Source of the DNA: Ginsengibacter hankyongi
GTDB lineage: Bacteria; Bacteroidota; Bacteroidia; Chitinophagales; Chitinophagaceae
Assembly: GCF_008710285.1 (NCBI RefSeq)
Contig: NZ_VYQF01000002.1
Coordinates: forward strand, 310,001 to 374,000
Direction: 5' to 3'
Length of the DNA: 64,000 nt
Shown: positions 1 to 64,000 of the stretch, piece after piece
How positions within the stretch are numbered: the stretch's first letter is position 1
Layout of the letters: every line of letters starts with the position of its first letter
Position numbers and translations under genes: made by a program
The notes under the pieces: generated by a model
The model's input: the letters and a program-made list of their open reading frames with translations, nothing else
Databases searched by the model: none
What the model was told of the DNA's origin: nothing

Positions 1-1893
1 GTTTTTCACATCGATATAAGTGGCATTGAGCGTTGAAGTATTATTAACTAGCCTAGAATTATAGGAAAACAAAAGATCATTTAAATCAGTTATAGTTTTT
101 GGTGACTTGTGAGAATGAACGTCAAATCCTGAATAAGTTTGCCACATCGTTAAATTGGCATCATTATCTGCAGCACCATATAACGTATACCTTATAGTCA
201 GATTATCGTCTATTGGCCTTGCATAATAATTACTATCAATATCTCCAAAATTACGTATATCGTTACCGGATGTATGTATTGTTGCGAAGCATACTGTTCT
301 TTGATCTTGCGGTGTGAAATCAGCGCCAGTCGTTTTGGCGATAATCGTGTTTTGATGAGAATAGATATTAGTTGTAAAAAATGAAATATTATCGTTACTT
401 ACAAATAATCCTAAGCCACAATCATAAATATTATTATACGTGACAGCGATATTATTCGCATTATGTAAATATATACCGGTATTACAATTTGCGACTGTAT
501 TGTTTCTAAGATAAAAACCACTCGAGTTATCGTCGCAATAGATTCCAACTGCTGAAAAATTTGTCGATGTTGTCCCTGTATTATTGCCAATGCCGTTTAC
601 AATAATATTGCTATCTATTATTTGATTTTTTTGTGCGTTACCAGAATAAATCCCTCCACCATCATCTTTAAGAAAACAGAAGTAATTAACATAATTATTT
701 TTAACTCGATTGGGGCTGTTATCAGTACAGTTAAAACCAATGGCTATATAACCACTTGTATCGACTTCGTTGTTTTCAATTAAAGTATTTGAACTTGTTA
801 CGCTTATCCCCCACCCTGACTGACCGCTTCCCATCATTCCTTCAAATACGGATGTGTTTTTAATAGTATTATTTGTAACTGTAGAATTTGTAAATTCTGT
901 CCCATACTCAATGCAGTTATTATTTGTATGATTAAAGGTATTATTATTAATAAGTAGATTGGCAGATGACCCACCCAATGCTTTGCCTTGCAACGCCTGA
1001 AAGTTGAAATTAAATGAACAATTTATAATTTTGCAATTAGCAAAATTCCCAACATAAAATGCTTCTGTATTGGCCCCTGTAAAATCAATACCATCAAAGG
1101 CTATATAACTTACGTTGATAGCTGTTACAAGTGCTTCTACACCTGCCAACTGTACTTTAACCGGAATTGAAGTTGAATACACACGTATTTTTTTTGTGGA
1201 TGGATTGTAATACCATTCATTTTGCATGTCCAGTGTTCTTGAGTCATTCTGGATGAAAAAGCCCCAATTTGCTCTTCCATTATGCCCGTCACTTGCGAAG
1301 TTTAATGTCCCACCGGTGGCACTCGTTATAGTAGGTTTGGTAAAAATGTACCTTTCTTTTTTAATCACAGCCGTTGCCCCGGTCCAGTTTATAGCAGAAG
1401 AATTTAAAGAAGAACTTGTTATTGATGTTGAACTTGAAAAACTTTCATAAGTAAGCCACCCCGTATTCGGCCATCTTCCCATAGGAGTGTTCACGCCATT
1501 AATTACAACCATATTACAGGTTGATAAGGTTGAGATTGCATTTGTACTTTCCCAAATATTCCCACCTAAATTTGTCCACGCCGTGACATTAGTAAAACCC
1601 GTAATTACAGGATTTGCTCCAGTACCGTAAGCGCTGATCGTTAATGGTAAACCCGCTTTGCCACTTGCATTTACTGTAATATTTCCATAAAATACATCGC
1701 CCCTGTTAAATAGAATATTATCGCCAGGCAGTAACAGGCTAAAATAAGAATTAAGTTTGTTTAAAGATTTCCATGGAGTGGAAGTAGAAGTGCCGTTGTT
1801 GGCGTCATTTCCGGATGCCGAAATATAATAAGTGGTTGCATTCGCTGCAAAACAAAGAGTTGTGAATACAACTAATAACAATTTCGATTTCAT
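1..1893 (-). CDS. Secreted right-handed parallel beta-helix protein (3' end outside window)
   Basis: An uninterrupted reading frame of 631 codons runs from an ATG at 1893 off the left edge, so the C-terminus is missing. The N-terminus MKSKLLLVVFTTLCFAANA is a clear Sec signal peptide. It is followed by YYISASGNDANNGTSTSTPW, the usual opening of Bacteroidota pectate-lyase-like/DUF1565 beta-helix proteins. From about residue 270 onward there are many short N-rich turns (such as NNTFNH, NNTIKN, NNEVD and NNYVNY), the signature of a right-handed parallel beta-helix. Proteins of this type are exported and often bind or cleave polysaccharides, and many end in a T9SS sorting domain, which cannot be seen here. 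No catalytic residues can be assigned. It has no partner gene in view; the next gene is divergent. Confidence 0.85.
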   Translation of the reverse strand, partial: MKSKLLLVVFTTLCFAANATTYYISASGNDANNGTSTSTPWKSLNKLNSYFSLLLPGDNILFNRGDVFYGNITVNASGKAGLPLTISAYGTGANPVITGFTNVTAWTNLGGNIWESTNAISTLSTCNMVVINGVNTPMGRWPNTGWLTYESFSSSTSITSSSLNSSAINWTGATAVIKKERYIFTKPTITSATGGTLNFASDGHNGRANWGFFIQNDSRTLDMQNEWYYNPSTKKIRVYSTSIPVKVQLAGVEALVTAINVSYIAFDGIDFTGANTEAFYVGNFANCKIINCSFNFNFQALQGKALGGSSANLLINNNTFNHTNNNCIEYGTEFTNSTVTNNTIKNTSVFEGMMGSGQSGWGISVTSSNTLIENNEVDTSGYIAIGFNCTDNSPNRVKNNYVNYFCFLKDDGGGIYSGNAQKNQIIDSNIIVNGIGNNTGTTSTNFSAVGIYCDDNSSGFYLRNNTVANCNTGIYLHNANNIAVTYNNIYDCGLGLFVSNDNISFFTTNIYSHQNTIIAKTTGADFTPQDQRTVCFATIHTSGNDIRNFGDIDSNYYARPIDDNLTIRYTLYGAADNDANLTMWQTYSGFDVHSHKSPKTITDLNDLLFSYNSRLVNNTSTLNATYIDVKN

Positions 1894-2079
1894 AGATTAT
1901 CGGATTAGCACTAGGATTATCCAGCAAGTATGCTAATTTTATAGTACTTAAAATTCACAATCAGCGATAAATTTTTGGATCGTAGATCCTATATCACTGA
2001 ACGACATACCAACAAATAATTTCTCTATAATCTGAGAAGTTGATATGATAAAAAATCTCCCTTTTATTTCTTAAGGGAT

Positions 2080-2307
2080 ATGAATCCATTGAATGTTAGG
2101 GAAGAAATGGACGTATTGATATTTGCTTTAGAGCTAGAGAAATTCCGATTCGGCGTAATTGAAAATCATGGTGATTCTTTTAGGTTTTTACAATATGGAT
2201 TTAGCATTAGATTTTGTGTATTAAATTCAAGATCAAAAAGTATAAAAATTGATATTCATACACTGACTAAAAACGCCAGCTTTTTTGGATTATTGCGGCC
2301 TAAATAG
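2080..2307 (+). CDS. Doubtful small hypothetical protein (75 aa)
   Basis: An ATG-started frame of 75 codons. The product (MNPLNVREEMDVLIFALELE...) has a plausible soluble composition but matches no family I recognise. There is no signal peptide or membrane segment. A 6-bp inverted repeat (TCCCTT/AAGGGA) lies immediately before the ATG and could hide or replace a ribosome binding site. It lies in an AT-rich stretch between a divergent secreted protein and a lipoprotein, so it may equally be a chance frame or a decayed fragment. Confidence 0.25.
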   Translation: MNPLNVREEMDVLIFALELEKFRFGVIENHGDSFRFLQYGFSIRFCVLNSRSKSIKIDIHTLTKNASFFGLLRPK

Positions 2308-2732
2308 ACTTAAAGTAATACTACTTTAAGCAACAACAGTAATATCACGTATTATGAAAGTATTGGTACGCATGCTTCTAAAAATTTCCCATTACTTAGA
2401 CAAAATTTGGAGGGATATAATGATAAATTATCCTAAGGCAAAAATCGCATTTTGTTATGCGTATAATTGTTAATGCTAAATGGAATAAGTTCAAATTATT
2501 TGTGCGTGTAATACTTTTAGGGCTAATTTGTCGTTTATATATCATAAACCAGACTTATTAGTCACTGAAAAACTAGTCTAATTGATTATTAAATGTGGCG
2601 TACCTTTGAAAGGAAATAGAGTACAAATCGATCCCTTGAATAATCTATGGCAACATTTTTGATTATGCAAACTCATATATCAAAATATTAAAAATTAACT
2701 CTGAAACATTTATTTCTCAAAATTTACAAAAA
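2308..2732. other. Non-coding stretch before the lipoprotein gene
   Basis: About 425 bp with no gene that I can support. It contains the -7 box at 2601-2608 and hence a 5' untranslated leader of about 120 nt for the lipoprotein gene. A 17-codon frame at 2420-2473 follows a GGAGG sequence but is too short to claim. No conserved RNA structure was recognised. Confidence 0.5.
2601..2608 (+). promoter_or_regulatory. Bacteroidota -7 promoter element (TACCTTTG)
   Basis: An exact match to TAnnTTTG, with a TTG about 17 nt upstream that could serve as the -33 element. It would start an mRNA with a leader of about 120 nt for the DUF4114 lipoprotein. Confidence 0.5.
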
Positions 2733-3464
2733 ATGAAAAAAATAATTTATTTGCCAATAGCAATTGCTTTCATGTTTTATTCCTGTAGCAAATCTCCTGC
2801 GTCTAAACCTGTAAAATTTACTGCAACGAGTTACGAAACTTTAGGTACCTACACTTCATCAGGAATGCCGGATTATTTAGCCACTCCAGATACTATTTCT
2901 CCTGACTTGCTCGCATATATAGACACGCTTTTGCCAAATGGAGTAGATTTAAGGCCAAGACACCCGGAATTTTTAATTAATACTGCTATCGCCGATATTG
3001 CAATCACCCAACCATCTGACGTATATATAACCTATGTTAAAGAAGACGGAGGCTTTAAAAACTCGATTGCTTTTTACACGTACCCTACCAGTTTACCCCC
3101 TGCAAGTGCTAACGATATTCACCTCATAACATACGTTTTCCCTAACGCCGGAAATCTTACCCCTTTAACCCCGGGCGATAAGGTTAAGATTGGCAATTTT
3201 CAGCCAGGAACTTCCATTGGTTTTGTATTGATGCAAAACGCGTGGAATTCAACCTCTCATGATTTGAACAATAACGCGGTACATTTTTGTACCAATGATG
3301 CCTTAAATCCCGAAGTTGATCCCAACTTAAAAAAGCATGCAGTTTTGGTGAATTATGCCCCTTCAAAAAAGGTAATAGTAGGATTCGAGGATTCCGACAG
3401 AACAACTTCTCAGTGCGATAATGATTTTAACGACGTATTATTTTATTGTACCGTTACTCCTTAA
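2733..3464 (+). CDS. Lipoprotein with C-terminal DUF4114 domain
   Basis: The 243-residue product starts MKKIIYLPIAIAFMFYSCSK, a lipoprotein signal with the lipidated cysteine at residue 18, so it should be anchored in a membrane facing the periplasm or the cell surface. The C-terminal part (about residues 165-243) ends in VGFEDSDRTTSQCDNDFNDV. This is the acidic FED...D.DFND motif of DUF4114, a beta-rich domain found in secreted and surface proteins and probably calcium binding given its aspartates. The middle region is not recognised. The gene stands alone between a non-coding leader and a convergent tRNA. Its exact role is unknown. Confidence 0.8.
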   Translation: MKKIIYLPIAIAFMFYSCSKSPASKPVKFTATSYETLGTYTSSGMPDYLATPDTISPDLLAYIDTLLPNGVDLRPRHPEFLINTAIADIAITQPSDVYITYVKEDGGFKNSIAFYTYPTSLPPASANDIHLITYVFPNAGNLTPLTPGDKVKIGNFQPGTSIGFVLMQNAWNSTSHDLNNNAVHFCTNDALNPEVDPNLKKHAVLVNYAPSKKVIVGFEDSDRTTSQCDNDFNDVLFYCTVTP

Positions 3465-3625
3465 GAAAGGGTATTATAAGTAATTAGGGTGAGAGATCGT
3501 CTTAGCCTTCAGGATAGAAATACTGTATAGGGATTCAAATAATTATGCAAATTTAATTGCCAGTTCTTCCCTTTAAGATTAGGGTTCAGATACAATATTT
3601 TTAAATTCACCATAGCTTCAACGCT

Positions 3626-3661
3626 TAAAATAAAAACGGGCTGCTAAAGCGCAACCCGTTT
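3626..3661 (-). terminator. Rho-independent terminator after tRNA-Met
   Basis: An inverted repeat, AAACGGG/CCCGTTT (3634-3640 and 3655-3661) with an inner TGC/GCA pairing across a C.A mismatch. On the minus strand it is followed by a T-rich run. It lies 29 bp beyond the tRNA 3' end. Confidence 0.65.
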
Positions 3662-3689
3662 CAGATGAAATTGATCAACAAGTATTTTG

Positions 3690-3763
3690 TATCGGGGAGC
3701 AGACTTGAACTGCCGACCTTCGGGTTATGAATCCGATGCTCTAACCAGCTGAGCTACCCCGAC
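3690..3763 (-). tRNA. tRNA-Met (anticodon CAU)
   Basis: A full cloverleaf can be drawn. The acceptor is GTCGGGG/CCCCGAT with a G1.U72 wobble and discriminator A73. The D stem is GCTC/GAGC, the anticodon loop is TTCATAA and the T stem is GGCAG/CTGCT. The 3' CCA is not encoded. The anticodon arm, TCGGA...CCCGA, closes with an unpaired A31.C39. From C39 through AGGTCG it reads like a bacterial initiator tRNA, whereas the acceptor lacks the initiator C1xA72 mismatch. Elongator Met is the likeliest identity; Ile2 (lysidine-modified CAU) cannot be excluded. Confidence 0.9.
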
Positions 3764-3832
3764 ATTTTGGGCGGCAAAGATAATGTATTACAGAAAAAAG
3801 CAACAGGAAAAAAGAAGCTATTCAAAATTATT

Positions 3833-5029
3833 TTAAGACTTACGCCCAGGGTATATTTCAAGAGCTTTCTCAAGACAATCCATGGCTTTATTAATGGACT
3901 CGGCATTTAATACATACGCAAGTCTCACTTCTTTTTTACCAAGGCCTTCTGTACCATAAAATCCTGAAGCGGGAGCCAGCATTACAGTCGCATTTTTATA
4001 GCTAAATGATTCAAGCAGCCATTGGCAAAATTTATCGGCATCATCTATGGGTAATGAAGCCATTGCGTAAAATGCGCCGCCGGGTTGGGGACAAAATACA
4101 CCAGGAATGTTGTTTAGCCTTTCAACAATTAAATTTCGGCGTAATTTATATTCAGCCTTTGTTCGTTCAAAATAACCTCCAGGAAGATCGATAGCTGCTT
4201 CACCTATAATCTGCCCAAATGTGGGAGGACTTAATCTCGCCTGCGCAAATTTCAGAACCGTTTCAATTACCTTTTTATTTTTTGTTACCAAAGCACCTAT
4301 TCTTGCACCGCAGGCGCTGTATCTCTTGCTGATGGTGTCCATCATCACCATATTTTCTTCCGCACCCGTTAGCTGCATGGCGCTGAAATGTTCACCTTCA
4401 TAACAAAATTCCCGGTAAGCTTCATCGGAAAATAAATATAAGTTATGCTTCTGAACAATCGTTTTGAGAACTGCCATTTCATCCTTTCTGTATAAATATC
4501 CTGTCGGGTTGTTCGGATTACAAATTACAATTGCCTTTGTTTTATCAGTAATTACTTTTTCAAATTCTTCTATGGGCGGCAAAGCAAAACCTGTTTCAAT
4601 TGAGGAAGTAATTGGCTTCACTACAACACCTGCGGCCACAGCAAATCCGTTATAATTCGCATAAAAAGGCTCAGGTATTATTACTTCATCACCTGCATCA
4701 AGACAGCTCATAAAACCAAACAGAATTGCTTCGCTTCCACCAGTTGTTATAATAATATCCTGGTAATCTACAGTAATATTGACCGATTGATAATATTCCA
4801 CTAATTTTTTACGATAGCTTTCATTACCGGCACTATGACTGTATTCTAAGACTTTAAAATTGGAATTACGAACCGCATCAAGAATCTCCTTAGGAGTTTC
4901 GATATCTGGTTGCCCGATATTTAAATGATAAATCTTTATGCCTTTGCTTTTTGCAGTTTCCGCGTACGGAACCAATTTACGGATTGGAGACGCAGGCATT
5001 AATTTACCACGATGGCTTATGGATAACAT
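3833..5029 (-). CDS. PLP-dependent aminotransferase, class I/II (aspartate aminotransferase-like)
   Basis: A 398-residue fold-type I aminotransferase that transfers an amino group between an amino acid and a 2-oxo acid in the cytoplasm. Visible landmarks are GQPDIETP (39-46), TTGGSEAI near residue 95, the NPNNPTG loop (171-177), SDEAYREF (201-208) and SKRYSACGAR, whose K235 should form the Schiff base with PLP. The substrate cannot be fixed from sequence; Bacteroidota homologues are annotated as aspartate or broad-range aminotransferases. An upstream in-frame start at 5059 exists, but a TATATTTG -7 box lies at 5034-5041, between the two candidates, so the ATG at 5029 is chosen. The gene is monocistronic; the tRNA lies downstream. 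Confidence 0.9.
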   Translation of the reverse strand: MLSISHRGKLMPASPIRKLVPYAETAKSKGIKIYHLNIGQPDIETPKEILDAVRNSNFKVLEYSHSAGNESYRKKLVEYYQSVNITVDYQDIIITTGGSEAILFGFMSCLDAGDEVIIPEPFYANYNGFAVAAGVVVKPITSSIETGFALPPIEEFEKVITDKTKAIVICNPNNPTGYLYRKDEMAVLKTIVQKHNLYLFSDEAYREFCYEGEHFSAMQLTGAEENMVMMDTISKRYSACGARIGALVTKNKKVIETVLKFAQARLSPPTFGQIIGEAAIDLPGGYFERTKAEYKLRRNLIVERLNNIPGVFCPQPGGAFYAMASLPIDDADKFCQWLLESFSYKNATVMLAPASGFYGTEGLGKKEVRLAYVLNAESINKAMDCLEKALEIYPGRKS

Positions 5030-5033
5030 TTTG

Positions 5034-5041
5034 CAAATATA
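5034..5041 (-). promoter_or_regulatory. -7 box (TATATTTG) 4 nt before the aminotransferase ATG
   Basis: An exact TAnnTTTG on the minus strand. Only four bases separate it from the ATG at 5029, so transcription should begin at or next to the start codon. Confidence 0.55.
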
Positions 5042-5114
5042 TGATGAGGCTTTATACAATTAATTTTTAAGAAAGCTAAAACAATAATTATTTCCCGATT
5101 ACACAGATAATCAA

Positions 5115-5171
5115 ATGAATTCATCTTTAAAACTTACCAGGGAAATTATTGGTGAAATCTTTAAAACATGA
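5115..5171 (+). pseudogene. Probable 5' remnant of a GxxExxY-family gene
   Basis: An 18-codon frame reads MNSSLKLTREIIGEIFKT and then stops. The phrase LT.EIIGEIFK resembles the N-terminal helix of GxxExxY proteins, which normally continues into a Gly-rich GxxExxY segment that is absent here. It is preceded by GATTACACAGATAAT, resembling the attacac-type sequence that flanks the intact GxxExxY gene at 24.6 kb. The surrounding 5060-5396 stretch holds no other feature I can support. The call rests on a short match. Confidence 0.35.
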
Positions 5172-5396
5172 ATACCCTTTTTACTATAAAGCATCTTATA
5201 AGTATAGAACACTATAAAAATTCTGTTAATGCTGTTGATATCCCAAATCTTTATCAATACTTTTGAATTCTGTTTCTCTTCAACTACTCAACCTTAAAAG
5301 ACGAAGTATCATATTCTTCAATTCTGCAACAGGGATGTTGCATGATAATAACAGGAATGTGTAAACGATTTACTCAAAAAGAAAAAACTTAATCTT

Positions 5397-6425
5397 TTGA
5401 AATCAATATTATACCGTTTTTTAATCGGTTGCGCAGGCTCAGATGAAGACATTCTCGATAAATGCCCACGCTCTGAACACATTAAACATGCTGGCTTTGG
5501 CGCTCTCGTTTTAGTTCCCGCAACGCTGGGTTTATTTTCAATGACCTATGCTATTTCTACATTTGTAGAAAAACCCTACTTATATATTCTTGCCGGAATT
5601 GTTTGGGCCGGCATTGTTTTTATCTTCGACCGGTTTATTATTTCAACGTTTCGAAAAAAGGGTTCTGTTTTAAAAGATATTAGTTCGCTTGCATTCATAT
5701 CACGTGTAGTTTTTTCAGCATTCGTAGGAATAGCAGTAGCGCATCCATTGGTATTACTTTATTTTCATGAAAGCATCGATGTGAATATGGATGAAGTGGC
5801 CCATGCAAAAGTAGATAGCATTGAAAATGTTTATCAACTTCAGAAAAAAAATCTGCAATTGCAAACAGATACCATTGACAGGAATTTAAGACCAATATCT
5901 GATACAATTCATACCCAGGAAGGAATTCTTCATGATGAAATAAAGGGAGTGGTGAGAAGTGATGACCGTACAACAGGAAAGGCTGGCGAAGGTCCAACTT
6001 TTAAATATGATACTGCATATCTGAGCAGATTATATTCTGAACTGGCCCAAACAAAACAATCCAATGAATCAAAAAAGATTGATAATGCTAATACAATGGC
6101 GAAGCTGGATTCAGCGAGGCAATCAAAAATAAACAGGCTTACTTTTAGCCGCGATTACCTGGAAAGAGAAAGTGCACTTAGTCGTCTAACTGCTTCTAAC
6201 AGCATTATAAAAATCACTACATGGTTTTTGATTATCTTTTTCATTTTGGTAGATATTTTACCCGTAACATGGAAAGGCTTAACAAGCCGCGGCCCTTATG
6301 ATGAATACTTAAATGAAATTGAATTAAAAATAAAAAACGACGTGCAGGAGAAAATAATAGATTCAGAAACAAAATTGGAAATACATAAACGAAATAAGGA
6401 AAAGGAATTAATGGTTTATGACTAA
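5397..6425 (+). CDS. DUF4407 domain-containing membrane protein
   Basis: A 342-residue product starting at TTG; no in-frame ATG or GTG lies between the upstream stop at 5349 and this codon. It opens with a conserved soluble stretch (SILYRFLIGCAGSDEDIL), then hydrophobic segments near residues 33-55, 60-78 and 97-120. A long charged, probably coiled-coil periplasmic region (about 130-265) follows, then a last membrane segment (about 272-292) and a Lys/Glu-rich tail. That arrangement is the DUF4407 family, whose function is unknown. The nearest gene downstream is convergent and no operon partner is present. Confidence 0.8.
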   Translation: MKSILYRFLIGCAGSDEDILDKCPRSEHIKHAGFGALVLVPATLGLFSMTYAISTFVEKPYLYILAGIVWAGIVFIFDRFIISTFRKKGSVLKDISSLAFISRVVFSAFVGIAVAHPLVLLYFHESIDVNMDEVAHAKVDSIENVYQLQKKNLQLQTDTIDRNLRPISDTIHTQEGILHDEIKGVVRSDDRTTGKAGEGPTFKYDTAYLSRLYSELAQTKQSNESKKIDNANTMAKLDSARQSKINRLTFSRDYLERESALSRLTASNSIIKITTWFLIIFFILVDILPVTWKGLTSRGPYDEYLNEIELKIKNDVQEKIIDSETKLEIHKRNKEKELMVYD

Positions 6426-6454
6426 AATTTAAAGGGGAATACGCCATCTGGCAA

Positions 6455-7147
6455 TTATTGTCCCAATAGCAAGAATATAACCGGTTTTTTATGCAGATCT
6501 GTTTTTTCTTTTTTCCAATCAGCAATTGTTTTTGTTTTTATCCATTCATCAGGTGACGTCATTTCCGACGCGATGCACAGGAGTGTTGAAGGTTTGCAAA
6601 TCTGCAAAACACTCTCCAATAATTTATTATTCCTGTAAGGTGTTTCAATAAAAATTTCTGTGCAGTTTTTTGTGGAAGACTCTTCTTCTAATTGTTTTAT
6701 TTTTTTGTTCCTCTCAACATTATCGATTGGCAAATATCCTTCAAAAGCAAAATGCTGGCCATTTAAACCACTTGCCATTAAAGCAAGTAATATAGAGCTC
6801 GGGCCGACTAACGGTTTAATTATTACATTCATTTTTTGTGCTTCATAAATCAACAACTGTCCCGGGTCTGCAACTCCCGGGCAGCCTGCTTCACTGATGA
6901 TAGCAATATTTTTTTTCTCATTTATTTTTTGCCTGAAAGTATTTATTTGCTCCTGTTCCACCTTATGAATTGCGTACCATTCGAAGTTATCAATCACAAT
7001 TTCTTTGCACATACTTTTTAAAAAACGTCTAGCCGTTCGTTCATTTTCTGCAAAAATTACCTGACAGTTCTTTACTGCATCTAAAACATAAGGTGGAATT
7101 GTTTCAACCGCATCCTCTGCTAAAAAAGAGGGAATCAGATAAATCAT
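6455..7147 (-). CDS. SAM-dependent methyltransferase, tetrapyrrole methylase fold (RsmI-like)
   Basis: A 230-residue protein of the family that includes RsmI (16S rRNA C1402 2'-O-methyltransferase) and the cobalamin/siroheme methylases. The N-terminal YLIPSFL replaces the usual YLVATPIGN. The family glycine loop appears as ISEAGCPGVADPG, and GPSSILLALMASGL and FEGYLP follow as in RsmI. It is shorter than RsmI and lacks the C-terminal helical extension. A divergent rRNA methyltransferase of the Bacteroidota is the best guess. It lies 23 bp downstream of the EI24 gene on the same strand, so the two are probably cotranscribed. Confidence 0.75.
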   Translation of the reverse strand: MIYLIPSFLAEDAVETIPPYVLDAVKNCQVIFAENERTARRFLKSMCKEIVIDNFEWYAIHKVEQEQINTFRQKINEKKNIAIISEAGCPGVADPGQLLIYEAQKMNVIIKPLVGPSSILLALMASGLNGQHFAFEGYLPIDNVERNKKIKQLEEESSTKNCTEIFIETPYRNNKLLESVLQICKPSTLLCIASEMTSPDEWIKTKTIADWKKEKTDLHKKPVIFLLLGQ

Positions 7148-7170
7148 TGAATAATATTTTAAAAAAGAAA

Positions 7171-7926
7171 TTATTTTTCACGCTGTTGCAAACTTAGTGT
7201 AGCAGCCACCACAGCATAACCCGGTGCTAACACCCAGCCAACAAAAGGCGCTACGTGCATTATATAAAAAACTATTCCATTTCCAGTAGCAAGGCCTTTA
7301 TGGTTCCCAATAAAATCAATACTTGCCGCAGGTGAAAGGCCCTTCCTTTCGCTGGTATAATCCAACATGGAAAAACCAAAATAATAACATTCAACAAAAA
7401 TGGCTAATACAGGAGTGGCCCAGCCAACAACAGGCACTAACGATAAAAATAATATTGAAACTAAATACACCGTTTGCCACAACATATTGCGTAATGCGAT
7501 TTGAATGCCTCTCACTATATCTTTAAAAAATTTTTGGGAATTAAAAGGATAGTGGGTATTGCTCATGATTGCCTGTGTCTTTTCACTTAACCATGCAAAT
7601 ACCGGGGAACCGGCAATGAGAAACAGGTATTTAAACCACGAAAAATAAAGCAACATTAATATGATCTGTAAAATAAGCTGGCCAAAAATGAACATAAAAC
7701 GAAGCCAGCTTCCATGCTCCTTTTGAAGCCATATTTTTAAACCGGTTTTCGAAAAAAAATAATCAATAACATGTGCAGCAGATTGCCCAAAAATATAAAT
7801 GCCAAACCCAAACAAGATTGCATAAATAACTCCAGGAATTAATATCCATTTCCACAACTTATGCTTCACAATAAAATTGTGGGCCTCGTAATATGCTCTT
7901 ATCGCTATAACTATTTCTTCAAGCAA
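7171..7926 (-). CDS. EI24/CysZ-like membrane protein
   Basis: A 251-residue multi-pass inner-membrane protein with hydrophobic helices near residues 25-50, 80-105, 145-185 and 210-235. The opening AIRAYYEAHNFIVKHKLWKW and the C-terminal P.VGWVLAPGYAVVAATL fit the EI24 domain family, which includes the sulfate transporter CysZ. Transport of sulfate is not shown. The only start that fits is TTG at 7926; the nearby ATG at 7933 is out of frame and stops after four codons. The methyltransferase gene follows closely downstream. Confidence 0.75.
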   Translation of the reverse strand: MLEEIVIAIRAYYEAHNFIVKHKLWKWILIPGVIYAILFGFGIYIFGQSAAHVIDYFFSKTGLKIWLQKEHGSWLRFMFIFGQLILQIILMLLYFSWFKYLFLIAGSPVFAWLSEKTQAIMSNTHYPFNSQKFFKDIVRGIQIALRNMLWQTVYLVSILFLSLVPVVGWATPVLAIFVECYYFGFSMLDYTSERKGLSPAASIDFIGNHKGLATGNGIVFYIMHVAPFVGWVLAPGYAVVAATLSLQQREK

Positions 7927-8029
7927 CTATCATGTTATTACATTATCAAATGATTTCAAACTTAGATAATATAATTTAGTTTATTCTAAAAGTTTTATTT
8001 TGATGTTTTACTCTTTAGAATAATTTTTT

Positions 8030-8635
8030 ATGAAAAAAATACCGTTATCGTTTTATTCGCGTAAAGATGTTGTTGAAATAGCAAAAGATCTTATAGGAAA
8101 AATAATTGTTACCAATTTCGATGGTAGTATTACTTCCGGCAGAATTGTAGAAACCGAAGCTTACGTTGCACTTACCGATAAGGCATCCCATTCTTTTGGC
8201 GGCAAAAGAACCGCAAAGAATGAACACATGTATGCCAGTGCCGGCACTGCGTATGTGTATATATGTTATGGTCTTCATCAAATGATGAATATTGTAACCA
8301 ATGATAAGGATATTCCGGATGCTGTATTAATAAGAGCAGTTGAGCCAATTGATGGAATTGATGTTATGTTAAAAAGAACAGGTAAACCAACGCCGGATAA
8401 AACACTCACCCGGGGGCCAGGAAATGTGGGGAAAGCGCTTGGTATTTTTAAACACCATTCGGGCAATCATTTGCTTGGCGATAAAATTTATTTAATGGAC
8501 GATCATTTTAAAATAAATAAAGAACAAATTGGAACAAGTGCAAGAATTGGCGTTGAAAGTGCAGGAGCCGATTCGTTACTCCCATACAGGTTTTATCTAA
8601 AGGGAAATAAATACGTAAGCGGCAAAAACAAATAG
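8030..8635 (+). CDS. DNA-3-methyladenine glycosylase (AAG/MPG family)
   Basis: A 201-residue base-excision repair enzyme that releases alkylated purines such as 3-methyladenine. Family hallmarks are VETEAYVALTDKASHSFGGK, with the catalytic glutamate in ETEAY, then NEHMYASAGTAYVYICYGLH (the DNA-intercalating Tyr and substrate-pocket region) and LTRGPGNVGKALGI. The length is normal for bacterial single-domain members. It is monocistronic and divergent from the EI24 gene, with no obvious promoter match. Confidence 0.92.
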   Translation: MKKIPLSFYSRKDVVEIAKDLIGKIIVTNFDGSITSGRIVETEAYVALTDKASHSFGGKRTAKNEHMYASAGTAYVYICYGLHQMMNIVTNDKDIPDAVLIRAVEPIDGIDVMLKRTGKPTPDKTLTRGPGNVGKALGIFKHHSGNHLLGDKIYLMDDHFKINKEQIGTSARIGVESAGADSLLPYRFYLKGNKYVSGKNK

Positions 8636-8722
8636 ATTTTAGTACCAAAATTGGTGATGCTCATCGCCAAATATTATTTAAACCGCTTTAACTTTTTAAC
8701 GCAAAATATCTGGTATAAAGCT

Positions 8723-8730
8723 TAATTTTG
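8723..8730 (+). promoter_or_regulatory. -7 box (TAATTTTG) of gap
   Basis: An exact TAnnTTTG, 32 nt upstream of the gap ATG, giving a short A-rich leader. Confidence 0.5.
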
Positions 8731-8762
8731 CAACTCAATTTTTAAAATAAAAACGAATAATT

Positions 8763-9776
8763 ATGAGCACAGTTAAAGTTGCTATTAATGGTTTTGGCAG
8801 AATAGGCCGTCTTGTTTTCAGGCAAATTTATAATATGAAAGGAATAGATGTGGTGGCTATTAATGATTTAACGAGCCCGAAAGTATTGGCACATTTATTA
8901 AAGTACGACAGTGCACAGGGACGATTTGAGGGTGAGGTAAAAAGCACAGAGAACGCAATTATTGTTAACGGTGAGGAAGTAAAAATATACGCACAAAAAG
9001 ATCCTTCACAAATTCCATGGGGAGCCCACGACGTTGATGTTGTAATTGAAAGCACTGGATTTTTTACTGATAAAGACAAGGCTGAAGCCCATATTAAGGC
9101 AGGGGCAAAAAAAGTTGTCATCTCTGCACCAGCAACAGGTGATTTAAAAACAGTTGTCTTTAATGTAAACCACAGTATTCTTGATGGAACTGAAACTATT
9201 ATTTCATGTGCATCGTGCACTACTAATTGCCTTGCACCAATGGCAAAAGTGATGAACGATTCTTTTGGAATTAAAATCGGGTTTATGACTACCATACACG
9301 CATACACGAATGATCAAAACACATTGGATGCTCCACATCCAAAAGGGGATTTAAGAAGAGCAAGAGCTGCCGCTGCGAATATTGTTCCTAATAGTACCGG
9401 CGCTGCAAAAGCTATTGGCCTTGTTTTGCCAGAGCTTAAAGGTAAGCTGGATGGTGGTGCGCAAAGAGTTCCTGTAATTACTGGCTCATTAACAGAGTTA
9501 ACTACTGTTCTTAATAAAAAGACTTCAGTTGAAGAAGTGAATGCTGCCATGAAAGCTGCTTCTAACGAAAGCTTTGGATATAATACCGATGACATTGTTA
9601 GTTCAGACGTGATAGGCACTCATTACGGTTCTTTGTTCGATGCTACACAAACGAAGGTGATGACTGTTGGCGACGATCAATTGGTAAAAACCGTAAGCTG
9701 GTACGATAATGAAATGAGTTATGTATCTCAGTTAGTACGCACGGTAAATTATTTTGCAGGACTTATAAAGAAATAA
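8763..9776 (+). CDS. gap: Glyceraldehyde-3-phosphate dehydrogenase, type I
   Basis: A 337-residue glycolytic enzyme that oxidises glyceraldehyde-3-phosphate to 1,3-bisphosphoglycerate with NAD. The Rossmann motif INGFGRIGR is at residues 8-16. The catalytic cysteine (C152) lies in [12 protein letters not shown] and the partner histidine in [18 protein letters not shown] near the C-terminus is the NAD/subunit-contact motif. The length is standard. It has its own promoter and a strong terminator 34 bp downstream, so it is a single-gene unit. Confidence 0.97.
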
Positions 9777-9810
9777 TCTAAGGAAATTTTGTTTTCGATA
9801 TTTTTAATTG

Positions 9811-9838
9811 CCCCTCATAACAGAGGGGTTTTTTCTTA
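9811..9838 (+). terminator. Rho-independent terminator of gap
   Basis: CCCCTC-ATAACA-GAGGGG, a perfect 6-bp GC-rich stem with a 6-nt loop, followed by a run of T. Confidence 0.9.
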
Positions 9839-9865
9839 CCCGCGCAGGAGGGATCTTTAAGGTGC

Positions 9866-10660
9866 TCACTTTTTTTTCAAACCGGAAAGATAATTTTCGA
9901 GAGCGGAAACCATGCTTGGCATTTTGGGCTGTGGTGCAACTATATCAGGATTTAATCCTGCGGCTAAAACAGCTTTACGTGTGTTATCGCCAAAAGCACC
10001 AATTAAAGTTCCATTCTGCACAAACCTGGGGCAATTTTCTACGAAGCTTTTAACACCAAGAGGTGTAAAAAAGCAAATAATATCATAGTGCTTTTGTTCA
10101 ATAATATCTTTTACGTCATTTGAGATTATTTGATATAACACCGGGATAGCATACTCGCAGTTATTTGCTATAAGCCAGTTGGTAATTTCGCTATCGAATG
10201 ATTGAGAACAAGGATACAAAAACTTTTCAAGCTCCTTGTGCTTGTTAATAACATCGAAAAGGCTTTTATTAGTTCCATCGGCTCCGTAAAAAACCTTTCT
10301 TTTTCTATATAAAATAAATTTTTGCAGATACAGCGCCACAGCTTCCGTAATACAAAAATATTTTGTGTTTTGAGATATAGTTAATTTCAGCTCTTCACAT
10401 GTTCTGAAAAAGTGGTCAATTGCATTACGGCTCGTAAAGATTACCGCTGAATATGCAGCGATTTCAATTTTTTGTTTTCGGAACTCTTTTGCAGGAATTG
10501 GTTCTACTCTAATGAAGGGCTCAAATCGAAGATTTAAGTTGTACTTTCTTGCCATTTCAAAGTAAGGAGATTTTTCCCCTTCCGGCCTCGCCTGTGTTAT
10601 AAGAATATTTTCGATTTGTTTCAAAGTTTTGAGCTCTTGTAAATCAGTTTTCATATCCAT
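9866..10660 (-). CDS. Uroporphyrinogen-III synthase-like protein
   Basis: A product of about 264 residues with the two-lobed HemD-type layout. ILITQARPEGEKSPYFEMAR opens the first lobe. AVIFTSRNAIDHFF is the family motif for substrate-pocket residues, and the second lobe has ICFFTPLGVKSFVE and IGAFGDNTRKAV. HemD cyclises hydroxymethylbilane to uroporphyrinogen III. A second HemD lies inside the heme operon at 43 kb, so this copy may be redundant or specialised. A -7 box at 10682-10689 falls downstream of the in-frame ATG at 10705, so translation should start at 10660 (or 10654). It precedes DUF4271, an arrangement common in Bacteroidota. Confidence 0.75.
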   Translation of the reverse strand: MDMKTDLQELKTLKQIENILITQARPEGEKSPYFEMARKYNLNLRFEPFIRVEPIPAKEFRKQKIEIAAYSAVIFTSRNAIDHFFRTCEELKLTISQNTKYFCITEAVALYLQKFILYRKRKVFYGADGTNKSLFDVINKHKELEKFLYPCSQSFDSEITNWLIANNCEYAIPVLYQIISNDVKDIIEQKHYDIICFFTPLGVKSFVENCPRFVQNGTLIGAFGDNTRKAVLAAGLNPDIVAPQPKMPSMVSALENYLSGLKKK

Positions 10661-10681
10661 AGTAATCAAGCAGGTATAGCA

Positions 10682-10689
10682 CAAAGTTA
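10682..10689 (-). promoter_or_regulatory. -7 box (TAACTTTG) of the uroporphyrinogen-III synthase-like gene
   Basis: An exact TAnnTTTG on the minus strand, 21 nt before the ATG at 10660. Because it lies inside the longer reading frame, it argues against the start at 10705. Confidence 0.5.
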
Positions 10690-10736
10690 CATTTTTTTGT
10701 CGCAATACAATTTTATACTATTCTGAAATTCAACAT

Positions 10737-11741
10737 TTATATAAAGTAATCAACCACTAATTTATAAACGATAAGTAGAGGCAAAATTTCAACAGCCGTT
10801 ACATAAATAACAAAATGCAAAGGTTCTAGTGGAAATCGGTATTCCAAAACGCCATAGGTCTTTATATACCTCGATAAAAAAAACAGGCCCATCATCAACA
10901 GAGAGAAAGTAACGATATAGTTAGTCCAGGCTGCCATTGAAAACGCAAGAAGGATTGAAAAGGGAACCAGGATAATGCCAGTAATTTTATTAACAAGAAA
11001 TATTACAAAAATATAATTATCCGCTGCCTGCTGCATTCCGCTCATCCAACCCATAAACTTGAGAATACAATATTTTATAAAATAAAGGGCGCCTATGCCT
11101 GCAATACAAAAAGGCAATAACAATTTATTGTTTATTAGGCGCGGCGGGTGGTAGTGTTTAAAAAGTAACCATACATAAAATCCAACACTTATTGCAAAGA
11201 AAATATTAAGAATAAAAGAAGGAAGTTTCGCCTGCAAAAGCTGATCTGTAAGCTGGGTTTGCCTGATAGAAGTATTAAAAAATACCCGAAAGAGGTTATT
11301 AAAATAATTGTTGTAAAAAGTTTTAAATATTCCAAGAATCAAAATCACGAAACATAATGAATAAAATATAAATTCTTTACCAGTAATTTGCTTCCCTTCT
11401 GCACCAAAAAATATTGGCGGGTCTTTTACATTGATAAATTTACCTGATGCCAGCAATGAATCAACAAAAGAATGATACGATTTTATTATACGATGAGCCG
11501 TCGCTTTAATTGAATCGGCATTTAAGCGGGTTGTGTCTTTTAATAGAATAGCCGACGTATCTGGTGTTATCACCCGATGAATCACCACTTTAGGTGATTT
11601 GGTTTTTACTCCTGGCGAATCTTTTAATTTAATACCTAATGTGTCTGTTCTAACTTGTGTTAAGCTAGCGGATTGTTGCTGAGCATGCAGATAGGCGCAA
11701 AAAAAAGTAAGCAAAAAAGTAGTTATAAAGTACCGCGTCAT
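10737..11741 (-). CDS. DUF4271 domain-containing membrane protein
   Basis: A 334-residue protein starting MTRYFITTFLLTFFCAYLHA, a signal-like segment. A periplasmic Ser/Thr/Lys-rich region of about 100 residues follows, then about eight hydrophobic helices across the C-terminal two thirds (for example FIFYSLCFVILILGIF and PLHFVIYVTAVEILPLLIVY). This matches DUF4271, a Bacteroidota-specific membrane family of unknown function, usually next to a HemD-like gene as here. An upstream ATG at 11822 would overlap the BamA-like gene by 65 bp and lacks the signal at its N-terminus, so 11741 is preferred. Confidence 0.8.
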   Translation of the reverse strand: MTRYFITTFLLTFFCAYLHAQQQSASLTQVRTDTLGIKLKDSPGVKTKSPKVVIHRVITPDTSAILLKDTTRLNADSIKATAHRIIKSYHSFVDSLLASGKFINVKDPPIFFGAEGKQITGKEFIFYSLCFVILILGIFKTFYNNYFNNLFRVFFNTSIRQTQLTDQLLQAKLPSFILNIFFAISVGFYVWLLFKHYHPPRLINNKLLLPFCIAGIGALYFIKYCILKFMGWMSGMQQAADNYIFVIFLVNKITGIILVPFSILLAFSMAAWTNYIVTFSLLMMGLFFLSRYIKTYGVLEYRFPLEPLHFVIYVTAVEILPLLIVYKLVVDYFI

Positions 11742-11757
11742 TTTAATGTTTAATACC

Positions 11758-13578
11758 TCAAAAATAGTTGATATAGCCAAAATGTATTTTAGAAGCATTG
11801 CGAATATCAAATTTAATATCATTCCTTTTTCCTATCGCATAACTTAGGTTTAATAAACCAAATTTCGTCTCGAATGAAAGGCCCAGTCCTGCGCTTATAA
11901 AATTGTTGGAGTAATCGATACTATTAAATTTTGTTTGAGTAAAGCCTGTATCAGTAAAACCAAAGAAATTAGAATTAACCCCAACAAGATACCTGTATTC
12001 CGCTGTGAAAACAGCGTATTGATTTGCATAAATACTTTCTTCGTCAAAGCCGCGTAGCAATTTATAACCTCCTATTTGAAACAATTCGTTTTGGAAAGTT
12101 TGGGGACTTTGATACCATCCAATATTAGCCGCCATTTTTAATGTACTGCGTTTACCTAAGGGAGCGTAATGAGCTGCTGCTGCAACTAACCGTAACCGGT
12201 AGGATTTTAGTTTTACAGAATCGTACAATGAATTGTAATCAAATGCGGGATCCGATGGATCTTTCAGGTTTATAATATTATTGTTCTTTGAAATTTTTTT
12301 AATTCCGGCGGTGGCAGTTATTTCCAATTCGTTCCCGGTTCGTGGATTAAGCCTGTAATTTGTATTAACAAAATTGTAATTAATTCCAAAATTGCCGGAG
12401 CCTACGTCAATGTTAGGTGGCAGCCTTTTTGTAATTAAAATATTGTTGGTATCGATGCCGCCTGAAAGCAGGTAACTTCGCTCATTTTGATAAAAGATTT
12501 TTCCCGATTGATTGACCGATAAACTATATTGAATTCCTATAATACCATTCAACTGCAAATAAGACGAATCTCTCTTCAGCAAATCAAAATTAAAATCAAT
12601 TCCAAATAAAGAATTAAAAATATAAGGCTGGTTAAATCCTAAATTCAAACGGGGCGATTGTGGCTGCAGTTGTTGCCAGTTCACTAAGATATTTTCGCCC
12701 TGCCCCAGCGAATTTTTTAAGTTGAGATGCACATCGCCTGTTAATTGTGTTTTACCGGTTGTTGTATTGGCAGGTAAAAAACCCACGAGTACATTTATTT
12801 CGCTGCTTCGTTTTGGTTGCAAATACAAATTAAGTACAGAGCCGCTTCCCAACATAGTTACATCCCACGGCTGCACTTCCTGCAGGTATGGTAATTGCTT
12901 TAACCTGTTGCTTACTTTCTGTAATTTTTGATTACTATAAATACTTCCATTACTTATATCAAAATAATGCTGAAGAAATAAATTTTTAATTTTCGCTTTC
13001 CCATACACCCTGATGCTGTCAATATGATACAAAGGGCCTTTTTTTACATCAAGGGTTCCTTTAATTTTGTTATTTGTTATTTCAACGTTATTTAACGACA
13101 CTTCTGCGAAAGGATAGCCGTTATTTTCATAATAGTTTAAAATCTTTTCTTCTTGTTGCTGCCAACGCACAAAATCAATAGTTTTATTTTTAAATTGCTT
13201 TTCATTCCAGCCGGTAGACTCAAGTAATTTTTCATCAACACTATCGGTATTTATTTCGACCCATTTGTATTGGTCTCCCAAATATAGATTTATAGTTGCA
13301 TGGGTTGAATCATAAATCACTGAATCAATTGAAGCAGCAGGGAACCCTTTGGATACAAGAGTTGCGGCTAATGTATTTAAATAAACAGTTGCAAATTCTT
13401 TTCCATCGAAAGATGTTTTAAGGCCAAGTTGCTGTAAGTTATACGAAGTATCTTTGCCGGATAGCAGGTAGTTTACAATATATTTTTTCTGGGCGAAAAT
13501 ATTTGAAACAAATAATAATATCAATGTTGCAATAATAAACAAAACACGGCTGAAATATTTTATTGTTGCTGCTTTCAT
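11758..13578 (-). CDS. BamA/TamA-type outer-membrane protein with POTRA region
   Basis: A product of about 606 residues. The N-terminus MKAATIKYFSRVLFIIATLI ending at AQ is a signal peptide. Residues 30-230 look like POTRA domains (GNPFAEV-type text in NNGYPFAEVSLNNVEI; GPLYHIDSIRVYGKAKI). The rest is a surface-antigen beta-barrel with YKLLRGFDEESIYANQYAVF, equivalent to the conserved R-G-F/Y loop motif of the Omp85 family, and it ends on Phe (GYINYF). Such proteins insert or translocate proteins at the outer membrane; the client is unknown. The ATG at 13587 lies one base from the -7 box, so the ATG at 13578 is more likely. Confidence 0.85.
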   Translation of the reverse strand: MKAATIKYFSRVLFIIATLILLFVSNIFAQKKYIVNYLLSGKDTSYNLQQLGLKTSFDGKEFATVYLNTLAATLVSKGFPAASIDSVIYDSTHATINLYLGDQYKWVEINTDSVDEKLLESTGWNEKQFKNKTIDFVRWQQQEEKILNYYENNGYPFAEVSLNNVEITNNKIKGTLDVKKGPLYHIDSIRVYGKAKIKNLFLQHYFDISNGSIYSNQKLQKVSNRLKQLPYLQEVQPWDVTMLGSGSVLNLYLQPKRSSEINVLVGFLPANTTTGKTQLTGDVHLNLKNSLGQGENILVNWQQLQPQSPRLNLGFNQPYIFNSLFGIDFNFDLLKRDSSYLQLNGIIGIQYSLSVNQSGKIFYQNERSYLLSGGIDTNNILITKRLPPNIDVGSGNFGINYNFVNTNYRLNPRTGNELEITATAGIKKISKNNNIINLKDPSDPAFDYNSLYDSVKLKSYRLRLVAAAAHYAPLGKRSTLKMAANIGWYQSPQTFQNELFQIGGYKLLRGFDEESIYANQYAVFTAEYRYLVGVNSNFFGFTDTGFTQTKFNSIDYSNNFISAGLGLSFETKFGLLNLSYAIGKRNDIKFDIRNASKIHFGYINYF

Positions 13579-13588
13579 GTTAATCATT

Positions 13589-13596
13589 CAAATCTA
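13589..13596 (-). promoter_or_regulatory. -7 box (TAGATTTG) of the BamA-like gene
   Basis: An exact TAnnTTTG on the minus strand, 10 nt before the ATG at 13578, suggesting an almost leaderless mRNA. Confidence 0.5.
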
Positions 13597-13652
13597 AAAT
13601 GAAATATTTGAAAACAATGCCCGAATAAAGTAAAGGCAGTAAAACAAAAAAA

Positions 13653-14798
13653 TTGGCAGGTATTTATATTCATATTCCGTTTTGCAAACAGGCATGTTAT
13701 TATTGCAATTTTCATTTCTCTACTTCATTGGATTTAAAAGATGAGATGATAGCTGCTTTAATTAAAGAAATTAAACTTTCGTCTCTTTATTTACTAAACG
13801 ATAAAAGTGAAACAGAAATTATAGAAACTGTATATTTTGGCGGAGGAACACCAAGCCTGCTTAATAATGATGATATAAAAAATTTATTGGATGCTGTAAG
13901 AAATAATTATACAAAAAGTAAGGATGCTGAAATTACTATTGAAGCCAATCCGGATGATATAAATAAAGAAAAATTATCAACCTGGAAAGACGCAGGTATT
14001 AACAGGTTGAGCATCGGTATTCAGTCTTTCAAACAACAGGATTTGCAATGGATGAACAGGGCACATAATACAACACAGGCATTTGAAAGTATTGTATTGG
14101 CAAAAGATGCAGGTTTCAATAATTTTTCTGTTGATCTTATTTATGGAACTCCGGGCCTGACAGATGAAGAATGGAAAATGAATGTTGAACAGGTTATAAA
14201 CTCGGGCTCTCCCCATATTGCCTGTTATGCATTAACTGTTGAGCCAAAAACGGCCTTACAAAAAATGATCGCTTTAAAAAAGAAAGTTGATATTGATACA
14301 GATCAACAGGCCAACCAATTTTTGCTTCTTATGAAATGGCTGAAAGAAGCTGGCTACGAGCATTATGAAATTTCCAATTTTGCAAAACCGGGTTACCGCA
14401 GCAGGCATAACAGCAGCTATTGGCAAGGCAAAAAATACATTGGCATTGGTCCTTCGGCTCATTCTTATGATGGAAAAAGCAGAAGGTGGAATATAGCGAA
14501 CAATCCTTCCTATATTAAATCAATAAAAAATAACATTATTCCTTTTGAAGAAGAAAAGCTTACTAACGTTGAGAGGTTAAACGAATATATTATGACTTCT
14601 TTACGAACTATTGAAGGACTTGATTTGAAAACAATAGAACATAATTTTTCGGCAGAAGAGAGAAAAAGAATAGAAAATGCTGTTATTGATTACATCAATA
14701 AAAAGATGATCATTTATAAAAATGAATGTCTCATCTTAAGTAATGAAGGAAAATTATTTGCCGATAGAATAGCGTCGCAATTGTTCTTTACTACTTAA
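13653..14798 (+). CDS. hemW: Radical SAM heme chaperone HemW
   Basis: A 381-residue radical SAM protein starting at TTG (AGIYIHIPFCKQACYYCNF). The C-x3-C-x2-C motif binds the [4Fe-4S] cluster. The residues after it (CNF rather than CGC), the very short N-terminus and the overall length fit HemW rather than the oxygen-independent coproporphyrinogen oxidase HemN. HemW binds heme and inserts it into respiratory proteins. VYFGGGTPSLL, EANPDD, RLSIGIQSF and YEISNFAKPG are conserved family motifs. The gene diverges from the BamA-like gene and converges on gpsA. Confidence 0.9.
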   Translation: MAGIYIHIPFCKQACYYCNFHFSTSLDLKDEMIAALIKEIKLSSLYLLNDKSETEIIETVYFGGGTPSLLNNDDIKNLLDAVRNNYTKSKDAEITIEANPDDINKEKLSTWKDAGINRLSIGIQSFKQQDLQWMNRAHNTTQAFESIVLAKDAGFNNFSVDLIYGTPGLTDEEWKMNVEQVINSGSPHIACYALTVEPKTALQKMIALKKKVDIDTDQQANQFLLLMKWLKEAGYEHYEISNFAKPGYRSRHNSSYWQGKKYIGIGPSAHSYDGKSRRWNIANNPSYIKSIKNNIIPFEEEKLTNVERLNEYIMTSLRTIEGLDLKTIEHNFSAEERKRIENAVIDYINKKMIIYKNECLILSNEGKLFADRIASQLFFTT

Positions 14799-14801
14799 TT
14801 T

Positions 14802-15845
14802 TCATACTAAATTTTTCTCAATTTCCCGGAAACCATCCTCCGGTGAAAGATGCTCCCACAAAATTTTATAGATCGTTTCAGCTATAGGTATTTCTGCAAG
14901 AATTTTTTTATTAATTATGTGAATACACTTGCTGGCATTATATCCCTCTGCAACCATATTCATTTCAAGCTGTGCAGATTTTACAGAATATCCTTTACCA
15001 ATCATATTTCCAAATGTACGGTTGCGGCTGTATAAAGAATAACAGGTTACCAAAAGATCGCCCAAATAAACAGAGGCAGCATAATTAGTGATATGTTTTT
15101 CATTTCGAATAGGCATAAACGTATGGTCAATGCTTCCCACTTCTATATTTTGAATTCCGGCTTTTCTTAAAAAACCCGCCATCTCATCTGCGCTGTTGGC
15201 TATAAGCACACTCAAAAAATTATCGCCATATTCAAGGCCGTGAGCTATCCCGGCTCCAAGAGCATAAATATTTTTTAATATCGCGGCATACTGCACACCA
15301 TATATGTCATCATTGGTAATTATGTTGATGTATTCATTTTTAAAAAAAGAAGCTATTAATTCTGTAGTTGCTATATCAATTCCAGAAAAAGTGAGGTAAG
15401 ATAATTTCTCGGCAGCAACTTCTTCCGCATGGCACGGCCCAAGTATTGTAAAATAATTGGTGAGTTCAACCGCATATTCATTTTTAAGATAGTCATTCAG
15501 CAATAAATTTTGTTCGGGTAATATTCCCTTTATGGCAGAGACAATTTTTTTATTTTGAAAAATATTTTTTGGTAAACCGCCAAGTATATTCAAAGCATAG
15601 GCAGACGGGACGACTACAATTATGCAATCAGAATTAGTTATTACTTCTTCAACATTTGTTGTTAAATGCAACAGGCTTGTATCAAAATAAGCAGAGCTTA
15701 AATACTGGAGATTATGGTGCCGTTTTTTAAAATGAACAATACTTGTTTCATTCCTGATCCACCAATTAATTGAATTAACATTATCGGTTAAAATTTTTGC
15801 CAATGCAGTGCCCCAGCTTCCACTTCCTATAATTCCAAATTTCAT
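14802..15845 (-). CDS. gpsA: NAD(P)H-dependent glycerol-3-phosphate dehydrogenase
   Basis: A 347-residue cytoplasmic enzyme that reduces dihydroxyacetone phosphate to sn-glycerol-3-phosphate for phospholipid synthesis. The N-terminal Rossmann motif is GIIGSGSWGTALAKIL. ILGPCHAEEVAAEK and the catalytic-lysine segment YAAILKNIYALGAGIAHGL match the family (GPSxAxE, LKNxxAIAxGxxxGL). The ATG overlaps the stop of rnc by 4 bp (ATGA), so the two are translationally coupled. The pairing with rnc, fabF and acpP on the same strand groups lipid-synthesis genes. Confidence 0.95.
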   Translation of the reverse strand: MKFGIIGSGSWGTALAKILTDNVNSINWWIRNETSIVHFKKRHHNLQYLSSAYFDTSLLHLTTNVEEVITNSDCIIVVVPSAYALNILGGLPKNIFQNKKIVSAIKGILPEQNLLLNDYLKNEYAVELTNYFTILGPCHAEEVAAEKLSYLTFSGIDIATTELIASFFKNEYINIITNDDIYGVQYAAILKNIYALGAGIAHGLEYGDNFLSVLIANSADEMAGFLRKAGIQNIEVGSIDHTFMPIRNEKHITNYAASVYLGDLLVTCYSLYSRNRTFGNMIGKGYSVKSAQLEMNMVAEGYNASKCIHIINKKILAEIPIAETIYKILWEHLSPEDGFREIEKNLV

Positions 15846-16552
15846 AATAGTCCTAATTTTTCTACTGCAATTTGTGCAGCTACCTGGCTTGCATCTTTTT
15901 TATTATATGCTTTTGCTTCGGCAATTACCACTCCATCAACTTTTGCACCAATAGTAAAAAGCCTTCTTCCATTTTCTATTTTTTCATCCAACGTTTCAAA
16001 CTCAAGGTTCTTACCATTCTTATTGGCCCAGCCATATAATTTATTTTTTTGATTGATATCAAGATTCTCAAGATCCTGCATAAACAGATGCGGACTTATG
16101 ATATGCTGATTTACCCACTCACGTGTTTTCTTATAACCTTTATCCAAATAAACGGCGCCAACCAGGGCTTCCAGAGTGTTACCAAATATTTGGGATATTT
16201 TTAAAGAATTATCAAAACGATTGTAAAAAGTAATTTTTTTCAATCCAATTTTTAGGGCAATTTCATTTAACTGATTGCGGTTAACCATTTTACTTCTCAT
16301 CTCGGTTAAAAAACCTTCATCTTTATAAGGATAACGCATAAAAAGATAATGCGCAACCAATGAACTGAGTACTGCATCGCCTAAAAATTCAAGTCGCTCG
16401 TTGTTTTCATCGGCCCCTTCTCTTATGGAACGATGGCTGAGAGCCGTTTTATATAAATTTAATTTCCCGGGATTCAAGCCAAGAACATTGCGGAGTTGCC
16501 TTCTCAAATCTTTATCTGCCTTTGAAGAAAAAATATTTCTGAAAAAATGCAC
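15842..16552 (-). CDS. rnc: Ribonuclease III
   Basis: A 236-residue double-stranded RNA endonuclease that processes rRNA precursors and structured RNAs. The nuclease domain carries the signature NERLEFLGDAVLSS, containing metal-binding Glu and Asp residues, and a second acidic site in FGNTLEALVGAVYLD. The C-terminal 70 residues form the dsRNA-binding domain, ending KKDASQVAAQIAVEKL. The length is typical. It is followed by gpsA with a 4-bp overlap and lies about 165 bp downstream of fabF, behind a terminator. Confidence 0.96.
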   Translation of the reverse strand: MHFFRNIFSSKADKDLRRQLRNVLGLNPGKLNLYKTALSHRSIREGADENNERLEFLGDAVLSSLVAHYLFMRYPYKDEGFLTEMRSKMVNRNQLNEIALKIGLKKITFYNRFDNSLKISQIFGNTLEALVGAVYLDKGYKKTREWVNQHIISPHLFMQDLENLDINQKNKLYGWANKNGKNLEFETLDEKIENGRRLFTIGAKVDGVVIAEAKAYNKKDASQVAAQIAVEKLGLL

Positions 16553-16700
16553 AATCGAAATTTAAATAAATTATTCCTAAGGTAAAGAAAATTAATTTTA
16601 TTATTTTCTATGGGAGGCGTTAAAGAAACTTGTATTATTCTAAAAAATTACCGGGGAATTGCTACTTTAAAATCAAATTAATAAAAATGATTCCTTGAAA

Positions 16701-16727
16701 CAAAAGAAGCCATATATTCTATGGCTT
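16701..16727 (-). terminator. Terminator overlapping the fabF 3' end
   Basis: A perfect 8-bp stem AAGCCATA/TATGGCTT with a 5-nt loop. The minus-strand continuation CTTTTGTTTC is T-rich. The fabF TAG codon lies inside the hairpin. Confidence 0.7.
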
Positions 16728-17972
16728 ATATTTCTTTACAATTACAGAAGCATTGTGGCCACCGAATCCGAACGTATTACTTAATGCAGCATTTACAACT
16801 TTTTCCTGAGCTTTATTAAAAGTAAAATTTAATCGTGGATCGAGTTCAGGATCATCAGTAAAATGATTGATTGTAGGGGGGATAATATTTTTTGTTACTG
16901 CGAGTATACAAGCTAAGGCTTCTATTACCCCGGCTGCACCAAGGCAATGGCCGGTCATTGACTTTGTAGAGCTGATATTTAAATCATACGCTTTGTCGCC
17001 AAAAACACTTAGGATTGCTTTAGTTTCGGCTATATCTCCCAAAGGAGTTGAAGTTCCATGAACATTTATATAATCAATATCTTCAGGCCTCATGCCGGCA
17101 TCTCTTAAAGCAACGGTCATTACATTTTTTGCCCCGAGCCCGTCGGGATGTGGCGCTGTAATGTGGTATGCATCTGCTGTTGCACCACCGCCAGCTATTT
17201 CACAGTAAATTTTTGCTCCCCTGGCTTTTGCATGTTCCAGTTCTTCCAAAACAAGAACACCTGCGCCTTCTCCCATAACAAATCCATCACGGTCTTTATC
17301 AAAAGGCCGCGATGCGGTTTTTGGATCGTCATTTCTTTCGCTGAGGGCTTTCATAGCATTGAAACCGCCAACACCCGCTTCGCAAATAACGGCTTCACTT
17401 CCCCCGGAGAGTATGATATCGGCCTTGCCTAAACGAATATTGTCATAAGCATCGATAATAGCATTGGTGCTGCTTGCACATGCACTTACCACAGCAAAAT
17501 TTGGACCCCGGAAACCATACCTCATCGAGATCTGCCCGGCGCCTATATCCAAAATCATTTTGGGAATGAAGAATGGATTAAAGCGTGGAGTACCATCACC
17601 TCTCGCGAATTCCATAACATCGTCCTGGAAAGTTGTAATGCCGCCAATACCGCTGGCGAAAATTACACCTACCCGGTCCTGGTCAACGTTATCTTTGCTT
17701 ATACCTGCATCCTTTACCGCTTCATCGCTGGCAACAAGCGCAAATTGGGCAAACCTGTCAAGTTTACGAGCTTCCTTTCTGTCGAAGTAATTGGTAGGTT
17801 CAAAATCTTTAACCTCGCAGGCAAACCTGGTCTTAAATTTCGCAATATCGAACTGCTGAATAATATCAGCACCAGATACGCCTTTAACTAAACCTTCCCA
17901 GTATTCCGGAACAGATTTACCTAAAGGCGTTATGGCTCCTAATCCCGTTACGACTACTCTTTTTAATTCCAT
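16719..17972 (-). CDS. fabF: 3-oxoacyl-[acyl-carrier-protein] synthase II
   Basis: A 417-residue condensing enzyme of fatty-acid elongation (malonyl-ACP plus acyl-ACP). The active-site cysteine is C165 in VVSACASSTNAI. The two catalytic histidines are in NVHGTSTPLGD and SMTGHCLGAAG, completing the Cys-His-His triad, and FGFGGHNAS near the end is the family glycine loop. It is encoded 29 bp downstream of acpP, its carrier substrate, forming the usual acpP-fabF unit. The stop codon is embedded in a terminator hairpin. Confidence 0.97.
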   Translation of the reverse strand: MELKRVVVTGLGAITPLGKSVPEYWEGLVKGVSGADIIQQFDIAKFKTRFACEVKDFEPTNYFDRKEARKLDRFAQFALVASDEAVKDAGISKDNVDQDRVGVIFASGIGGITTFQDDVMEFARGDGTPRFNPFFIPKMILDIGAGQISMRYGFRGPNFAVVSACASSTNAIIDAYDNIRLGKADIILSGGSEAVICEAGVGGFNAMKALSERNDDPKTASRPFDKDRDGFVMGEGAGVLVLEELEHAKARGAKIYCEIAGGGATADAYHITAPHPDGLGAKNVMTVALRDAGMRPEDIDYINVHGTSTPLGDIAETKAILSVFGDKAYDLNISSTKSMTGHCLGAAGVIEALACILAVTKNIIPPTINHFTDDPELDPRLNFTFNKAQEKVVNAALSNTFGFGGHNASVIVKKYKP

Positions 17973-18001
17973 AAGTTTGCCTGCAATGTTAAATACGATG
18001 A

Positions 18002-18238
18002 TTACTTAGCATGCTCTTCAAGGTATGCTACAGCCTGGCCAACCGTAGTAATGGTTTCAGCCTGCTCATCAGGAATAGAAATATTAAATTCTTTTTCAAA
18101 TTCCATGATTAATTCAACGGTGTCTAAACTATCGGCACCTAAATCGTTAGTAAAAGAAGCTTCCGGTGTAACCTCAGCTTCATCAACTCCTAATTTGTCA
18201 ACAATGATTTTTTTAACTCTTGTTGCAATGTCTTGCAT
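18002..18238 (-). CDS. acpP: Acyl carrier protein
   Basis: A 78-residue acidic carrier protein. The phosphopantetheine attachment serine is S37 in [17 protein letters not shown], an exact match to the family signature. It shuttles acyl intermediates through fatty-acid synthesis in the cytoplasm. It is first in the acpP-fabF unit, with a TATTTTTG -7 box at 18266-18273. Confidence 0.98.
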
Positions 18239-18265
18239 GATTGTAAAATTTAGTTAATACGGCTA

Positions 18266-18273
18266 CAAAAATA
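18266..18273 (-). promoter_or_regulatory. -7 box (TATTTTTG) of acpP-fabF
   Basis: An exact TAnnTTTG on the minus strand, 27 nt before the acpP ATG. Confidence 0.5.
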
Positions 18274-18509
18274 TACTTTTTGTGATAAAAAAAAATAATA
18301 AGTAATCACACCCAGTTTGAACTAAAATCTGACCTGCATACCTTCGGAATCAAATTTCAGAATGTAATTCAGGAATAAAAAATTCATTTTGTTATTAGGT
18401 ATTTTAGTCGTTAATAATAAGGGCCGGATCTTTTGTTCATCGCTCATAATTTCAAAAAAATAGTATATTGTATTTTTATTGAACGGTTGTAATCCCCTTT
18501 GTGTTACTT

Positions 18510-18947
18510 ATGCCAATTAAACAAATAGATCACGGTACAAAAGAATATAAGCAAATGGTTGATTTGCGATATGAAATTTTGCGCAAGCCATTGCAACTTA
18601 ATTTTGACCCTGCCGAACTTGAAAAAGAAAAAAATGATATTCTTATCTGCGCATTTGAAGAAGAAAAAATATTGGGATGTTGCCTGCTCACCAAAATAGA
18701 TAAAGATTGCATAAGACTGCGGCAAATGGCAGTGCAAAATAATTTACAGGGGAAAGGTGTTGGCGCATCGATATTGCACTACGCTGAAAACGTTGCACGA
18801 GATGCAGGGTATAAAAAGGTTATGATGCACGCCCGTAAAACAGCTATTGGTTTTTATGAAAAACTCGGCTATAAAGTTTCAGGTCATGAATTCATTGAAA
18901 TTTCCATTCCTCATGTTACAATGGTAAAAAAATTACACCATTTTTAA
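18510..18947 (+). CDS. GNAT-family N-acetyltransferase
   Basis: A 145-residue single-domain acetyltransferase that uses acetyl-CoA. The acetyl-CoA pyrophosphate loop is seen as RLRQMAVQNNLQGKGVGASI (Q/R-x-x-G-x-G/A), and the C-terminal AIGFYEKLGYKVSG is the typical last helix-strand. The acceptor substrate cannot be predicted. The start at ATG 18510 is preferred over GTG 18501, which would only add three residues. It converges on the YcxB-like gene with one base between the two stop codons. Confidence 0.85.
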   Translation: MPIKQIDHGTKEYKQMVDLRYEILRKPLQLNFDPAELEKEKNDILICAFEEEKILGCCLLTKIDKDCIRLRQMAVQNNLQGKGVGASILHYAENVARDAGYKKVMMHARKTAIGFYEKLGYKVSGHEFIEISIPHVTMVKKLHHF

Positions 18948-18948
18948 T

Positions 18949-19431
18949 TTAACCGTCAGGTTTAATTTTTTCTTTTAAAATTTTTCTCACCTCGCTTATT
19001 TTGTCAGGCTCAAACGCATCTTTAGGAATAATAAAGAATGAACGGCTATCGAAATATAAATGAAAAAAGTATGGACTTTCAATCATACTGCTAAAAGCAG
19101 TCCAGGGCCAGCTTCTGCTGCCACCATCGTTTTCAATAAACATATGTTGCTGTTCAAAACTTACCTTCAGCCGGTCTTTAAAAGTTTTTGATTTGCGATA
19201 AATGACATTTGGCAATACATACCAAAAAGATATCATTAAACAAAACCATAAACAGGAACTTCCTAAGAATACGTAAGCCGATACTTTTTTGAAATAATAA
19301 AAGGTTGCAGCTACAATAGCAAATAAATTTACAAGGATCACGATAAATTTTATTTCTTTCCTGGTAATAAAATGATACCGTAATGCCTGCAACACTTTAG
19401 GTTTGCTATAAGTAAAAAATAAAGATGTCAT
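18949..19431 (-). CDS. YcxB-like membrane protein
   Basis: A 160-residue protein with two hydrophobic segments (VILVNLFAIVAATFYYF and VFLGSSCLWFCLMISFWYVL). A C-terminal domain resembles YcxB: SWPWTAFSSMIESPYFFHLY and FFIIPKDAF, the W..f..i.e...ffhly...ffiiPk pattern. The function is unknown. A frame extension begins at TTG 19440, but the -7 box at 19438-19445 overlaps that codon, so ATG 19431 is used. Confidence 0.65.
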   Translation of the reverse strand: MTSLFFTYSKPKVLQALRYHFITRKEIKFIVILVNLFAIVAATFYYFKKVSAYVFLGSSCLWFCLMISFWYVLPNVIYRKSKTFKDRLKVSFEQQHMFIENDGGSRSWPWTAFSSMIESPYFFHLYFDSRSFFIIPKDAFEPDKISEVRKILKEKIKPDG

Positions 19432-19437
19432 AGCAAA

Positions 19438-19445
19438 CAAATGTA
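19438..19445 (-). promoter_or_regulatory. -7 box (TACATTTG) of the YcxB-like gene
   Basis: An exact TAnnTTTG on the minus strand that ends 6 nt before the ATG at 19431. Confidence 0.5.
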
Positions 19446-19553
19446 CGATGTAGTATTAAAGTGAATGCATTTTACAGGAGATAAAATTTTAGAGAACTAG
19501 GTCCCAATAAATAATGAATCTCATTTCAGAAATTAAACCCCATAATATATTTT

Positions 19554-20279
19554 CTATTGTTGAGTTACCTGGCTTTGGTCTAAGATCTTAACCTCAGTTC
19601 TGCGATTTTTTTGCCTGCCCTGTTCAGTGCTATTATCTTCAATCGGTTCTTCGGCACCATAACCTTTAGCCACCACCCTGTCATTGCTGATTCCTTTTGC
19701 TATTAAATAAGATACTATTGACTTTGCCCTCTCCAGCGAAAGCACAAGGTTTTTTTCATCGCTTCCTACATTATCCGTATGTCCACCAATTTCTATCCTT
19801 TCATTAGGTTTCCTTCTTAAGTAATCAACCAGGTCATCAAGCGTACTATAAGATTCTGCACGCAGAGAAGATTTGCCAAAATCAAATTGAACATCATCCA
19901 ATACAACGGTTTTCGAGGGTTCAAATTCAAGATTTACTGTAAAAGGATTTTTATAAAAAGAATTGGGGCCAAGTGCAGGAATATCAAGAACATTATAGCT
20001 ACTCGAATCTTTGAAGCCCATAATATAAATATCATACTTGTCGCCGGCAGGAAGCCTGGTAGAAAATTTTCCCGTTGAGTCACTGATTGCCTGGTACTCA
20101 TTACTATTCTTCTGGCTTCTGAAAACAACCAGTTCATTATTTTTTGGCCCCTTGGTGTGCATGTCTGAAACAGTGCCTTCTACTTTTGCGTCTTTGGGAA
20201 GATTTAATACGGTTGTTGTTTGTGAATAAACCGTTGGAAATGAAGCAGTAAAAAATAAAACCGCTAAAAAAATTTTCAT
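19554..20279 (-). CDS. OmpA-family protein with N-terminal carboxypeptidase-regulatory-like domain
   Basis: A 241-residue exported protein. MKIFLAVLFFTASFPTVYSQ is the signal peptide. Residues about 30-105 (VEGTVSDMHTKGPKNNELV...STGKFSTRLPAGDKYDIYIM) resemble a CarboxypepD_reg-like beta-sandwich. Residues about 120-238 form the OmpA C-terminal domain that binds peptidoglycan: IEIGGHTDNVGSDEKNLVLS, then RAKSIVSYL and the Arg-rich end GRQKNRRTEVKIL. It likely links the outer membrane to the cell wall or serves a gliding/secretion apparatus. It is monocistronic. Confidence 0.9.
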   Translation of the reverse strand: MKIFLAVLFFTASFPTVYSQTTTVLNLPKDAKVEGTVSDMHTKGPKNNELVVFRSQKNSNEYQAISDSTGKFSTRLPAGDKYDIYIMGFKDSSSYNVLDIPALGPNSFYKNPFTVNLEFEPSKTVVLDDVQFDFGKSSLRAESYSTLDDLVDYLRRKPNERIEIGGHTDNVGSDEKNLVLSLERAKSIVSYLIAKGISNDRVVAKGYGAEEPIEDNSTEQGRQKNRRTEVKILDQSQVTQQ

Positions 20280-20433
20280 AAGGTTATTTTGAAAAAATTA
20301 TTGAGAGATAAGCAGAATAATCCTGTAAGCCAAAACATTATTCTGTATTTTTCAATTTAAGAACGCAAAAAAGTGGTATTTATTTTTATCTCCGGCATAC
20401 ATATTACTTGACTTTCAACCAATTCACTAAAGC

Positions 20434-20459
20434 AAAAAGCCACCTTATAAGGGTGGCTT
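20434..20459 (-). terminator. Rho-independent terminator of nrdJ
   Basis: An 8-bp perfect stem AAGCCACC/GGTGGCTT with a 7-nt loop, followed on the minus strand by TTTTT. Confidence 0.85.
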
Positions 20460-20484
20460 CTATGCTTGTTGCTAAAATATACTT

Positions 20485-23400
20485 CTAACTACATCCCATA
20501 CTGTTGCCGCAATTCAAACATTTATAACAAGTGCCGCTTCTAATAGTTATATGCCCGCAGGTATTACATGCCGGTGCATCGCTCTGCATATTTTTTGCAG
20601 CGGAGTTTACCGCATCAAATCCATTGCTTATTTTTTTTGCATGTTCCGTTCTGTGTGGTTTCGTTTGAGCTTTGCCGTTAGTTGACCCAATAACTCTTAC
20701 TTCACTTAATTCGGGTACACGGTTCCCAATGGTTGGCGTATTTTCATCCCACACTTCATTTCCTAGGTTTTCCACTTCAGGCTTATCGAGTACATGTACC
20801 AAATCATTTCTTCCCAAATATTCATACGCCAGTGAGCGGAACATAAAATCAATAATAGAGGTTGTTGTTTTAATATTTGGATGATCAACCATTCCGGATG
20901 GCTCAAACCTGGTGAAAACAAATTTTTCTACAAACTCTTCCAAAGGAACTCCATATTGTAAACCTATAGAAATGGCTATTGCAAAGCAGTTAAGCATGCT
21001 TCGCATAGTAGCGCCTTCTTTAGCCATATCAATAAAAATTTCTCCTAATGTACCGTCGTTATATTCTCCCGTCCTTAGAAATAAGGCCTGCCCGTTTATT
21101 TTTGCTTTTTGTGTAAATCCCCGGCGTTTTGCAGGCAATGCCCTGCGCTCAACAATCATGGCAAGCTGGCGCTTTAAAGCTGTATCAGCACTGCTTTGCA
21201 CACGCTTATTCATTTCTTCAAGCAGGTCTTCTACAGTAAGCTGGCTCATGTCAACGAGTTTTGTTACCTGTTCATCATTACTTATTTCCTGTTGTTCGGT
21301 ATCAATAGATTTTTTCTTTTTGTCACTTTTATTGCTCAATGGCTGTGACAATTTTGAACCATCACGGTAAAGCGCACACGCTTTTAATCCCAGCTGCCAG
21401 CTTAACTTATACGCTTCTGCAATTTCTTCTATGGTTGCTTCGTTAGGAAGATTAATTGTTTTGGAAATAGCACCGCTTATAAATGGTTGCGTTGCCGCCA
21501 TCATGCGAATGTGACCTTCATGATGAATATATCTTTTGCCGATATTGCCGCATTTATTAGCACAATCAAATACTGATAAATGTTCATCTTTTAAATAAGG
21601 AGCGCCTTCAACCGTCATTGTTCCGCAGATGTAAGTATTGGCTTCTTCAATTTGTTCTTCACTAAAGCCCAAAGCTTCCAATAAGCTCCATTCGAAGTTG
21701 TTATATTGTTCCTGGGAAAAACCTAAACGCTGTAAACACTCTTCTCCTAAATTATATACGTTAAATACAAAACCAATCTCAAATGCTGATGACATAGCCG
21801 CTTCCAGCTTCTGAATATCAGTTCCGGTAAAGCCTTTATTGGCAAGGCTTGCAGGATTGATGTGCGGCGCTCCATTTAATGATGCATGGCCCTTGGCATA
21901 ATTTACGATCTCTTCAATTTCCTTTTCAGAATATTTTAAATTTCTTAATGCCTGTGGAACACTTTGATTGATAATTTTAAAATAGCCACCTCCGCTTAGT
22001 TTTTTAAATTTCACCAAAGCAAAATCAGGTTCCACGCCTGTTGTGTCGCAATCCATAACCAATCCAATAGTTCCGGTTGGTGCAATTACGGTTGTTTGTG
22101 CGTTTCTGTATCCATATTTTTCACCCATCATTACTGCGTCATCCCATGCTTTTGTTGCGGCCTTCAACAAATTATCAGGGCAATATTTTGCATTGATGCC
22201 TTGTGGTTTTATTTCAATTCCTTCATAAGCATCCATTGCATCATAAGCCGCAGCACGATGATTGCGCATAACACGAAGCATATGTTGTTTATTTTCTTCA
22301 TACTTACTGAAAGCTCCTAAATGGGCTGCAAGCTCTGCAGATGTTTTATAAGCAATACCCGTCATGATTGCTGTAATTGCTCCTGCAATGCCTCTTGCCT
22401 TTTCACTATCATAAGCAATGCCGCTCACCATAAGCATACTGCCGAGATTCGCAAAACCAAGTCCTAATGTTCTGTAATCATAGCTGAGTTGTGCAACTTC
22501 TTTACTTGGAAACTGTGCCATCAGCACAGAAATTTCAAGAACGGTCGTCCACAGGCGAACTGTATATTCAAAACCATTAACGTCAAAAGAATTATCGCTT
22601 TCATTAAAAAATCTGCGAAGATTTACCGATGCGAGATTGCATGCAGTATTATCCAAGAACATATACTCACTGCAAGGGTTAGACGCTCTTATAGATCCGC
22701 CTTCAGGGCAGGTATGCCATTCATTAATGGTAGTATTATATTGTGTGCCGGGATCAGCACAACGCCAGGCTGCATAATTAATATCATCCCATAATTTTTT
22801 TGCTTTTACTTTTTTCATGGTGCGGCCATCACTTCTTGCTTTCAGTTCCCAATCACCATCTGCTTCAAGTGCATGAAAAAATTCATTGGGTATGCGAACA
22901 GAGTTATTACTGTTTTGCCCGCTCACCGTTTTATAGGCTTCGCCTTCATAATCGCTTGGATAGCCAGCTTCAATTAAAGCTGCTACCTTCTTTTCTTCTT
23001 CTACCTTCCAGTTTACAAAAGTTTCAATTTCGGGATGATCCAGGTCGAGGCAAACCATTTTAGCAGCACGTCTTGTAGTTCCTCCGCTTTTAATGGCACC
23101 GGCTGCCCGGTCACCAATTTTTAAAAAGCTCATTAATCCGCTGGAAGTACCGCCGCCACTAAGCTTCTCGCCTTCTCCGCGTATACTGCTGAAATTTGTT
23201 CCTACTCCACTGCCGTATTTAAAAATTCTTGCTTCGCGAACCCACAAATCCATAATACCCCCTTCATTTACCAAATCATCTTCTACACTTAAAATGAAAC
23301 AAGCATGCGGCTGCGGGCGCTCATAAGCTGAGGTTGATTTCTTTAACTGGCCATCCTTTGCATCTACATAATAATGACCTTGCGGTTTGCCTGTTATTCC

Positions 23401-23841
23401 ATACACTTCATGCAAACCGGTATTAAACCACTGTGGCGAATTAGGCACACAGGATTGATTTAAAATTCCATATACAAGCTCTTCATAAAAAATTTGAGCA
23501 TCATCCTCAGAACCAAAATAATTGTTGCGTTCTCCCCAAACCCGCCAGCAATGTGCCATACGATGTGCCACTTGTTTTATCGACGTTTCTCTGCCCGTTG
23601 TTCCATCCGGTTGCGGTACACCAGCCTTACGAAAATATTTTTGCGCCAGTATATCTGTGGCAATCTGGCTCCACTGTTTCGGCACTTCAACGTTGTCCAT
23701 CTGGAAAACAATTTCTCCCGTTGTGTTTTTAATTACCGATGTACGGTAATCGTATTCAAACATATCAAATGGTGAAATACCATCTTTGGTAAATTGCCGC
23801 GGAAAACGGAGGCCGGTTGAAGGCAAATTATTACTTGGCAT
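20485..23841 (-). CDS. nrdJ: Adenosylcobalamin-dependent (class II) ribonucleotide reductase
   Basis: A 1118-residue enzyme that makes deoxynucleotides using coenzyme B12 and works with or without oxygen. Visible signatures are NSPQWFNTG near residue 137, the loop PCSEYMFLDNTACNLASVNL with catalytic cysteines, and IAPTGTIGLVMDCDTTGVEP in the barrel core. A C-terminal TSCPD-like region follows, then a cysteine-rich tail (CNTCGHITIRSGTCYKCLNC) for zinc binding and disulfide relay. Its size matches the long NrdJ form. No cobalamin riboswitch core (such as a GCCACTG B12 box) is seen in the 229 bp upstream. It has its own terminator. Confidence 0.95.
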   Translation of the reverse strand: MPSNNLPSTGLRFPRQFTKDGISPFDMFEYDYRTSVIKNTTGEIVFQMDNVEVPKQWSQIATDILAQKYFRKAGVPQPDGTTGRETSIKQVAHRMAHCWRVWGERNNYFGSEDDAQIFYEELVYGILNQSCVPNSPQWFNTGLHEVYGITGKPQGHYYVDAKDGQLKKSTSAYERPQPHACFILSVEDDLVNEGGIMDLWVREARIFKYGSGVGTNFSSIRGEGEKLSGGGTSSGLMSFLKIGDRAAGAIKSGGTTRRAAKMVCLDLDHPEIETFVNWKVEEEKKVAALIEAGYPSDYEGEAYKTVSGQNSNNSVRIPNEFFHALEADGDWELKARSDGRTMKKVKAKKLWDDINYAAWRCADPGTQYNTTINEWHTCPEGGSIRASNPCSEYMFLDNTACNLASVNLRRFFNESDNSFDVNGFEYTVRLWTTVLEISVLMAQFPSKEVAQLSYDYRTLGLGFANLGSMLMVSGIAYDSEKARGIAGAITAIMTGIAYKTSAELAAHLGAFSKYEENKQHMLRVMRNHRAAAYDAMDAYEGIEIKPQGINAKYCPDNLLKAATKAWDDAVMMGEKYGYRNAQTTVIAPTGTIGLVMDCDTTGVEPDFALVKFKKLSGGGYFKIINQSVPQALRNLKYSEKEIEEIVNYAKGHASLNGAPHINPASLANKGFTGTDIQKLEAAMSSAFEIGFVFNVYNLGEECLQRLGFSQEQYNNFEWSLLEALGFSEEQIEEANTYICGTMTVEGAPYLKDEHLSVFDCANKCGNIGKRYIHHEGHIRMMAATQPFISGAISKTINLPNEATIEEIAEAYKLSWQLGLKACALYRDGSKLSQPLSNKSDKKKKSIDTEQQEISNDEQVTKLVDMSQLTVEDLLEEMNKRVQSSADTALKRQLAMIVERRALPAKRRGFTQKAKINGQALFLRTGEYNDGTLGEIFIDMAKEGATMRSMLNCFAIAISIGLQYGVPLEEFVEKFVFTRFEPSGMVDHPNIKTTTSIIDFMFRSLAYEYLGRNDLVHVLDKPEVENLGNEVWDENTPTIGNRVPELSEVRVIGSTNGKAQTKPHRTEHAKKISNGFDAVNSAAKNMQSDAPACNTCGHITIRSGTCYKCLNCGNSMGCS

Positions 23842-23931
23842 TGGGCTAATATTTTTAGTTTAATAAATTATTTTTGGGATGCGGGAGAACGAAAATATTT
23901 TTTCTCATTCACAAAACACAGCCTAAATTTT

Positions 23932-24006
23932 GCACAGTCTGTGGAAAAGAAGTATGTATAATTTTACGAGCCATACGCACACTGCGTTTAAAAATTTTTG
24001 CACACT
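23932..24006. repeat. Three GCACA(C/G)T motifs in the nrdJ-dtd divergent region
   Basis: GCACAGT at 23932, GCACACT at 23977 and GCACACT at 24000. The intervals are 45 and 23 bp, close to whole helical turns. The first is part of the palindrome CACA-GTC-TGTG. No NrdR-type box was recognised. Regulatory meaning is inferred only. Confidence 0.3.
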
Positions 24007-24070
24007 TTAAATAAATTTTTTTTTCAAATACTGAAATTTTCCTGTAATAAAATAACTTTCAACTCAAATA

Positions 24071-24523
24071 ATGAGAATATTGATTCAAAGAGTGTCCCAG
24101 GCCTCAGTAACAGTGGGCTTTACCATAAAAGGAGCCATCGGCACAGGGCTTCTTCTATTGGCAGGAATTGAAGACGCCGATACGGAAGAAGATATAATTT
24201 GGTTAAGTAATAAGATCGTCAATCTTCGCATTTTTGATGATGAAAATAAAATACCAAATATTTCAGTTAAAGATATAAATGGTGATATTTTAGTAGTAAG
24301 CCAGTTTACTTTACATGCATCTGTTAAAAAAGGAAATCGTCCCTCTTACATAAGAGCGAGCAAAGCAGAAATTGCTATTCCTCTATATGAAAAGTTCCTA
24401 ATACAATTATCAAAAGATCTTGGTAAAACAATACAAACAGGTGAGTTCGGTGCCGATATGAAAGTTGCTTTGGTGAATGATGGGCCGGTTACGATTTGGA
24501 TTGATTCAAAGAATAGGGAATAG
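24071..24523 (+). CDS. dtd: D-aminoacyl-tRNA deacylase
   Basis: A 150-residue proofreading enzyme that hydrolyses D-amino acids (and glycine) from mischarged tRNA. Family motifs are MRILIQRVSQASVTV at the N-terminus, the SQFTLHA motif (SQFTL carries active-site residues) and the C-terminal NDGPVTIWIDS (the cross-subunit GP dipeptide, NxGP). The length is standard. It is followed by the inserted GxxExxY element and then a MazG-like gene. Confidence 0.96.
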   Translation: MRILIQRVSQASVTVGFTIKGAIGTGLLLLAGIEDADTEEDIIWLSNKIVNLRIFDDENKIPNISVKDINGDILVVSQFTLHASVKKGNRPSYIRASKAEIAIPLYEKFLIQLSKDLGKTIQTGEFGADMKVALVNDGPVTIWIDSKNRE

Positions 24524-24544
24524 TTTATTATACTAATTTTAGTT

Positions 24545-24974
24545 AATTACACTAATTACATTTCATTAATGGCAGAATTGTTATTTAAAGAAGAATCTTT
24601 TAAAATTATAGGGATATGCATGGAAATTCATAAAACAGCTGAAATGGGTTTAAAAGAAATTAATTATAAGGATGCAATGGAAATAGAATTCATAGAAAAG
24701 AATATTCCTTTTGAAAGAGAAAAACGATTCTCTGTTAAATACAAAGAAAAAATATTGCGCAATCTTCACTTTACAGATTTCCTTTTATACGATTGTATTA
24801 TTTTAAAAGTTAAATCCGTCGCTGAAATTATTTACAATCATTTATATCAAACCTTAAGTTATTTATCGGCATCACAACAAAAATTAGGAATGGTAATAAA
24901 TTTTGGTGAACCATCTCTTACCTGGAAACGTATTGTTTTTTAGAATTCGTGTAATTCGAAAGAATTCGTGTAAT
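24545..24974. mobile_element. Small GxxExxY element bounded by imperfect inverted repeats
   Basis: The left end AATTACACTAATT (24545-24557) is the inverse, with one mismatch, of AATTCGTGTAATT at the right end (24944-24956). The right end is itself duplicated as AGAATTCGTGTAAT at 24942-24955 and 24961-24974. The only gene inside is GxxExxY. It separates dtd from a MazG-like gene. There is no transposase, so it would have to move in trans or be a relic. Confidence 0.45.
24569..24943 (+). CDS. GxxExxY-family protein (PD-(D/E)xK-like), possibly inactive
   Basis: A 124-residue protein with the defining GLKEINY segment (27-33) after the helix FKIIGICMEIHKTAE. It has a nuclease-like core: TDFLLYD (D70), then IILKVKSVAEI, and YQTLSYLSASQQKLGMVINF at the end. 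In family members I recall, the core strand reads [IV]-I-L-E-L-K. Here the expected glutamate is K80 (LKVK), so a metal-binding residue seems lost. The family is scattered through Bacteroidota genomes with no established function. Flanking repeats suggest it is an inserted unit. Confidence 0.85.
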   Translation: MAELLFKEESFKIIGICMEIHKTAEMGLKEINYKDAMEIEFIEKNIPFEREKRFSVKYKEKILRNLHFTDFLLYDCIILKVKSVAEIIYNHLYQTLSYLSASQQKLGMVINFGEPSLTWKRIVF

Positions 24975-24985
24975 AAAAATAATTT

Positions 24986-25318
24986 ATGGATATCACAATA
25001 AAGGAAGCACAAACAAAAGTTGACCAATGGATAAAAACTGTTGGCGTAAAATATTTTAGTGAGCTAACCAATCTCGGAATTTTAATGGAAGAAGTTGGTG
25101 AGCTTTCAAGACTGATGGTAAGAATTTATGGTGAACAGTCTTTTAAAGAAACTGATAAAAATAAAAAGCTGAGCGATGAAATGGCTGATGTGTTGTGGGT
25201 TTTAATTTGCCTTGCCAACCAAACCGGTGTTGATCTTACAGAAGCATTGCAGAAAAACTTTCATAAGAAAAGTTTGAGAGATGGAGAGAGGCATAAAAAG
25301 AATGAGAAGTTAAAGTAA
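24986..25318 (+). CDS. MazG-like nucleotide pyrophosphohydrolase
   Basis: A 110-residue all-alpha NTP pyrophosphohydrolase that cleaves NTPs to NMP and PPi, probably cleaning non-canonical nucleotides. The metal-binding motifs are ILMEEVGELSRLM (EExxE) and LSDEMADVLWVLICLAN (DExxD), as in MazG/RS21-C6 proteins. Bacteroidota homologues commonly sit beside dtd, so the GxxExxY gene appears to have been inserted into this pair. The glycyl-tRNA synthetase gene follows with its own promoter. Confidence 0.88.
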   Translation: MDITIKEAQTKVDQWIKTVGVKYFSELTNLGILMEEVGELSRLMVRIYGEQSFKETDKNKKLSDEMADVLWVLICLANQTGVDLTEALQKNFHKKSLRDGERHKKNEKLK

Positions 25319-25352
25319 CAGTTTAGTTTTAGGGAGATTTAAAGTGCATACT

Positions 25353-25360
25353 TATCTTTG
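25353..25360 (+). promoter_or_regulatory. -7 box (TATCTTTG) 7 nt before the glyS ATG
   Basis: An exact TAnnTTTG. It lies downstream of the GTG at 25344, so it excludes that start and places transcription initiation at or next to the ATG at 25368. Confidence 0.55.
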
Positions 25361-25367
25361 CCGCCTT

Positions 25368-26837
25368 ATGGCAAATGAACAAAATAATTTTAGTGAGATA
25401 ATTGCACATTGCAAAGAGTATGGATACATTTTTCCTTCCAGCGAAATTTATGACGGATTAAGCGCAGTTTATGATTATGGGCAAAACGGCGCACAGTTAA
25501 AAAAGAACATCCGCGACTACTGGTGGAAAAGCATGACACAGCTTCATGAAAATATTGTAGGCATAGACGCAGCAATATTCATGCATCCCCTTACATGGAA
25601 AGCGAGCGGTCACGTTGATAATTTCAGCGACCCGATGATCGATAATAAAGACAGCAAAAAACGTTACAGAGTAGATCATTTGATAGAATCTCATGCAGAA
25701 AAACTTGCATTCGAAGGGAAGAAAGAAGAGGAATTTGCTTTATTAAAAAGCATGGATGAGTTGCTATCAAAAGATGATTTCGGGGGATTAAAAAATTTGA
25801 TCGAACAAAATAAAATAAAATGTGAAGTTAGCGGAACTGCTAACTGGACTGATATTCGCCAATTCAACCTGATGTTTTCAACTGAGTTCGGCTCTTCTGT
25901 TTCTGGTAATGAAGAAGATAATAAAGTATATCTGCGACCAGAGACTGCGCAGGGAATTTTTGTAAATTTTTTAAATGTACAAAAAACCGGAAGAATGAAA
26001 ATCCCGTTCGGTATTGCACAAACCGGGAAAGCTTTTCGCAATGAAATTGTAGCAAGACAATTTATCTTCCGCATGCGTGAATTTGAACAAATGGAAATGC
26101 AATTTTTTGTGAAGCCCGGAACTGAAATGGAATGGTACAATTACTGGAAAACGGAAAGACTGAAATGGCACGAAAGCCTTGGCATTCCTGCAGAAAAATT
26201 ACGTTATCACGATCATGTAAAGCTGGCACATTACGCGAATGCGGCTGTTGATATTGAGTTTGAATTTCCTTTTGGTTTTAAAGAACTGGAAGGCATACAT
26301 TCAAGAACTGATTTTGATTTAAAGCAACACCAGGAATTAAGTAAAAAGAAATTGCAATATTTTGATAACGATCTTAAAGAAGATGGTAAACCAATAGGAA
26401 ATTATATTCCTTACGTGGTGGAAACTTCTGTCGGTCTGGATCGTCTATTCCTAACCGTTATAAGCGTTGCTTATGCAAACGAAAAATGGACAAAGGAAGA
26501 TGGTACTGAAGATAGCCGCGTCGTTTTAAGAATTCCTGCAAAGATTGCACCTTACAAATTGGCCATACTTCCATTGGTAAAAAAAGATGGCTTGCCCGAA
26601 ATTGCCAAACAATTAATGAATGAGTGCAAACAAAGCTTTCATACTTTTTATGAAGAGAAAGACAGTATAGGTAAGCGTTACAGAAGAATGGATGCAATAG
26701 GAACTCCTTTTTGTGTAACCATCGATCATCAAACAAAAGAAGATAATACCGTTACAATACGTTACAGGGATACTATGATGCAGGAAAGAATTTCTTTGGC
26801 AGAAGTAAAAAGCATTTTAATGGAAAAAATAAATTAG
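25368..26837 (+). CDS. glyS: Glycine--tRNA ligase (single-chain class II)
   Basis: A 489-residue dimeric-type glycyl-tRNA synthetase. The class II motifs are visible: motif 2 in GKAFRNEIVARQFIFRMREF and motif 3 in VVETSVGLDRLFLTVI. VYLRPETAQGIFVNF and the anticodon-binding C-terminal domain (YKLAILPLVKKDGLPEIAKQ) also match. It charges tRNA-Gly. The start codon was chosen by the -7 box and the typical opening NNFSEIIAHCKEYGYIFPSS. It is a single-gene unit that converges on a cupin-like gene. Confidence 0.96.
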   Translation: MANEQNNFSEIIAHCKEYGYIFPSSEIYDGLSAVYDYGQNGAQLKKNIRDYWWKSMTQLHENIVGIDAAIFMHPLTWKASGHVDNFSDPMIDNKDSKKRYRVDHLIESHAEKLAFEGKKEEEFALLKSMDELLSKDDFGGLKNLIEQNKIKCEVSGTANWTDIRQFNLMFSTEFGSSVSGNEEDNKVYLRPETAQGIFVNFLNVQKTGRMKIPFGIAQTGKAFRNEIVARQFIFRMREFEQMEMQFFVKPGTEMEWYNYWKTERLKWHESLGIPAEKLRYHDHVKLAHYANAAVDIEFEFPFGFKELEGIHSRTDFDLKQHQELSKKKLQYFDNDLKEDGKPIGNYIPYVVETSVGLDRLFLTVISVAYANEKWTKEDGTEDSRVVLRIPAKIAPYKLAILPLVKKDGLPEIAKQLMNECKQSFHTFYEEKDSIGKRYRRMDAIGTPFCVTIDHQTKEDNTVTIRYRDTMMQERISLAEVKSILMEKIN

Positions 26838-26869
26838 TTCTACTGTTTACAATTACAGTGTTGCCTGGG

Positions 26870-27259
26870 TTAATCAACAATTGTCAATAAAAAGATAGAT
26901 TTTTTTAAAGCTTTGATTGAATATGGAATCTGTTCATGTAGTGCCAGGACCATTTCCTTTTCTACCTCTGTTGAACTGAAATCAGTGGTTACTTTTACTT
27001 TTCCTTTTAAAACCTGCAAGCTAAAAATATTTTCTGGCCGGTCTGTTGTCGTCTTTGCATCTTTATGTAAAGCCACAAGAACAATTCGCATTTTATCAGT
27101 TTTAAAAATAGTAATAGCATTGCGGTCATTTTCCTGCCATGCATTTTCATCCATTAATTGTTTAATAAGGTCTCGGGTATTAACCAATAAAACAGGAGAA
27201 TCTATATTTCTATTTCCCTCCGGGCGGTTAAAAGTTGCATCGATGTTTGTACTTTCCAT
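26870..27259 (-). CDS. Small cupin-like protein
   Basis: A 129-residue soluble protein starting MESTNIDATFNRPEGNRNID. The second half (KMRIVLVALHKDAKTTTDRP, then IFSLQVLKGKVKVTT and VLALHEQIPYSIKALKKSIF) follows the strand order of a single-domain cupin: the G..V.v.....l..G.....p...pH pattern with H in LHEQIPY. Metal ligands are incomplete, so enzymatic activity is uncertain. It may be a stress-associated cupin. An upstream ATG-less extension to 27295 is less likely than the ATG at 27259. Confidence 0.6.
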   Translation of the reverse strand: MESTNIDATFNRPEGNRNIDSPVLLVNTRDLIKQLMDENAWQENDRNAITIFKTDKMRIVLVALHKDAKTTTDRPENIFSLQVLKGKVKVTTDFSSTEVEKEMVLALHEQIPYSIKALKKSIFLLTIVD

Positions 27260-27390
27260 TTTGAAATGATTTGTAAAATTCCTCCCAAAAATCATTCCTA
27301 AAGCAAAAACTTAAGAATATTCTTATTCGCTCTTCAATAAGCAAATAAAATTTTAAGTCACTAATATTTCACCTGGGAAAAAATATGTTA

Positions 27391-28149
27391 CTATCCGTAC
27401 AATTCAAGATGAATCGATTTTCTATCGTAACCTAAAGCTGTAATTTTTTTACGTGCGTCATCAATCATAGCTTTCCATCCGCACAAATAAAAAGATGCGG
27501 GCTGTAAATGTTCAAGGGTTTCGCATGCTTCATTATTCTTTTTACAAATTTCTTCATAAAGACTGTGTACATAACCCGTATGTCCTTCCTCTCCATCCCA
27601 CCCTTCACGGCTGAGCGTGGGCATGTAAGTAAAATTTTCTAATCTCTTCGCCAGCGCTTTCATTTCTTCATGATATAAAAGATCTTTTTTGGTACGGCAT
27701 CCAAAGATCAGGTATAAATTTTTGTGAGGAATATTATGCAATTGAATGTAGTTAAGCATACTCCTGAAAGGAGCAATGCCAGTGCCGGTACAAATGAAAA
27801 ATAAATCTTTTTCAATATGCGCCGGTAAGGTAAATACACCTTGCGGCCCACGCAAGGTTAATTCACTTCCAACTGTCACTTCATTGAATAAGTAATTAGT
27901 TCCTGCGCCATCTTCCAATAACACAATTAATAATTCAAATACATTAGTACCATCGGGCCAGCTAGCTATTGAATAACTACGCCATCTTTTATTTACATGT
28001 TCATGTATAGGTAGATCGAACGTAACAAATTGCCCTGGTTTAAAATCAAAAGATTCAAGCTCATTTACTCTAATAAAAAAACGTTTCGTGTTGTAAGTTT
28101 CGTCTTCAATTCTTATAACTGTTCCCGTCCGCCAGGGTTGTGATGCCAT
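27391..28149 (-). CDS. Ferredoxin-NADP reductase-type FAD oxidoreductase
   Basis: A 252-residue flavoprotein of the FNR fold. WRSYSIASWPDG is the FAD-binding RxYS motif. ELTLRGPQGVFTL closes the FAD domain. FICTGTGIAPFRSML is the NAD(P)-binding GTGIAPF loop, and YLCGWKAMIDDARKKI corresponds to the C-terminal CG-x-x-x-M motif. There is no ferredoxin or globin domain attached. The electron partner is unknown; homologues transfer electrons from NAD(P)H to ferredoxin or oxygenases. It diverges from mfd. Confidence 0.88.
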   Translation of the reverse strand: MASQPWRTGTVIRIEDETYNTKRFFIRVNELESFDFKPGQFVTFDLPIHEHVNKRWRSYSIASWPDGTNVFELLIVLLEDGAGTNYLFNEVTVGSELTLRGPQGVFTLPAHIEKDLFFICTGTGIAPFRSMLNYIQLHNIPHKNLYLIFGCRTKKDLLYHEEMKALAKRLENFTYMPTLSREGWDGEEGHTGYVHSLYEEICKKNNEACETLEHLQPASFYLCGWKAMIDDARKKITALGYDRKSIHLELYG

Positions 28150-28296
28150 GCAAATAAATTTTGGGGAAAATACTGATGATATTTCTAAATGAAAAATTTA
28201 CATTGATTTATTCCTTTTAATAATGTTATATGTTGTTCTCAAATTGGGTTGAGGTAAAATAAAACTTACCTTCGCACCGGTGACAAAAGTTGTTGA

Positions 28297-31200
28297 ATGA
28301 ACCTGGATGTGTTGATGAATATGTATGAAAAAGATTCCCGCATTTTTACAATTGTGGACAGAATCTTATTGTCAAAACCACAACACTTGCATCTCTCGGG
28401 CCTCAGTGGCAGCGCTTCCCAGTTTGTAGTTTCCGCTGTTTTTAATCATTCTTTAAGTTTGCAACTCAACCAGCTTGTTATATTAAGAGATGCTGAAGAA
28501 GCGGCGTATTTTCATAACACAATTGAAAATATAACAAAGGCCCTTGATGTTTTTTATTTTCCCTCTTCATTTAAAAATAAAAAAAATTACCAGCTACTTA
28601 ACAGCAGTCATGTAATGTTGAGAACAGAAGCATTGACTAAGTTAAGCGCAGGCGGTAACCGAAAAATTATTGTTACTTATCCCGAAGCAATTTTTGAAAA
28701 AGTAGTCTTATCAAAAACACTTTCAGAAAATATTATTTCATTTAAGCAAGGCGAAACTATAAATGTAGATGCCCTGCTCGCACGGTTTGTTGATCATGGT
28801 TTTAGCAGGAGCGATTTCGTATATGAGCCCGGCCAGTTTGCCGTTCGTGGCGGTATACTTGATATTTATTCTTACGGCAATGAAAAGCCTTACCGCATTG
28901 AACTATTTGGTAATGACGTAGACAGTATCAGAATCTTTGATCCCGAAACACAATTAAGTGAGCGTAAGCTTTTGCAGGTAAATATTATCCCTAATGTTGA
29001 AACACAATTTGTAACAGGCGAAAAGGTTTCACTCTTAAATTTTCTCCCGGATAATACAATTGTGTGGACAGAAGATTGGGAATTTATTAGGGAGATAATT
29101 GAAGAGCAAATGGAAGATGTTGATTCATTTATTAATGGCGTGAAAACAGGCCGGGAAAAAAATATTGATGAAACGGAAGATGAACTAAATCTCAAAAAAG
29201 ATATTTCAGTAAATGATTTTGTAAATGCTTCTGTTTTGGAAGAACAAATTAAACAAAGACATATTGTTGAATTTGGAGCTAAGCCTTATTTCTCAAAAAA
29301 TGCTCAACTAAAAGATGCAGAAATTACAAACATAAATTTCAATACTGCGCCACAGCCGGCTTTTAACCGGAATTTTAATTTACTAATTGATAATCTTAAA
29401 AATTTTGAAATAAAAAAATACGGCCTTTTTATTTTTGCAGACAATCCAAAACAGTTAGAAAGATTACATACCATTTTCAGAGACCTCAATGCTGAAATTA
29501 ATTTTACGCCTATACCAGCGTCTATACATGAAGGTTATATTGATAATGATTTAAAAATTGTTTGCTATACTGATCACCAGATTTTTCAACGCTATCATAA
29601 ATACAGGGTAAGGCAGGCATTTAGTAAAAACAAAGCGCTTACCTTAAAAACACTCCGGGAGCTTCAGCCGGGCGATTATGTGACACATATTGATCACGGA
29701 GTCGGGGTTTATAGCGGGTTACAAAAGATTGAAGCAAATGGAAGAATGCAGGAAGCAGTAAGAATTGTTTATAAGGACAATGATCTTTTATATGTAAATA
29801 TTTCATCGCTACATAAAATAAGTAAGTACAGTGGTAAAGAAGGAACAGTTCCAAAGATGAACAAACTGGGAAGTGATGTATGGAATAAACTTAAAGACAA
29901 AACAAAGAAGCAAGTAAAAGATATTGCCACCGATCTTATAAAATTATATGCGCAAAGAAAAAGCCTGAAAGGTTTTGCACATTCTCCTGATAATTACATG
30001 CAAACAGAATTAGAAGCGTCGTTTGTATATGAAGATACGCCCGATCAAAATAAAGCAGTAACTGATGTAAAGAATGATATGGAAAAGCCGTCACCCATGG
30101 ACAGGCTCGTATGTGGTGACGTAGGTTTTGGTAAAACAGAAGTAGCCATAAGAGCCGCTTTTAAAACCTGCCTTGACGGTAAACAGGCTGCGGTGCTGGT
30201 TCCTACAACAATTCTTGCATACCAGCATTATAAAACTTTCAGCGAAAGATTAAAAGATTTCCCGGTAACGGTAGATTATATTAACCGGTTTAAAACATCA
30301 AAAGAAAAAAAAGAAACCTTACAAAAAGTTCAGGAAGGTAAGATTGATATTATTATAGGCACTCATGCATTACTGGGAAAAGAGGTAAAGTTTAAAGACC
30401 TTGGTTTAATGGTAATTGATGAAGAGCAAAAGTTTGGTGTATCTGCAAAAGAAAAACTAAAACAAATAAGGACAACCGTTGATTCGCTTACACTAACGGC
30501 AACCCCTATCCCAAGAACTTTGCAGTTTAGCCTAATGGGCGCAAGAGACCTTAGCATAATAAATACGCCACCTCCAAACCGCCAGCCTATCCAAACTGAA
30601 GTGCATGTATTTAACCAGGATTTTATAAGAGATGCTATTTATTATGAAACTGAACGCGGCGGCCAGGTCTTCTTTATACATAATCGTGTACACGGGCTTA
30701 GCGAGATGCGTGCTTTATTGCAAGGTCTTTGCCCTGATCTTAGCATTGCTTATGCTCACGGGCAAATGGAAGGCGACAGGCTTGAAGAAACCATACTCGA
30801 TTTTATGGACCGTAAGTATGATGTATTGGTATGTACCAACATTATTGAAAGCGGTGTTGATATTCCGAATGTGAATACAATTATTGTAAACAATGCGCAC
30901 CAGTTTGGCCTGAGCGATTTGCACCAGTTACGAGGCCGCGTGGGCAGAAGTAATAAAAAAGCTTTTTGTTATTTACTGGCACCTCCCATGAGTACATTGC
31001 CTGCAGATAGCCGAAAACGTTTGACCACCCTGGAGCAGTACAGTGATCTTGGAAGCGGCTTCCAGATTGCCATGCGTGACCTAGATATACGCGGCGCAGG
31101 AAACTTGCTTGGAGGAGAACAAAGTGGTTTTATTGCAGAGATTGGTTTTGAAATGTATCAGAAAATATTAGACGAGGCCATTCGTGAATTAAAGAGGAAA

Positions 31201-31740
31201 GAGTTTAAAGAACTGTTTAAGGAAGAAATACAAAAGCAGGATGATTATGTTTCTGATTGCACCATAGATACTGATTTGGAAATATTAATTCCTGATGAAT
31301 ATGTGGAGAGTATTACTGAAAGACTAAGCCTTTACTCCAGGCTGGATAATTGTGAAAACGAACAAGATCTTTTGGATTTTCATAAAGAAATGATTGACAG
31401 GTTTGGCGCTATTCCGCCTCAGGTTGAAGATCTTTTTACAACATTACGTTGCAGAAAATTAGCTGTTGATTTGGGTTTCGAAAAAATGATCTTAAAAGAA
31501 AATACCTTAAAGTGCTTCTTTGTTGCCAATGCTGACTCGCCTTATTTCAACAGCGAAACATTTATGAAGATTTTAAATTTTATTCAAACTCAAACCAACA
31601 AAGCAAGATTAAAGCAGGTAGGAAGAAACGGAATTTTGATTGTAAAGGAGATCAATAGTATGGAGGAGATGTATGAATTTTTGATGAGAATGCATAAGAC
31701 TTCAATTAAGCACAAAACTGCGTTTACGATTCCTGAATAG
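28297..31740 (+). CDS. mfd: Transcription-repair coupling factor
   Basis: A 1147-residue ATP-dependent translocase that removes stalled RNA polymerase and recruits the UvrAB repair complex. The order is as expected. A UvrB-like N-terminal region (YEPGQFAVRGGILDIYSYGN) comes first, then the RNA-polymerase-interaction/CarD-like domain (LQPGDYVTHIDHGVGVYSGL). The helicase core has Walker A GDVGFGKTEVA, DEEQKFGV, TATPIPRTLQFSL and LHQLRGRVGRS. The C-terminal TRCF domain is ESITERLSLYSRLDN to LRCRKLAVDLG. The length is typical. Confidence 0.97.
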   Translation: MNLDVLMNMYEKDSRIFTIVDRILLSKPQHLHLSGLSGSASQFVVSAVFNHSLSLQLNQLVILRDAEEAAYFHNTIENITKALDVFYFPSSFKNKKNYQLLNSSHVMLRTEALTKLSAGGNRKIIVTYPEAIFEKVVLSKTLSENIISFKQGETINVDALLARFVDHGFSRSDFVYEPGQFAVRGGILDIYSYGNEKPYRIELFGNDVDSIRIFDPETQLSERKLLQVNIIPNVETQFVTGEKVSLLNFLPDNTIVWTEDWEFIREIIEEQMEDVDSFINGVKTGREKNIDETEDELNLKKDISVNDFVNASVLEEQIKQRHIVEFGAKPYFSKNAQLKDAEITNINFNTAPQPAFNRNFNLLIDNLKNFEIKKYGLFIFADNPKQLERLHTIFRDLNAEINFTPIPASIHEGYIDNDLKIVCYTDHQIFQRYHKYRVRQAFSKNKALTLKTLRELQPGDYVTHIDHGVGVYSGLQKIEANGRMQEAVRIVYKDNDLLYVNISSLHKISKYSGKEGTVPKMNKLGSDVWNKLKDKTKKQVKDIATDLIKLYAQRKSLKGFAHSPDNYMQTELEASFVYEDTPDQNKAVTDVKNDMEKPSPMDRLVCGDVGFGKTEVAIRAAFKTCLDGKQAAVLVPTTILAYQHYKTFSERLKDFPVTVDYINRFKTSKEKKETLQKVQEGKIDIIIGTHALLGKEVKFKDLGLMVIDEEQKFGVSAKEKLKQIRTTVDSLTLTATPIPRTLQFSLMGARDLSIINTPPPNRQPIQTEVHVFNQDFIRDAIYYETERGGQVFFIHNRVHGLSEMRALLQGLCPDLSIAYAHGQMEGDRLEETILDFMDRKYDVLVCTNIIESGVDIPNVNTIIVNNAHQFGLSDLHQLRGRVGRSNKKAFCYLLAPPMSTLPADSRKRLTTLEQYSDLGSGFQIAMRDLDIRGAGNLLGGEQSGFIAEIGFEMYQKILDEAIRELKRKEFKELFKEEIQKQDDYVSDCTIDTDLEILIPDEYVESITERLSLYSRLDNCENEQDLLDFHKEMIDRFGAIPPQVEDLFTTLRCRKLAVDLGFEKMILKENTLKCFFVANADSPYFNSETFMKILNFIQTQTNKARLKQVGRNGILIVKEINSMEEMYEFLMRMHKTSIKHKTAFTIPE

Positions 31741-31772
31741 ATAACAGAAAACCTTCGGAGAATGTTCAGGAA

Positions 31773-31806
31773 TAAAAAAAGCGACACAGTATTAACCACA
31801 TCGCTT
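31773..31806 (-). terminator. Terminator downstream of the 66-aa gene
   Basis: AAGCGA/TCGCTT (31779-31784 and 31801-31806) with a 16-nt loop, followed on the minus strand by a T7-8 run. It lies between the convergent mfd and the small gene and could act for the latter. Confidence 0.5.
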
Positions 31807-31825
31807 ACCATTTTTATTGTAGTTC

Positions 31826-32026
31826 TTACCAGCTCTTTTTGGCAACTCCATCTTTTACAGCTTGCAGTGCATTAGCTTCGCTAAGCATTGTTGTCATTTT
31901 ATTGCCTTTACCATCATGGCCCTGCGCCATATATCCACCTCTTGAAGTTTTTGTTATTACTGCATCCTGCATTGGTACATTTTTTTCTTTTGTTTTCATG
32001 CAATAGGCTGTTAACATTTTTGACAT
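31826..32026 (-). CDS. Small conserved protein, DUF5679-like
   Basis: A 66-residue protein (MSKMLTAYCMKTKEKNVPMQ...) with a Gly/Lys-rich centre, GGYMAQGHDGKGNKMTTML. The frame of AYC.K.K...-G..A..G...K.G.K resembles DUF5679, a small zinc-ribbon family whose members read AYCxKCK and GTCPxCGTK. Here only C9 of the four cysteines remains. It may be a Bacteroidota variant with no metal. The function is unknown, but it is a well-formed gene with its own terminator. Confidence 0.7.
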   Translation of the reverse strand: MSKMLTAYCMKTKEKNVPMQDAVITKTSRGGYMAQGHDGKGNKMTTMLSEANALQAVKDGVAKKSW

Positions 32027-32142
32027 TTTGATTGGGTTTATAGTTTTTAAAGTTGGTTATAGCCCAAAGTCAGTTGACAGTGGTATTCAAATTTAGCGAT
32101 TTAATACGTATTTCATGGTATATATTTCCACACAGGTGTGCA

Positions 32143-33297
32143 TTAATCATTCAAAGCGTTCTTAATTTTTTTGAGATTTAATTTCAAATTATACTTCAAA
32201 TACATTTCATAAGAATATTCAAGTCCTGTTCCGCTGGAAATATGCTCCAGAAAATCTTTATAAGGTATAATTCTAAAATCGAAATTTACATTCTTAAAAA
32301 TTTCTTTATCATAAATAAAACTTGCTATTAAAAGCTCACGATGTTTTTCAACAAGCCCCGGATATTTTTCTGAAACAGATTGAAATAAAGCCATTCCTCT
32401 TGGCCCTATAAAACCCCGGCCGTTCCAGTATCGTAAATCAATGCCAACATTTTTAAAGTCCAATAACAGGTGTGAAAGAAAACCATTTCCTTCTTTGAAA
32501 GCTTGTAATTTTTCACCCGAAATATCTTTATAGTTAACGTAGTAATTATCGAATATGATTCTCTTCAATAATTTATGATCGAGGTTAAAAGTCAGCAATG
32601 GGCCAGTAGCAAAATTTACAAGAGATTGCAAAGGCGTATGTAAACTATCAACCTGGCCGCCCTTGTGCGAATACAACATTTGTATAGGAAGCGCAAGATT
32701 AAATTTTTTATTATTAATGATATTTAATTTTGAAACATAACCGATGTCAAATTCTTCTTTAAAATTATCACCGGGATGAATAGCCCTTCTCCAGTTAATA
32801 AAAAAATCATGTGTATAAGGTTTGGTATCCACTTTAAACTGGAAACCGTTTTCCAGCCTTTCGTTAATAATTAATTTGTAATCATAAATGGGTTCTATAA
32901 ATCCATGATTAAGATTTCCTTCCAAAGTTCCAAGTAAAAAGGATGAATGTTTTGCTTTATATTTTACTGTGAAAGTTGGGTCGACTGTGGTATAATGCGG
33001 TCTGCCAAATTCTTTTTGAAGATACAATCCTCCTTTAATAAAAAGCTTCGGTGAAATCTGGTATTCAATTTCAGGAATTATCTGGTAGCCGAACAGCGTT
33101 CCGCTTAATGGAATATTTCCAAACCATTCCGAATTATTTATATAATTAAGGTTGTATAAATTAAATGATAATTGCTGGCTATCTGCAGGATTTATAACGG
33201 TCTCGTTTTTAAAAGTAGGATAATCAACCTGGGCTTTAACTCCTGCAGTCGCAATTAATAAAAAGAAGATTAAAAATTTTCCTCTAGCAGCTTTCAT
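32143..33297 (-). CDS. Putative outer-membrane beta-barrel protein, unknown function
   Basis: A 384-residue exported protein with signal peptide MKAARGKFLIFFLLIATAGV ending at KAQ. The remainder alternates short amphipathic strands with polar turns (KLFIKGGLYLQKEF, SSFLLGTLEGNLNHGF, VGIDLRYWNGRGFIGPRG). It ends in YEMYLKYNLKLNLKK, consistent with an outer-membrane barrel of about 16 strands. I do not recognise the family. It sits downstream of gyrB behind a strong terminator and is probably transcribed alone. Confidence 0.7.
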   Translation of the reverse strand: MKAARGKFLIFFLLIATAGVKAQVDYPTFKNETVINPADSQQLSFNLYNLNYINNSEWFGNIPLSGTLFGYQIIPEIEYQISPKLFIKGGLYLQKEFGRPHYTTVDPTFTVKYKAKHSSFLLGTLEGNLNHGFIEPIYDYKLIINERLENGFQFKVDTKPYTHDFFINWRRAIHPGDNFKEEFDIGYVSKLNIINNKKFNLALPIQMLYSHKGGQVDSLHTPLQSLVNFATGPLLTFNLDHKLLKRIIFDNYYVNYKDISGEKLQAFKEGNGFLSHLLLDFKNVGIDLRYWNGRGFIGPRGMALFQSVSEKYPGLVEKHRELLIASFIYDKEIFKNVNFDFRIIPYKDFLEHISSGTGLEYSYEMYLKYNLKLNLKKIKNALND

Positions 33298-33411
33298 GAA
33301 TTGAATTTATTATCTAATTGTTTATGGATGCAATATTACGCTTCTACGCTTAAAAACCACCTTAACATGTGTAACAATGTTTATCACTAAAAAAATTTAC
33401 AATACAATGAA

Positions 33412-33446
33412 ATAAAAAAAGCTTTTTCATTTTCTGAAAAAGCTTT
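33412..33446 (-). terminator. Strong terminator of gyrB
   Basis: A perfect 12-bp stem (33418-33429 pairing with 33435-33446), AAAGCTTTTTCA, with a 5-nt loop and a T run on the minus-strand side. Confidence 0.9.
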
Positions 33447-33470
33447 ATAATAATTTACAGGATCTAAAAG

Positions 33471-35504
<2,034 letters not shown>

Positions 35505-35655
35505 CTAATAATGTAGATATAATAAGCATCTGAATGGATATAAACTCGCTTTAGGAATGTTTGGGAGATAATGTGGATAAGTAAAAAAAACTGCATATTC
35601 ATGCCCCATAAACGCTTGAAAATCTTATTTCAAAAAATTTTTATTAAACTTATTT

Positions 35656-35663
35656 TACCTTTG
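35656..35663 (+). promoter_or_regulatory. -7 box (TACCTTTG) 8 nt before the AraC-type gene
   Basis: An exact TAnnTTTG ending 8 nt before the ATG at 35672. The geometry is the same as at hemA and implies a nearly leaderless transcript. Confidence 0.55.
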
Positions 35664-35671
35664 CATACTTT

Positions 35672-36607
35672 ATGGTACACTCTAATGACATTTTAACTCT
35701 TTCTTTAAATCATCCTGTTATGCAGGAGGAAATGGAATTGGTGCACCATAAAGTTCAAAAAATACCGGGCACGGTTCAATATGTAATTAACCGATATAGG
35801 AAATTACCTGCCATGAGTTTTGAGGACACCGGGATGATGGTATACGATTATAAATCCGGAGACAAAAAAGAAAGCACGCTTGAATTAATTTTTTGTGTTA
35901 CGGGAAACCGTTATTGCAAACAAAAAGATGCGGAATGTAGTTTTTGTAAAAACTCCAAATCCGACCATTGCCAGGAAATAATAGATACAGTTGATGTAGC
36001 AAGTTTCCGGTTTAATTCCGATCATCTTTCGCAGTTTGTAAAGAGCATAAAAACCACTTCATTTTCTGAAAGCATTTTAAACTTTAGCCATACTTCTTCA
36101 TTTTCAAAATCGTTACCTCTTTGCAGTAAAACAAGAAGTGTTCTGGAAGCTTTATTAAATAATTCTTATTCTGAAAGTCTTGAAAATATTTTTATAAATG
36201 CGCAAACGCAAATGCTGTTACTGTACAGCATGGAATGTATGGCGGGAGATGGTGTAGACTCTTTTACCTGTAAATTTTTAGCTAATGATGCAGACAGGGA
36301 TAAAATCGCATTGGCCAGGGAAATTTTACTGGAGCACATAAGCCAACCCCTGACTATAAAGGAACTCAGCCGTAAGGCAGCTATTAATGAATGTTATTTA
36401 AAGAAAGGATTTAAAGAAATGTATGGCACTACTATCTTCGATTTTTTTCAGAGCCAGCGAATGGAACACGCGAAATATCTTTTGTATGAAAAAGGGCTAA
36501 GCGTCACGGATGTTTCTGCGTTATTAGGTTATTCTTCTATCTCACATTTTTCTACCGCTTTTAAAAAACACACCGGCTTAAAACCTTGTGAATTATTATT
36601 TCACTAA
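35672..36607 (+). CDS. AraC-family transcriptional regulator with N-terminal cysteine cluster
   Basis: A 311-residue regulator. The C-terminal 105 residues are the double helix-turn-helix of AraC proteins: QPLTIKELSRKAAINECYLK and then VTDVSALLGYSSISHFSTAF with KKHTGLKP. The N-terminal half is a ligand- or metal-sensing domain of the PchR/YbtA-like group that controls siderophore receptors. It contains C75, C82, C89, C92 and C100 (C-x6-C-x2-C-x7-C), a layout able to bind a metal or cluster. It lies directly upstream of a FecA-like receptor and the heme genes, so iron- or heme-responsive activation of the receptor is likely. Confidence 0.85.
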   Translation: MVHSNDILTLSLNHPVMQEEMELVHHKVQKIPGTVQYVINRYRKLPAMSFEDTGMMVYDYKSGDKKESTLELIFCVTGNRYCKQKDAECSFCKNSKSDHCQEIIDTVDVASFRFNSDHLSQFVKSIKTTSFSESILNFSHTSSFSKSLPLCSKTRSVLEALLNNSYSESLENIFINAQTQMLLLYSMECMAGDGVDSFTCKFLANDADRDKIALAREILLEHISQPLTIKELSRKAAINECYLKKGFKEMYGTTIFDFFQSQRMEHAKYLLYEKGLSVTDVSALLGYSSISHFSTAFKKHTGLKPCELLFH

Positions 36608-36620
36608 TATCCATAACTGT

Positions 36621-36660
36621 TTTTCCTCTTTTCGTAAACCGGTTTTCCCGATTTTGTAAA
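36621..36660 (+). promoter_or_regulatory. Candidate AraC operator: 22-bp-spaced direct repeat
   Basis: TTTTCCnnnTTTnGTAAA occurs at 36621-36638 and again at 36643-36660, exactly 22 bp apart, in the 110-bp gap before the TonB receptor. Tandem half-sites two helical turns apart are typical of AraC-family operators. A related TTTTCCCG-T-rich-AAA copy lies at 40592-40609. Confidence 0.45.
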
Positions 36661-36717
36661 TCATTCTTTTTTATTGATTCTTCATTTGCATAAATATTCA
36701 AAAAGAAAAATGCAATA

Positions 36718-38892
36718 ATGATGAACAAAAAAATCATAGCTAGCTTAATTACTTTACTAAGTTTTATGAATACAATAGCCCAACAAAAAGATACGGTTAA
36801 ATTATTAAAAGAAATTATTGTTACCGGCTATAAAACAGTAAATGGTGTTGGACATTTGTTGGAAATAAAAGATGGAATTATTTACGCCGGAAGAAAAAAC
36901 GAAGTAATTATTGTTGATAGTTTAGACGCTAATAAAGCAATTAATAATACAAGACAAATCTTAGGAAGGATACCCGGCCTAAACATTGTTGAAACAGAAA
37001 GCAGTGGCTTTACCGCAAATGGAATTGCTACAAGAGGATTGAATCCTACACAAAGCATTGAAATGAACACAAGGCAAAATGGTTATAATATCAGTGCTGA
37101 TGTATATGGTTACAATGAAGCTTATTATATTCCACCGATGGAAGCTGTCAAACGAATTGAAATGGTAAGAGGTGCTTCCTCTTTACAATTCGGGGCACAA
37201 TTTGGCGGACTTGTAAATTATATAACGGAGGATGCTCCCAAAGACAAACCTTTTCAGTTTATTTCTTCTCAAACGGGCGGCAGTTTCGGAATGTTTAATT
37301 CTTTCAATTCCATTGGCGGCAATTATAAAAAAATAAGCTACTATTGTTTTCTTCAATATAGAAATATGGATGGTGAACGACCTAATAGCCAGCAGTGGCA
37401 GCTTTCAGGTTTTGGCAAAATCCGATATACGCCTTCGAGTAAGATAAATATTGGCATCGAGTACTCCCTGCTGCGCAATAGAATACAAATGCCCGGCGGC
37501 TTATCTGACAGCCTTTTTGATGCGAGCCCAAAGGCGTCTATCCGTTCAAGAAACTGGTTAAAAAGCCCATGGAATATTTTAAGTGGATCTATAAATCTTA
37601 ACCCCACAGAGAACACCACTATAACTTTAAAAACAACTTATATTTTTAGTAATCGCTCCCTCATTTGGCGCAATGAAGACGGTGGCGCAAGTGCATTAGA
37701 TATCATCGACCCAGCGACAAACCAATATGTACCGAGGGAAGTGGAAAGCGAAGACATGCATAGCATAGCAACAGAAGCCAGGCTTTCTACAAGTTATAAG
37801 TTAGGAAACAATTCATCCACACTTGCCGGCGGCATAAGATTTACCTACGCATGGTTCAATCGTGAAGAAGGCGGAGAAGGCACTACCAACAGCGACTTTG
37901 ATTTATCAATAACAGGTGATTGGGAAAAAAAGTTAAATTTTACAACTACTAATATTGCACCTTTTGTTGAAAATATTTTTCGAATGGGAAATAAATTTAC
38001 AGTAACACCAGGTATAAGATTTGAGTATTTAAAAAGCACTGCAGACGGATATGTAATTGATGATATTTATAAGATTACAATAGATAAAAGTAAAAACAGA
38101 CAATTTCTCCTAACCGGTATTGGCATTGAATATAAACCAACAAGCAATTCGGGTATCTATGGTAATATAAGCCAGGCGTACAGGCCAATCGATTACAACC
38201 AGCAACAACCATTCGGTGTTACGGCGAAGATTGATCAGAATTTAAAAGATGCCTTTGGTTTTAACTCTGACTTGGGTTATAGAACTATAATTAAAAATTA
38301 TCTGAATGTGGATGCAAGTTTATTTTACCTGGCCTATAATAATAGAATAGGCGAAGTGGTAAAGATCGACCCGGCTACAGGACTTGATTATGCATACCGA
38401 ACTAATATTGCCAACAGTGTACATAAGGGATTAGAAACATATATAGAGTTTAATATTTTAAAGTTTTTAAATCAACGTTCCAAACAAGGGCTAAGTATCT
38501 TTAATTCGTTTGCTTACATCAACGCAAAATATACAAGTGGTGAGTATAAAGGAAACAGGGTTGAAGCCGCAGCAAAAGAAATAGAAAGAGTGGGAGTAAT
38601 TTATAATAACAAACATCTTTCAGCAACATGCCAGGTTAATTATGTAGGCGATGCTTTTGGTGATGCAACTAACGTAAAGATCAGCGACAATCCTGTTGCA
38701 GGCCATATTCCGGCGTACACAGTTTTAGATTTTAGCACTACTTATAAGATCAATAACTATGCAATAAAATGTGGGGTAAATAATCTTGCAGACCAATCAT
38801 ATTTTACAAGAAGAACCGATGAATATCCCGGGCCAGGGATAATACCCGCTATTGGAAGAAGCTTTTATTTAGGTTTATCTGCTAAGTTTTGA
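36718..38892 (+). CDS. FecA-like TonB-dependent siderophore/iron receptor
   Basis: A 724-residue outer-membrane receptor. The signal peptide ends near residue 21 (NTIAQ). The plug domain holds INNTRQILGRIPGLNIVE, IATRGLNPTQSIEMNTRQNG and IEMVRGASSLQFGAQFGGLV, the phrasing of the ferric-dicitrate (FecA) group. The barrel follows and ends in GRSFYLGLSAKF with a terminal Phe. It lacks the SusC-type carboxypeptidase-regulatory extension and the FecA signalling domain. It imports an iron complex with TonB energy; the exact ligand is not predictable. Regulation by the upstream AraC protein is inferred. Confidence 0.9.
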   Translation: MMNKKIIASLITLLSFMNTIAQQKDTVKLLKEIIVTGYKTVNGVGHLLEIKDGIIYAGRKNEVIIVDSLDANKAINNTRQILGRIPGLNIVETESSGFTANGIATRGLNPTQSIEMNTRQNGYNISADVYGYNEAYYIPPMEAVKRIEMVRGASSLQFGAQFGGLVNYITEDAPKDKPFQFISSQTGGSFGMFNSFNSIGGNYKKISYYCFLQYRNMDGERPNSQQWQLSGFGKIRYTPSSKINIGIEYSLLRNRIQMPGGLSDSLFDASPKASIRSRNWLKSPWNILSGSINLNPTENTTITLKTTYIFSNRSLIWRNEDGGASALDIIDPATNQYVPREVESEDMHSIATEARLSTSYKLGNNSSTLAGGIRFTYAWFNREEGGEGTTNSDFDLSITGDWEKKLNFTTTNIAPFVENIFRMGNKFTVTPGIRFEYLKSTADGYVIDDIYKITIDKSKNRQFLLTGIGIEYKPTSNSGIYGNISQAYRPIDYNQQQPFGVTAKIDQNLKDAFGFNSDLGYRTIIKNYLNVDASLFYLAYNNRIGEVVKIDPATGLDYAYRTNIANSVHKGLETYIEFNILKFLNQRSKQGLSIFNSFAYINAKYTSGEYKGNRVEAAAKEIERVGVIYNNKHLSATCQVNYVGDAFGDATNVKISDNPVAGHIPAYTVLDFSTTYKINNYAIKCGVNNLADQSYFTRRTDEYPGPGIIPAIGRSFYLGLSAKF

Positions 38893-38929
38893 AATGTTTT
38901 ATAAAACAAAAATTTAAACAAGATTTTCT

Positions 38930-39457
38930 TTAATCCTTCCGGTATTTTTTATAAATCTTTATTGCTAATAAAAGTAAAAATGTAAATGCAATTAATACGA
39001 CTATACCCCAAACAACACTTAGCAATTCTTTTACTACTGCAAGCATTATGATAGCAATTAAAAAAAGCGTTGCAACTTCATTCCACATTCTTAATCGCTG
39101 GGATGTCCATTTAAAATTTTCTTTTTTCTGTTGATTAAAAATTGACTGCAGGCTTAAGTGATAAATAAAAAGCCCCAACACAAAAAAAAGTTTAACCAAA
39201 AGCCACGAGGGTAAACTTCCATAAAGTATTCCTATCCAGGTGCCGAAAATTAATGTAAGAATTGCTGAAGGCCATGTAATACCATACCAAAGACGTTTTT
39301 GCATTAAGGCAAATTGCTTAAGCAAGATAGATCGCTCGGGTTCTGATTTGTTGTTGGCTTCGGCGCTATAAACGAAAAGCCTTACCATATAAAAAAGGCC
39401 TGCAAACCAGGTCACTATAAAAATAATATGCAGGGCTTTTATGTAGAAATAGGCCAT
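38930..39457 (-). CDS. hemJ: Protoporphyrinogen oxidase HemJ
   Basis: A 175-residue inner-membrane protein with four or five helices that oxidises protoporphyrinogen IX to protoporphyrin IX. The opening KALHIIFIVTWFAGLFYMVR contains the conserved histidine (H10) that binds heme. QKRLWYGITWPSAILTLIFG and LPSWLLVKLFFVLGLFIYHL are family segments. It lies 53 bp downstream of hemH, whose product uses protoporphyrin IX, so the two form a terminal-pathway unit. It converges on the TonB receptor. Confidence 0.92.
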   Translation of the reverse strand: MAYFYIKALHIIFIVTWFAGLFYMVRLFVYSAEANNKSEPERSILLKQFALMQKRLWYGITWPSAILTLIFGTWIGILYGSLPSWLLVKLFFVLGLFIYHLSLQSIFNQQKKENFKWTSQRLRMWNEVATLFLIAIIMLAVVKELLSVVWGIVVLIAFTFLLLLAIKIYKKYRKD

Positions 39458-39510
39458 TGAATTCTTATTTCTTTTGGTTATTCAATTACTCATTAAATCA
39501 TAACAATTCA

Positions 39511-40533
39511 CTAATCACGATTACCTGTTACATATTTAGCAATCGCTTTCACCCACAAAGGACTTACATTCAGGCACGGAATCATTGTATACAACTCGCC
39601 GCCGGCATTCATAAACTCCTCTCTTCCTCTTATATTTATTTCTTCCAGTGTCTCAAGACAGTCACTTACAAATGCAGGACATAAGATCAGTAGTTTTTTT
39701 ATGCCTTCTGCGGGTAACTCCTGTAATCTTACATCAGTAAAAGGTGTAAGCCATCCTTTCCCTAAACGTGACTGGAAGGAAATGCTGTATTTATCTTTTG
39801 GTATGTTTAAAATTTCTGTGACTCTTTTTGTTGTTGTAAAAACCTGGTGCCTGTAACAATATGCATGCGCAGTCGATGGTACTTCACAACAATTTTCTAC
39901 CTGCAGGCAATGGCAACCTGTTACATCGCTTTTGCGTATATGCCTTTCCGGTATACCATGATAACTAAATAAAACCTGGTCGTAAGGCTCGCTTAGATAA
40001 GGCCGTATATTTTCGGCAAGTGCGTTCAAATAATCAGGTTCATCAAAAAATGGTTTTACAAACGAAAGCTTGAAAGAATATTTTTTCTTCTTATGAATTT
40101 CTTTGGCATATTCAACAGCCGTTTCATAACTCGACATTGCGTAATGCGGATAGAGCGGCAATGCAACAACTTCTTCAAGCGATGGATTTCTCTTAAGCAA
40201 AGAATTAAACCCTTCTTCAGTGCCGGGACTTCCATAGCGCATCGCAATTTCCACTGGTTCTTCAATTACCTCCTCTAAGGCCGTTTTTAGTTGCCTTGTA
40301 ATTTCAATTAAGGGGGAACCTTTATCAGTCCATATTGTCTTGTATGCTTCCGCCGATTTTGGTGCCCGGAAAGGAACGATTATTCCCTTTACCAATAGTG
40401 CCCGCAAAAGCCAGGGTTGATCGATAACTCTTTCGTCCATTAAAAACTGTCCAAGATATTTTCTTAAATCTTTTACTTTAGTTGAATCCGGTGAGCCCAG
40501 GTTCATTAATAATATTCCTTTCTTAGATGTCAT
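39511..40533 (-). CDS. hemH: Ferrochelatase
   Basis: A 340-residue enzyme that inserts ferrous iron into protoporphyrin IX. GILLMNLGSPDS starts the fold, and LPLYPHYAMSSYET and FSYHGIPERHIRKSD hold conserved residues, including the catalytic histidine H192. Unusual cysteines follow at C207, C209, C215, C216 and C226, a possible metal or [2Fe-2S] site of the kind known in some bacterial ferrochelatases. A TACATTTG -7 box lies 17 nt upstream of the ATG. It diverges from hemA and shares its regulatory region. Confidence 0.95.
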   Translation of the reverse strand: MTSKKGILLMNLGSPDSTKVKDLRKYLGQFLMDERVIDQPWLLRALLVKGIIVPFRAPKSAEAYKTIWTDKGSPLIEITRQLKTALEEVIEEPVEIAMRYGSPGTEEGFNSLLKRNPSLEEVVALPLYPHYAMSSYETAVEYAKEIHKKKKYSFKLSFVKPFFDEPDYLNALAENIRPYLSEPYDQVLFSYHGIPERHIRKSDVTGCHCLQVENCCEVPSTAHAYCYRHQVFTTTKRVTEILNIPKDKYSISFQSRLGKGWLTPFTDVRLQELPAEGIKKLLILCPAFVSDCLETLEEINIRGREEFMNAGGELYTMIPCLNVSPLWVKAIAKYVTGNRD

Positions 40534-40550
40534 CTTTATTAAAATATTCG

Positions 40551-40558
40551 CAAATGTA
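40551..40558 (-). promoter_or_regulatory. -7 box (TACATTTG) of hemH-hemJ
   Basis: An exact TAnnTTTG on the minus strand, 17 nt before the hemH ATG. Confidence 0.5.
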
Positions 40559-40591
40559 AGCCGCTACAAAATAAGGCAACCGGCTTATATT

Positions 40592-40609
40592 TTTTCCCGT
40601 TTTTTAAAA
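40592..40609 (+). promoter_or_regulatory. Copy of the receptor-operator motif between hemH and hemA
   Basis: TTTTCCCGTTTTTTAAAA matches 15 of 18 bases of the second repeat at 36643-36660 (TTTTCCCGATTTTGTAAA). It is a single copy here. This is a possible AraC-regulator site; low complexity makes chance similarity possible. Confidence 0.3.
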
Positions 40610-40674
40610 GCGGTAATTATTACAATTTTTTAAAACAATGGTTTAATCGCGGTATTAACCGGTTCATCCATATT

Positions 40675-40712
40675 ATGATGATTATCATACAGGAATCTGA
40701 TAATAATCATCA
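40675..40712. promoter_or_regulatory. Twin FNR/CRP-like palindromes between hemH and hemA
   Basis: ATGAT-GATT-ATCAT (40675-40688) and TGAT-AATA-ATCA (40698-40709) both carry the TGAT-N4-ATCA core of FNR-type sites. Their centres are 22 bp apart. The outer arms TGATGATTAT/ATAATCATCA also form a 10-bp inverted repeat (40676-40685 and 40703-40712). There is no T run on either exit, so it is not a terminator. Confidence 0.5.
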
Positions 40713-40842
40713 AAAAAAAAATTAGTTTTGACTTCCTTTGAAAATTATTTTGAAAAAAACATTTATTAACTTTTAGAAACCACACCGGAAATTGCCTTAA
40801 GTTTTATGACTTTTTTATGACATTCCGGGGTTTACATAAAAA

Positions 40843-40850
40843 TAAATTTG
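40843..40850 (+). promoter_or_regulatory. -7 box (TAAATTTG) of the hemACDEFBL operon
   Basis: An exact TAnnTTTG ending 8 nt before the ATG at 40859. It lies downstream of the alternative ATG at 40817. Confidence 0.55.
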
Positions 40851-40858
40851 CACACTTC

Positions 40859-42067
40859 ATGATTATAGAGGAACCAGTACATCAGTTTTTAGATAATTTC
40901 TGCGTAGCAGGTATCAATTATCGTAAAAGTGATATAAGCATTCGTGGTAAATTTTCATTGCTGCCAGAGCATTCCATTTTATTATTAGAACAGGCCGTTC
41001 AAAAAAAGTTTCCCGCATGCATGGTACTTTCTACCTGCAACAGAACAGAAATATATGGTATCTGCGATCATCCACACCAGCTTATTGAAATGTTGTGCAT
41101 ACATACTCATGGCAACATGAAAGATTTTATTGAGCATGGCTATCAATACAAAGGTCTTACTACGGTTGAACATTTATTTAAGGTGGCTGCCGGTCTTGAT
41201 TCCCAAATAATAGGTGATTATGAAATTTTATCGCAGATAAAGCTTGCCGCAAGCCAGGCAAAAAAGAAAAATTGTTTAAACAGTTTTATGGAAAGAGTAA
41301 TTAATTATGCATTACAATCTTCCAAAGAAATAAAAACTACTACCAAATTAAGTTCTGGAACTGTATCAGTTTCTTTCGCCGCTATTGAAATTATTAAAGA
41401 AAGAATTGCTGATACGCATAATAAGAAAATTCTCTTAGTTGGTACGGGTAAATTCGGAAATCATATTGGGAAGAATCTTAAAAGTTATTTATCCGGATCT
41501 ATCCTTTTGTTTACCAATCGTACAGACCAAAAGGCATTTGATCTTGCAACAGAATGTGGCGGCAACTTTGTTCCTTACGCTAACCTGGCACCCGCAGCTG
41601 CCGATGCAGATGTAATTATCGTAAGTTCGGCATCTGAAAAATATACGATTCTTTCATCTTATTTTACAGGTTCAAAAGCAAGGCTGATACTCGATCTTTC
41701 CGTACCCCAAAATGTGGACCCTTCAGTTAAAGACATTGAAGGAATTACACTTTTAAACGTGGATGAGATATCTGTTATCCTCGACAAAACCATTTCACTT
41801 CGCCAGGCTGAAGTTCCTAAAGCAATGGAAATTATTAATAAAACAATGTTGGATTTGTGCACCTGGTACCGCAAACAAGCCATTAATCCATTATTGCGCA
41901 TGGTAAAAACTCAACTGTATGAGATAAGTGAGGTGCATCTTACCAACCAGGCTTTTGAGGAAAAAATTCACAAAGCAGTATCTTCGCTTGCAATACAATT
42001 GCACCAGCAAAATAATAAAGGTTGCCAATGTATTACTGCATTAAGCAGTTACCTTCACATGAATTGA
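40859..42067 (+). CDS. hemA: Glutamyl-tRNA reductase
   Basis: A 402-residue enzyme that reduces glutamyl-tRNA to glutamate-1-semialdehyde, the first committed step of C5 heme synthesis. The catalytic cysteine is in MVLSTCNRTEIYG. AAGLDSQIIGDYEILSQIK is the family motif before the NADPH domain, whose loop is LLVGTGKFGNHIG. The C-terminal dimer helix is a little short. An in-frame ATG at 40817 would add 14 residues but lies upstream of the -7 box, so 40859 is preferred. It is first of seven heme genes on this strand and overlaps hemC by 4 bp. Confidence 0.93.
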   Translation: MIIEEPVHQFLDNFCVAGINYRKSDISIRGKFSLLPEHSILLLEQAVQKKFPACMVLSTCNRTEIYGICDHPHQLIEMLCIHTHGNMKDFIEHGYQYKGLTTVEHLFKVAAGLDSQIIGDYEILSQIKLAASQAKKKNCLNSFMERVINYALQSSKEIKTTTKLSSGTVSVSFAAIEIIKERIADTHNKKILLVGTGKFGNHIGKNLKSYLSGSILLFTNRTDQKAFDLATECGGNFVPYANLAPAAADADVIIVSSASEKYTILSSYFTGSKARLILDLSVPQNVDPSVKDIEGITLLNVDEISVILDKTISLRQAEVPKAMEIINKTMLDLCTWYRKQAINPLLRMVKTQLYEISEVHLTNQAFEEKIHKAVSSLAIQLHQQNNKGCQCITALSSYLHMN

Positions 42068-42990
42068 AAAAGACTATTAAGATAGGAACACGTGAAAGTC
42101 AATTGGCTGTGTGGCAAGCTACACTTGTGCAAAATCTATTGCATGCAAATAATGTTGCTTCCGAATTAGTTTACATTAAAAGCGAAGGAGATATTGATAC
42201 CATTACACCATTGTATGAGTTAGGCGTGCAGGGTATTTTTACAAAATCGCTTGACGCCGCATTAATAAATGGTCGTATAGATATTGCCGTCCATTCTTTA
42301 AAAGATGTACCCACACAATTAGCCGTAGGAATTCAACAGGCCGCTGTTTTAAAAAGAGCTTCTTATAAAGACATCTTTGTTTGTAAAAATGATTCCTCTT
42401 TTTTAGAAAATAATAATGGTAGCGCAATTATTGCGACAAGCAGTACCCGCCGTAAGGCTCAATGGCTAAACAAATATCCCAATCATCGTTTTGAAAATTT
42501 GCGGGGTAATGTAAATACACGGTTAAGAAAAATAACAGAGCACAATTGGAATGGTGCCATCTTTGCCGCTGCAGGGCTTGAGCGAATTAATCTTCGCCCT
42601 TCAAATTCTATTGACCTTGATTGGATGTTACCTGCTCCGGCACAAGGCGCTATCGGCATTGTCTGTCGAACTGATGATCAATTTTCCTTTGAAGTAAGCA
42701 ATGTATTAAATGATGAACCCACGGCTTTATGTACAAAAATTGAACGAGATTTTTTAAGGGCATTATTGGGCGGATGTTCAACGCCAATAAGCGCTTTGGC
42801 GATAATGGAAAATGGTGCTGTTAATTTTAAAGGAAATATATGCAGTCCTGATGGAAAGCAAAAAATTGCAATTGAAAAAACTGCGTCTATACCAAACAGT
42901 GATGATTTAGGAAAACTTGCTGCAAACGAATTATTAAAAGATGGAGAAGCACAAAAAATCATTTACAGGTTAAGGAATGCTGAAAAATAA
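42064..42990 (+). CDS. hemC: Hydroxymethylbilane synthase (porphobilinogen deaminase)
   Basis: A 308-residue enzyme that polymerises four porphobilinogens into hydroxymethylbilane. KIGTRESQLAVWQA opens the fold. IDIAVHSLKDVP, STRRKAQWL and NLRGNVNTRLRKI are substrate-binding segments. The cysteine of LGGCSTPISALA holds the dipyrromethane cofactor. Starts at 42022 or 42028 would overlap hemA by about 40 bp. A TTG at 42064 gives the standard N-terminus (KKTIKIGTRES) and a TTGA overlap with the hemA stop, so it is chosen. Confidence 0.93.
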   Translation: MKKTIKIGTRESQLAVWQATLVQNLLHANNVASELVYIKSEGDIDTITPLYELGVQGIFTKSLDAALINGRIDIAVHSLKDVPTQLAVGIQQAAVLKRASYKDIFVCKNDSSFLENNNGSAIIATSSTRRKAQWLNKYPNHRFENLRGNVNTRLRKITEHNWNGAIFAAAGLERINLRPSNSIDLDWMLPAPAQGAIGIVCRTDDQFSFEVSNVLNDEPTALCTKIERDFLRALLGGCSTPISALAIMENGAVNFKGNICSPDGKQKIAIEKTASIPNSDDLGKLAANELLKDGEAQKIIYRLRNAEK

Positions 42991-43690
42991 AATCCAAATA
43001 TTAAGCACCAGGCCTGTTGGCGAAAAACTCATTAAGGAAGCAGCTAATAACGACATTATTATTGATGAAATATCTTTTATTAAAACAGAAGAGATAGTTG
43101 ATGCCGCAATTGAAAACAAAATCAGGAAATTATCCAGCGAAAACATAACAGTTGTTTTTACCAGTATGAATGCAGCGAATGCAGTTGCTAAGTTTATCAA
43201 AAATCAGCCTGGGTGGAAAATATTTTGCATTGGCAATACAACAAAAAAATTGGTGAAGGAATTTTTTGGAGAAGATAATATTAAAGGTTTTGCTGATAAT
43301 GCGGAACTGCTATCAAAAAAAATCATTGAGGATTCTTCAATAAAAAATATAACTTTTTTTTGTGGTGACAAGCGACGAGATGACTTACCGGGCAACCTCA
43401 TAAAAAATGGAATAGGTGTAGACGAAGTTATCGTTTATAAAACCATAGAAACACCAACAGCTTTGGCAAAACAATATGATGGAATTTTATTCTTTAGTCC
43501 CAGTGCAGTTCAAAGCTTTTTCTCAAAAAATTCTATTAGTGATAAAACAAAGGTCTTTGCGATTGGTTCTACTACTGCAGCCGCTGTAAAACATTTTACC
43601 CAACATTCTGTTATCATTGCTGAAACTTCCCGTAAGGAAAATTTAGTACAACTGGTAATTAATCATTTCAGCAAAAGCAATATCATTTAA
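42977..43690 (+). CDS. hemD: Uroporphyrinogen-III synthase
   Basis: A 237-residue, highly divergent HemD that closes hydroxymethylbilane with ring-D inversion. It is recognised by IQILSTRPVGEKLIKEAANN, VVFTSMNAANAVAKF (the T-S-x-N/xA motif), IFCIGNTTKKLV, GILFFSPSAVQSFF and FAIGSTTAAAVK, and by its place between hemC and hemE. It overlaps hemC by 14 bp and abuts hemE without a gap, so translation is coupled. It is shorter than the second HemD-like protein at 9.9 kb and is the better candidate for the pathway enzyme because of its operon position. Confidence 0.85.
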   Translation: MLKNKIQILSTRPVGEKLIKEAANNDIIIDEISFIKTEEIVDAAIENKIRKLSSENITVVFTSMNAANAVAKFIKNQPGWKIFCIGNTTKKLVKEFFGEDNIKGFADNAELLSKKIIEDSSIKNITFFCGDKRRDDLPGNLIKNGIGVDEVIVYKTIETPTALAKQYDGILFFSPSAVQSFFSKNSISDKTKVFAIGSTTAAAVKHFTQHSVIIAETSRKENLVQLVINHFSKSNII

Positions 43691-44722
43691 ATGCAACAAT
43701 TAAAAAACGATTTATTATTAAGGGCTTTAAGAAAAGAAAAAGTAGAACGCCCACCGGTTTGGATGATGCGGCAGGCCGGAAGGTATTTGCCGGATTATAT
43801 AAAACTGCGTGACAAATATGATTTTTTTACCCGTGTTCAAACCCCGGAACTGGCTACAGAAATAACAATTCAGCCGGTACAACAGATAGGAGTAGACGCA
43901 GCAATTATTTTTTCTGACATTCTTGTGATCCCGCAGGCAATGGGTGTAGAAGTTTTAATGGAAGAAGGTAAGGGTCCTTCATTACCTCATGTTATAAAAA
44001 CTCAAAAAGATATTGATGCATTACGTACAGCCAATATTGAAGAAAATTTAAGTTATGTAACAAAAGCATTAACTCTTACAAAACAGGAATTAAATGGTCG
44101 TGTTCCTTTAATAGGTTTTGCAGGAGCACCATGGACGATATTGTGTTACATGGTTGAAGGCAAAGGCAGTAAGACATGGGATAAAGCAAAACAATTTTGT
44201 TATACGCAACCCGATCTTGCTCATCAATTATTACAGAAAATTACAGATGTTTCTGTTACGTATTTAAAAGCACAGGCAAACGCAGGAGCGGATGCGTTAC
44301 AGGTTTTTGACAGCTGGAGCGGTTGCTTAAGCCCGGGCGATTTTAAACTTTTTGCTCAACCTTATTTAATACAAATTGCAGATGCGTTAAAAAATATAGC
44401 ACCTGTAATTTTATTTCCGAAAGGAAGCTGGTATGCATTAAATGAATTAAGTGAAAGCAGTGCTTCGGGACTTGGATTGGATTGGTGTATCTCACCTAAG
44501 ATCGCGAGGGAATTGACAGGCAATAAAATTACTTTACAGGGAAATTTTGATCCTGCTAAATTATTAATGCCTGTTCCTAAGATTAAAAAGGCAGTGAAAG
44601 AAATGATAGATGAATTTGGTGCTCAAAATTATATTGCCAATTTAGGGCATGGCATTACACCAAATGTTCCGGTTGAAAACGCAAAGGCTTTTGTTGATGC
44701 GGTGAAAGAATATAAAGTCTAG
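43691..44722 (+). CDS. hemE: Uroporphyrinogen decarboxylase
   Basis: A 343-residue cofactor-free enzyme that converts uroporphyrinogen III to coproporphyrinogen III. The N-terminal [16 protein letters not shown] carries the substrate-binding arginines. [14 protein letters not shown] contains the catalytic aspartate. [30 protein letters not shown] and [15 protein letters not shown] are family signatures. Its ATG follows the hemD stop directly. hemF begins 31 bp downstream. Confidence 0.97.
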
Positions 44723-44753
44723 ATGGTAAATACTTTCACTTTTAATTTTTAAA

Positions 44754-45671
44754 ATGAATATTAAAGAAGATTGGATATTATATATTGAAATCCTCCAGGA
44801 TCGCATTTGTTCCGCGTTAGAGAAATCTGATGGTAAAGAAAAATTCATTGAAGATAAGTGGCAGAGAAAAGAAGGCGGCGGCGGTAAAACAAGAGTTATT
44901 GCCAACGGAAATGTTTTTGAAAAAGGCGGAGTAAATACTTCCATTGTTTTTGGAGATGTTACGGACGCAATGCGGACACAATTGAAAATTAATGGATCAA
45001 AATGGTTCGCTTGCGGTTTAAGTTTAGTAATGCATCCTGTAAATCCTTTTGTTCCAACAGTTCATTGTAACTACCGCATGTTTGAGCTCTATAATGAAAA
45101 CGAAGAAGTAATTGATCGTTGGTTTGGCGGCGGCACAGACCTTACTCCATATTATTTATTTGAAGAAGATGCCAAACATTTTCATCTTACTTATAAAAAT
45201 GTATGCGATGAATTTGATCCATTATTTTATCCAACATTTAAAAAAGAATGTGATAATTATTTTGTAAACTTTCATAGAAATAATGAACGCAGGGGAATTG
45301 GTGGTATCTTTTATGATTACCAACGGCCGACAGAAAATAGAGATGTGAATTTTTGGATGAATTTTGGAAAGGCTTGCGGTAATGCATTTCTTCCTTCATA
45401 CATTCCGATAGTGGAAAAAAGAAAGAATACAAGTTATAATGCTGAACAAAAACATTGGCAGGAAATAAGGAGAGGCCGTTATATTGAGTTTAATTTGGTT
45501 CATGACCGCGGTACTCTATTTGGTTTAAAAACAAATGGAAAAACAGAAAGTATCTTGATGAGTTTGCCGCCGACAGCTCGATTTGAATATAATTATTATC
45601 CATTACCCGGTAGCGCGGAAGATCAATTGTTCCAGGTATGTTTGCACCCGGTTGATTGGGCAGAAGGTTAG
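44754..45671 (+). CDS. hemF: Coproporphyrinogen-III oxidase, oxygen-dependent
   Basis: A 305-residue enzyme that decarboxylates coproporphyrinogen III to protoporphyrinogen IX using O2. Motifs are KEGGGGKTRVIANGNVFEKG, HPVNPFVPTVHCNYRMFEL, FGGGTDLTPYYLFEEDAKHF (the HemF signature with catalytic Asp/His) and RRGRYIEFNLVHDRGTLFGL. Its dependence on oxygen indicates aerobic heme synthesis; the radical-SAM relative at 13.7 kb looks like the chaperone HemW, not a substitute. It is in the hem operon. Confidence 0.97.
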   Translation: MNIKEDWILYIEILQDRICSALEKSDGKEKFIEDKWQRKEGGGGKTRVIANGNVFEKGGVNTSIVFGDVTDAMRTQLKINGSKWFACGLSLVMHPVNPFVPTVHCNYRMFELYNENEEVIDRWFGGGTDLTPYYLFEEDAKHFHLTYKNVCDEFDPLFYPTFKKECDNYFVNFHRNNERRGIGGIFYDYQRPTENRDVNFWMNFGKACGNAFLPSYIPIVEKRKNTSYNAEQKHWQEIRRGRYIEFNLVHDRGTLFGLKTNGKTESILMSLPPTARFEYNYYPLPGSAEDQLFQVCLHPVDWAEG

Positions 45672-45701
45672 TTTTTAATCTTACATTTTTAATTATAAGA
45701 C

Positions 45702-46673
45702 ATGTATTTACAAAGAAGAAATAGGATACTGCGCCAGTCTCCTTCAATTAGAAGTATGGTTGCAGAAACTACGTTAACTCCAAATGATTTCATTGCTCCT
45801 TTATTTATTGATGAAGGAAAAAATGTTGCCTTTGAAATTCCTTCAATGCCCGGTTATTACCGGTATTCAATTGACGGCACCATAAAAGAAATTAAAGAAT
45901 TATGGAGTTTAGGAATTAAGAGTGTACTGCTTTTTATAAAAGCGCCTGATGAATTAAAAGATAATACGGGTAAAGAAGCGTGGAATGATAATGGCTTAAT
46001 GCAGCGAAGTATTAAAGCTATTAAAGACGCAGTTCCCGAAATGGTTGTTATGACAGATGTTGCGCTGGATCCTTATTCATCTTATGGACATGATGGAATA
46101 GTTGAAAATGGTGAAATTGTAAATGATCCTACAGTAGAAGCATTAGTAAAAATGAGCCTTAGTCATGCGAAGGCAGGTGCAGATTTTGTTGCGCCGAGCG
46201 ACATGATGGATGGGCGTATCGGCGCTATCCGCGAGGCATTGGAACAAAATAATTTTACCAGGACCGGGATTATGGCTTACAGTGCAAAATATGCTTCGTG
46301 CTTTTATGGACCATTCAGAGATGCGCTGGATTCAGCGCCTGGCTTTGGTGATAAAAAAACTTATCAGATGGATTACGCTAATCGCATAGAAGCAATAAAA
46401 GAAGCAATCATTGATGAAGAAGAAGGCGCAGATATTATTATGGTGAAACCGGCCATGGCTTATCTTGATATTATCCGCGAAGTGAAAGATAGCGTAACCC
46501 TTCCCGTTAGTGCATACCATGTAAGCGGCGAATATGCAATGATAAAGGCAGCGGCGAAAATGGGCTGGCTTAATGAAGATAAAGCAGTGATCGAATGTCT
46601 TACTTCCATTAAAAGAGCTGGTGCGGATTTGATTGCAACTTATTTTGCAAAAGATGCGGTTAAACTACTATAA
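45702..46673 (+). CDS. hemB: Delta-aminolevulinic acid dehydratase (porphobilinogen synthase)
   Basis: A 323-residue enzyme that condenses two 5-aminolevulinate molecules to porphobilinogen. FIAPLFIDEGKNVAFEIPSM starts the TIM barrel. VAPSDMMDGRIGAIREAL and YSAKYASCFYGPFRDA contain one catalytic lysine, and IIMVKPAMAYLDII the Schiff-base lysine. The active-site metal segment reads TDVALDPYSSYGHDG, the aspartate-rich magnesium type rather than the zinc-type triple cysteine. It acts early in the pathway although it is encoded late in the operon. Confidence 0.97.
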   Translation: MYLQRRNRILRQSPSIRSMVAETTLTPNDFIAPLFIDEGKNVAFEIPSMPGYYRYSIDGTIKEIKELWSLGIKSVLLFIKAPDELKDNTGKEAWNDNGLMQRSIKAIKDAVPEMVVMTDVALDPYSSYGHDGIVENGEIVNDPTVEALVKMSLSHAKAGADFVAPSDMMDGRIGAIREALEQNNFTRTGIMAYSAKYASCFYGPFRDALDSAPGFGDKKTYQMDYANRIEAIKEAIIDEEEGADIIMVKPAMAYLDIIREVKDSVTLPVSAYHVSGEYAMIKAAAKMGWLNEDKAVIECLTSIKRAGADLIATYFAKDAVKLL

Positions 46674-46738
46674 TAATATCTGGAAGATTATAACTTTATT
46701 TAAAAAGTTCTCATTTAACTTTTCATATCCCCACTATA

Positions 46739-48025
46739 ATGAGCTATACAAGTAATCGAAGTCAACAACTTTTTTTAAGAGCCCAACAATCAATTCCCGG
46801 TGGTGTAAATTCTCCGGTGCGTGCATTTAAGAGTGTTGGAGGTACTCCCGTTTTTATAAAAAAAGCTAAAGGCGCTTATTTATATGATGAGGATGAAAAC
46901 CGTTATATCGATTATATCAATTCATGGGGACCCATGATTCTTGGACACGCTTATGAGCCTGTGGTAAAAGCCATCCAGGAAAAGGCGATTCATTCAACGT
47001 CCTTTGGAGCGCCAACAGAATTAGAAGTTGAAATGGCCGAGCTTATAAAAAGCATGGTTCCAAATGTTGATTTAATAAGAATGGTAAGCAGTGGAACAGA
47101 AGCGTGTATGAGTGCCGTTAGGTTGGCGAGAGGTTATACAGGTAGAAATAAAATTATCAAATTCGAAGGTTGCTATCATGGACATGCCGATTGTTTTTTG
47201 GTTAAAGGAGGAAGCGGTATGGCAACATTAAATATTCAAACAGTTCCCGGCGTTACAGGCGGTGTAGCCAATGATACGCTAACTGCTCCTTACAATAATT
47301 TATCTGCGGTAGAAAAATTGATAGAAGAAAACAAAGAAGAGATCGCTGCAATTATTATAGAACCTATTGTTGGCAACATGGGCTGCATACTTCCGCAACC
47401 TGGCTTCCTTGAAGGATTAAGAAAGTTATGTGATGACGAAGGTATTATCTACATTTTTGATGAAGTAATGACAGGCTTTCGTTTGGCGCAAGGCGGAGCA
47501 CAAGAAAAATTGAACATCAATGCAGATCTTGTTACGTATGGAAAAGTAATTGGCGGAGGTTTACCTGTTGGTGCATTTGGCGGAAAAAAAGAAATTATGC
47601 AATACATTGCGCCGTTAGGAAATGTTTACCAGGCGGGCACTTTAAGTGGTAATCCAATTGCGATGGTAGCAGGGTTCACGATGCTTACCGAGTTAAAAAA
47701 TAATTCTTCAACTTATAAAGAATTGGATGAAAAAAGTTCATTTCTCGAAAAAGGTTTGCATGAAGTTTTAAACAATAAAAAGATACCCCATACTATAAAC
47801 CGCTTTGGAAGCATGATGAGTTTGCACTTTTGCCAGCATGATGTTATTGACTTTGATACAGCTGCAAAAGCAGATATTCCCCTATTTAATAAATTTTTTC
47901 ATCACATGCTTGAAAATGGAATTTATCTTCCTCCATCAGGTTATGAAAGTTGGTTTCTAAGCAATGCTCTAAGCTATGAAGATTTAGAAAGTACTATTGA
48001 AGCGGCGGATAAATTTTCGGTTTAA
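46739..48025 (+). CDS. hemL: Glutamate-1-semialdehyde 2,1-aminomutase
   Basis: A 428-residue PLP enzyme that converts glutamate-1-semialdehyde into 5-aminolevulinate, directly following Hem[21 protein letters not shown] and [20 protein letters not shown] are family motifs. [19 protein letters not shown] binds PLP phosphate, and the lysine of [18 protein letters not shown] forms the internal aldimine. It is last in the seven-gene operon, 65 bp after hemB. With hemA at the start, the operon covers Glu-tRNA to protoporphyrinogen IX. Confidence 0.97.
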
Positions 48026-48515
48026 CTGTGCTAACGAACTAACTGCGATTAAATAAAAAGGGCGAAGGACAAACCTCCGCCCTACCCCAATAAAACCTTT
48101 AATCAGCCAAAGCCTTTATGATTATTAAATCACTATACATTGAGTTCTTAAGCCTTAAGAATTATCAGGGGTTTTTCCGTTAGCAACGGCCATATATTCT
48201 CCAAAAAATTGTAAGAATATAATTTTTGTGTATAGCAAACATGGTTGGTCTAATACTATGCCAAACGGATTATAAGGTAGTGTATCTTAACAATTGCCCG
48301 CGATAAATCAATGAATATGTTTAGCTTTCAGAGCCGTACTTTAACTTACCAGTTTTTCAGAATTCAATTTTTATTCAATATAGTTATAATCACTTTTGTG
48401 TATCATATTACACAAAAATGAATTTCTTAATAGAAATATCACTTCATAGCGAATTATTATGGGCCGGTAATTTCTTACCTTTGCCATCTTTTTAAATTCA
48501 AGAAAGGTTAGAAAA
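48026..48515 (+). other. Intergenic region hemL-ileS with one hairpin
   Basis: About 490 bp without a supported gene. A hairpin at 48059-48083 (AGGGCG/CGCCCT plus AGG/CCT) just after hemL may terminate the hem operon, although the following T run is poor. No T-box or other tRNA-sensing leader was recognised ahead of ileS. Confidence 0.4.
48476..48483 (+). promoter_or_regulatory. -7 box (TACCTTTG) of ileS
   Basis: An exact TAnnTTTG, 32 nt before the ileS ATG. The leader contains AAGAAAGG, a weak ribosome-binding-like sequence. Confidence 0.5.
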
Positions 48516-51500
48516 ATGAAGAGTAAATACCAGGAATATATTCAACTGAATTTAACACAAATAGCAGGAGATGTGCTGGACGCTTGGGAAAAAGATAACA
48601 CTTTTGAAAGAAGCATCACTAATCGTGAAGGCAAGCCTACTTTCGTTTTTTATGAAGGTCCGCCAAGCGCCAACGGCATGCCCGGCATTCATCATGTAAT
48701 TTCAAGAACCTTAAAGGATTTGGTGTGCCGTTATAAGACCATGAGGGGTTTCCAGGTAAAACGTAAAGGCGGTTGGGATACCCACGGATTGCCAGTGGAA
48801 CTGGGAGTTGAAAAATTATTAGGAATTACAAAAGAAGACATTGGTAAAAAAATAACCGTTGAAGAATATAACGCCACCTGCCGCCGCGAAGTCTTAAAAT
48901 TTAAAGATAAATGGGATGAGTTAACTCAAAAAATGGGTTATTGGGTTGACCTCGATCACCCCTATATCACTTTTGAAAATAATTATATTGAATCGCTTTG
49001 GTGGTGCTTAAAAGAATTGTATAAAAAAGGATTTTTATATGAAAGCGTTAGCATCCAGCCTTACTCGCCTGCTGCAGGCACTGGCTTAAGTTCTCATGAA
49101 CTCAACCAGCCGGGAACTTACAAGGATGTGAAAGATACGAGTGTGGTCGCGATGTTTAAGGCAACTAAAAACGACAGATTAAAAATTGAAAATGCTGATG
49201 AAAATATTTTCTTTTTAGCATGGACAACAACTCCATGGACCTTGCCTTCCAATCTTGGCCTAACGGTCGGAACAAATATTGATTATGTTTTAATAAAAAC
49301 TTTCAATCCATATACACATCTTCCGGTAAACGTAATATTAGCTAAAGCACTTATCAATAAATATTTTAAAACAGAAAATGAAAATGGAGATTTTAGCTCT
49401 TACGATGAAACTGCTAAGCTTATTCCCTGGAAAATATTAAAAGAGTTTAAAGGCAAAGAACTTGAAGGGTTAACTTACGAACAACTACTACCCGGGGAAG
49501 CAAATACTTTAGAAAAAATCCGGGAAATAACTCCCGGGGCACAACCATTTAAGGTAGTAACCGGAGATTTTGTTACCACCGAAGATGGAACTGGTATCGT
49601 TCATACTGCGCCTGCGTTTGGGGCCGATGACTTTAAAGCCGGCAAGAAAAATAATCTCGGTATTTTAACGCTGGTAGATAAGGAAGGAAAATTTGTTGAC
49701 GGAGTTGGCGAGTTCAGTGGCCGCTTTGTAAAAAATTATAAAGACGACCCAAATTACACTGATGTAAACGTAGATATTTCAGTTAAGTTAAAAAAAGAAA
49801 ACCGTGCTTTTAAAGTCGAAAAATATGAGCATAATTATCCTCATTGCTGGAGAACTGATAAGCCAATAATTTATTATCCACTCGACGCATGGTTCATAAA
49901 AACCACGGCAGCAAAGGAAAGGATGATTGAATTAAATAATACCATTAACTGGAAACCTGCGTCTACGGGTACCGGTAGATTCGGTAATTGGCTGGAGAAT
50001 ATGGTGGATTGGAATTTAAGCCGCAGTCGTTTCTGGGGAACGCCATTACCTGTATGGAGAACTCGAGATGATACTAATCATTATTCAAGGTTAAATCAAC
50101 CCAAAATTGATAGTATAAAAATACCGTCATACGAAATCTGTATAGGATCTAAACAAGAATTTATAGAGTGCACTAGAGAAATTGAAAATAAATCTCAAAT
50201 ATTTAATGGCTTCTTTGTAAACATTCAAAAGATTAATAATGATTCCAATTTACTCAAATCCATTTTAGATAAATGGCAGGAAAATTATGATTTTGAGAAG
50301 ACAGACCCTTATACATACGTTTACACAAAAGAACTATATAATTTAATAGAATCCAATCAAAAGATTACTCTTGAAAATTTAGTTGATGCTAATCTGAAAT
50401 CTCACCATTTAAAAGAATTCTTGGCAAGGATCACAGAAAATGATTTAGAAAATATCGATTTACATAAACCTACTATTGACAATATTATTTTTAGTAATCA
50501 TGATGGAGAAATTTTAGTTAGAGTACCAGATCTCATTGACGTATGGTTCGACAGTGGCGCCATGCCTTATGCTCAATGGCATTTCCCCTTTGAAAACCAG
50601 GAAGAATTTAAGAAAAATTTTCCCGCAGATTTTATTGCCGAAGGTGTTGACCAAACAAGAGGGTGGTTTTATACGTTACATGTTTTAGCAGCTTTGTTAT
50701 TTGACAGTGTAGCTTACAAAACTGTTGTAAGTAATGGTTTGGTACTTGATAAGAATGGCGTTAAAATGAGTAAGCGACTCGGCAACATTGTTGATCCGTT
50801 TGAAACTCTTGAAATATTCGGGCCCGATGCTACAAGGTGGTATCTTATTACAAATGCTTCCCCATGGGACAGTTTAAAATTCGACCTGGAAGGTATTAAA
50901 GAAGTTCAGCGTAAGTTTTTCGGAACGTTATATAACACTTACCAGTTTTTTGCTTTGTACGCCAATGTAGATGGTTTTACTTTTAAAGAAAAATACATCC
51001 CGGTAAAAGAACGCCCCGAAATTGACCAATGGATAATATCATCGTTAAATTCTCTTATTGAATCAGTAACCAAAAACTTAGATGACTATGAACCTACACA
51101 AGCAGGAAGGGCAATTGAATATTTTCTTGATGAACATTTAAGTAACTGGTATGTTCGGTTATCCCGCAGAAGGTTCTGGAAGGGCGAGTACGAAAATGAT
51201 AAAATTTGTGCTTATCAAACTCTTTATGAATGCCTGCAGGCTTTAAGTATGCTTATCGCTCCTATTGCCCCGTTTTTTGCTGATTGGCTTTTTACAAATC
51301 TTAATACGGTAACTAAAAAGTTATCTCAGGAATCGGTGCATCATACCGATTTCCCTACAACTGATAGCGGTCTTATCGACATGGAACTGGAAGAACGCAT
51401 GCAATTAGCGCAGGATATTTCATCCCTCATTTTATCGTTGCGGAAAAAAGTGAATTTACCGGGCGGCCAAATCGGAATTAAAGTAAGGCAACCTCTTCAA

Positions 51501-52163
51501 AAAGTAATCATTCCTGCTATTGATGACTCATTTGCCCAAAAAATAAAAATGGTGGAAGATATCATCAAATCTGAAACTAATATTAAGGAAGTTGATATTC
51601 TGCAGGCAAATAATAATTTTATTAAGAAAAAGGCTAAAGCCAATTATAAAACGCTTGGCAAAAAATTAGGAGCTAAAATGAAATGGGCTGCCGAAAAAAT
51701 TCAGCAGCTTGGTGATGATGATATTACAAGAGTGCTGCAGGGAGATTTCATCTTAAATACTGATTATGAACAGAAAAAAGAGTCTCCTATCATAATAACA
51801 GCAGAAGATATTGAAGTTTCGACTAATGAGATTCCTGGATTTGAAGTTGCCGTGAAGGGCAATCTGACAGTTGCATTAGATATTATATTAACCGAAAACC
51901 TTAAAAATGAAGGTTTTGCTCGCGAATTCATTAACCGTATCCAAACTTTGCGTAAAGAAAAAAACTTTGATTTAACTGACAAAATTGTTGTAAATCTTGT
52001 TAATGATGAGGTTGCAATGCTTCCAATTAATGAATTTAATACATATATTTGCGCCGAAATTTTGGCAGATAAATTAGAATTTGTTCCAAAATTAGTTGAT
52101 GGCATCACTATTGATGTTAACAATCACTCTTTAACAGTAACAGTAACAAAAAAAGCAAAGTAA
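48516..52163 (+). CDS. ileS: Isoleucine--tRNA ligase with GIHH signature (IleRS2-like)
   Basis: A 1215-residue class I synthetase with an editing domain. The usual HIGH motif is replaced by GIHH (residues 57-60) in PPSANGMPGIHHVISRTLKD. KMSKR is intact at 750-754 (GVKMSKRLGNIVDP). Editing-domain text (TTPWTLPSNLGL, HTAPAFGADDF) and the catalytic-site WGTPLPVW and DVWFDSGAMPYAQW are normal. The segment between WGTPLPVWRT and DLIDVWFDS is about 165 residues, longer than I expect. Swapped GxHH motifs have been reported in mupirocin-hyperresistant IleRS2 enzymes, so natural mupirocin resistance is predicted. The DksA-like gene follows after 2 bp. Confidence 0.97.
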   Translation: MKSKYQEYIQLNLTQIAGDVLDAWEKDNTFERSITNREGKPTFVFYEGPPSANGMPGIHHVISRTLKDLVCRYKTMRGFQVKRKGGWDTHGLPVELGVEKLLGITKEDIGKKITVEEYNATCRREVLKFKDKWDELTQKMGYWVDLDHPYITFENNYIESLWWCLKELYKKGFLYESVSIQPYSPAAGTGLSSHELNQPGTYKDVKDTSVVAMFKATKNDRLKIENADENIFFLAWTTTPWTLPSNLGLTVGTNIDYVLIKTFNPYTHLPVNVILAKALINKYFKTENENGDFSSYDETAKLIPWKILKEFKGKELEGLTYEQLLPGEANTLEKIREITPGAQPFKVVTGDFVTTEDGTGIVHTAPAFGADDFKAGKKNNLGILTLVDKEGKFVDGVGEFSGRFVKNYKDDPNYTDVNVDISVKLKKENRAFKVEKYEHNYPHCWRTDKPIIYYPLDAWFIKTTAAKERMIELNNTINWKPASTGTGRFGNWLENMVDWNLSRSRFWGTPLPVWRTRDDTNHYSRLNQPKIDSIKIPSYEICIGSKQEFIECTREIENKSQIFNGFFVNIQKINNDSNLLKSILDKWQENYDFEKTDPYTYVYTKELYNLIESNQKITLENLVDANLKSHHLKEFLARITENDLENIDLHKPTIDNIIFSNHDGEILVRVPDLIDVWFDSGAMPYAQWHFPFENQEEFKKNFPADFIAEGVDQTRGWFYTLHVLAALLFDSVAYKTVVSNGLVLDKNGVKMSKRLGNIVDPFETLEIFGPDATRWYLITNASPWDSLKFDLEGIKEVQRKFFGTLYNTYQFFALYANVDGFTFKEKYIPVKERPEIDQWIISSLNSLIESVTKNLDDYEPTQAGRAIEYFLDEHLSNWYVRLSRRRFWKGEYENDKICAYQTLYECLQALSMLIAPIAPFFADWLFTNLNTVTKKLSQESVHHTDFPTTDSGLIDMELEERMQLAQDISSLILSLRKKVNLPGGQIGIKVRQPLQKVIIPAIDDSFAQKIKMVEDIIKSETNIKEVDILQANNNFIKKKAKANYKTLGKKLGAKMKWAAEKIQQLGDDDITRVLQGDFILNTDYEQKKESPIIITAEDIEVSTNEIPGFEVAVKGNLTVALDIILTENLKNEGFAREFINRIQTLRKEKNFDLTDKIVVNLVNDEVAMLPINEFNTYICAEILADKLEFVPKLVDGITIDVNNHSLTVTVTKKAK

Positions 52164-52165
52164 GT

Positions 52166-53143
52166 ATGGCTACTCAGAAAAAAAAGGGCACACAGGTTGT
52201 AAAAAAGGCAACCGCAAATAAACCTGCCGTTAAAAAGTCAGTATCTGCTGTTAAGAAGGTCATTACTTCTAAAAAATCGCCTGAGAAAAAACATTTGGCA
52301 AAGAAAACTGTTACAGCTAAAAAGCAGTCACCTAAACCAAAGACTGCCACTAAAAAAGTTGTTAAACCTATTAATAAATCTTCACTGGCTAAAAAACCTG
52401 CTAAGTCAGCTGTAAAAAAAGCAGTACCTAAAAAATTGCCTAACAAGAAAATCGTTGCTAAGAAAGCAGCAGCGCTGCCCAAAAAAGCGAAAGTTGCTGT
52501 GCCTTTAAAGACCCAAGTAAAAGCCAATAAAACAAAAACCGGCCTACAAAAGCCTGTTGAAAAAGCCGTTGCGAAAGCTCCTGTTGTTAATATAAATGAT
52601 CATAAAAAAGAGCTTAAAAAAGCTTTAAAGAATGCTGTGAAAAATAATGAATCTAAAAAACCGGAAAAGCCTTTTGTAATGCCTAAAACAAACACCGAAA
52701 AATCACGCAAGTATGAGCCACAATTTGTAAAATCAGTTCTTGACCACGCGCCCGAAGAAAATAATGGACCATCGATGCGTTATAGCGATGCTGAATTGAA
52801 TGAATTTAGAGAACTTATTTCGCGAAAGCTGGAAACAGCTAAGAAAGAATTGGGTTATTTACAAGGGCTTATAACCCGTAAAGATGAAATGGGTGGTGAT
52901 GATACGGACAACCGTTACATGACAATGGAAGATGGAAGCCTGAGTATGGAAAGGGAACAATTGAGCCAGATGGCAAGCCGCCAGATTACATTTATTGATC
53001 ATCTTGAAAAAGCCATGATGCGAATTGAAAATAAAACCTATGGCATTTGCCGGGTAACCGGAAAATTAATTGACAAAGCACGTTTAAGAGCAGTTCCTCA
53101 TGCTACTTTATCTATTGAGGCAAAAATGGGGATAGCAAAATAA
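52166..53143 (+). CDS. Histone H1-like tail fused to a TraR/DksA-type domain
   Basis: A 325-residue protein. Residues 1-165 are almost only Lys, Ala, Pro, Val and Thr in KKxxAKK/AVKK repeats, like the bacterial histone H1 C-terminal tail, and should bind nucleic acid. Residues about 205-325 resemble DksA/TraR: a coiled-coil (NEFRELISRKLETAKKELGY to QITFIDHLEKAMMRIE) and then YGICRVTGKLIDKARLRAVP. The usual four-cysteine zinc finger (CxxC...CxxC) is reduced to C295 only. It is probably a DNA- or RNA-polymerase-associated regulator. It is cotranscribed with ileS and followed by a terminator. Confidence 0.85.
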   Translation: MATQKKKGTQVVKKATANKPAVKKSVSAVKKVITSKKSPEKKHLAKKTVTAKKQSPKPKTATKKVVKPINKSSLAKKPAKSAVKKAVPKKLPNKKIVAKKAAALPKKAKVAVPLKTQVKANKTKTGLQKPVEKAVAKAPVVNINDHKKELKKALKNAVKNNESKKPEKPFVMPKTNTEKSRKYEPQFVKSVLDHAPEENNGPSMRYSDAELNEFRELISRKLETAKKELGYLQGLITRKDEMGGDDTDNRYMTMEDGSLSMEREQLSQMASRQITFIDHLEKAMMRIENKTYGICRVTGKLIDKARLRAVPHATLSIEAKMGIAK

Positions 53144-53160
53144 TCAATCAAATTTTTTTT

Positions 53161-53200
53161 AAAAGGAGCGATGAAAGTCGTTCCTTTTTTTTGTTTTTTT
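53161..53200 (+). terminator. Terminator of the ileS operon
   Basis: AAAAGGAGCGA/TCGTTCCTTTT, an 11-bp stem with one G.U pair and a 6-nt loop, then a long T run. Confidence 0.88.
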
Positions 53201-53211
53201 TAATTTTAGGT

Positions 53212-53559
53212 ATGCTCAAAAAATTAAGAACCATAATTTACCACGTAGATAATCTTGATAAAGCGAAGGAATGGTATAAAAAAATCACAGGTATTTCGCC
53301 CTATTTTGATGAAAGTTTTTATGTAGGCTTTGATATCGCCGGGTACGAGCTGGGTCTTGATCCCAATTTAAATGACATACAGAAAGGAGAACATTCAGTA
53401 GCTTATTGGCAGGTTGACGACATAAAAGTCTCCTTGGAAAATTTAAATATTAACGGGGCAAAAACTATAAACGAAATCCAAGAAGTTGGCGGTGGAATCT
53501 CTGTCGCAGTTGTAGAAGATCCATTCGGGAATCACATCGGTCTAATTCAAGAAAAATAA
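53212..53559 (+). CDS. VOC-family (glyoxalase/bleomycin-resistance fold) protein
   Basis: A 115-residue single-domain protein starting MLKKLRTIIYHVDNLDKAKE. It has the two beta-alpha-beta-beta-beta halves of the vicinal-oxygen-chelate fold: TIIYHVDNLDKAKEWYKKIT and HSVAYWQVDDIKVSLENL, ending VVEDPFGNHIGLIQ with the typical DPxGNxxxL finish. Substrate and metal are unknown. The ATG at 53212 was chosen because the upstream extension would lie in the terminator T run. Confidence 0.82.
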   Translation: MLKKLRTIIYHVDNLDKAKEWYKKITGISPYFDESFYVGFDIAGYELGLDPNLNDIQKGEHSVAYWQVDDIKVSLENLNINGAKTINEIQEVGGGISVAVVEDPFGNHIGLIQEK

Positions 53560-53687
53560 TCGGTAATTAATAGTTCAAGGCTTTCTTTATTCAATGCAAT
53601 GGCTCAGTTAAATGCCTCCATCGTTGCATGAATTTACAAATTCTGCATTTACCATAAGTTTCAATAACAAGCTCTTCTTTCTAAAAT

Positions 53688-55514
53688 TTACTTCACTTCC
53701 TGCATGTTCACCAGTCTTTTGTAAAAGCCATCGGCAGCCATCAAACTCATGTGGGTACCTCTTTCAACAATTTTACCTTTGTTTAAAACTATAATTTCAT
53801 CAGCATGCCGAACGGTACTTAACCTGTGGGCTATTACAATACTTGTGCGGTTGCTCATCAGGTTATTAATTGCATCCTGCACCAGTCTTTCGCTTTCAGT
53901 ATCCAACGATGAAGTTGCTTCATCTAATATTAAAATTGGGGGATTTCTTAATACCGCTCTTGCAATAGTTGTTCGTTGCTTCTCTCCACCACTCAGTTTA
54001 TTTCCCCTTTCGCCAATATTGGTATCATAACCATTTTCTTTTTGCAAAATAAATTTATTGGCATTGGCAATTTTTGCGGCATGTTCAATTTGCCCAGGAG
54101 TTGCGTCGCTCATTCCCAATGCAATGTTATTGGCAATAGTGTCATTAAATAATATGGCTTCCTGCGTAACAATTCCCATGTGGTTACGAATAGATTCCAA
54201 TGAATAATTTTTGATATCTATTCCATCAATTAATAACTCCCCTTTGCTTACATCATGAAACCGGGGAACCAGGTCGACTAATGTACTTTTACCGGCACCG
54301 GATGAACCAACAATCGCCACACTTTTACCTTTTTCAATTGTAAGATTTATATCTTCTAAAACCATCTTATCATCATAATAAAATGATACATGTTTAAATT
54401 CTATGCTGCTTTTAAACTCTTCCATTTGTATGGGATTAGCAACTTCTTTTATGGAAACGTCTTCATCAATAATATGCTCGATACGTTCAATACTTGCTGA
54501 GCCTTTTCTAATATTATAAGAGGCAGAAGAAAGATTTTTCAGTGGCTGTATAAGCTGCGAAAAAATAATAATATACGTAATGAAATCGCCAGGATTCAGA
54601 AATGAATTTCCCAACACCAGCCGTCCGCCAAACCAAAGCACGCAAACAATCGCAAACACGCCAAGCACTTCACTCACTGGCGACGCAGAATCACGTTTAA
54701 CATTAGCCTTGTTCTTAATTATAAATAATTCTTCATTTTGAGTTATTAGCTTGTTGTATTGTCTTTTTTCCGCATTAAATGCTTTTATAATACGGATGCC
54801 GCCCAACGTTTCATCGATAGTAGAAAGTATGGCGCCCAATTTTTCCTGTACGCCGGTGCTCTGTTTTTTTAAAGAACGGCCAATTCTTCCAATTATAAAT
54901 CCGGAAACAGGAAGAAAAAGAAGTAGAAAAAGTGTAAGCTGCGGGCTTAAAATAATCATATAAAGAAAAAAGAAAAGAATGGTAACCGGCTCCCTGAAAA
55001 GTGTTTCCAGTAAATTCATAACGGAGGTTTCCACATCTACAAGGTCATTGGTCATCCGACTCATTATATCTCCTTTTTTTTGATCGTTGAAATAACCAAT
55101 TGGAAGCACGAGAATTTTTTTAAACATCCGGCTGCGCATATCGTTTATAACTGCATTTCTTATTGGAGTGATGAAATATATGGAGAGGAACAAAAAAATA
55201 TTTTTAAGCATGATTGCAAACAAAACCAGGAGACAGATGATCGCAAGTGCTTTTACATCACCACCAGGGGTTTTTATCATGTCCGATAACCAAACTTTTA
55301 AAAAATTAACGGGGTTTAATTTCGCCAAAAAACCTGGACCACTGCTAACGGCTGAAAGTGTATCATTCTTTTTAAAAATAAGCAAAAGAAAAGGGCTCAA
55401 TAGCCCCAATGAGATTACAGAAAATAAATTGGAAAGAACGTTGAAACTAAAGTATTCAAAAATTAATTTAGGGTATTTTGATACATACCGGAAAATAACA
55501 CGTAAACTCTTCAT
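53688..55514 (-). CDS. ABC exporter, fused permease and ATPase (MsbA-like)
   Basis: A 608-residue half-transporter. Six membrane helices cover about residues 20-320. The ATPase domain has Walker A GSSGAGKSTLVDLVPRFHDV, signature LSGGEKQRTTIARAVL, Walker B ILILDEATSSLDTESE and the H-loop IVIAHRLSTV. It belongs to the lipid/drug exporter subfamily, and MsbA-type flipping of lipid A core across the inner membrane is plausible. Substrate specificity cannot be read from the sequence. It is monocistronic and diverges from rbfA. Confidence 0.9.
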   Translation of the reverse strand: MKSLRVIFRYVSKYPKLIFEYFSFNVLSNLFSVISLGLLSPFLLLIFKKNDTLSAVSSGPGFLAKLNPVNFLKVWLSDMIKTPGGDVKALAIICLLVLFAIMLKNIFLFLSIYFITPIRNAVINDMRSRMFKKILVLPIGYFNDQKKGDIMSRMTNDLVDVETSVMNLLETLFREPVTILFFFLYMIILSPQLTLFLLLFLPVSGFIIGRIGRSLKKQSTGVQEKLGAILSTIDETLGGIRIIKAFNAEKRQYNKLITQNEELFIIKNKANVKRDSASPVSEVLGVFAIVCVLWFGGRLVLGNSFLNPGDFITYIIIFSQLIQPLKNLSSASYNIRKGSASIERIEHIIDEDVSIKEVANPIQMEEFKSSIEFKHVSFYYDDKMVLEDINLTIEKGKSVAIVGSSGAGKSTLVDLVPRFHDVSKGELLIDGIDIKNYSLESIRNHMGIVTQEAILFNDTIANNIALGMSDATPGQIEHAAKIANANKFILQKENGYDTNIGERGNKLSGGEKQRTTIARAVLRNPPILILDEATSSLDTESERLVQDAINNLMSNRTSIVIAHRLSTVRHADEIIVLNKGKIVERGTHMSLMAADGFYKRLVNMQEVK

Positions 55515-55590
55515 GAAGTATATTGAAATGACTTATTAATAGTAATAGAAGCAAAGTAACTAATTTTACAAAGATTAATAACAATATACA

Positions 55591-55962
55591 ATGACAGAAG
55601 GCAAAAGACAAAAGCAGGTTGCAGGAGTTATTCTAAAAGAGTTAAATGAGATTTTTTTGAGAATGGGACTGAACATGCTTGAAGGAGGAATGGTATCTAT
55701 AGCGTCGGTAAAAATTACGCCGGATCTTTTTGAAGCAAGAATCTACCTAAGCTTTTTCCAGGTAAAAGATAATGAAGCAGCGTTGGAAAAAATAAAAGAA
55801 AGGAGTAGTGAAATAAGAGGTGATTTAGGCAAAAGGGTGCGACATCAATTGCGAAGCATTCCACAGCTTACTTTTTATATTGATGATACATTGGATTATG
55901 TTTTTAAAATTGAAAAATTGCTTGATGAAATAAAGAACGAAGATGAAGGCAATAAACAATAA
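55591..55962 (+). CDS. rbfA: Ribosome-binding factor A
   Basis: A 123-residue KH-like fold protein that assists maturation of the 30S subunit. The opening EGKRQKQVAGVILKELNEIF, then VKITPDLFEARIYLSFF, RGDLGKRVRHQLRSIPQLTF and DDTLDYVFKIEKLLDEI match RbfA. The length is typical. It is followed after 48 bp by the LolC/E-like permease, a pairing common in Bacteroidota. Confidence 0.95.
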   Translation: MTEGKRQKQVAGVILKELNEIFLRMGLNMLEGGMVSIASVKITPDLFEARIYLSFFQVKDNEAALEKIKERSSEIRGDLGKRVRHQLRSIPQLTFYIDDTLDYVFKIEKLLDEIKNEDEGNKQ

Positions 55963-56010
55963 GCAGCACCAACGCGCAATCATCCCAATTAACTAATTAA
56001 CCCATTAACC

Positions 56011-57231
56011 TTGTATTTAAAATTTGCATGGCGGTACTTTAAAGCAAAAAAAAGCACCAATGCTATTAATATTATCTCTTGGGTAACTGTCGGTGTTATT
56101 GCATTTTCAACGATGTGCCAGGTGCTGGTGTTGAGTGTTTTCAATGGTTTCGAAGGATTGGTTCAATCATTATATTCCAATTTTTATTCTGATTTAAAAG
56201 TGCTTCCCGCCAGGGGTAAGACTATAACGTTGACTCCGGAGCAAATAAATTCTATCAGGAAAATGAATGGAGTAAAGGGCACTTCTCTTATTGCTGAAGA
56301 AAAAGCATTACTGCAAAATGGCGAGCAGCAAACTGTAGTATTACTGAAAGGGGTAGACCCAAATTATTCACAAGTTTCCGGCGTACCTAAAAATATGTTT
56401 CGTGGTGTTTTTGACCCTGGTACCATCGACAAGCCAAAGCTTGTTCTTGGTTCAGGTATTGAAAATGCAATTGGAGTAGAATCAGATAAAAATCTTTTAC
56501 CCGTTACCGTTTTCCTTCCCAAAAAAACTGCAGAATCAAATTCAAATCCACTGGCGGCATTAAGCGAAGGCAATGCTACCACATCAGGGAGCTTCGCTAT
56601 TCAACAGGATTTTGATAACAAATATGTAATAACAAACATTGGTTTTGTAAAGCAGCAAATGAATTATGCGCCGGATGAATATAGTGCGTTTGAGATCTCT
56701 TTAATAGATCCTGCGCAGACAACTACGTTTACAGAAAGCTTACAAAAAATTCTTGGCGCTAAATATAAAGTGCTTACAAAATATGAGCAAAATGCCAGTT
56801 TATATCGTTCTATGCGTTTGGAAAAATGGGTTATTTATGCAGTGCTCACACTCATTTTAATTATAGCTGCCTTCAATATGATTGGTGCATTGACGATGCT
56901 GGTTCTTGAAAAAAGAAAAGACATAAGTGTGCTTCAATCTCTTGGCGCAGATAAATATTTAATTAAAAAAATATTTTTAACTGAAGGCCTTTTGCTGGCA
57001 GTTACCGGCGCTGCTACGGGTATTGTACTGGCATTGATTATTTGTTATCTGCAGGTAAAATTTAAAATAATAAAACTGGTGGGCACTTCTTTTTTGATAG
57101 ATTATTTTCCTGTAAAGCTTGTAATAACCGATTTTATTCTGGTAACGCTTACAGCGCTGATTATTGCCTTTGGAACTTCGTGGTTTCCTGCAAAAAAAGC
57201 TTCAGAGCAGCTATTTAATTTGAAAGCGTAA
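56011..57231 (+). CDS. FtsX/LolC-E-type ABC transporter permease
   Basis: A 406-residue inner-membrane protein with one N-terminal helix (IISWVTVGVIAFSTMCQVLV), a large periplasmic domain of about 230 residues and three C-terminal helices beginning VIYAVLTLILIIAAFNMIGA. This is the MacB/FtsX permease topology used by LolCDE to release lipoproteins. EKRKDISVLQSLGADKYLIK is the conserved cytoplasmic coupling segment. The start is TTG; no ATG gives a full first helix. The ATPase partner is not adjacent. It lies downstream of rbfA. Confidence 0.88.
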   Translation: MYLKFAWRYFKAKKSTNAINIISWVTVGVIAFSTMCQVLVLSVFNGFEGLVQSLYSNFYSDLKVLPARGKTITLTPEQINSIRKMNGVKGTSLIAEEKALLQNGEQQTVVLLKGVDPNYSQVSGVPKNMFRGVFDPGTIDKPKLVLGSGIENAIGVESDKNLLPVTVFLPKKTAESNSNPLAALSEGNATTSGSFAIQQDFDNKYVITNIGFVKQQMNYAPDEYSAFEISLIDPAQTTTFTESLQKILGAKYKVLTKYEQNASLYRSMRLEKWVIYAVLTLILIIAAFNMIGALTMLVLEKRKDISVLQSLGADKYLIKKIFLTEGLLLAVTGAATGIVLALIICYLQVKFKIIKLVGTSFLIDYFPVKLVITDFILVTLTALIIAFGTSWFPAKKASEQLFNLKA

Positions 57232-57254
57232 AGCAATGTAAGACGTGCATTGCT

Positions 57255-58094
57255 TTAATAGTCTCCTAAAGTTTCAGGAAGTTCTTCCATTGCTTTTTTA
57301 AACTGTTCGGCATTGGGTGCCGTACCGTGCCATTCATGATTGTTTTCCATAAAATCAACACCTTTACCCATAACAGTATGCATAATAATCACTATTGGTT
57401 TTCCTTTGCCCGTAAGCGTTTTGGCTTTTTGCAAGGTGGCAATCACCTCTTCAATATTATTTCCATCCATTTCAAGCACCTCCCAGTTAAAGGCAAGAAA
57501 TTTATCTTTAAGGTTTGATAATCCCATTACATCCTCCGTAGTGCCATCAATCTGTTGGTGATTACGATCGATTGTTGCAATTAAATTATCAACCTTATGC
57601 ATTGCAGCATACATTATAGCTTCCCAGTTTTGTCCTTCGTCCAACTCTCCATCGCCATGCAATGAATAAACGATATGCTTGTCTTTATTTAATTTCTTTG
57701 CCGACGCAGCTCCTATCGCAACGCTCATTCCCTGTCCTAATGATCCGGAAGCTACGCGGATTCCGGGTAAATGCTCTGCAGTTGCAGGATGTCCCTGAAC
57801 TCGTGAATCTATCTTGCGATAAGTATCTAGTTCTTTTACAGGAAAATAACCGGCATGTGCCAATGCACTATACCAAACTGGCGAAATGTGCCCGTTTGAA
57901 AGAAAAAATATATCCTCATCTTTTCCGTTCATGTCAAAACCTTCTTTACGATCCATTATCTTAAAATATAACGCCGCAAAAAAATCGGCACAACCAAGAG
58001 ATCCGCCGGGGTGGCCACTTTGAGCATTATAAACCATACGCACAATGTCTCTTCTTATTTGTGCAGCCATATCTTTCAATTCCTTAATTTCCAT
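57255..58094 (-). CDS. Transketolase, N-terminal subunit
   Basis: A 279-residue half-transketolase carrying the thiamine-diphosphate pyrophosphate domain. Landmarks are VYNAQSGHPGGSLGCADFFA, VASGSLGQGMSVAIGAASA, HGDGELDEGQNWEA (the GDG...N metal/ThDP motif) and ATIDRNHQQIDG. It ends at KKAMEELPETLGDY. It needs a C-terminal subunit (pyrimidine-binding and C domains) to transfer two-carbon units in the pentose-phosphate pathway. That gene is usually adjacent but is not present anywhere in the window. The neighbour downstream is convergent. Confidence 0.92.
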   Translation of the reverse strand: MEIKELKDMAAQIRRDIVRMVYNAQSGHPGGSLGCADFFAALYFKIMDRKEGFDMNGKDEDIFFLSNGHISPVWYSALAHAGYFPVKELDTYRKIDSRVQGHPATAEHLPGIRVASGSLGQGMSVAIGAASAKKLNKDKHIVYSLHGDGELDEGQNWEAIMYAAMHKVDNLIATIDRNHQQIDGTTEDVMGLSNLKDKFLAFNWEVLEMDGNNIEEVIATLQKAKTLTGKGKPIVIIMHTVMGKGVDFMENNHEWHGTAPNAEQFKKAMEELPETLGDY

Positions 58095-58153
58095 TTTTTA
58101 TTGAATTATTTTATGCGAACGTACATTAAATTTTACAGGCTGCAAAGCTCAGT

Positions 58154-58848
58154 TTATTTAAATACTTCATCACTTACTCCTTTATTGATTATGTAAGATG
58201 AATAAATAATTTCTATCCGGCCTTGCTTGTCGTTATTTTTATCTGCTGTTTTATTATTTATCGAAGCTTCATCATAATCAAAAGTTATGCCTTTAGGCAT
58301 TTTATAATCCTTTGCATTAAAAATAAAAACAACGTCATCCGGCAAACCATATTCCAAATACCGCCCGTATTTCATATCCAGTTCGTAGGTTCCATTGTCT
58401 TTGGTAGTAGTTTTAGCTTTTACTATTACTTCATTTTTTTCATCAACATAAATAGTTAAAAAAATTACATTGTTGTTGTCATCTTCGGGAAGCAATTTTA
58501 AAATTTTTACTTCTTTCGCACCCACCATTGAATTGCCAGCGTCTATAACCGTAAATTTATTTCCTGAAATGATGTTATTCAAATTGATGCTTACCGCTCC
58601 TTTTGGAACAAATGAAATTCCTTTTTCATTTTTGATTTTTAATTTATCTGGCTTCTCAAAATAAACGGTGACGTTCGCCTTTGGCACTTTTAAAAATGAA
58701 ACATCAGTTTTCATGATGGCATTTGCTTCATAATTATTTACCAGGTTTAATTTATCTCTTACCTTTTGAAGTAGCCCATCAGCATCCTGCGTAAATACAT
58801 TATTGATTGTTGACGAAAAGAATAAAAAAGAATTGCAAAAATTTTCAT
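58154..58848 (-). pseudogene. LolA-like outer-membrane lipoprotein carrier gene with a signal-peptide frameshift
   Basis: The intact downstream frame gives 186 residues from MKTDVSFLKVPKANVTVYFE, in the style of LolA-like periplasmic lipoprotein carriers. Reading that frame upstream continues without a stop through QDADGLLQKVRDKLNLVNNY and FLFFSSTINNVFT, a signal peptide. The matching start MKIFAIL (ATG at 58848) is in another frame. The frames would join if the T6 run (58824-58829 on the minus strand) had one more T. A TATCTTTG -7 box at 58872-58879 supports the upstream start. Either a real mutation, a phase-variable tract or a sequencing error. Confidence 0.7.
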
Positions 58849-58871
58849 AGTGAAAAATGGTTACGGTTTAT

Positions 58872-58879
58872 CAAAGATA
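58872..58879 (-). promoter_or_regulatory. -7 box (TATCTTTG) of the LolA-like gene
   Basis: An exact TAnnTTTG on the minus strand, 23 nt before the ATG at 58848, supporting the longer, frameshifted gene model. Confidence 0.45.
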
Positions 58880-58937
58880 TTCATGCATTATTTGAGGCGA
58901 GTATTTATAGAAATTATTATCAAAACATTACTTGTCT

Positions 58938-59819
58938 TTAGCTTAAAATATCCTTTCGGCTAAAAATAAAGATGGCGCTACCCGTAAAAATTATTATGTA
59001 TGCGATAAGGATAAAAAGACTTTTTAAAATTGCGGGTAAATTACTAATCGACCCCGGGATGGTTTGTCCATCGGTATTTGAGCTGATGTAAAAAAATCCT
59101 TTCCATCCGAGCATGTGGGTCGTAAAAATATAAGGCTTTACAGTATTATCATAAATAGGGATACGCATTTCACTAAGTATTGTTAATACTATAATAATTG
59201 AAACCGTTGCTACTATTGGCCCTATTGAATTACCCGATATGGAAGAAAGAAAAAAAGATAATGCCGCAACTACAACTAGTGCGACAGCCGCAAAACCAAA
59301 CGCTGCAAAATATCGCCAGAGTATATCAGCTTTTTCTATTTGCACCAATTCAAATTCTTTTGCAACAACTAAATCGTTAGTTCCAAATAAAAGTATACTT
59401 ACTAGTAAAGCTAAAAATGCCATCCAGATCAATAAGATCAGGGTATAAATTACACAAGCTGTAAATTTTACTATCATAAGTTTAGTTCGGCTCACAGGCT
59501 TTGTAAGTAATAGTCTAAGCGTTCCGGCATTTGCTTCACCTGCAATTATATCTCCTGAAACCAGCGCCACCAATATCGGAACATGAATTAATAAAAGATT
59601 AAGTATAACGAAGCATACCCAATAACCGTTAGTAACTTTCGCATAGGGTATAATTAAAGTTTCATCGACGCTGCTTAAAATAAACTGCACATATTCTTTA
59701 CCATTAATGAGCAGGGCAACCTGTATCAGAAATACAATAGCGGCAATCGCAGCAAATGCAATATAAGTACGGGGTTTCTTAAAAGTTTTAAATAGCTCAA
59801 ATTGTAGCAGGTTCCACAT
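58938..59819 (-). CDS. ABC-2 family transporter permease
   Basis: A 293-residue inner-membrane permease with six hydrophobic segments (for example TYIAFAAIAAIVFLIQVALL, IVKFTACVIYTLILLIWMAF and SLFILIAYIIIFTGSAIFIF). GDIIAGEANAGTLRLLLTKP is the ABC-2 coupling motif ([E]..GTl..ll..P), followed by SRTKLMIVK. It overlaps the 3' end of the ATPase gene by 23 bp, so the two form a coupled transporter. The substrate is unknown. Confidence 0.88.
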   Translation of the reverse strand: MWNLLQFELFKTFKKPRTYIAFAAIAAIVFLIQVALLINGKEYVQFILSSVDETLIIPYAKVTNGYWVCFVILNLLLIHVPILVALVSGDIIAGEANAGTLRLLLTKPVSRTKLMIVKFTACVIYTLILLIWMAFLALLVSILLFGTNDLVVAKEFELVQIEKADILWRYFAAFGFAAVALVVVAALSFFLSSISGNSIGPIVATVSIIIVLTILSEMRIPIYDNTVKPYIFTTHMLGWKGFFYISSNTDGQTIPGSISNLPAILKSLFILIAYIIIFTGSAIFIFSRKDILS

Positions 59820-60732
59820 TTGTACCAGGATTTGTTATTGATAAAAAATAATCTTCAAGAGAGTGCCTTGTTTCTGCAGAAAGAATACCGATATTATTTT
59901 TTACAAGAAAATTTATTAAAGAAGGAATAATATTTCTATCCATTTGAAGAATTATCTTTTCCTCTTTTAATTTTTTAACGGCAGTATTAAATTCACTTTG
60001 TAATAAAATTTCTCTTGCGGCAATGTTATCAGTTGTGTCTATTTCTACAATGGTTTTAGATGGATCTAATAATTCTTTCGTTGTGCCTTCCACTATCTTT
60101 TTTCCATTATGAATGATAAGAAGCCTGTTGGCAATTAGCTCTATTTCTGAAAGTAAATGCGAAGAAACCACTACAGTTTTTCCATGCTGGCAACTCAAAT
60201 TTTTTATAAGTTCCCGGGTATCTGCAATTCCCTGCGGATCCAGCCCGTTTGTGGGCTCATCAAGAATAATAAGAGATGGATCATGAATAAGAGCAACGGC
60301 AATGCCTAAACGCTGTTTCATTCCTTGTGAAAAAGTTTTCACTTTGCTGGTAGCTCTTTCAGATAAGCCGACCATTTTAAGAATTTCCAGTACCTCTTTT
60401 CGGGAAACGGATTTTCCGGAAAGCTTTGAGAGAAAAGCAACATTTTCATTAGCCGTTAGAAAATTATAAAGGTCAGGCTTTTCTATAATGGCACCTGTTT
60501 GTCTTAAAATTTCTTCACGATGGGTAACTAAATCTTTATTAAAAATAGAAATGCTTCCTGATGTTGGCCGGATAAGCGTAAGCAACATTCTTATAGTTGT
60601 TGACTTTCCTGCACCATTTTGTCCTAAAAATCCATATACATCGCCTTCATTAACGGTAAACGAAAGACCCGACACAGCCGTAATATCTTTAAATTTTTTT
60701 GTAAGATTGGCTACTTCTATTATTGTTTTCAT
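59797..60732 (-). CDS. ABC transporter ATP-binding protein
   Basis: A 311-residue ATPase. Walker A is GQNGAGKSTTIRMLLTLIRP, the signature VKTFSQGMKQRLGIAVAL, Walker B LIILDEPTNGLDPQGI and the H-loop VVSSHLLSEIE. The C-terminal 80 residues are the extra domain seen in drug/antibiotic-type (CcmA-like) ATPases. It pairs with the overlapping ABC-2 permease. A near-match -7 box (TACCTTTA) lies 7 nt before the ATG. Confidence 0.92.
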   Translation of the reverse strand: MKTIIEVANLTKKFKDITAVSGLSFTVNEGDVYGFLGQNGAGKSTTIRMLLTLIRPTSGSISIFNKDLVTHREEILRQTGAIIEKPDLYNFLTANENVAFLSKLSGKSVSRKEVLEILKMVGLSERATSKVKTFSQGMKQRLGIAVALIHDPSLIILDEPTNGLDPQGIADTRELIKNLSCQHGKTVVVSSHLLSEIELIANRLLIIHNGKKIVEGTTKELLDPSKTIVEIDTTDNIAAREILLQSEFNTAVKKLKEEKIILQMDRNIIPSLINFLVKNNIGILSAETRHSLEDYFLSITNPGTNVEPATI

Positions 60733-61104
60733 CCTTCAGTAAAGGTATCTACAACAACACAAGACACGCTATTAAGTTCTTTTCTTTCAAAGTTTTTTGC
60801 AAAATGTTTTGATTTACAAGAATCGTATCTAATTTTGTAGCTCCAACTCTTAAGAATTACTCTCCCATAAGACCAATTCTTTGCAATATCTTTAGAAATT
60901 CAAATGCTTACATTTTCATTTGCATTAATAATGGCTAATTAAGCCATACCAATTCTCCTTAAATTTTATTTGTTTTTTGGATGCATGTTTCGCTTATTTA
61001 ATAAAGCTTTTTTAAACTTTCCAGGTATTCATGAAGAAATCAGATCGTGAAGATTTCATGGTACCCAAACCACCGATGTCCTGATTAACGCTGAAGCTAT
61101 TCTT
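60733..61104. other. Intergenic region upstream of the T9SS cargo gene
   Basis: About 370 AT-rich bases between divergent genes. No gene, RNA or exact TAnnTTTG element for the plus-strand gene was recognised. Confidence 0.4.
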
Positions 61105-63288
61105 ATGGACTTTTTAACTTTTTCGATATCATTACAAAAATATAAAAGCAGGTTACTGCTTATAGCTGTCTATTTAATAATGACCTCTGCAATCGTACAC
61201 GCACAAGCACGGAATTATACTCTTGTATATTCAGATAATATAAAAGGTGGCACCGCAATATTTGGAAATACGTTGTTGCAGGTCATTAATAATGATACCA
61301 TCAATACAATAAAAATGAATGACAACAATGTCGATGGAAATAGTATATATGGTAATGATAATGAAAATATGAAAGATGTCGATATAGATGGAAGTACCGG
61401 CGGGTATGGAAGTGTTACTGTTAATTCTTCATCAGCAGATCTAATTCTTCCGGCGGGAAATAATAAAATTAAACTGGCCCGTTTATATTGGGGAGGGCGC
61501 ATCAGGAATTCAGATTTTGACTTAACAGCTTACGCAAATCAAACTATTAAACTAAGAAAAGGCACTTCAGTACCTTATTCAAATATAACCGCATTAGGAA
61601 TTGAGAAGATTACTATCGTATCCGGTTACTCGCAATACCAGGCTTATGCCGATATTACTGATTTCGTAAAAAATAGCGGTGCCGGAACTTATGAGGTGGG
61701 CAACGCTCCTCTTAGTACAGGAGCAATTGACAATGGCGGTAATAACGGCGGATGGTGCATTGTTGTTGTATATGAAAACGATGCAGTAAATTATAATAGT
61801 ATAAGAATATATGATGGGTTTCAGCAAGTATATAATAATGGCAACCCGCTTTCCAATTCAGTTACTTTAACCGGGCTAAATGTACCGTCCGGTCAACTTG
61901 CAGCAGGTGATGCTAAAATGGGTGTGCTTGCATGGGAAGGCGATGCGAATTTGGCTGGTGATTATTTGAAAATAAATGGTAACCTGTTTTCTAACACGAC
62001 AAATCCTGTAGATAATTTGTGGAACGGAACTATTACTGATAACGGACTGCATGTATCTTCAAAAAATCCAAATTATACTAACCAAATGGGATTGGACATT
62101 GACCAGTTTGATATGGGAACCGGCTATGGAATTTTCCCTAATGCCGGTTCAATAACGTTGGAATTTGGAACAACCTCTGATAAATATTTTCCCGGGCTTT
62201 TTTCGTTTATTATAAGAATGAAAGACCCAACGATCAATATCGATAATACGGTAAGTGATGCCAACAATAATCATTTTGCCAACCTGAATGAAGTACTAAC
62301 GTACACGCTTAAAGGAGAAAATAGCGGACCAGGAAATGCTAATTCAGTTGTAATTACGGACACGTTACCTGCTACTGTTACCTACGTTCCAAATTCATTG
62401 AAAATAATAAGTTCTCCCGGAGTTACAACCGGAATTCAAACAGATATTTCAGGAGACGATATTGCTGAATATATTGAAAATGGATCAATTAAAACTATAC
62501 AGTTTAGAATTGGAACAGCAGCTACAAGCAGTAATGGCGGTACTTTAGCGCCATATGAAACTTATGAAGTTCAGTTTAAAGTAACCGTTAACGACCCGGG
62601 AACCGGCAAACAGATTCCTCCGATAATGAACATTGCAAGAATAAAGGCGTTATCCGATGCCAATGTAAATTTTGTTGATGATGGTACTGCGATAATCAAC
62701 CCTGACAACGGGCCTGAGAATGGCCCATTACCCGTAACGATGGTTTCATTTACGGTCTCGCCTTTACAGGATAAAAAAGTAAAACTCGACTGGAAAACTT
62801 CAATGGAAATTAATTGCAGTAAATATAAAATTGTAAGAAGCTTCGACGGAAATATTTTTAACTATGTCGCCGAAGTTCCGGGAGCCGGAACAACTTCGTC
62901 CATTCACTCTTACTCCTTTATAGATGATGTATCTTCTGCCGGGTGCCCCATCATTTATTATAGAATAGATCAAATAGATAATGACTGGAAGAGTTCTTAT
63001 TCAAAAGTTTTGCCGGTAAAAATTACTGATGAAACCAGGCAGTTAATTATCTCGCCAAACCCTTTTACCAGTAGTATAAATATAAAAATAACATGGAATA
63101 AAAATGAAAATGTTACAGCCAAAATAATTAATCTACAAGGCAGCGAAGTAATTACGAAGGGCATTAAAATGAATAATGGGGTTAATTACATCGCTATTGA
63201 TGAATTATCTGATTTGCCCCCGGGAAATTATTTTATCCAATTTATTTCAGCAACAGAAAGGTTCACTAAAAAAATTACAAAGCAATAA
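61105..63288 (+). CDS. T9SS-secreted protein with DUF11 domain and type A sorting domain
   Basis: A 727-residue exported protein. A long signal peptide ends near IVHAQA (about residue 34). Residues about 35-370 form a beta-rich region with ARLYWGGRI and YADITDFVKNSGAGTYEVGN, seen in large adhesin-like proteins. About 385-500 is a DUF11 repeat (VLTYTLKGENSGPGNANSVV, ITDTLPATVTYVPNSLKI). The last 80 residues (IISPNPFTSSINIKI to PPGNYFIQFISATERFTKKI) are the Por-type C-terminal sorting domain for type IX secretion. It is probably surface-attached or released; adhesion is a guess. It stands alone. Confidence 0.9.
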   Translation: MDFLTFSISLQKYKSRLLLIAVYLIMTSAIVHAQARNYTLVYSDNIKGGTAIFGNTLLQVINNDTINTIKMNDNNVDGNSIYGNDNENMKDVDIDGSTGGYGSVTVNSSSADLILPAGNNKIKLARLYWGGRIRNSDFDLTAYANQTIKLRKGTSVPYSNITALGIEKITIVSGYSQYQAYADITDFVKNSGAGTYEVGNAPLSTGAIDNGGNNGGWCIVVVYENDAVNYNSIRIYDGFQQVYNNGNPLSNSVTLTGLNVPSGQLAAGDAKMGVLAWEGDANLAGDYLKINGNLFSNTTNPVDNLWNGTITDNGLHVSSKNPNYTNQMGLDIDQFDMGTGYGIFPNAGSITLEFGTTSDKYFPGLFSFIIRMKDPTINIDNTVSDANNNHFANLNEVLTYTLKGENSGPGNANSVVITDTLPATVTYVPNSLKIISSPGVTTGIQTDISGDDIAEYIENGSIKTIQFRIGTAATSSNGGTLAPYETYEVQFKVTVNDPGTGKQIPPIMNIARIKALSDANVNFVDDGTAIINPDNGPENGPLPVTMVSFTVSPLQDKKVKLDWKTSMEINCSKYKIVRSFDGNIFNYVAEVPGAGTTSSIHSYSFIDDVSSAGCPIIYYRIDQIDNDWKSSYSKVLPVKITDETRQLIISPNPFTSSINIKITWNKNENVTAKIINLQGSEVITKGIKMNNGVNYIAIDELSDLPPGNYFIQFISATERFTKKITKQ

Positions 63289-63307
63289 ATCAGGTATAAA
63301 ATATTAT

Positions 63308-63595
63308 TTATAAAGTCATATAGCTCTGCAACGCTTTCACATAATTTTCAAAGGCTTCAACTCCCTTGTTATTAATTTTACAAATTGTTTGCGGATAATT
63401 ATTATTGAACTGTTTTATAATATCAATATAACCGGCATCTTTTAGCTTATTGATTTGCACACTTAAATTCCCTGCCGTTGCGTTTGTCTTTTCTTTCAAA
63501 AAAGTAAACTCCGCTTCTTTTACACTTATAAGAAACGACATAATAGCAAGTCGTAACTGCGAATGTAATATGGGATCAAGTTCTTTAAACTCCAT
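63308..63595 (-). CDS. Small winged-helix transcriptional regulator
   Basis: A 95-residue DNA-binding protein made of one winged-helix domain: DPILHSQLRLAIMSFLISVK (helix 1), FTFLKEKTNATAGNLSVQIN (helix-turn-helix) and LKDAGYIDIIKQF (wing), with an end helix GVEAFENYVKAL. This is the MarR/ArsR-like stand-alone wHTH type found in Bacteroidota, often next to a membrane protein it controls; the partner is not in view. It converges on the T9SS cargo gene. It has no metal-binding cysteines. Confidence 0.85.
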   Translation of the reverse strand: MEFKELDPILHSQLRLAIMSFLISVKEAEFTFLKEKTNATAGNLSVQINKLKDAGYIDIIKQFNNNYPQTICKINNKGVEAFENYVKALQSYMTL

Positions 63596-64000
63596 TTTAC
63601 TATATTACTGTAAAAAATTAATCTATCACCAAATCAATTACAACCATCCTATTTAAACAAATATTTTGAGCTTTCTTAAGATTGATGGGATCAAATGCAT
63701 CCTCTTTTTGCCGTCATTTGTCTAAAATTCTTCCTGAAATTTTTATTTGTGCATTTACCCAAAACATTATTGTAAATTTGTCACAATAATAAAGTAGTTT
63801 ATTTTATAAACCAAATTCCATCACTGGAAGGCATTTATTAGTTAAATGGCCAAAAACGGATATCGTTCTAAACTGATGATAATCAATATATATTAATAAA
63901 ATAAGGGGTTTAATGAAAAATTAGCCGCTCATTGGAATTTATTAACATCACCTAAAATTAATTTGTTTATGTGCCTGCAATTTGTAATTTAGCAATAGAA
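63596..64000. other. Intergenic end of window
   Basis: About 400 AT-rich bases without a supported gene. It contains the palindrome at 63766-63790 described separately. Further promoter-like text near 63960-63995 probably serves a gene beyond the window. Confidence 0.4.
63766..63790 (+). promoter_or_regulatory. Palindrome overlapping a -7 box: candidate operator
   Basis: ATTATTGT (63766-63773) and ACAATAAT (63783-63790) are perfect 8-bp inverted arms around a 9-nt spacer. The spacer contains most of a TAAATTTG -7 box (63773-63780). The winged-helix regulator gene lies about 170 bp to the left. Confidence 0.4.

What the first reader, a model, noticed from the sequence alone, without database searches (positions are those of the whole stretch)
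48516..52163. IleRS with GIHH in place of HIGH: predicted natural mupirocin hyper-resistance
Residues 57-60 of this isoleucyl-tRNA synthetase read GIHH exactly where class I enzymes have HIGH, with first and third positions exchanged; KMSKR is normal. From memory, work on a Priestia megaterium IleRS2 linked a GxHH signature to extreme mupirocin resistance. The swap can be read directly; resistance is an inference.
Basis: partly seen in the sequence, partly recalled or inferred. Interest (0 to 1): 0.7.

Follow-up and report, generated by a model that had tools for sequence, protein, structure and literature searches.

The report
Ordinary Bacteroidota isoleucyl-tRNA synthetase, swapped motif
The gene is the bacterium's normal and only isoleucine-tRNA enzyme; its unusual swapped catalytic motif is real, is shared by all the relatives examined across its phylum, and matches a published enzyme class that is hyper-resistant to the antibiotic mupirocin.

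Summary
The 1215-aa IleRS at 48516-52163 has GIHH at residues 57-60, ungapped in the column where P. megaterium IleRS2 has HVGH, with no HxGH elsewhere in the protein. The same genome's ValRS, LeuRS and MetRS keep canonical motifs. It is a type 2 IleRS and the only IleRS found in the genome.

The motif is not peculiar to this genome: all 228 relatives' loci typed, covering all 39 family codes drawn from the phylum, read GxHH. Brkic et al. 2023 (PMC10485003) described this G/AxHH class and tied it to mupirocin hyper-resistance (one natural member: Ki 6.6 mM).

Two additions. No HxHH halfway form matched in contigs held for 84,980 species. The window's enzyme also carries about 90 extra residues after WGTPLPVW, a rare and scattered feature absent from its nearest relatives, predicted to fold, without a fold match. 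That segment is the only unexplained feature.

The parts
48516..52163 (+). ileS: isoleucyl-tRNA synthetase, type 2 (IleRS2), 1215 aa, the only IleRS found in the genome
48684..48695 (+). GIHH (residues 57-60), swapped class I signature motif in place of HxGH
50763..50777 (+). KMSKR (residues 750-754), second class I signature motif
50058..50537 (+). 160-aa connective-peptide segment between WGTPLPVW and DVWFDSG (54-84 aa in 139 of 157 sequences measured)
50205..50429 (+). extra part of that segment (residues about 564-638), predicted as a compact mainly helical unit
   Evidence: blocks of ten residues from 567 on have mean pLDDT 90-97
51555..52151 (+). C-terminal domain (Pfam DUF5915, residues 1014-1212), aligned with the C-terminal part of PmIleRS2

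Best explanation
This is the housekeeping IleRS2 of a Chitinophagaceae (Bacteroidota) bacterium, with the known non-canonical G/AxHH form of the class I signature motif. [quoted passage not shown] The same bulky His59 clashes with mupirocin, so the enzyme should make Ile-tRNA normally and bind mupirocin only in the high micromolar to millimolar range. Shown here: type, column, single copy, conservation over the phylum sample. Inferred: taxon (from named relatives), catalysis through His59, and the Ki.
For: Ungapped alignment of GIHH to HVGH/GVHH of solved PmIleRS2. IleRS2 type: ileS equivalog 981.7 bits, DUF5915 C-terminus, HFPFE in place of the type 2 motif HYPFE, no Tyr-59 (Ser51) and no NKIL. 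Only one IleRS in the genome; the other PF00133 hits are ValRS-, LeuRS- and MetRS-like. 228 of 228 relatives' loci typed have GxHH. A match to the neighbouring dksA/traR-like gene lies in the fetched flank of 72 of 80 named loci; in all 22 loci printed it follows ileS within about 750 bases. Published: 86 natural G/AxHH among 163 IleRS2; DrIleRS2 ALHH Ki 6.6 mM against 8.1 uM after change to HVGH (PMC10485003).
Against: No kinetic or MIC data for this enzyme or another Bacteroidota IleRS appeared in the rows shown by the paper searches (20, 20, 20 and 12 rows of 244, 25, 120 and 286 papers). The extra connective segment near the active site is not in the solved and measured enzymes compared here. 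The nearest solved relative is canonical in nature.
Confidence: 0.9

Rival explanations
1. The swap is an old neutral or structural feature of Bacteroidota IleRS2, fixed for reasons other than mupirocin; resistance is a by-product. (Compatible with the main explanation; it concerns only why the swap is there.)
For: No reversion among 228 loci typed over 39 sampled family codes is what an ancient fixed state would look like whatever first selected it.
Against: Published motif exchanges show a direct and large effect on mupirocin Ki, and laboratory introduction of GVHH worsens kcat and KM by up to about tenfold each (PMC10485003).
Confidence: 0.45
2. An acquired mupirocin-resistance synthetase of MupA/MupB kind beside a sensitive housekeeping enzyme.
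For: NCBIfam MupB and MupA models match at 757 and 755 bits, as may be expected of any IleRS2.
Against: Both are far below the 1900-bit cut-offs; only one IleRS in the genome; the same neighbour gene as in relatives.
Confidence: 0.01
3. Misalignment or sequence error: the true HIGH motif lies elsewhere, or GIHH is an assembly artefact.
For: None.
Against: No H.GH in the protein; GxHH in every relative typed.
Confidence: 0.005

Closest known systems
G/AxHH IleRS2 (Deinococcus radiodurans ALHH, Streptomyces griseus; Brkic et al. 2023, PMC10485003)
   Different: Ki not measured here; the window's enzyme has about 90 extra residues after WGTPLPVW; Bacteroidota are not named in that paper's main text
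Priestia megaterium IleRS2 (8c8u, 8c8v, 8c8w, 8c9d) and Thermus thermophilus IleRS2 (1ile)
   Same: Best sequence matches among solved structures
   Different: Both naturally HVGH; GVHH in P. megaterium is a laboratory mutant
MupA / MupB of staphylococci
   Same: Their models also match the window protein as an isoleucine--tRNA ligase
   Different: Acquired extra copies (recalled); the window protein is far below those models' cut-offs

Membership tests
Bacterial IleRS2 (eukaryote-like IleRS) | Isoleucyl-tRNA synthetase by curated model | tested here: met
   TIGR00392 981.7 bits, cut-off 621.4
Bacterial IleRS2 (eukaryote-like IleRS) | Lacks the IleRS1 signatures Tyr-59 and NKIL; has HYPFE (PMC4861432) | tested here: met
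   Ser51 and SRTL in those places, counted by position; HFPFE at 689, Phe for Tyr. The third IleRS1 signature, SSL, was not tested
Bacterial IleRS2 (eukaryote-like IleRS) | Type 2 C-terminal domain | tested here: met
   DUF5915 at 1014-1212; aligned to the C-terminal part of PmIleRS2
Bacterial IleRS2 (eukaryote-like IleRS) | Reduced mupirocin sensitivity of the enzyme | not testable with these tools
   needs kinetics
G/AxHH (hyper-resistant) IleRS2 | Gly/Ala first and His third, in the HxGH column | tested here: met
   ungapped alignment; no HxGH elsewhere
G/AxHH (hyper-resistant) IleRS2 | Very high (up to millimolar) mupirocin Ki with near-normal catalysis | not testable with these tools
   needs purified enzyme
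MupA/MupB acquired synthetases | Score above the curated cut-off; extra copy beside a housekeeping IleRS | tested here: not met
   757 and 755 bits against 1900; single IleRS

The most novel reading that the evidence does not exclude
The connective segment after WGTPLPVW is a rapidly changing optional module in Bacteroidota IleRS. A folded, mainly helical extra unit has been gained or lost at least about ten times on the tree, including between sister species (Taibaiella koreensis long, T. chishuiensis short), while the rest of the enzyme follows ordinary descent. It would act as a shield or modulator beside the active site or tRNA end, shaped by conflict with some unknown IleRS-directed agent.
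Probability: 0.12. Interest if true: 0.6.

Novelty: new member of a known kind. Interest (0 to 1): 0.22.

Why it matters
If the inference holds, Bacteroidota as sampled here carry a mupirocin-hyper-resistant IleRS as their housekeeping enzyme, so mupirocin-resistance calls on ileS in this phylum would mean intrinsic rather than acquired resistance. The absence of an HxHH halfway form in the contigs held for 84,980 species leaves open how a four-nucleotide double swap of a catalytic motif was crossed, and that can be tested on purified enzyme. The scattered extra segment is a separate small puzzle.

Tried and rejected
Pm His582 position as a companion change: it is Leu in 213 of 226 GxHH loci with a readable KMSK motif (His 9, Met 2, Phe 2; 2 of 228 unread), but TtIleRS2 with HVGH also has Leu, so it is not diagnostic.

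Loss of the CP1 cysteines as a companion of the long segment: it occurs in short and long forms alike; rejected.

Long segment as one conserved module: leave-one-lineage-out profiles beat all 20 shuffles for 8 of 19 long rows, but not for the window row (1.3 bits against a shuffled maximum of 3.1). Homology of the window's insert is therefore not shown. Pfam gave no match over a curated cut-off in the segment. Foldseek gave no match at E up to 0.001 in the PDB for either model, and none in BFVD for the second.

Regulatory RNA near ileS: at Rfam gathering scores the window has only one match, a tRNA at 3690-3763.

Full report
Observation. ORF 48516-52163 (+) encodes 1215 aa. Residues 57-60 are GIHH (codons GGC ATT CAT CAT) and KMSKR starts at residue 750; no H.GH is present in the protein. 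The best solved matches are P. megaterium IleRS2 chains, where the stretch aligns without gaps to HVGH, or to GVHH in chain 8c8w, which ranks first. The finding is confirmed as written.

Type and copy number. The protein is an ileS equivalog (981.7 bits) with a DUF5915 C-terminal domain. It carries the type 2 marks given in PMC4861432 (passages): no Tyr-59, no NKIL, and HFPFE in place of HYPFE. A PF00133 search of the own genome finds this IleRS and three other synthetases, which I read as ValRS, LeuRS and MetRS from length and sequence. Their motifs are HMGH, HVGH and HIGH, so among these the swap is confined to IleRS. The enzyme is therefore the sole IleRS found, and housekeeping by inference.

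Relatives. Named relatives are Chitinophagaceae and other Bacteroidota; the highest best-segment identities are 86% (L176) and 84% (L177) (the best 80 of 519 related stretches were kept). That the window's genome is Bacteroidota is inferred from these. The phylum-rank search found ileS over the cut-off in 197 of 198 genomes, the own one included. In the exception, G176, the only IleRS-like piece is a 74-aa frame at a contig end; it was not typed. I did not type all 198: I took 89, covering all 39 family codes, plus 60 of the 188 family-rank genomes that matched (195 searched, seven without a match at that threshold), plus the named loci. Of 206 loci held, 194 had the anchor GPPxxNG and 12 did not (five other stretches of the own genome, one 10-base stub, six others that lack the anchor region). 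After dropping the own genome and known duplicates and adding the 60, 228 of 228 read GxHH: GIHH 214, GVHH 12, GLHH 1, GMHH 1. At least four of these are probably one contig under two labels, judged by equal contig lengths (L135 and L226, L143 and L244, L195 and L227, L136 and L229), so distinct genomes are fewer. The anchor does not itself require GxHH.

Literature. Of Brkic et al. 2023 (PMC10485003) I read parts 1-4 of 7 and searched for terms. They found G/AxHH in 86 of 163 IleRS2 in their tree, with at least two origins and a reversion in Deinococcus-Thermus. They measured DrIleRS2 (ALHH) at Ki 6.6 mM, falling to 8.1 uM as HVGH, and a rise from 1.08 to 460 uM for P. megaterium IleRS2 and from 0.20 to 35 uM for T. 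thermophilus IleRS2 when changed to GVHH. P. megaterium IleRS2 is naturally HVGH. Their structures indicate that in IleRS2 the helix tip is shifted, so the third His can serve the catalytic role; their modelling has it clash with mupirocin. S. griseus IleRS2, which they say has the same motif, has Ki 10 mM (PMC4861432, passages). Bacteroidota are not named in the main text of PMC10485003, though they may be in its figures and source data, which I did not see. The rows listed showed no title or abstract opening on mupirocin kinetics of a Bacteroidota IleRS; most matching papers were not listed. The 12 papers listed showed nothing on the connective segment.

A halfway form. HxGH to GxHH needs four nucleotide changes (genetic code). 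A scan of genome contigs (84,980 species, contigs under 3,000 bases not held) for the frame with HxHH gave no match. The same frame with GxHH matches all 229 sequences held, the window included, so the frame is sensitive for this group. It requires Pro before the motif and so does not test IleRS1; its sensitivity for canonical IleRS2 of other phyla was not measured. HXHH, HVHH and GXGH do not occur in the main text of PMC10485003.

The extra segment. Between WGTPLPVW and DVWFDSG the window has 160 aa; in 157 of 169 sequences that could be measured (the window among them) the median is 69 and the range 54-193. In yeast numbering this region follows the CP2-3 linker (PMC7955072, passages). Long forms (over 110 aa) are rare: 1 of 85 measurable among 89 unnamed phylum genomes. 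In the family sample 3 of 57 measurable (of 60) were long, and I had picked those three for their unbroken matches. Among the named loci 16 of 76 were long, but that search used a peptide pattern inside the insert and is biased. On a tree made without the segment (106 rows, quick method, with long-branch warnings) 18 long among 103 typed rows, the window included, need at least 11 changes, 10 of them forced by starred branches. Shuffled labels need 16.8 on average and never as few, so the label is also partly clustered: eight of the long rows sit in one Pedobacter-Mucilaginibacter group. Sister pairs differ in three cases with starred support: window and L176, L127 and L194, L135 and L148. The segment is predicted to fold (175-aa model from 21 sequences: mean pLDDT 83.8; in the earlier 281-aa model the mean was 65.2 with the insert the confident part), without a fold match. 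Shared ancestry of the inserts is supported for 8 of 19 long rows but not for the window's. I cannot separate repeated gain, repeated loss and recombination.

Verdict. A correctly seen but known and, in this phylum sample, ordinary motif. The predicted enzyme-level mupirocin hyper-resistance is well grounded in published work on the same motif, and unmeasured here.

Noticed in passing
50058-50537 (residues 515-674): Long connective-peptide segment, rare and scattered among Bacteroidota IleRS, absent from the closest relatives, predicted to fold, no fold match.
   Followed up: yes
ileS residues 184-187 and 444-447 (49065-49076 and 49845-49856): The cysteine pairs CPxC and CWRC of PmIleRS2 (zinc ligands by recall) read SPAA and CWRT here; similar losses occur in most of the relatives aligned.
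   Followed up: partly
52166-53143: dksA/traR-like protein with a Lys/Ala-rich N-terminal stretch (histone-like HC2 only weakly, below its cut-off) and apparently a single Cys in the zinc-finger part; a match to it lies in the fetched flank of ileS in 72 of 80 named loci.
   Followed up: partly
40817-48025: Haem synthesis cluster upstream of ileS: glutamyl-tRNA reductase, HemD, HemE, HemF by Pfam, a class III aminotransferase likely HemL, and an ORF that I take for hemB from recall.
   Followed up: no
61105-63288: Protein with a C-terminal Por secretion (type IX) sorting domain, fitting Bacteroidota.
   Followed up: no
L205 and L173: Contigs labelled Streptomyces griseus (a MAG) and Beijerinckiaceae carry an ileS close to the window's (77% and 61% best-segment identity); L205 falls among Chitinophagaceae on the tree. 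Probably misbinned or mislabelled.
   Followed up: no
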